Of a stretch of 20,568 nt of DNA, positions 1-20,568 are shown piece by piece. How positions within the stretch are numbered: position 1 is the stretch's first letter; every line of letters starts with the position of its first letter. The translations under genes and the position numbers were made by a program. Origin of the DNA: a virus; the IMG/VR virus record IMGVR_UViG_3300042542_002163, positions 1 to 20,568 of that record, one strand, 5' to 3'. The notes beneath the pieces are model-generated. The model was not told the DNA's origin and ran no database searches. It worked only from the letters and a program-made list of their open reading frames with translations.

Positions 1-1
1 A

Positions 2-199
2 ACCTATGTAGCTCATGTGGAAAAAGAAAGAGTTGCTATGTTTGAAGAATTAAAGAAGACTAAGGCTTACTTAACTGCTACAATACAACAAAGGAATTCA
101 GCAGAAATTAAGTATCAAAATTTATTAGAGCAAACTAATCAACCTACAATCCCTATTACTGATGCAGTTGTTATTAACACAAAATTAGATAGTATATGA
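2..199 (+). CDS. Partial 3' end of an unrecognised helical protein
   Basis: The frame is open from the window edge (position 2) to the TGA at 197-199, so the true start lies upstream. The first possible start inside the window is a GTG at 17, but the codons before it are also open, so I read this as a 5'-truncated gene. The visible 65 residues are rich in Lys, Glu and Gln in a heptad-like pattern (residues EKERVAMFEELKKTK, then EIKYQNLLEQ), which suggests a helix or coiled coil, followed by a Pro/Ile/Val-rich tail. I do not recognise a family. The stop overlaps the next start as ATGA (196-199), so the two are translationally coupled and belong to one operon, which points to a morphogenesis role. 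Confidence 0.6.
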   Translation, partial: TYVAHVEKERVAMFEELKKTKAYLTATIQQRNSAEIKYQNLLEQTNQPTIPITDAVVINTKLDSI

Positions 200-840
200 A
201 ACAAGAAATAAAAATAGAAGTACCTACTAAATGGAGTGCAGTAACTCTAAGACAGTATTTAGCTTTAAGAAAAGATTTGGACACATACGTTGGAGAAGAA
301 GAAGCTATAACGGCTTGTTTGTTTCATCACCTATGCGATTTTCCATTAGAGTATATACAGCAATTGAATATAGATACATACATTGCTATTAGACAAGATT
401 TAATTAACTTCTTTAACAATATAGATTTACCCCTACAAAAGTTTATCCAAATAAATGGAGTAGAGTATGGGTTTGAGCCTGATTTAAGTAGAATGGCTTA
501 TGGTGCTTATGTAGATATATCAAAGTACGAAACGTTTGAGATAAATGAGAAGTGGGCTGAGATAATGAGCATTCTTTATAGACCCCTAATTAAAACAACA
601 GGCAAACTATATGATATTAAAGCATACGATGGTACAATAGATGGTGATAAGTTTATGGATGTCAGTATGGATATCCACTTTGGCACACTTTTTTTTTTGA
701 AAACTTTATTAAAGGACTTACTGAAAGATACCCAGAAGTCTTTGACGGGATTGACGGGTCTACCTCAGAACATCAAATCCGTTTTGGAAAGAAATGGAAA
801 TCTTATTCAAGCCTTGTCCAACTCGCACAAAACGATATAA
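196..840 (+). CDS. Putative tail assembly chaperone, short (0-frame) product
   Basis: This 214-residue product starts at the ATG that overlaps the previous stop. The N-terminal part (motifs PTKWSAVTLRQYLALRKDL near residues 10-28 and EPDLSRMAYGAYVDISKY near 94-111) matches, from memory, a family in Bacteroidota-type phages that sits among tail genes. I infer a tail assembly chaperone, the analogue of lambda gpG, which helps load the tape measure during tail building. Codons 165-168 read across a run of ten T (689-698). After it the 0 frame continues for 46 residues to the TAA at 838-840, while the -1 frame stays open to 959 with convincing protein sequence. The function is inferred from family memory and from this G/GT-like arrangement. 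The gene lies far from the tape measure (18516 onward), which is unusual for a chaperone. Confidence 0.6.
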   Translation: MKQEIKIEVPTKWSAVTLRQYLALRKDLDTYVGEEEAITACLFHHLCDFPLEYIQQLNIDTYIAIRQDLINFFNNIDLPLQKFIQINGVEYGFEPDLSRMAYGAYVDISKYETFEINEKWAEIMSILYRPLIKTTGKLYDIKAYDGTIDGDKFMDVSMDIHFGTLFFLKTLLKDLLKDTQKSLTGLTGLPQNIKSVLERNGNLIQALSNSHKTI

Positions 841-959
841 CACGCTTTGATGAAATAACCAAAGAACCATTGGAAAAATGCTTATTGATGTTAGCATATC
901 AGGCTGATGTAGCATTCTTGGAAGAACTTATGTATAAGGAAGCTGTGAAGAAAGGTTAA
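196..959 (+). CDS. Putative tail chaperone, -1 frameshifted long product (254 aa)
   Basis: A -1 shift on the heptamer T TTT TTG (693-699) moves the ribosome to GAA at 699-701 and gives 86 further residues ending at TAA 957-959. The total is 254 residues. The -1 frame is open from 651 (after TAA 648-650) to 959. Its first ATG is at 888, near its end, so it could not make this domain by its own initiation. The extension reads as real protein, with stretches such as RFGKKWKSYSSLVQLAQ, DITRFDEITKEPLEKCLL and YQADVAFLEELMYKEA, and a motif order I recall from partners of this chaperone family. The heptamer fits the X XXY YYZ rule used by lambda G/GT-type frameshifts. I saw no obvious stimulatory hairpin or upstream SD. 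The alternative is an indel error in the T10 run, which would make this one uninterrupted gene. Confidence 0.6.
689..699 (+). promoter_or_regulatory. Candidate -1 programmed frameshift slippery site
   Basis: Ten T followed by G, read in the 0 frame as CTT TTT TTT TTG AAA. The last heptamer, T TTT TTG, allows both tRNAs to re-pair as TTT TTT in the -1 frame. It joins two overlapping frames that both look coding (see the two products starting at 196). Confidence 0.55.
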
Positions 960-982
960 GTTCATAACTTTTATTCCTTTAG

Positions 983-990
983 TTGTTAAA
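983..990 (+). promoter_or_regulatory. Recurrent intergenic motif TTGTTAAA (copy 1)
   Basis: The octamer lies 15 bases before the ATG at 1006, in the gap 960-1005. It is one of four such copies in intergenic gaps. Confidence 0.3.
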
Positions 991-1005
991 TCTAAAAGAA
1001 ATCAG

Positions 1006-1194
1006 ATGAAGCTTAAAACTGTTGCTACTCCTAAACCAAAACCACAGCCAACTCCATCGTTCAGTTCACCACGACAAGGTAACAGAATGGGATGTTTGTG
1101 TAGGAATAAGAACACTTATTCTACAAAATGTTGTGATAAGAGTATAGGAGCACAGGGAATAGGCTTGATTTATCCACCAGCAAAAGCACAATAA
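1006..1194 (+). CDS. Small Cys-motif protein A (CxC-x9-CC)
   Basis: A 62-residue basic protein. The N-terminal 25 residues are Pro/Lys/Ser-rich and probably disordered. The core reads MGCLCRNKNTYSTKCCDKS, with Cys at 30, 32, 42 and 43, followed by a short GAQGIG segment. The next gene carries the same motif with identical spacing, so the two are paralogues. I recall small proteins with this CLC...TYS..CC...Q.IG signature beside tail genes in Bacteroidota phages, but I know of no function. The four Cys could bind a metal or form disulfides. There is no signal peptide or membrane segment. The stop overlaps the next start (TAATG, 1192-1196), so they are translationally coupled. The preceding gap (960-1005) carries a TTGTTAAA motif at 983-990. 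Confidence 0.7.
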   Translation: MKLKTVATPKPKPQPTPSFSSPRQGNRMGCLCRNKNTYSTKCCDKSIGAQGIGLIYPPAKAQ

Positions 1195-1442
1195 TGCCAA
1201 CACCAGCTCGTAATCAGAATCAAAGAAAGAATAGTGGTATTTATTTAGGAGCTACTAGAGGTAGAGCAATCCCACATAATAAGCGTAGAGCTTGTTTGTG
1301 TAAAGATTCCGAAACTTACTCTATGGACTGTTGTAATGGTGCTCTTGTTGGACAATCCATAGGAGCTACTCAATCAGCAGCTGTACAAAGAGGAGCGTTT
1401 AGTAGTGGATTCTCATCAGGATTTGACATCGGAAATATATAA
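1194..1442 (+). CDS. Small Cys-motif protein B (CxC-x9-CC)
   Basis: An 82-residue basic protein and paralogue of the preceding gene. The core RRACLCKDSETYSMDCCNG has Cys at 34, 36, 46 and 47, the same CxC-x9-CC spacing, and is again followed by a Q-x-IG segment (GQSIGA). The N-terminus is Arg/Asn/Gln-rich. The C-terminus is longer than in copy A and ends in a Ser/Gly/Phe-rich tail (FSSGFSSGFDIGNI). The ATG shares one base with the upstream stop. It sits directly before the large fibre gene, so a role in virion assembly or as a minor structural protein is plausible, but this is inference from position only. Confidence 0.7.
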   Translation: MPTPARNQNQRKNSGIYLGATRGRAIPHNKRRACLCKDSETYSMDCCNGALVGQSIGATQSAAVQRGAFSSGFSSGFDIGNI

Positions 1443-1458
1443 TAAAAAAGATAGAATA

Positions 1459-4400
1459 ATGTCTCAATTAAATAAAACACAGCTAGAAGCAGAAAATCAA
1501 AGTAGTTTCCCTAATAACAATACGGGATTTATTACTCCATTAAAATTAAGAGAATTCAATACTGATATGATTGATTCTTTTGTTGATGAAATTGAGTATA
1601 ATATAAACTCAGCATCAGTTAGTTCATCAATCTCAATGTTAGAAGCACAGGTAGATGGACTAGTATTATCTGGTAGTGGTGTTGTAATATTAGATGAAGG
1701 TATATCGCAAGGTTCAGCTACATCATTAAACTTTGTTGGACCTACTATTGCAGTAAGTGTGACTGGTTCAGTAGCTAACATATATGCAAATACATCTGGA
1801 TTAGCAACAACTGGTTCTAACGTATTCTCAGGCTCACAATATATTACGGGTAGTAGTGGAATTACAGGTTCTTTTTCTATTCAAGGTGATTTAATTATAA
1901 ACGGAACATCTTATAACGCAGCCACAAGCGGAACATCAGGAACTTCTGGAACTGGTGGCACATCAGGTACTTCAGGTACAAATGGTTCGCAAGGTGTAAG
2001 TGGAACAGCAGGTTCATCAGGAACTTCTGGAACAAGCGGAACATCAGGAATAAATGGAACTTCTGGTAGTGGAGGTAGCTCAGGTACTTCAGGCACATCT
2101 GGTACAAGCGGTACAAATGGTACGGCAGGTAGTGGTGGTTCATCAGGAACTTCTGGAACTAATGGAACGGCTGGTAGTGGAGGTTCTTCAGGTACCTCAG
2201 GTACAAGTGGAACTAACGGAACTGCAGGTAGTGGTGGTAGCTCAGGCACAAGCGGAACAAGCGGTACAAGTGGCACATCAGGTACAAACGGAACAGCAGG
2301 TAGTGGTGGCTCAAGCGGCACATCTGGTACAAGCGGTACGAATGGTACGGCTGGCAGTGGAGGCTCTTCAGGCACATCAGGAACTTCAGGAAGTAGTGGC
2401 ACAAGCGGTACAAGTGGGACTAGTGGCACATCTGGTACTTCTGGTTTAGGATTAAATTGGCAAGGAGTTTGGAATAGTGGAACAACATACGCAATTAATG
2501 ATATAGTAGAATACAATGGTTCATCATATATTGCAATAAATGTTAGCTTAAATGAGAATCCAGCTACACAAATTCTTTATTGGAATTTATTAGCACAAAA
2601 AGGAACGGATGGTACTTCAGGTACGTCTGGTACATCAGGCACATCGGGAACATCTGGGACTAGTGGAACAAGCGGTAGTAGTGGAAGTTCAGGAACTTCT
2701 GGTGTGAGTGGAAGTGATGGCACAAGCGGCACATCGGGTTCGTCTGGAACAAGTGGTACATCGGGTTCGTCTGGAATAAGCGGAAGTGATGGTACATCAG
2801 GAACATCGGGTACAAGCGGTACAAGTGGGACTAGTGGAGAAAGTGGTAGCAGTGGTTCAAGTGGTACATCAGGCTCATCAGGAACATCAGGAACCTCAGG
2901 TTCATCTGGAATAAGTGGAAGTGATGGTACATCAGGGACTAGTGGCACATCTGGGACTAGTGGAGTAAGTGGAAGTTCAGGTTCGTCTGGAACTTCAGGT
3001 ACGAGTGGTACTAGCGGTATATCTGGTTCAAGTGGTACATCCGGAGCAACAACAATATTAACAATAGCTGATGAAGGTACAGCGCAAGGTTCAGCAACAT
3101 TCTTAAACTTTAGTGGAAGTGGTGTTACTGCAACTGTAAGTGCTGGTACAGCATCAATCATAATAAGTGGTGGAGGTAGTGGAGTAGGATTTCCTTTCAC
3201 AGGCTCTGCACAAATAACAGGCTCTTTAGGAGTAACTGGTTCAGCTAAATTTAATGGTACAGCTGATTTCACTGGTGGTGATTTCAAAGTTACTGACCAA
3301 AATAGAAATGGTGAATTTGATGTAGATTACTTTAAGGTAAAGACACAAAAAGGTTCACAATTTACTGGAAGCTTAAGTGTATCTGGTTCAATAACAATTA
3401 CAACAGGTTCATTTAGTGGAAGTGTTATTTCTAACGTATTTGATACATACACAAATGTACCACCTGTTACAAATGTAATCACATTAACATCTGCTTCATA
3501 CGCAACTTTAGTAGCAAGTGCACAAACTGACCCTAATACAATGTATATCATTAGTGGTAGTAACTTAACTGCTGGTTCATCAGGAACATCTGGAACAAGT
3601 GGAACTTCAGGAACATCTGGAGTGAGTGGTGCAGCTGGTAGTAGTGGTACATCAGGTGTTAGTGGTACATCTGGCACAAGTGGTACATCAGGAACATCAG
3701 GAACTTCTGGAATAAATGGTGTAGCTGGTAGTAGTGGTACAAGTGGACTTACACCATCATTAGGATTCGCTTCTGGTTCAACAAATATTGGAACAGCAAG
3801 TTATCTACAATTTAGTGGAAGTTCCGTACAAGCTCTTACAATTACGAATAACACTGCATCTATCACATTAGCTGGTGGAAGTGGAACTGGTGTAGGATTC
3901 CCTTTTAGTGGAAGTGCACAAATAACAGGTTCTTTAGGAGTAACTGGAAGCTTGACAGTATTGAGTGGCTCATTTAGTTCATCAGTAGTTACCAATTTAG
4001 GTGACATATATACTGATGTACCGCCAGCAACTAAGATAGTAACATTAACATCAGCATCATACGCTGCATTAGGAACTAAAGACCCTAATACATTATATAT
4101 CTTAAGTGGTAGTAATGTTAATGGAGCAAATGGTACATCAGGTACTTCAGGAACAAGCGGAACATCAGGTGTGACAAGTACGATAGCAGTAACTGCATCA
4201 TTTGTAGCAGAAGAAGGTACAACATTAGGAGCATTTGGTTTAATGAACTTTATTGGTTCAGGTGTAACAGCAACATTGAGTGGAACAACTGCATCTATCA
4301 CAATAACAGGTGGTGGAGGAGCTGGTTTCCCATTCTCTGGTTCAGCAGTAATAACTGGTTCAGCTTTTGGAAATGTGGTATCTGCATCAATTGCATCAAA

Positions 4401-4674
4401 TACTGCATCAATTGATTTTACAGCAGGTAACTTCTATACATCTTTAGTAACTGGAAACACATTCTTTAATGTAACTGGAGTAGGGCCCGGTCAAACAGCA
4501 AACTTATTATTAACAACAGTAGGTTTATCAACTGCATCATTTAGTTCAAATGTTAAGCAAGTGAGTGGAAGTAGATATGTACCATCATCTGGTAGTAATA
4601 ATACTGACCTATTATCATTTGCAGCATTTAATTCAGCATCAATTTTTGTAGTAGCATCTAAAAAATTCATTTAA
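1459..4674 (+). CDS. Giant collagen-like tail fibre with embedded CBM-like domain
   Basis: This 1071-residue fibre uses ATG 1459. An in-frame GTG at 1405 would overlap the upstream gene, and MSQLNKTQLEAEN is a typical fibre N-terminus in such phages. Layout: head domain (residues 1-157); collagen-like block 1 (158-329, Gly every third residue, mostly G-T-S, G-S-S and G-T-N); a compact insert (330-381) with the W-x6-Y-x4-IVEYNG-x-SY pattern of family 5/12-like carbohydrate-binding modules; block 2 (382-529); beta-rich modules; block 3 (706-763); more beta modules; block 4 (889-904); C-terminal domain (905-1071). The triplet repeats imply a trimeric rod. The CBM-like and C-terminal parts probably contact the host surface polysaccharide. 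There is almost no proline, so triple-helix stability without hydroxyproline is uncertain. The repetitive DNA may be mis-assembled. Confidence 0.85.
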   Translation: MSQLNKTQLEAENQSSFPNNNTGFITPLKLREFNTDMIDSFVDEIEYNINSASVSSSISMLEAQVDGLVLSGSGVVILDEGISQGSATSLNFVGPTIAVSVTGSVANIYANTSGLATTGSNVFSGSQYITGSSGITGSFSIQGDLIINGTSYNAATSGTSGTSGTGGTSGTSGTNGSQGVSGTAGSSGTSGTSGTSGINGTSGSGGSSGTSGTSGTSGTNGTAGSGGSSGTSGTNGTAGSGGSSGTSGTSGTNGTAGSGGSSGTSGTSGTSGTSGTNGTAGSGGSSGTSGTSGTNGTAGSGGSSGTSGTSGSSGTSGTSGTSGTSGTSGLGLNWQGVWNSGTTYAINDIVEYNGSSYIAINVSLNENPATQILYWNLLAQKGTDGTSGTSGTSGTSGTSGTSGTSGSSGSSGTSGVSGSDGTSGTSGSSGTSGTSGSSGISGSDGTSGTSGTSGTSGTSGESGSSGSSGTSGSSGTSGTSGSSGISGSDGTSGTSGTSGTSGVSGSSGSSGTSGTSGTSGISGSSGTSGATTILTIADEGTAQGSATFLNFSGSGVTATVSAGTASIIISGGGSGVGFPFTGSAQITGSLGVTGSAKFNGTADFTGGDFKVTDQNRNGEFDVDYFKVKTQKGSQFTGSLSVSGSITITTGSFSGSVISNVFDTYTNVPPVTNVITLTSASYATLVASAQTDPNTMYIISGSNLTAGSSGTSGTSGTSGTSGVSGAAGSSGTSGVSGTSGTSGTSGTSGTSGINGVAGSSGTSGLTPSLGFASGSTNIGTASYLQFSGSSVQALTITNNTASITLAGGSGTGVGFPFSGSAQITGSLGVTGSLTVLSGSFSSSVVTNLGDIYTDVPPATKIVTLTSASYAALGTKDPNTLYILSGSNVNGANGTSGTSGTSGTSGVTSTIAVTASFVAEEGTTLGAFGLMNFIGSGVTATLSGTTASITITGGGGAGFPFSGSAVITGSAFGNVVSASIASNTASIDFTAGNFYTSLVTGNTFFNVTGVGPGQTANLLLTTVGLSTASFSSNVKQVSGSRYVPSSGSNNTDLLSFAAFNSASIFVVASKKFI
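1930..2445 (+). repeat. Collagen-like triplet repeat block 1
   Basis: Fifty-seven Gly-x-y triplets keep perfect phase. A longer unit, GTNGTAGSGGSSG, occurs five times, separated by one to four GTS triplets. Codons vary synonymously from copy to copy. Confidence 0.9.
2602..3045 (+). repeat. Collagen-like triplet repeat block 2
   Basis: Forty-nine Gly-x-y triplets in perfect phase. It contains the higher-order units GSSGISGSDGTSGTSG (twice) and GVSGSDGTSG (once). Confidence 0.9.
3574..3747 (+). repeat. Collagen-like triplet repeat block 3
   Basis: Nineteen Gly-x-y triplets, with interrupting GVSGAAG and GINGVAG units, lying between two beta-rich modules of the fibre. Confidence 0.85.
4123..4170 (+). 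repeat. Collagen-like triplet repeat block 4 (short)
   Basis: Five Gly-x-y triplets (GANGTSGTSGTSGTSG) link the last two beta-rich modules of the fibre. Confidence 0.8.
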
Positions 4675-4675
4675 T

Positions 4676-5383
4676 ATGGCAATATTTACACCAACAACAA
4701 CTTTAGCAAATCAATTAATACCATTTGATGGATTAGTAGCTTGGTATGATGCTACTAATAGAGATTCATACCCTGGCACTGGAACTATTTGGTATGATTT
4801 GAGTGATAAAAGAGGTATAGCTACATTAGTTAATAGCCCTACATTTAATTTAGGTACTGGATTATTTACATTTAATGGTAGTAATCAAAGAGCTGATTTA
4901 ACGCAATTCTTAGATAGTGGACAACCAACCTATTCTTATTATGTTGTAGCTAGTGCAGGAAATGGTGGTACAACAATGGTATTTGGACAAGCAACTGAAT
5001 CTAATAATAGAAGGGGTTTAATAATTCGCTTAGGTGGATATTTTGGTTTTAACGGATATAATAATGATATTAATCAGCCTGCAGGAATGAATGTGGCAGA
5101 TAATGTATTAACATCAGTTGCATTTAGTTTAAATACAAAAGCTGCAACACAATCTCAAGCTTTTAGATTTTTTAGAAATGGTGCATTTGTAACAACAACT
5201 GGAACTGGTGGTGGAGCAACTAATTTAAATCTTGGTACTACTGCTAAAATAGCAGCAAATGGTGGTAATGGAGAATTATTTAATGGTAGTATAGGTGTAT
5301 GTATGGCTTGGAATAGAGCACTAACTGATGAAGAGCAAGCTAGAGTAAATCAGTATTACAGAAACAAATATACATTAGTATAA
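4676..5383 (+). CDS. LamG/concanavalin-like lectin domain protein, copy 1
   Basis: A 235-residue protein starting one base after the fibre stop (TAATATG). Almost the whole protein is one jelly-roll domain of the concanavalin A-like/LamG type. It opens with FDGLVAWYDATNRDSYPGTG (about residues 17-36), has the typical FNGSNQRADLTQF strand pair, and ends with IGVCMAWNRALTDEEQARVNQYYRNKY (about 206-232), the usual closing strand and helix of phage LamG proteins. I see no catalytic signature, so binding of a host glycan rather than cleavage is the likely job. It is clearly paralogous to the next gene, with shared exact nucleotide stretches, but lacks that gene's 45-residue N-terminal extension. 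It probably sits at the fibre tip or as a separate receptor-binding protein. Confidence 0.8.
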   Translation: MAIFTPTTTLANQLIPFDGLVAWYDATNRDSYPGTGTIWYDLSDKRGIATLVNSPTFNLGTGLFTFNGSNQRADLTQFLDSGQPTYSYYVVASAGNGGTTMVFGQATESNNRRGLIIRLGGYFGFNGYNNDINQPAGMNVADNVLTSVAFSLNTKAATQSQAFRFFRNGAFVTTTGTGGGATNLNLGTTAKIAANGGNGELFNGSIGVCMAWNRALTDEEQARVNQYYRNKYTLV

Positions 5384-5394
5384 AATAAATTAAT

Positions 5395-6180
5395 ATGGGA
5401 GTAGAACAATATCAAGAAGCAGTGTTCTTAGGTTCACATCAAATTGGACAATCTTTCTTAGGAGACCAAAGAGCAGTATTTAATCAACATCCATTTGATA
5501 CAGGTTCAGCTTCACCAATTCCAACAAACGGATTAGTAGCTTGGTATGATGCTAGCAATGCTTCATCATACCCTGGCACAGGTACAACTTGGACAGATAT
5601 AAGTCCATCTACTGGTTCAGGAACAATAGTAGGTTCACCATCATTTAATAGTACAACAAAATTATTTACATTCGCAGGTTCTCAAAGAGTTGATTTAACA
5701 CAAATATTTGCAGAAGGTCAACCAACATATACATACTATGTTGTAGCTAGTGCAGGAAATAATGGTACAACACAATTATTTGGACAAGCAACTGAAGCTG
5801 TTAATAGAAGAGCTTTAATTATACGTTTTAGTGGATATTTTGGTTTTAATGGTTATGATAATGATAATAATTCTCCAGCTGGAATGGCAGTTTCTACTAA
5901 TACATTAAAAGGAATAGCTTTAACTATGGATAATGATGCAGCTGACCAAAGTAAAGCTGTTAGATTTTTTCTAAATGGAACTCTTATAACCGAAGGAACT
6001 ACATTTAATGGCCCTACTAATTTAAATATGGGAGCTAATGCTAAGATAGGAGCTAATGGTGGAAATGGTGAAAACTTTGTTGGAGATATAGGAGTATGTA
6101 TAGCATATAATAGAGTAATATCAAATGCTGAGATGACTCAAATAAATGATTACTACGCTACAAAATATACATTAGTTTAA
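5395..6180 (+). CDS. LamG/concanavalin-like lectin domain protein, copy 2
   Basis: A 261-residue protein. Residues 46-261 form a LamG jelly roll closely matching the previous gene (GLVAWYDA at 46-53, SYPGTGT, TYYVVASAGN, GYFGFNGY, NGGNGE, IGVCIAYNR). The first 45 residues are extra and contain VFLGSHQIGQSFLGDQR (residues 10-26), which aligns without gaps to the N-terminus of the following gene. I infer that this short segment is a virion docking element and that the lectin domain is exchangeable cargo. The two LamG genes share identical 23-24 nt stretches (for example 4940-4963 and 5737-5760), so they arose by fairly recent tandem duplication. The likely role is glycan recognition on the host surface. 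Confidence 0.8.
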   Translation: MGVEQYQEAVFLGSHQIGQSFLGDQRAVFNQHPFDTGSASPIPTNGLVAWYDASNASSYPGTGTTWTDISPSTGSGTIVGSPSFNSTTKLFTFAGSQRVDLTQIFAEGQPTYTYYVVASAGNNGTTQLFGQATEAVNRRALIIRFSGYFGFNGYDNDNNSPAGMAVSTNTLKGIALTMDNDAADQSKAVRFFLNGTLITEGTTFNGPTNLNMGANAKIGANGGNGENFVGDIGVCIAYNRVISNAEMTQINDYYATKYTLV

Positions 6181-6190
6181 AATAAATAAT

Positions 6191-6979
6191 ATGCAAACAG
6201 TCTATGTAGGTAATACTTTAATTAATGATGTGATGTTAGGCTCACAAAGAATGGATGATGCTTTACAAGCAACAATGTTACCAATTGATATTTTAATAGT
6301 TGCAAGTGGTGGTGGAGGCGGCTCAGCTGGTGGTGGTAATAATAATGGTTCTGGTGGAGGTGCAGGAGCTGGTAGATATCTTTCGGCTAGTTTTAGTTTA
6401 GTACAATCAGGAACAACATATTCATTTACAATTGGAAATCCTGGTACAGGTGGTAATAATGGTGGTAATGCAACAGCTTTTGGTGTAACATGTACCGGAG
6501 GTGGTTCTGGTGGAGGTACTGCAAGTGGTGGTAATTCTGGCGGTAGTGGAGGTGGTGCGTCTGTAGCAGTTCCATCTAGTGCTGGTAATGCTACTAATGC
6601 AACTGGAAATTATGGAATAGGATATGGTGCAGCTGGTGGTACTAATGCTGGATTTCCATCCACATTCGTTGGTAGTAATGGTGGTGGCGCTGGTGGAACA
6701 GTTGCTGGTTCACCAACACCAAAAAGTTGGTTAGATGGGATAAATTATGCTGAAGGAGGATATGCTGGAAGACAATCTCACACACAAAGTACATTATATG
6801 GAAGTGGTGGAGATGGTGCAGATGTTGATTTAGGTACAACAACTGGTAAAACAGGTGTTAAAGGTATTATTAAATTAAGATATGCTGGTTCTGGCTCACA
6901 AGCAACAGGTGGAGAAATTTCTTTCAGTAGTGGATATACATACCATACATTTACAGCATCAGGTAACTTTACTTATTAA
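6191..6979 (+). CDS. Glycine-rich adhesin/tail protein with N-terminal docking motif
   Basis: A 262-residue protein. Residues 4-20 (VYVGNTLINDVMLGSQR) match the docking-like motif of the upstream lectin. The rest is a glycine-rich domain with runs such as GGGGGSAGGGNNNGSGGGAG and repeated GGGSGGG/GGNSGGSGGG, and it closes with a beta segment (GVKGIIKLRYAGSGS, then YHTFTASGNFTY). This matches, from memory, the phage glycine-rich tail-fibre domain in which polyglycine strands pack into a compact adhesin. The C-terminal GxxxhxYxGxGS...YxF pattern recurs in the 7325-9031 gene. I infer a receptor-binding role. The low-complexity glycine tracts make distant homology searches unreliable. Confidence 0.7.
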   Translation: MQTVYVGNTLINDVMLGSQRMDDALQATMLPIDILIVASGGGGGSAGGGNNNGSGGGAGAGRYLSASFSLVQSGTTYSFTIGNPGTGGNNGGNATAFGVTCTGGGSGGGTASGGNSGGSGGGASVAVPSSAGNATNATGNYGIGYGAAGGTNAGFPSTFVGSNGGGAGGTVAGSPTPKSWLDGINYAEGGYAGRQSHTQSTLYGSGGDGADVDLGTTTGKTGVKGIIKLRYAGSGSQATGGEISFSSGYTYHTFTASGNFTY

Positions 6980-7000
6980 TCAATAAAATTGTTATTCTAA

Positions 7001-7008
7001 TTGTTAAA
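7001..7008 (+). promoter_or_regulatory. Recurrent intergenic motif TTGTTAAA (copy 2)
   Basis: TTGTTAAA lies 18 bases before the ATG at 7027. A second TTGTTA at 6989-6994 forms a direct repeat in the same gap. The same octamer occurs in three other intergenic gaps. A promoter or leader role is a guess. Confidence 0.3.
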
Positions 7009-7026
7009 CTATAAAATAAACAAAAT

Positions 7027-7308
7027 ATGAAATTAGAAACTCAAAATTCGTATATTACTAACCCACAATTCGTAGGTGGAGCTGCAGTAACATTTATCTC
7101 TGGTTCAGCATTTGCATCAGCATCTTCTGAGAATCCTCAATTTGGATTCGTAGCTGGTGGAATATATGTTGGAAATACTGGAACATTAGTAGCTAAGACA
7201 TGGGATGGTTCAGTATTATCATTAGTATCAGCATCAGGATTTATACCTGGTATATTTACTGCTGTTAGTGCATCATCTACTGCAAACAATGTAGTGGCTT
7301 TAAGATAA
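7027..7308 (+). CDS. Small protein resembling phage/GTA spike-base proteins
   Basis: A 93-residue protein with no charged-helix regions, rich in Gly, Ser, Ala and Val. The second half (GGIYVGNTGTLVAKTWDGS, then FIPGIFTAVSAS, ending NNVVALR) resembles the pattern I recall for spike-base proteins of the RCAP_Rcc01079 type, which sit on phage-like capsids as the foot of head spikes: a V/Y-GxxGxLxxxxxDG strand pair, then a proline turn, then a TAxNIVAL-like terminus. Residues 1-35 differ. Its position next to the 568-residue fibre gene would suit a base plus spike pair on the head surface. The similarity is from memory and short, so the assignment is tentative. The alternative is a small decoration protein. 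Confidence 0.5.
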   Translation: MKLETQNSYITNPQFVGGAAVTFISGSAFASASSENPQFGFVAGGIYVGNTGTLVAKTWDGSVLSLVSASGFIPGIFTAVSASSTANNVVALR

Positions 7309-7324
7309 TAAAACAAAATAAGTA

Positions 7325-9031
7325 ATGTTAAATTACAACCTTAATATAAACTCACCACTTCAACAAGAAAAGAAGAATGAGGATGTAAGACCTCCTATAT
7401 ATTGGGATTTTCATAGTTTTGCATCTGCTTCTGATAGTAGTGATTTGTCTGAAAGGACTTTTGCTAGTATGAGTATTAATGCAGTTAATACAAACTGTAT
7501 TCAGGTATCAGTAGATAGTGGTAATTCATTTGTAAGTGATGCACAATCTCCTGTAACAGCAAGTGTAACTGGTAGTAATTGGCCTATAACAGGTTCAACT
7601 ACTATGAGTTTATTTACTGCTGGTATAACATATGACCCTTTAGCAGTAGACCAATTTTACTTTTCTTCGGTAAGTGCATCTGGTACACAAATAATTGCAA
7701 ATCCAAGTATATCTGGAAGTATTATTACAAATAAATTTTTAACATCAGAATTTTATAGATGGTATGTAAGTGGAAGTGTAATTCATATAAAAGGTAATGT
7801 TTTTAATCCATTAGTTAAAGTATTAGCTACGGGTTCAAATTCAATATATTCAAACTCACAAGGTACAAATACAATATTAAACATTGTAAAGAATGTAAAT
7901 GAACCTATATCAATGTCAATAGGATATATTACAGGTTCTCAAACATCTTCATTTCAATATGAGTATGCATTTAATATAACATCATCATTAACTGGTAGTG
8001 CAAATTGGCCAAGAAGTGCATCGCATTTGTATCCAACAATGTCATTATCAATACCTGAAGCTGGTATAAATGTAATATCATATCAAACAGCATCTATAAT
8101 AACTGCATCATTTGCAGCTAATACAAATACAACATATACAATAACAGCAAGTGTTGCACCTAGATACATACCAGGATTTACTGGCTCATTTACATTATTT
8201 GCAGGTGGTGGTGGTGGAGTAAGTACAACAAGTGCAACTTCTCAACCTGGCGGTGGAGGAGGAGCTGGTGCTATGTTTACAGGAAGTTTTAATATATCAC
8301 CAAATCGTACATACACTGTAGTTGTTGGTGATGGTGGAGCAGCTGATACTAGTGGTGGTACTACTCAATTTAATGGATTTGATATGGGAGTTGTTGAAAT
8401 TCCTATAACAATGTCACTTCAGGGTGGTAGAAATGGTAGTGCTATGAATGGTGGAAATAGCGGAACTGGTAGTTATACTATTGGTACTACAACAACACAA
8501 CTTCCTGCATTTACAGGTGGTAGTGGTGATGATGGAAGTGGTGGGGGTACACTTCGTTTTGCTGCCGGTGGTGGTGCAGGTTCATGCGAAAATGGCGTGA
8601 GTGGTGTAGCATCTCCAAATAGAGTTTCAGGAAGAGGTGGTAATGGTAATGCTGGTGGAACTTACAAAGAAGGTGGAGGTGGCGGCGGTGGTGGTGCTGA
8701 TAGAAGAAACTTTGTAACAGCAACCGCTGGAGCAGGTGGTATTCAAGGTGGTGGTAATGGAGGTCAAGGATTAAATCAAGGTGGAAGTAATGGAGAAGGA
8801 TATGGAGCTGGGGGTGGTGGTGCAGTATCAACCGATGGCACAGCTTTCGGAGGTTCTGGATATCAAGGGGTATTAACTGTATCATACCAAGGTACAGGTA
8901 GTAGATTTACTACAATTGGAAATGCTACTTCATCATTCACTGATGGTATTACAACTTATACATTTAATGTTGGAAGCAGTTCTTTCTCTTATGTGTATGA
9001 ACCAGAATTAAATCCAGCACCATTAACTTAA
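7325..9031 (+). CDS. Large glycine-rich fibre/adhesin protein
   Basis: A 568-residue protein. Residues 1-290 are beta-rich and Ser/Thr-rich, with many SGS, TGS and TAS turns, and begin with a distinct segment containing VRPPIYWDFHSF (about residues 21-32). From about residue 291 (FTLFAGGGGGVSTTS) to 520 it becomes a glycine-rich adhesin domain with GGGGGAGAMF, GGGGGGGGADRR and GGGNGGQGLNQGG runs. It closes with GVLTVSYQGTGS and a YTFNVGSSSFSYVY strand, the same closing pattern as the 6191-6979 protein. The two therefore share an adhesin module on different anchoring domains. I infer a surface-binding fibre or head spike. It directly follows the spike-base-like gene, so a head fibre is a reasonable alternative to a tail fibre. 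Confidence 0.65.
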   Translation: MLNYNLNINSPLQQEKKNEDVRPPIYWDFHSFASASDSSDLSERTFASMSINAVNTNCIQVSVDSGNSFVSDAQSPVTASVTGSNWPITGSTTMSLFTAGITYDPLAVDQFYFSSVSASGTQIIANPSISGSIITNKFLTSEFYRWYVSGSVIHIKGNVFNPLVKVLATGSNSIYSNSQGTNTILNIVKNVNEPISMSIGYITGSQTSSFQYEYAFNITSSLTGSANWPRSASHLYPTMSLSIPEAGINVISYQTASIITASFAANTNTTYTITASVAPRYIPGFTGSFTLFAGGGGGVSTTSATSQPGGGGGAGAMFTGSFNISPNRTYTVVVGDGGAADTSGGTTQFNGFDMGVVEIPITMSLQGGRNGSAMNGGNSGTGSYTIGTTTTQLPAFTGGSGDDGSGGGTLRFAAGGGAGSCENGVSGVASPNRVSGRGGNGNAGGTYKEGGGGGGGGADRRNFVTATAGAGGIQGGGNGGQGLNQGGSNGEGYGAGGGGAVSTDGTAFGGSGYQGVLTVSYQGTGSRFTTIGNATSSFTDGITTYTFNVGSSSFSYVYEPELNPAPLT

Positions 9032-9056
9032 AAAATTACTATAAATAAAAAACAAA

Positions 9057-9064
9057 TTGTTAAA
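9057..9064 (+). promoter_or_regulatory. Recurrent intergenic motif TTGTTAAA (copy 3)
   Basis: TTGTTAAA lies 19 bases before the ATG at 9084, in an extremely A/T-rich gap (9032-9083) that begins the head module. A promoter or leader role is a guess based on recurrence. Confidence 0.3.
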
Positions 9065-9083
9065 TAATTAAATAATCAATAAT

Positions 9084-9788
9084 ATGAACGCAAGACAAGT
9101 ATTAGATAAAATAGTAAAGACTCTTTCATTAAGCAAAGAGGAAGTACTTTTTACTTACGCTAAATTAGCAGATGGTACAATAGTTGAATCTCCTACATTT
9201 GATGTTGGTGAATCAGTAGATGTTGTAACCGAAGATGGTAAAACTCCAGCACCAGATGGTGAGCATGAGTTAGCATTGAAAGATTCTGAAGGTAATGAAG
9301 TCCTAATCAAAGTAATGACTAAGGATGGTAAAATAACTGAAAGAGAAAATGTTGAATTACCAGCTTTAGAAGAAGAAAAGAAAGTTGCTGAAATGGAATC
9401 AATCGCTGGTGGAGACATGGGTGATGATGAAGCAGTAGCAACTGAAGAAACAGCAGAACCTATCTCTGAAGATATGGCATCTATGGTAACTAAACTTCAA
9501 TATAGAATTGAAGAATTAGAGAAAAAGATGCAATCTATGGAAACTATAAAGGAAGGTGGAGATGCAGAAAAGGTTAAGACTGAAGACTTACCTGGTGACC
9601 CAACAAAAGTAAACACTGTTGAGAAAATGGCAGCTGTTGAACCTGATGAAGATGAGGAAGAAGAATTACCAAAATTGGATGGTGCTCCAATTGATGAAAA
9701 TGCACCAAAACAAAACGGAGTAAAATTAAATAAGAAAACATCTTTGGTTAATACCCAAAATTCTTTTTTATCAAAATTATATAAATAA
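9084..9788 (+). CDS. Putative capsid scaffolding protein
   Basis: A 234-residue, strongly acidic protein immediately before the major capsid gene. Residues 1-20 are helical. Residues 23-85 form a small beta domain (ADGTIVESPTFDVGESVDVV, then DGKTPAPDGEHELALKDSEG). Residues 95-130 are Glu/Ala-rich. Residues 131-155 make a coiled coil (MVTKLQYRIEELEKKMQSM). Residues 186-195 are an acidic run. The last 20 residues are basic and helical (LNKKTSLVNTQNSFLSKLYK). This order (beta domain, acidic linker, coiled coil, basic C-terminal hook) fits scaffolding proteins that bind capsid subunits through the C-terminus, and I recall the same plan in Bacteroidota phages. No protease motif is visible, so processing is unresolved. 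The function is inferred from architecture and position. Confidence 0.7.
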   Translation: MNARQVLDKIVKTLSLSKEEVLFTYAKLADGTIVESPTFDVGESVDVVTEDGKTPAPDGEHELALKDSEGNEVLIKVMTKDGKITERENVELPALEEEKKVAEMESIAGGDMGDDEAVATEETAEPISEDMASMVTKLQYRIEELEKKMQSMETIKEGGDAEKVKTEDLPGDPTKVNTVEKMAAVEPDEDEEEELPKLDGAPIDENAPKQNGVKLNKKTSLVNTQNSFLSKLYK

Positions 9789-9808
9789 ACAAACAAAATC
9801 ATTTAAAA

Positions 9809-10762
9809 ATGAGAAAACAACAAAATTTCGCAGAACCTTCAATCACCACAACTTATGCTGGTGAATTCGCAGGGAAGTACATTGCAGCAGCGTTGTTATC
9901 AGCAAAAACTTTAGATAACCAATACATCACAATCATGCCGAATGTGAAGTTTAAGAGTGTTATCCAAAAGATTGCAGTTGATAATATTGTAGTTGATGCA
10001 TCTTGTAACTTCACAACTTCTGGTTCAGTAACTCTTACTGAGAGAATCTTAGAACCAAAGGAACTTCAAGTAAACCTTGAATTATGTAAGCAAGAATTCG
10101 TAGATTCTTGGGAAGCTTTACAATTGGGCTATAGCGCATTTGATGAGATTCCAAAAGATTTCAACGATTACTTAGTATCTTATGTTGGTGGTAAAGTAGC
10201 ACAAGCTACTGAAGAATCAATATGGAGAGGTGTTGCAGCAACTAACGGACAATTTGGTGGTATCTATACCGCTTTATCTTCTTCAGTTGTAGCAGGTGGC
10301 TCTAACGCTCCTGTAACTGCATCAATTTCTGGTTCAATTACTTCAGCAAACGTATTAGCTAATTTACAATCTTTAGTTGATGCAATCCCTACTACTGTAT
10401 ACGGTAAAGAGGATGTAATGATTTACGTTCCAACAAACGTAGTAAAAGCTTACCAACAAGCGTTAAGCGGTGGTACAGCTGGAGCAAATGGCTGGAACAA
10501 TTCCATGAATGTTGGAGAGAAACCTCTTAACTTCCAAGGAATTGAGATGGCATTTTGTCCTGGTCTTGCAGCTTCAGCAATGATAGCAGCACAAAAATCA
10601 AACTTATTCTTCGGAACAGGTTTATTGAGTGACTACAATGAAGTAAGAGTATTAGACATGGCTAATCTTGATGGTTCTCAAAACTACAGAATCATAATGA
10701 GATACACAGCTGGTACACAATATGGTATCGGTTCTGACATCGCTTTATACAAAAACTATTAA
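9809..10762 (+). CDS. Major capsid protein (HK97-fold type)
   Basis: A 317-residue protein that follows the scaffold candidate and precedes a strong hairpin. The central part (TERILEPKELQVNLELCKQ at about 76-94, then FDEIPKDFNDYLVSYVGGKV) is the segment I recall as conserved in major capsid proteins of Bacteroidota siphophages. The later segment VYGKEDVMIYVPTNVVKAYQQAL followed by GIEMAFCPGL resembles the peripheral-domain region of HK97-type capsids. The N-terminus lacks an obvious long delta domain, which agrees with a separate scaffold gene. The codons look better chosen than in neighbouring fibre genes (more AAC, TTC, CCA), as expected for the most abundant virion protein. I am confident of the role. 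The fold itself is not proven here. Confidence 0.85.
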   Translation: MRKQQNFAEPSITTTYAGEFAGKYIAAALLSAKTLDNQYITIMPNVKFKSVIQKIAVDNIVVDASCNFTTSGSVTLTERILEPKELQVNLELCKQEFVDSWEALQLGYSAFDEIPKDFNDYLVSYVGGKVAQATEESIWRGVAATNGQFGGIYTALSSSVVAGGSNAPVTASISGSITSANVLANLQSLVDAIPTTVYGKEDVMIYVPTNVVKAYQQALSGGTAGANGWNNSMNVGEKPLNFQGIEMAFCPGLAASAMIAAQKSNLFFGTGLLSDYNEVRVLDMANLDGSQNYRIIMRYTAGTQYGIGSDIALYKNY

Positions 10763-10806
10763 TTGAGTAAGTAATAGGGAGATTAACCATATCTCCCTTT
10801 ACTCAA
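10763..10806 (+). terminator. Two-part hairpin terminator after the capsid gene
   Basis: The inner stem AGGGAGAT (10776-10783) pairs with ATCTCCCT (10791-10798) around a 7-base loop. An outer stem TTGAGTAA (10763-10770) pairs perfectly with TTACTCAA (10799-10806), with a five-base bulge (GTAAT) on the left arm. There is no long T run, so it may act as a terminator, an mRNA 3'-end stabiliser or both. Confidence 0.7.
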
Positions 10807-10837
10807 AAACAAATTGACAATTTAAAAAACTAAAACT

Positions 10838-11395
10838 ATGGCTTGTAATTTATCAGCTGGAAGAAATGAACCTTGTAAAGAGAGTGTAGGCGGCTTAACT
10901 GGCGTGTACTTCTTAAACTATACAACCGCTTCTTTCACCTACAAAACTCCGGGGGACCCGAGTTCTGAAATCACTGCCTTCCCTTCTGGTAGTACTGTGT
11001 ACTATTATGATTTGAAAGGTAACTCAAGCTATACTGAAACTGTTAATTCATCTCGTGATAACGGTACAACTTTCTTCTCTCAAGAATTAACTCTTAACTT
11101 GAAGAAACTTACTAACGAAATGACTACTCAATTAAAGTTGATGGCGTATGGTAGACCACAAATTGTGATTAACACCATGGCTGGAGATTCTTTATTAGTA
11201 GGTAGAACACAAGGAGCAGATGTAACTGCAGGTACAATTCAAACAGGAGCAGCATTGGGTGACCTTTATGGTTATTCAGTAACGTTCACTGGATTAGAAC
11301 AATTACCAGCAAACTTTATCTCTGGTTCAACATTCGGTAATCCTTTTGGAGCATTGACTGTTAAACCAACTATCGTAACAGGTAGCGCAGCTTAA
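10838..11395 (+). CDS. Major tail (tube) protein
   Basis: A 185-residue protein between two hairpins, the typical setting for a highly expressed tube subunit just after the capsid gene. It begins MACNLSAGRNEPCKESVGGL, a start I recall for tail-tube proteins of Bacteroidota phages. It contains an extended beta region (GVYFLNYTTASFTY, GSTVYYYDLKGNSSYTETVN), a long central strand and helix (FFSQELTLNLKKLTNEMTTQLKLMA) and a final beta part with GYSVTFTGLEQLPANF. This order agrees with the two-sheet plus helix fold of tube proteins such as lambda gpV. Cys 3 and Cys 13 are near the N-terminus. A discrete transcript bounded by hairpins would allow separate control of its level. Confidence 0.75.
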   Translation: MACNLSAGRNEPCKESVGGLTGVYFLNYTTASFTYKTPGDPSSEITAFPSGSTVYYYDLKGNSSYTETVNSSRDNGTTFFSQELTLNLKKLTNEMTTQLKLMAYGRPQIVINTMAGDSLLVGRTQGADVTAGTIQTGAALGDLYGYSVTFTGLEQLPANFISGSTFGNPFGALTVKPTIVTGSAA

Positions 11396-11418
11396 TCAGT
11401 ATAGATTTTGACAATATT

Positions 11419-11446
11419 AAAGGGAGACTAAGTTCTCCCTTTTTTT
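11419..11446 (+). terminator. Rho-independent terminator after the tail-tube gene
   Basis: Stem AAAGGGAGA (11419-11427) pairs with TCTCCCTTT (11434-11442) around the 6-base loop CTAAGT. A T run (11440-11446) completes a classical intrinsic terminator. The GC core is the same as in the hairpin after the capsid gene. Confidence 0.85.
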
Positions 11447-11472
11447 ATGTCCCACTATAATCGTTTAGGAAG

Positions 11473-11480
11473 TTGTTAAA
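11473..11480 (+). promoter_or_regulatory. Recurrent intergenic motif TTGTTAAA (copy 4)
   Basis: The octamer follows the terminator and lies 32 bases before the ATG at 11513. Transcription of the portal/tail block must start or pass through here, so a promoter element is plausible but unproven. Confidence 0.35.
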
Positions 11481-11512
11481 TATATAGATAAATACAACAT
11501 AAAGACAACCTA

Positions 11513-11878
11513 ATGCAAAGTTATTATATATCAGGAAGTAATTTATTCACATTTCGTACAAAACCAACAGGCTCAGGCGTATTAACCCTAAGCTTGCAGA
11601 ATATGTACACATTAGCGAATACAACATCTTCTATTAGTGCATACAAATATAATGCCAATGAAAGCTTATTATCATTCACTGCATCTATATCTTCATCAAA
11701 TATTGGAGATGAATATAGAGCTACCATATTGGATAGTGTTAGTGGAAGCATTTGGAATGGCTCTATACAAGTGTATCAATCCCAATCAATAGATAAACCA
11801 GTATATAAAAACCAAATTCCATTAGAAGGAATATACATTAGTAATGTAACGGATAACCAATACATAATTTTAGATTAA
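11513..11878 (+). CDS. Unrecognised small beta-rich virion-module protein
   Basis: A 121-residue protein with an alternating polar/hydrophobic pattern: YYISGSNLFTFRTKP, then VLTLSLQNMYTL, LLSFTASISS, YRATILDSVSGSIWNGSIQVY, and a final GIYISNVTDNQYIILD. This predicts a single beta sandwich, perhaps Ig-like or similar to the N-terminal domain of baseplate upper proteins, but I do not recognise a family. It is the first gene after the tail-tube terminator and ends one base before the portal start (TAATATG). It is therefore the leader of the portal/connector transcript. A minor head or tail structural role is likely by position. I claim no specific function. Confidence 0.6.
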   Translation: MQSYYISGSNLFTFRTKPTGSGVLTLSLQNMYTLANTTSSISAYKYNANESLLSFTASISSSNIGDEYRATILDSVSGSIWNGSIQVYQSQSIDKPVYKNQIPLEGIYISNVTDNQYIILD

Positions 11879-11879
11879 T

Positions 11880-13169
11880 ATGAAGATAAATCAAAACTTT
11901 TCGGTAGTAAACATGGCACAGCAAGAGATTCCTGTGGTAACTGAAGATACAAAAACAAGATATCAATGGGTGCCTGTTGGAATAATAGGACCTGATGACT
12001 TCTTTCAAAATGTGACAGAAGCTTTCACAACATCAACAACAAATGCTGCCTGTATTGAGGGTATAGCTGATTTAATATTTGGTAAAGGATTGTACTCTAA
12101 AGATGAGGCTTTCCAAACTGTATTGGATAAGTTAATTCCACAAGAGGAAATGAAGCGTGTATCGTTTGATTTAAAACTATATGGTAATGCAGCTTTCCAA
12201 GTATATTGGAATGCAGACCATAGTAAAGTAGTTAAATTCTATCACGTTCCAGTTCAAAACTTAAGAGCTGAGAAGTTGTACGATAATCCTAAGATTGAAA
12301 ACTATTACTATTGTGTAGATTGGACTGACCAAAAAGCAATTAGAAACAAAAAGAAAGTTCCAGCTTTTGGTACATCAAATGAAAAGATGGAGATTCTTTA
12401 TATTAAGAATTATTCACCAGGTAAATATTATTACTCATTACCTGATTGGGTATCTGCATTACAATTCTCTTATGTAGAAGCTGAATTATCTAACTTACAT
12501 ATCAACAATATTGAAAATGGTTTCTTACCATTAGTGATGGTTAATATGAATAATGGTATTCCAGCTCCTGAGGAAAGAGATACAATTGAGGATATGATTG
12601 AGGCTAAGTTTACAGGCACTAGAAACGCTGGTAGATTTATGTTATCATTCAACGATGACCCAGAAAGAAAACCAACTATTGAAACAATACAGGTTGATAA
12701 TCTGCACGATAAATACAAATATGTTAGTGAATATGCACAGGATAGAATCTTAGTTGCACATAGAGTAACATCTCCTCTTTTATTTGGTATTAGAACACAG
12801 GCTAATGGCTTTAGTTCTCAATCTGAAGAAATGATGACAGCATTCTCTATCTTACAAACTATGACAATCAATCCATTCCAAAATCTAATTATAAACTTTT
12901 TAACTACTGCACTAAGTGAAGGTGGATACGAAGATGTTGAATTGTATTTTGAGCAATTAACTCCATTAGCAATCTTATCACAACAAGCTGAGGATACTGG
13001 TAAAACAATTGATGAGGTATCTGAAGAAACTGATAAGCAAATGGAAAATCCAGCAACAACTGAAGATGATGGAGCTGATTTAGTTGATAGTGGTATTGAT
13101 AACGCAGATGAGGTTTTACAAATGAGTAATCCACAATTTACAAAGCAATACGAAGTATATAAAAATTAA
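11880..13169 (+). CDS. Portal protein
   Basis: A 429-residue protein. The dodecameric portal forms the DNA channel at the head vertex and binds the terminase and connectors. Visible portal features are an N-terminal helical region (FFQNVTEAFTTSTTNAACIEGIADLIFG, cut here by position at about residues 41-68), a clip/wing region (FKLYGNAAFQVYW-like segment at about 97-110), the PDWVSALQF and ELSNLHINNIENGF helices, and a C-terminal stretch (DRILVAHRVTSPLLFGIRTQANGF) common in phage portals. The last 60 residues are acidic. Start 11880 is chosen because it follows the upstream stop in the recurring TAATATG pattern. An internal ATG at 11913 is possible. The terminase genes are not in this window. 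Confidence 0.85.
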   Translation: MKINQNFSVVNMAQQEIPVVTEDTKTRYQWVPVGIIGPDDFFQNVTEAFTTSTTNAACIEGIADLIFGKGLYSKDEAFQTVLDKLIPQEEMKRVSFDLKLYGNAAFQVYWNADHSKVVKFYHVPVQNLRAEKLYDNPKIENYYYCVDWTDQKAIRNKKKVPAFGTSNEKMEILYIKNYSPGKYYYSLPDWVSALQFSYVEAELSNLHINNIENGFLPLVMVNMNNGIPAPEERDTIEDMIEAKFTGTRNAGRFMLSFNDDPERKPTIETIQVDNLHDKYKYVSEYAQDRILVAHRVTSPLLFGIRTQANGFSSQSEEMMTAFSILQTMTINPFQNLIINFLTTALSEGGYEDVELYFEQLTPLAILSQQAEDTGKTIDEVSEETDKQMENPATTEDDGADLVDSGIDNADEVLQMSNPQFTKQYEVYKN

Positions 13170-13176
13170 TTAACAC

Positions 13177-13689
13177 ATGGCATACGCATTATTTATAACA
13201 AGAAACGATATAATCAAAAAGACTCCTTTACAGGGTTCAATAGATTCAGATAGGTTATTACCATTCGTTCAAACAGCGCAAGAGAAGTACATACTAAACC
13301 TTTTAGGTACTGTATTGTATTACAAATTACAAGCTGATATTGAAGCAGGTACACCATTTACTGGATACTATAAAGATTTGATGGATGACCATATCAAACC
13401 AACTCTAATATGGTACTCTACTGTTGAATATCTTCCATTCTCTGGAGTGCAATTCAAAAGTGAGGGTGCAGTTAGACACGAATCTGAACAGTCAAAAGCA
13501 GTAAGCAAAAACGATGTAGATTACCTTTTACAAAAGAGTATGAACAACGCTGATTATTACGCAACAAGAATGCAGAACTATCTAATATCATATTCAAATC
13601 AAATACCTGAGTATTTAGAAAGTGTTGGTAACCAAACTGAAATATATCCTGATATGGGAAATGCTTATTTCGGTGGATTAAACTTATAA
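13177..13689 (+). CDS. Head-tail connector protein (gp6-like position)
   Basis: A 170-residue protein directly after the portal. It begins MAYALFITRNDIIKKTPLQG and is mainly helical, with LLPFVQTAQEKYILNLLGTV, then YYKDLMDDHIKPTLIWYSTVEYLPF and NDVDYLLQKSMNNADYYATRM. Short helical proteins of this length and position form the adaptor ring beneath the portal in HK97-type phages. I recall this sequence type as a conserved uncharacterised family in Bacteroidota phages. I am fairly confident of the connector role, which is assigned by position and helix content rather than by a diagnostic motif. Confidence 0.6.
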   Translation: MAYALFITRNDIIKKTPLQGSIDSDRLLPFVQTAQEKYILNLLGTVLYYKLQADIEAGTPFTGYYKDLMDDHIKPTLIWYSTVEYLPFSGVQFKSEGAVRHESEQSKAVSKNDVDYLLQKSMNNADYYATRMQNYLISYSNQIPEYLESVGNQTEIYPDMGNAYFGGLNL

Positions 13690-13693
13690 TAGT

Positions 13694-14215
13694 ATGGGAG
13701 CACAAACAGTAAATAATATTGGTACTAACTATACGTTGTACTATAACATATTAGATTATTTTAAAACAATAATGAAGAATCATCCATCTTTGAACTTTGT
13801 TTCGCAAGGTGATATGTATTCTATTGATACAAAAGAATTTCCAGCATATCCATTAGGAAATGTATTTATAGCAGATGCTCAATTCTTAGAAAAGAATATA
13901 GTTTATAAAGTTCAATTAACATTAGCTGATAAAGTAAAAGATAAGAATAACGAATCAACTGGAACAGCTAACTTACAAACAATTCCATTTGATGGTACTG
14001 ATGATACGGTTGATATACATGCAAATATGCTATCAGTAATGAATGATTTACTTTGTTTTACTAGAACAGGTGTAAACGCATTTGAATTTTCTGGTGACCC
14101 AATGGCAATTCCATTTAAAGATAATTTTGATAATGGATTAGCTGGATGGGTAGTAACTTTAAATCTTAAGGTATTTAATAGTTGCGATACTTGTTTGTTT
14201 CCTAATTTATTATAA
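13694..14215 (+). CDS. Neck/tail-terminator candidate
   Basis: A 173-residue protein between the connector and the gp10-like protein. The N-terminal helix (YTLYYNILDYFKTIMKNHPSL, trimmed to its ends at about 14-34) is followed by strands (MYSIDTKEFPAYPLGNVFIA, then VYKVQLTLADKV) and a C-terminal strand pair (GWVVTLNLKVFNSCDTCLF). A helix followed by a beta sheet is the plan of tail terminator proteins (lambda gpU type), which cap the tail tube. The Cys pair CDTC near the C-terminus is odd for a small cytoplasmic-assembled protein. It could also be the stopper. Its stop shares a base with the next start (TAATG, 14213-14217). Confidence 0.5.
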   Translation: MGAQTVNNIGTNYTLYYNILDYFKTIMKNHPSLNFVSQGDMYSIDTKEFPAYPLGNVFIADAQFLEKNIVYKVQLTLADKVKDKNNESTGTANLQTIPFDGTDDTVDIHANMLSVMNDLLCFTRTGVNAFEFSGDPMAIPFKDNFDNGLAGWVVTLNLKVFNSCDTCLFPNLL

Positions 14216-14610
14216 TGAAAACTCTTAAAGATATAGCTTTTAAATATGCCGATTTAGCATCAATTTATATGGTGAACGGACAGTATTTCAAAAGAGCATA
14301 TATCACAGGTAACTTAGAAAGAAGGGTAAGGAATTACAATGATTTAACTAAGATGCTTAAAGAGGAAACTGAAGGTAGAATTGTTCTAGCTTTAAACTAT
14401 GCTCCACCTGATGCTGAATATGGATACTTTGTGCATGAAGGTAAGGGTAGTTCAACCAAATACGGACCAAGAAGATACTCAGAATATGCAGCTAATGACC
14501 CAGAATTAGCAATGTATATAAACGAATTCATATTAGGACAGATGGATAAAAAGGTAGAAGAACTGGTAAAACCTTTAGATTTCGTACTAAAAGGATTCGC
14601 AAAGAAGTAA
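14215..14610 (+). CDS. HK97 gp10-like neck/tail completion protein
   Basis: A 131-residue basic protein. It carries the pattern typical of HK97 gp10-like proteins: a central ALNYAPPDAEYGYFVHEGKG (about 62-81), equivalent to the APYAxYVExGT motif, followed by a Gly/Arg/Tyr segment (GPRRYSEYAA) and a C-terminal helix (MDKKVEELVKPLDFVLKGF). These proteins act where the tail joins the head. The start overlaps the previous stop by one base, so translation is coupled. The length agrees with the family. Assignment is by motif and by its place between neck and tail genes. Confidence 0.6.
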   Translation: MKTLKDIAFKYADLASIYMVNGQYFKRAYITGNLERRVRNYNDLTKMLKEETEGRIVLALNYAPPDAEYGYFVHEGKGSSTKYGPRRYSEYAANDPELAMYINEFILGQMDKKVEELVKPLDFVLKGFAKK

Positions 14611-14657
14611 CATCCAATACTTTTTAGTTTCTAAAGGTTAAATTAAAAAGATTTTAG
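14611..14657 (+). other. AT-rich intergenic gap before the tail-tip block
   Basis: This 47-base gap holds no convincing hairpin or TTGTTAAA copy, only a related GGTTAAATTAAAA stretch near 14636. I see no supported site in it. Confidence 0.4.
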
Positions 14658-15821
14658 ATGGCCTTAACTATAACGCAAACTCCAGCAACCTGCTCATTAG
14701 CACAATCCCCTACAATATTTACATTATCGGAAAGTGGTGGTGTAGTATCAAGTGCATCATTTCAATATTATGCAGATTTGTATTATTGGGATGGAACAAC
14801 CGCACAATCAAGTTCAATACCTGAATACCAATTAGTGAAGTATCCAAATGCTTCTGGTGTTGGTATATTTGATGTTAGCAAGATTATAAACTCTACACTA
14901 CAAGATACTAGACAAGAGAATCCTTCAAATGTTAAATACTTTAAGATTGATGGATACTTTAGATACCAATCAGCTTCACTATTTGTAACATCTTCGCATG
15001 TTCAATCAGCTACATTTAAAGGATTAGATGGATATGGTATATTCCCTGAGCAAGTAGGTGCATCAATAACAACAACAACTCCACATTGGCCTTTAATGAC
15101 AAGTGGACCTGTATCACAATCATTCTTTGATAGTAATAGAGGTACTGTTGGCGTATTTACTGGAGGAGCCGGCGTAGTAAGTGAGATACCAACTAAAGTA
15201 AGAATTGTAAGTGACTTAGGTACAACTGATATTAACGTATCATCATCTATTTCATCTTCACAACAAATTCAGCAAGTTCCTTTATTCCCTTCAGAACCTG
15301 GATTCCCTTATGCTTCACCTGAATATTATACTATACAAGCTTATAATGGAAGTACTGCATTAGGTACTCCAATTTATTTTAACTTTAAGTGTGAGCAAAA
15401 GTATCCTAATATTAGAATTAAATGGAAAAATAGATTTGGACAGTTTGATTACTTTAACTTTGATATGGTTAATAAGCAATCATTCAGTACAACTACTAGA
15501 GGATATCAACCACAATTAGGTACATGGACTGGAACTAGCTTACAATATAATAGTGCAGATAGTTCAAATTTAAATTATATTGTAGATTCTAAACAATCTA
15601 TAAGTGTAAATACGGATTGGATTCCTGAAGCTTATAATGAGATTATAAAGCAAATATTAGTTAGTGAGGAAATGTATTGGATTAAGGATGAAAGCTCAAC
15701 AGTGCTGACGCCTGTAACCATAGCAACCGATTCTATTGTATTTAAGACTGGAGTTGTAGAGAAAGTAATTCAATATGGATTTGAATTCAATTTTGGACAA
15801 GGATATAAATTAATTTTATAA
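14658..15821 (+). CDS. Tail structural protein, tail-tip/baseplate type
   Basis: A 387-residue beta-rich protein. Residues 1-230 contain many SSS/SGS turns. The distal part holds YPNIRIKWKNRFGQFDYFNF (about 252-271), followed by RGYQPQLGTW, a segment I recall as strongly conserved in tail proteins of Bacteroidota phages. The C-terminus (EKVIQYGFEFNFGQGYKLIL) is beta. It lies between the neck genes and the 672-residue tail protein, and its stop is one base before that start (TAATATG). I infer a minor tail or tail-tip component such as a distal tail protein. The exact place in the tail cannot be fixed from sequence alone. Confidence 0.6.
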   Translation: MALTITQTPATCSLAQSPTIFTLSESGGVVSSASFQYYADLYYWDGTTAQSSSIPEYQLVKYPNASGVGIFDVSKIINSTLQDTRQENPSNVKYFKIDGYFRYQSASLFVTSSHVQSATFKGLDGYGIFPEQVGASITTTTPHWPLMTSGPVSQSFFDSNRGTVGVFTGGAGVVSEIPTKVRIVSDLGTTDINVSSSISSSQQIQQVPLFPSEPGFPYASPEYYTIQAYNGSTALGTPIYFNFKCEQKYPNIRIKWKNRFGQFDYFNFDMVNKQSFSTTTRGYQPQLGTWTGTSLQYNSADSSNLNYIVDSKQSISVNTDWIPEAYNEIIKQILVSEEMYWIKDESSTVLTPVTIATDSIVFKTGVVEKVIQYGFEFNFGQGYKLIL

Positions 15822-15822
15822 T

Positions 15823-17841
15823 ATGGGAGTTATATCAACACAAGGAATAGAATTCCAACTGGTTGCAAATGGTGAGATATTAGATTTATTTCAAGATGAA
15901 GACATTAAGCTATCTGATAATGTTACAGGTCTATTTGATTTGGGTGTTATACCTGCCGATTTTACTAGGCAGATTACGTTGCCCGGTACCAAAAAGAACA
16001 ATGCTTTTTTTGAGCATGTGTATGATATCAGTGTATTTAATCCTGATACATTTGCTACCAACATAAAAGTTCCAGCTTATTTAGATTTTGGTGGATTGTA
16101 TTTATCGCAAGGATATCTACAATTAAACAAAGTAAATTTATACGCTAACAAATTTATTGATTCGTATGAGGTAACTATTTTTGGAGCAGTATCTTCTTTT
16201 GCAAGAGAGATTAATAGAAGTTTCCTAACTGATTTAAATTCTCTATCAATATATAATCACACATCATCGTTTACTAACATATCATCCTCTTGGAATAATG
16301 GATTATTTTCAGGCTCTATTGTTTATCCATTAGCAGAATATGGACAACGATTAGAATTTACAAAAGGTAATCTTAATCAGTTTGGTGTTGATGATGTAGA
16401 TGGTGCTCTAAGTGTGCAAGATTTTAAACCAGCTATAAAATCAAAATTAGTTTTTGATGCAATATTTAGTGAAGCTGGATATACATACTCATCTTCATTT
16501 ATAAATAATGGTGGGTTGGATGGTGTTTATTTATTATGTAATAGGTCATTAAAATATCCTGTATATGATAATGTTAATTTAGAAACATTTGGTGTTGTTA
16601 AAGTTGGAGCTATTACTGGTAGTGGTATGACAGATGTCCAATTACCTGCTGATACATTTGTTACCCTACCTTGGTATAACAAATTAGAAGACCCACAAAA
16701 CTTTTATAATAATGGTGCATACAAAGTAGAAGTATCAAGCTCTCTTAGAGGAATATTAAATTTGAATATTAATGTAAGTTGTTCAGTAAATAATATGCCT
16801 GGTACTTTTTCAGCAAATGGAACATGGCAACTTCGTTTAATAGAGACTGGTAGTAGTACATCATATTCTTTAAAAGCAATACAATCTTATATACAATTTT
16901 TTGATGAGTTGCAACAAAGTAGAAATGGTGGTATCAATACAACATATCAATTACAAAGTGAATTTACAACTGATAAATTACCGGTAGGAAATTATTATTT
17001 CCAAATTAAACAAAAGCCGAATGTAGCTACTGGTGTATTACCAACTGTAACGATGGACCCTGGTGGTACAACTAAATCATTTTTAAATGTAACAAAAGTA
17101 AATCAGGCAGCTGATGGTAGAGTTATGAATATACCTCTTAATATGCCATTTGGTACACAAGGTATAAAGCAAATAGATTTTCTAACATCAATACAAAAGA
17201 AATTTAATTTAGTAATATATCCATCTAAAACAAAAGTTAATGAATTTATTGTTGAACCTTTTAATGAATGGTACAATAAAGGTAGAAGATGGGATTTTAA
17301 TCAATATGCAAATTTAAATGATAGAATAGAAGTAGTACCTGCTAATAATCTAGCCGTAAACGAATTAAACTTTACGGATACATTAGACCAGGATTATATT
17401 TCACAACAATTTAGTAAAGCAGCAAATAGAGAATTTGGTAAATCATATTTTACTGATACTGAAAACTTCTTTTCACAGGGAAAGTTTGAAGTAAAAACTA
17501 ATGTATCATCAACACAACTATTACAAGTAGCTGGGACTGGTGTATCAGGTTCAGTAGCAAATTTAAATCCTACACCAACTTCATACCAATGGTCAATGGG
17601 ACCTCAAGGATATAGTAATCAATTTGATGCATGTAGTAATACATACTATTATCCTATACAAGTTTATACAGCTGAGCAATCACCATATACTATTACTTAT
17701 TTCTATTATGATTCAGGATTAACATTACCATTTAATGGTAATAATGAATATTGGAAATTCTACTCACCAACATTAGGTAGTACTTACTATGTTGCTGAAA
17801 TAGGAACTGCTGGATATAATTACTATATAACAAACTGTTAA
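15823..17841 (+). CDS. Large baseplate/tail-tip protein, N-terminal part plus a terminal added domain
   Basis: A 672-residue protein. The N-terminus (GIEFQLVANGEILDLFQDED, then ADFTRQITLPGTKKNNAFF) is typical of a large tail protein conserved in Bacteroidota phages. Residues 450-570 include FLTSIQKKFNLVIYPS, KVNEFIVEPFNEWYNKGRRW and ANREFGKSYFTD, which usually lead straight into the segment now coded by the next gene. Instead, the last 90 residues form a separate small domain (FDACSNTYYYPIQVYTAEQ, then YYDSGLTLPFNGNNEYWKF, ending YNYYITNC) and the frame stops at TAA 17839-17841. The following gene continues in the same frame. I infer a split or readthrough tail-tip protein carrying a possible binding domain at the break. 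Confidence 0.7.
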   Translation: MGVISTQGIEFQLVANGEILDLFQDEDIKLSDNVTGLFDLGVIPADFTRQITLPGTKKNNAFFEHVYDISVFNPDTFATNIKVPAYLDFGGLYLSQGYLQLNKVNLYANKFIDSYEVTIFGAVSSFAREINRSFLTDLNSLSIYNHTSSFTNISSSWNNGLFSGSIVYPLAEYGQRLEFTKGNLNQFGVDDVDGALSVQDFKPAIKSKLVFDAIFSEAGYTYSSSFINNGGLDGVYLLCNRSLKYPVYDNVNLETFGVVKVGAITGSGMTDVQLPADTFVTLPWYNKLEDPQNFYNNGAYKVEVSSSLRGILNLNINVSCSVNNMPGTFSANGTWQLRLIETGSSTSYSLKAIQSYIQFFDELQQSRNGGINTTYQLQSEFTTDKLPVGNYYFQIKQKPNVATGVLPTVTMDPGGTTKSFLNVTKVNQAADGRVMNIPLNMPFGTQGIKQIDFLTSIQKKFNLVIYPSKTKVNEFIVEPFNEWYNKGRRWDFNQYANLNDRIEVVPANNLAVNELNFTDTLDQDYISQQFSKAANREFGKSYFTDTENFFSQGKFEVKTNVSSTQLLQVAGTGVSGSVANLNPTPTSYQWSMGPQGYSNQFDACSNTYYYPIQVYTAEQSPYTITYFYYDSGLTLPFNGNNEYWKFYSPTLGSTYYVAEIGTAGYNYYITNC

Positions 17842-17847
17842 AATACT

Positions 17848-18366
17848 ATGTCACAAATTATACCAATATACATACCAACTTATATCTCTGACCAGAATTA
17901 CAATCCGGTTAGAGTACAACCAAGACTTTTATACTACAATAACACAGTTGAGTGTGAAAGATATTATATAAGAAATGGAGCTGATGTAACAAATGAAATA
18001 AATGTATTTCCTTACTTTGATAATTATTCGGTTGTATCAGGTTCGCAGTTTCCTACAGTAGATTCTAAATCACTTCTATTTTTTAATGAACAACCTGTAT
18101 ATGGTTCAGCTCCATCATCATCTTTGTTTTCTCAGTATTGGAATCCGTATGTACAATTACTATATAATCCTAGAACTCGTTTAGTTACAATGTCAGGGAT
18201 TATACCATTGGCAGACTACTTCAATATGGAACTGAATGATATCGTTGAATTTAGAGGGAATGACTACCATTTAAGAGCTATCAATGATTATAATTTATCT
18301 ACTGGTGAATGTAACATACAATTGTTAGGTCCTATATTGGAAGGTGCGTTAAATGTAAATTCTTAA
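17848..18366 (+). CDS. Baseplate protein C-terminal part (separate cistron or readthrough extension)
   Basis: A 172-residue protein in the same frame as the previous gene, two codons after its stop. It contains NPVRVQPRLLYYNNTVECER, SLFSQYWNPYVQLLYNPRTR (about 90-109) and NDIVEFRGNDYHLRAINDYN. From memory these correspond to the C-terminal third of large Bacteroidota-phage tail proteins, where they follow directly on the region now ending at about residue 575 of the upstream gene. This product therefore looks like the detached end of that protein. It may be made from its own ATG (preceded by the A-rich AATACT) or by readthrough of the TAA. Function: tail-tip/baseplate assembly, inferred. Confidence 0.65.
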   Translation: MSQIIPIYIPTYISDQNYNPVRVQPRLLYYNNTVECERYYIRNGADVTNEINVFPYFDNYSVVSGSQFPTVDSKSLLFFNEQPVYGSAPSSSLFSQYWNPYVQLLYNPRTRLVTMSGIIPLADYFNMELNDIVEFRGNDYHLRAINDYNLSTGECNIQLLGPILEGALNVNS

Positions 18367-18379
18367 ATGTTATAATAAT

Positions 18380-18526
18380 ATGATTAAAAATATAATAGAT
18401 TTGTTAGCAATGGGAGAATTCTATGGTATATCCAGAGAAGTTGACACGGCTAAAGGAAAATATAAGATTCCATATAGTTGGAAAGAAGCAAAACAACAAA
18501 TAAAACGCATTTGGTATGGCAGATAA
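18380..18526 (+). CDS. Small 48-residue basic protein overlapping the tape measure start
   Basis: The ATG at 18380 opens a 48-codon frame ending at TAA 18524-18526 (MIKNIIDLLAMGEFYGISRE at the start, SWKEAKQQIKRIWYGR at the end). It overlaps the first four codons of the tape measure gene (18516). The product is basic, with an amphipathic N-terminal helix and a basic, aromatic C-terminus. I recognise no family. The tight overlap is usual for real phage genes and suggests translational coupling to the tape measure. It sits where many phages put a small protein just upstream of the tape measure. A chance ORF is possible given its length. Confidence 0.5.
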   Translation: MIKNIIDLLAMGEFYGISREVDTAKGKYKIPYSWKEAKQQIKRIWYGR

Positions 18527-20568
18527 TACAACAACCTACACAGCCGTTATTGAAACAAAAGTTACTGGTGCCGATGAGGTTGGTGATTTAGGTGATAAGG
18601 CGGAAGGAGCTGATGGTAAATTTAAATCTTTAAGGTCACAGATTAGAGAAACTACTGTTGCTCTACAAAAGCTTGCTGATGAAGGTAAGACTGGAACTAA
18701 AGAATTCCAAGACCTATCAAATCAATTAGATGATTTAAATGATTCACAACAAAGAGTTGCTTTCCAATCTGCTCAAATAGAAGATAAGTTAGCAGCATTA
18801 CCTGGTCCTATTGGTGCCATTGGTAAATCATTTCAAAGTGCTAAAAATGCAGTTGATACATTTGGTAAAACATTAGCTGTATCATTGGGTATTATAGGTT
18901 TATTAGTTTCAGCTTTCTTAGCAATTAAAGAATCATTAAGTAGAACTGAAGAAGGACAAGCTAAGTTAAATAAAATTACTGAAGCATTTACTAAGATAAT
19001 GAACGGAGTGTTTGCTATCATAGAACCAATTGCTATGTTATTCGCTGATTTAGTTATTGAATTGCTATCATCTGATAAGGCGATGAAAGCACTATCTACA
19101 GCTGCAGGTGTTTTATCAGCAACATTCACAACACTATTCAATGTAGGTAAAACTTTAGTAGGATTTATTGTAAACAATATGATTAATGCTTTCAAAACAT
19201 TATCAGAAGTTGCAGGTGGTGCTGGTAAAGTTTTAAAGGGTGTGTTTACCTTTGATTTAGACTTAATTAAGGAAGGTGTATCGCAGGTAGGTGATGGTAT
19301 CAAAAACGGATTTAAAGCTACTGTTGACAATGTAAGGAACACTGTGAAGGGTATTGGCACAGGTATTGCAGATGGAATTAAGAGTGGAATGGAGCAAGGC
19401 TCTAAAGCATTTACAGCCGGCTCTAAAAGATTAACTGAAGCTGAAAAGAAAGCAGCTGAAGAAAGGAAGAAAGCTGCTTTGGAAGCTGGTAAGAAACAAA
19501 GTGAGGATGATAAAAAATTAGCAGAACAAAGAGCAAAAGATTTAGAAGCTGCTAGTAAAGTAGAAACTGAAGCTTATCTTGCTACATTAGATGCTAGAGA
19601 TAAAGAAGTATTTAAGAGAGGACAGAAATTAAATGAAGATATAAAAGCATTAGAAAAAGCTGGTATTAAAGATTTAACTGCTGTTAAGGAAGCTTATCGT
19701 TTAGATGTATTAGCAATCAATACAAAATACGATGAGGAAGAAGCTAAGAAGATAGAAGAAAAGAAAACTAAAGATAAAGAAGCAGCTAAATTAGCATTTG
19801 AAGAAGCTGTATTAAATAATGAGAATCAAACTCAACTTGTTGAAAATAGATATAATTCAGAAATTGCTTTAATTAATGAATCAGAAAAATCTAAGATAGC
19901 AGCTATACAATATGCTAACTCACTATTATTAGAGGATGAAACACTAAACGAAGAACAAAGAAAATCTATAATTCAGCAAGGTGCACAAGCTATAGCTCAG
20001 GTTCAACAACAAGCTGCAACTGACAGATTAGCACAACAAACTCTAAGATACGATGAATTAATTGGAGTTATTGATGCAAAAGAGAAGTTAGCACTTTCTA
20101 ATACTGAACTTAATGAAGCTCAGAAAACTAAGATACAATTAGATGCAATTGCTGAAAGAAAAGCAATTGAGCAATTAGCTACTGAAGATGCTATATTAGG
20201 TATTGATACGGAGTTAGAGAGAATAGGAACAACCTTTGATAGAAAGAAAGAGTTAATTGGATTGAAAGAAGCCGAATTGTTATCGCAAGAAGGTTTAACT
20301 GAAAATCAAAGAACTGCTATCAGACAGCAAGGTGCAGATGAAAGAGCAGCAATTGATATGGCTGAAATGGAAGCTAGAGTTGCTTTACAAAATGCTCAAT
20401 TAGATTTAGCTGCACAATTTGGTGGATTATTAAAAACATTGGCTGGAGAGAATAAGAAGGTAGCAATCGCTGGAGTAGTTGTAGAACAAGCTGCAGCAAT
20501 TGGTAAGATATTAGTTAATACAGGTATTGCTAACGCTAAAGCAGTAGCAGCATCTCCATTAACATTTG
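18516..20568 (+). CDS. Tape measure protein (3' end cut by window)
   Basis: The frame is open from ATG 18516 to the window edge (684 codons seen, no stop). Residues 1-90 are polar helices with VTGADEVGDLGDKAEG and LDDLNDSQQRV, a start I recall for tape measures of aquatic Bacteroidota phages. Residues 118-137 form a hydrophobic helix (KTLAVSLGIIGLLVSAFLAI), and 160-182 a second, weaker one. Residues about 300-620 are a long Lys/Glu/Ala/Gln coiled coil. The last visible part (FGGLLKTLAGENKKVAIAGV, then VAASPLTF) is the hydrophobic segment usually found near the tape measure C-terminus, so perhaps only a short tail is missing. It sets tail length and helps DNA entry through the cell envelope. 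Confidence 0.85.
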   Translation, partial: MADNTTTYTAVIETKVTGADEVGDLGDKAEGADGKFKSLRSQIRETTVALQKLADEGKTGTKEFQDLSNQLDDLNDSQQRVAFQSAQIEDKLAALPGPIGAIGKSFQSAKNAVDTFGKTLAVSLGIIGLLVSAFLAIKESLSRTEEGQAKLNKITEAFTKIMNGVFAIIEPIAMLFADLVIELLSSDKAMKALSTAAGVLSATFTTLFNVGKTLVGFIVNNMINAFKTLSEVAGGAGKVLKGVFTFDLDLIKEGVSQVGDGIKNGFKATVDNVRNTVKGIGTGIADGIKSGMEQGSKAFTAGSKRLTEAEKKAAEERKKAALEAGKKQSEDDKKLAEQRAKDLEAASKVETEAYLATLDARDKEVFKRGQKLNEDIKALEKAGIKDLTAVKEAYRLDVLAINTKYDEEEAKKIEEKKTKDKEAAKLAFEEAVLNNENQTQLVENRYNSEIALINESEKSKIAAIQYANSLLLEDETLNEEQRKSIIQQGAQAIAQVQQQAATDRLAQQTLRYDELIGVIDAKEKLALSNTELNEAQKTKIQLDAIAERKAIEQLATEDAILGIDTELERIGTTFDRKKELIGLKEAELLSQEGLTENQRTAIRQQGADERAAIDMAEMEARVALQNAQLDLAAQFGGLLKTLAGENKKVAIAGVVVEQAAAIGKILVNTGIANAKAVAASPLTF

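Follow-up and report, generated by a model that had tools for sequence, protein, structure and literature searches.

A probable programmed -1 frameshift on a T run, with a long dual-coding overlap, in a terminase-linked gene of environmental phages

In tailed phages, the lambda G/GT type of arrangement, in which a short and a long product are made from one start by a -1 slip, is conserved (PMC5009743). Phage P2 makes its E and E+E' products by a -1 frameshift at TTTTTTG, a pure T heptamer (PMC3091744), and HK97 has a -1 frameshift pair in gp13/gp14. Here we analyse a stretch of 20,568 nucleotides from an environmental virus (IMG/VR record IMGVR_UViG_3300042542_002163, positions 1 to 20,568, referred to below as the window), in which a gene had been predicted from the sequence to slip on a run of ten Ts and so to make the long form of a tail chaperone. 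Like lambda G/GT, this gene would give a short and a long product from one start by a -1 slip; like P2 E/E', it carries the heptamer TTTTTTG, at positions 693-699. Homologues of both of its parts are found in genes 38 and 39 of two Nonlabens phages, P12024S and P12024L, which are in culture and infect a marine flavobacterium, and in which the arrangement is the same: there is a T9 run, the C-terminal part lies in the -1 frame, and the pair directly follows the large terminase gene (TerL). The P12024S/L proteins differ in being only about 28% identical to those of the window and in being annotated as two hypothetical genes.

The layout of the gene was read directly from the window sequence (all features are on the + strand). 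The zero-frame ORF runs from an ATG at 196 to a stop at 840, encodes a short form of 214 amino acids, and is also present in relatives. Its ATG overlaps the stop codon of the upstream gene (196-199, ATGA), of which the 3' part occupies 2-199; this is a small coiled-coil-like gene, which in relatives lies between TerL and the frameshift gene. The run of ten Ts is found at 689-698 within the zero-frame ORF, in the context ...GGC ACA CTT TTT TTT TTG AAA..., and contains an in-register heptamer T_TTT_TTT at 690-696, overlapped by a second one, T_TTT_TTG, at 693-699. In the -1 frame, an open stretch extends from 651 to 959, and it lacks its own start, because its first ATG falls about 190 bases past the T run, within the conserved domain. 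The extension in this frame (699-959) consists of 86 amino acids and a stop, and joined to 196-698 gives a long form of 167 + 1 + 86 = 254 residues. A -1 slip anywhere between 690 and 699 leads to a 254-residue product, so slips on the two heptamers are equivalent in frame and in length. Residues 1-167 are common to both forms, while residues 168-214 of the short form come from the dual-coding stretch at 699-840. The ORF from 196, the open -1 frame and its lack of a usable start were all described in the original prediction and are confirmed by the sequence, and the arithmetic agrees with its figure of 254 residues.

We scanned IMG/VR with the C-terminal and N-terminal parts of the protein, which gave 71 and 73 loci respectively; an alignment-based scan found the C-part motif on at least 574 contigs. 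Both parts are held by 295 loci, of which 167 are distinct around the junction. These relatives come from many metagenomes together with two isolates, and none was found in cellular genomes in scans of genome contigs. In 294 of the 295 loci (166 of the 167 distinct junctions), the C part has to be read in the -1 frame with respect to the N part, which is far beyond chance, and a single continuous frame occurs in none of the 295. The only departure from the rule comes from a plasmid of the Gram-positive Lysinibacillus pakistanensis (L137:12001-12748; CP045836.1), which carries distantly homologous versions of both parts; here the run is T8, and it is the +1 frame that encodes the C part. This exception reflects either a different slip (+1/-2, or by the polymerase) or a one-base homopolymer difference in the record.

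Homopolymers of ten are prone to miscounting, and an indel introduced by sequencing or assembly could make a gene with one continuous frame look like this one. Such an error is extremely improbable here: 167 distinct junctions share the same frame relation with one exception, they are never continuous, and zero-frame stops are avoided past the run, as described below, which an error would not explain. A miscount in the window itself is excluded, because its relatives, including the cultured P12024S and P12024L, share the arrangement. The frameshift arrangement is thus a real biological feature rather than an artefact of sequencing. As the original prediction expected, conservation extends to the T run and to both frames, and the observation is not only correct but more general than could have been known to its author: the frameshift gene occurs widely among environmental phages that have flavobacterial isolates as distant relatives.

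The slip site is conserved in a characteristic way. The run is T10 in 180 loci, T9 in 99 and T11 in 14; the two loci outside this range have T7 (L064) and T8 (the plasmid homologue). At every junction among the 295 loci, T_TTT_TTT is present in register. Two classes of site can be distinguished. Class A, to which the window belongs, has a T as the last base of codon 0 and TTC, TTG or TTA as codon 3 (CTT TTT TTT TTV); class B has a base other than T at the end of codon 0 and TTT as codon 3 (CTG TTT TTT TTT). By parsimony on a tree of 112 sequences, the classes have switched about 12 times, and the combination that would break the heptamer (codon 0 not ending in T together with codon 3 TTV, which gives T8) was never found in these loci; we therefore regard T_TTT_TTT in register as the invariant. 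The original prediction placed the slip on T_TTT_TTG at 693-699. This heptamer is indeed present in the window, but the third base of codon 697-699 varies (C, G or A) within class A, and the conserved heptamer is T_TTT_TTT at 690-696.

We propose, with a probability of roughly 0.6, that programmed -1 ribosomal frameshifting produces the 214- and 254-residue forms as a pair resembling tail assembly chaperones. We infer both the ribosomal nature of the slippage and its efficiency. One start would give two proteins: the majority of ribosomes would read 196-840 and make the 214-residue protein, while a minority would slip back one base on U_UUU_UUU (690-696) or U_UUU_UUG (693-699) and continue to 959, making a 254-residue protein whose C-terminal domain is different and helical. 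Both ends would then be encoded simultaneously by the 141 bases past the slip.

The main rival, and a serious one, is transcriptional slippage, in which RNA polymerase would add one U (or drop two), so that a fraction of the mRNAs would carry both parts in one frame and be translated into the long form. The two mechanisms predict identical proteins. A run of at least nine A or T, expected for transcriptional slippage, is present in 293 of the 295 loci, the exceptions being T7 and T8, and a T9-T11 run is the sort of site at which RNA polymerase slips; long homopolymers are known sites of this kind, for example the A11 run in tssM (PMC4256274). Transcriptional slippage is also in keeping with the fact that no stimulatory RNA structure was found. 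No consistent helix was found when the sequence downstream of the slip site was analysed for a stem-loop or pseudoknot in 36 lineages (mean z -0.8, compared to -0.01 for a control stretch), and a downstream structure is not claimed as a stimulator. Against this, the length of the run is largely explained by the conserved coding of [LIV]-Phe-Phe-[Phe/Leu] together with the heptamer, and L064 keeps the arrangement with only seven Ts. There are three lineages in which codon 1 does not encode Phe, namely P12024S/L (CTT TTT TTT TAT, T9), L064 (CAT TTT TTT ATC, T7) and the plasmid homologue (GTT TTT TTT ATC, T8). All three keep the heptamer, whereas a minimum run of nine Ts is not maintained, as two of them have fewer. 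These cases are few, but retention of the heptamer without the long run favours ribosomal slippage over a rule based on run length, as judged from the sequences, and we consider transcriptional slippage rather unlikely.

It could also be supposed that the two parts are separate genes, with the -1 part translated from its own start; this is how GenBank annotates P12024S, as genes 38 and 39. However, no -1 frame start is conserved ahead of the conserved motif, the first 140-250 bases past the run are devoid of ATG in most relatives, and the start used in P12024S would drop the first part of the domain. An independent start for the C part was rejected on the lack of a conserved start codon, and two separate genes are accordingly very improbable.

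If the long form is made by frameshifting, the bases following the slip serve two frames, and the original prediction suggested that about 140 of them are dual-coding. We carried out a stop test on 36 lineages sharing less than 85% nucleotide identity, using the 36 codons past the slip and synonymous shuffles of the protein encoded in the -1 frame. The shuffles gave an expectation of 70.3 +/- 4.8 zero-frame stops, and none was observed (z -14.7). No such depletion was seen in the controls, for which z ranged from -2.0 to +3.7; these were the remaining frame of the same bases, the sequence past the end of the overlap, and three segments taken from the N part. The pairs share ancestry, so these z values are not strict probabilities, and the controls carry equal relatedness.

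The avoidance of stops could in part reflect a requirement for length alone. However, the zero-frame sequences of distant pairs are 45% identical, compared to 33% in simulations from the -1 frame, an excess of 12 points where control stretches give 2 to 4 points, which suggests that the zero-frame sequence itself matters too. Its motif is, roughly, DL..LKSL...P.NIKSILEKSGN..LLN. Synonymous change in the overlap, which the original prediction expected to be depressed, is cut 2.5-3-fold: conserved codons in close pairs carry 0.072 synonymous differences each within the overlap, compared to 0.17-0.18 for those of the N part and 0.22 for those beyond the overlap. The absence of stops and the raised zero-frame identity bear out the dual-coding claim, and selection acts on both frames of the 699-840 overlap. 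The position of the zero-frame stop is variable, at 38 to 58 codons past the run among the 36 lineages. The overlap is shorter in P12024S, at only about 25 codons, and the long overlap therefore belongs to the larger clade of which the window is a member. We lean slightly towards the view that the zero-frame tail is a functional C-terminal segment, such that 141 bases would encode two selected, alternative ends of one assembly protein, with the dual code kept through deep divergence and signalled by little more than the U run.

The surroundings of the gene in relatives are consistent. A small terminase-like gene comes first and is followed by TerL, which was recognised from Pfam and PHROG; next are a small coiled-coil-like gene, now and then accompanied by an extra gene, and the frameshift gene, behind which come small CLC..CC proteins and a collagen-like fibre gene. 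In the window, the gene is followed at 1006-1442 by two small genes, of 62 and 82 amino acids, with the cysteine motif CLC...CC; a gene of this kind is found behind the frameshift gene in nearly all relatives examined, and the two in the window have no family match. Behind them, at 1405-4674, is a very long, collagen-like gene of GTSGTSGTSG repeats, which is probably a tail fibre and which also lies behind the frameshift gene in most relatives examined. The window's portal gene is at 11880. We note that a likely capsid gene (within 9809-13169; PHROG 11320, a weak match to a head-protein family) comes before it, an order which is unusual for tailed phages. The tape measure gene, which is the expected partner of a tail chaperone, starts at 18516 and runs off the window at 20568 (PHROG 1538, E 9.8e-10), 17.6 kb downstream of the frameshift gene. 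The frameshift gene therefore follows TerL, and is not located between the major tail protein and tape measure genes.

The identity of the protein was approached through family matches and structural predictions. The only significant PHROG match of the window protein is to 32199, to which no function is assigned there; matches to named chaperone families are absent or insignificant, and there is none to PF10109. Thirty-two family members were also scanned one at a time. The family PF10109 (Phage_TAC_7, which includes P2 gpE and Mu gp41) is matched by 11 of the 32, with a best E value of 1.5e-4 and individual scores of 21.5, 20.9 and 18.5 bits, all under the curated cut-off of 25 bits. PHROG 166 (tail protein) is matched by 21 members (best E 1e-4) and PHROG 3140 (tail assembly chaperone) by 7 (best E 0.019). 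Using hhalign, comparison with single sequences of P2 E, HK97 gp13 and lambda G gave nothing, with results that did not exceed those of an unrelated control; when P2 gpE was used as the query, only its near-identical copies were recovered.

The structures of the N and C halves were predicted separately using AlphaFold2. The model of the N part (residues 1-167) has a mean pLDDT of 89. Its top match in the PDB using VIA-align is the HK97 tail assembly chaperone 2ob9, a weak match (Z 3.7, 65 residues) which spans residues 3-78 only. In BFVD, the N-part model matches many unnamed phage proteins, of which P12024S gene 38 is one of the best, and there is a weak match to one named tail assembly chaperone. 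The model of the C part is all helical, with a mean pLDDT of 80; helical matches resembling TFAM, at Z of about 3, were discarded as not meaningful.

A role as a tail chaperone, as originally predicted, is the best reading and is likely, on the strength of the repeated sub-threshold family matches; the homology is nevertheless weak and the gene's location differs from that in lambda. If the pair acts as lambda G/GT and P2 E/E' do, the short form would coat the tape measure protein and the long form would recruit tail tube subunits. Another role in virion assembly, encoded beside the terminase, is somewhat unlikely; the pair could for example be a neck or packaging factor, which would alter only the role of the two forms. 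The gene order around TerL, the location of the P12024S copy directly after TerL, and the weakness of the homology to known chaperones all point in this direction, whereas the repeated sub-threshold family matches, to chaperones and to tail proteins, point away from it, as does the top rank of the HK97 chaperone among the fold matches, weak though this match is, and no better candidate for a chaperone was recognised within the window.

These results add a very large and hitherto unannotated group of environmental phages (at least 574 contigs) to those that use recoding in a virion-assembly gene. The variation of the site, from T7 to T11 in two codon classes with many switches between them, makes the rules of slippage on U runs, by ribosome or by polymerase, directly testable. 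Annotation pipelines split or truncate such genes. In P12024S, genes 38 and 39 (L136:14001-14692) seem to be a single frameshift gene, and the 55 positions of PHROG 38404 apparently derive from a fragment of the C part. A weak structural relative of the N part, at rank 33 in BFVD, is a protein of Flavobacterium phage 6H, which by its length is probably gp10. In this phage (L307:10048-10927, minus strand), gp10 is followed by an unannotated gap of 300 bases with open stretches in other frames; these read like the C part of a chaperone, and are possibly another unannotated frameshift.

Compared with the known systems, the locus shares the mechanism proposed for it and differs in its dimensions and position. 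Its likeness to P2 extends beyond the heptamer to the N-terminal parts of the family members that touch PF10109 below its cut-off. However, the P2 forms are 91 and 142 amino acids long, compared to 214 and 254 in the window; the P2 slip is annotated at 19685 and the end of E at 19705, giving an overlap of about 20 nt; and P2 E+E' lies directly before the tape measure gene T, whereas the window gene is beside the terminase. The HK97 pair differs in that gp13 comes right after the major tail subunit gene; as in P2 and lambda, the pair has tail tube or tail genes on one side and the tape measure gene on the other. With lambda, the parallel that had been drawn holds for the overlapping -1 ORF without its own start (294 of 295 loci) and for the heptamer in register (every junction), but not for gene position, since lambda G/T is flanked by V, the tail tube gene, and H, the tape measure gene. 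Nor was any sequence similarity found between lambda G, as a single sequence in hhalign, and the window protein. The overlap is, as had been pointed out, much longer than in lambda, where G and T overlap by 19 nt as annotated, compared to 141 nt here. The gene thus appears to work like G/GT, and we do not file it as a proven member of that group because its position and its long overlap depart from it. A long overlap selected in both frames is unlike lambda and P2, and it is this dual-coding overlap, together with the position of the gene, that is new relative to both.
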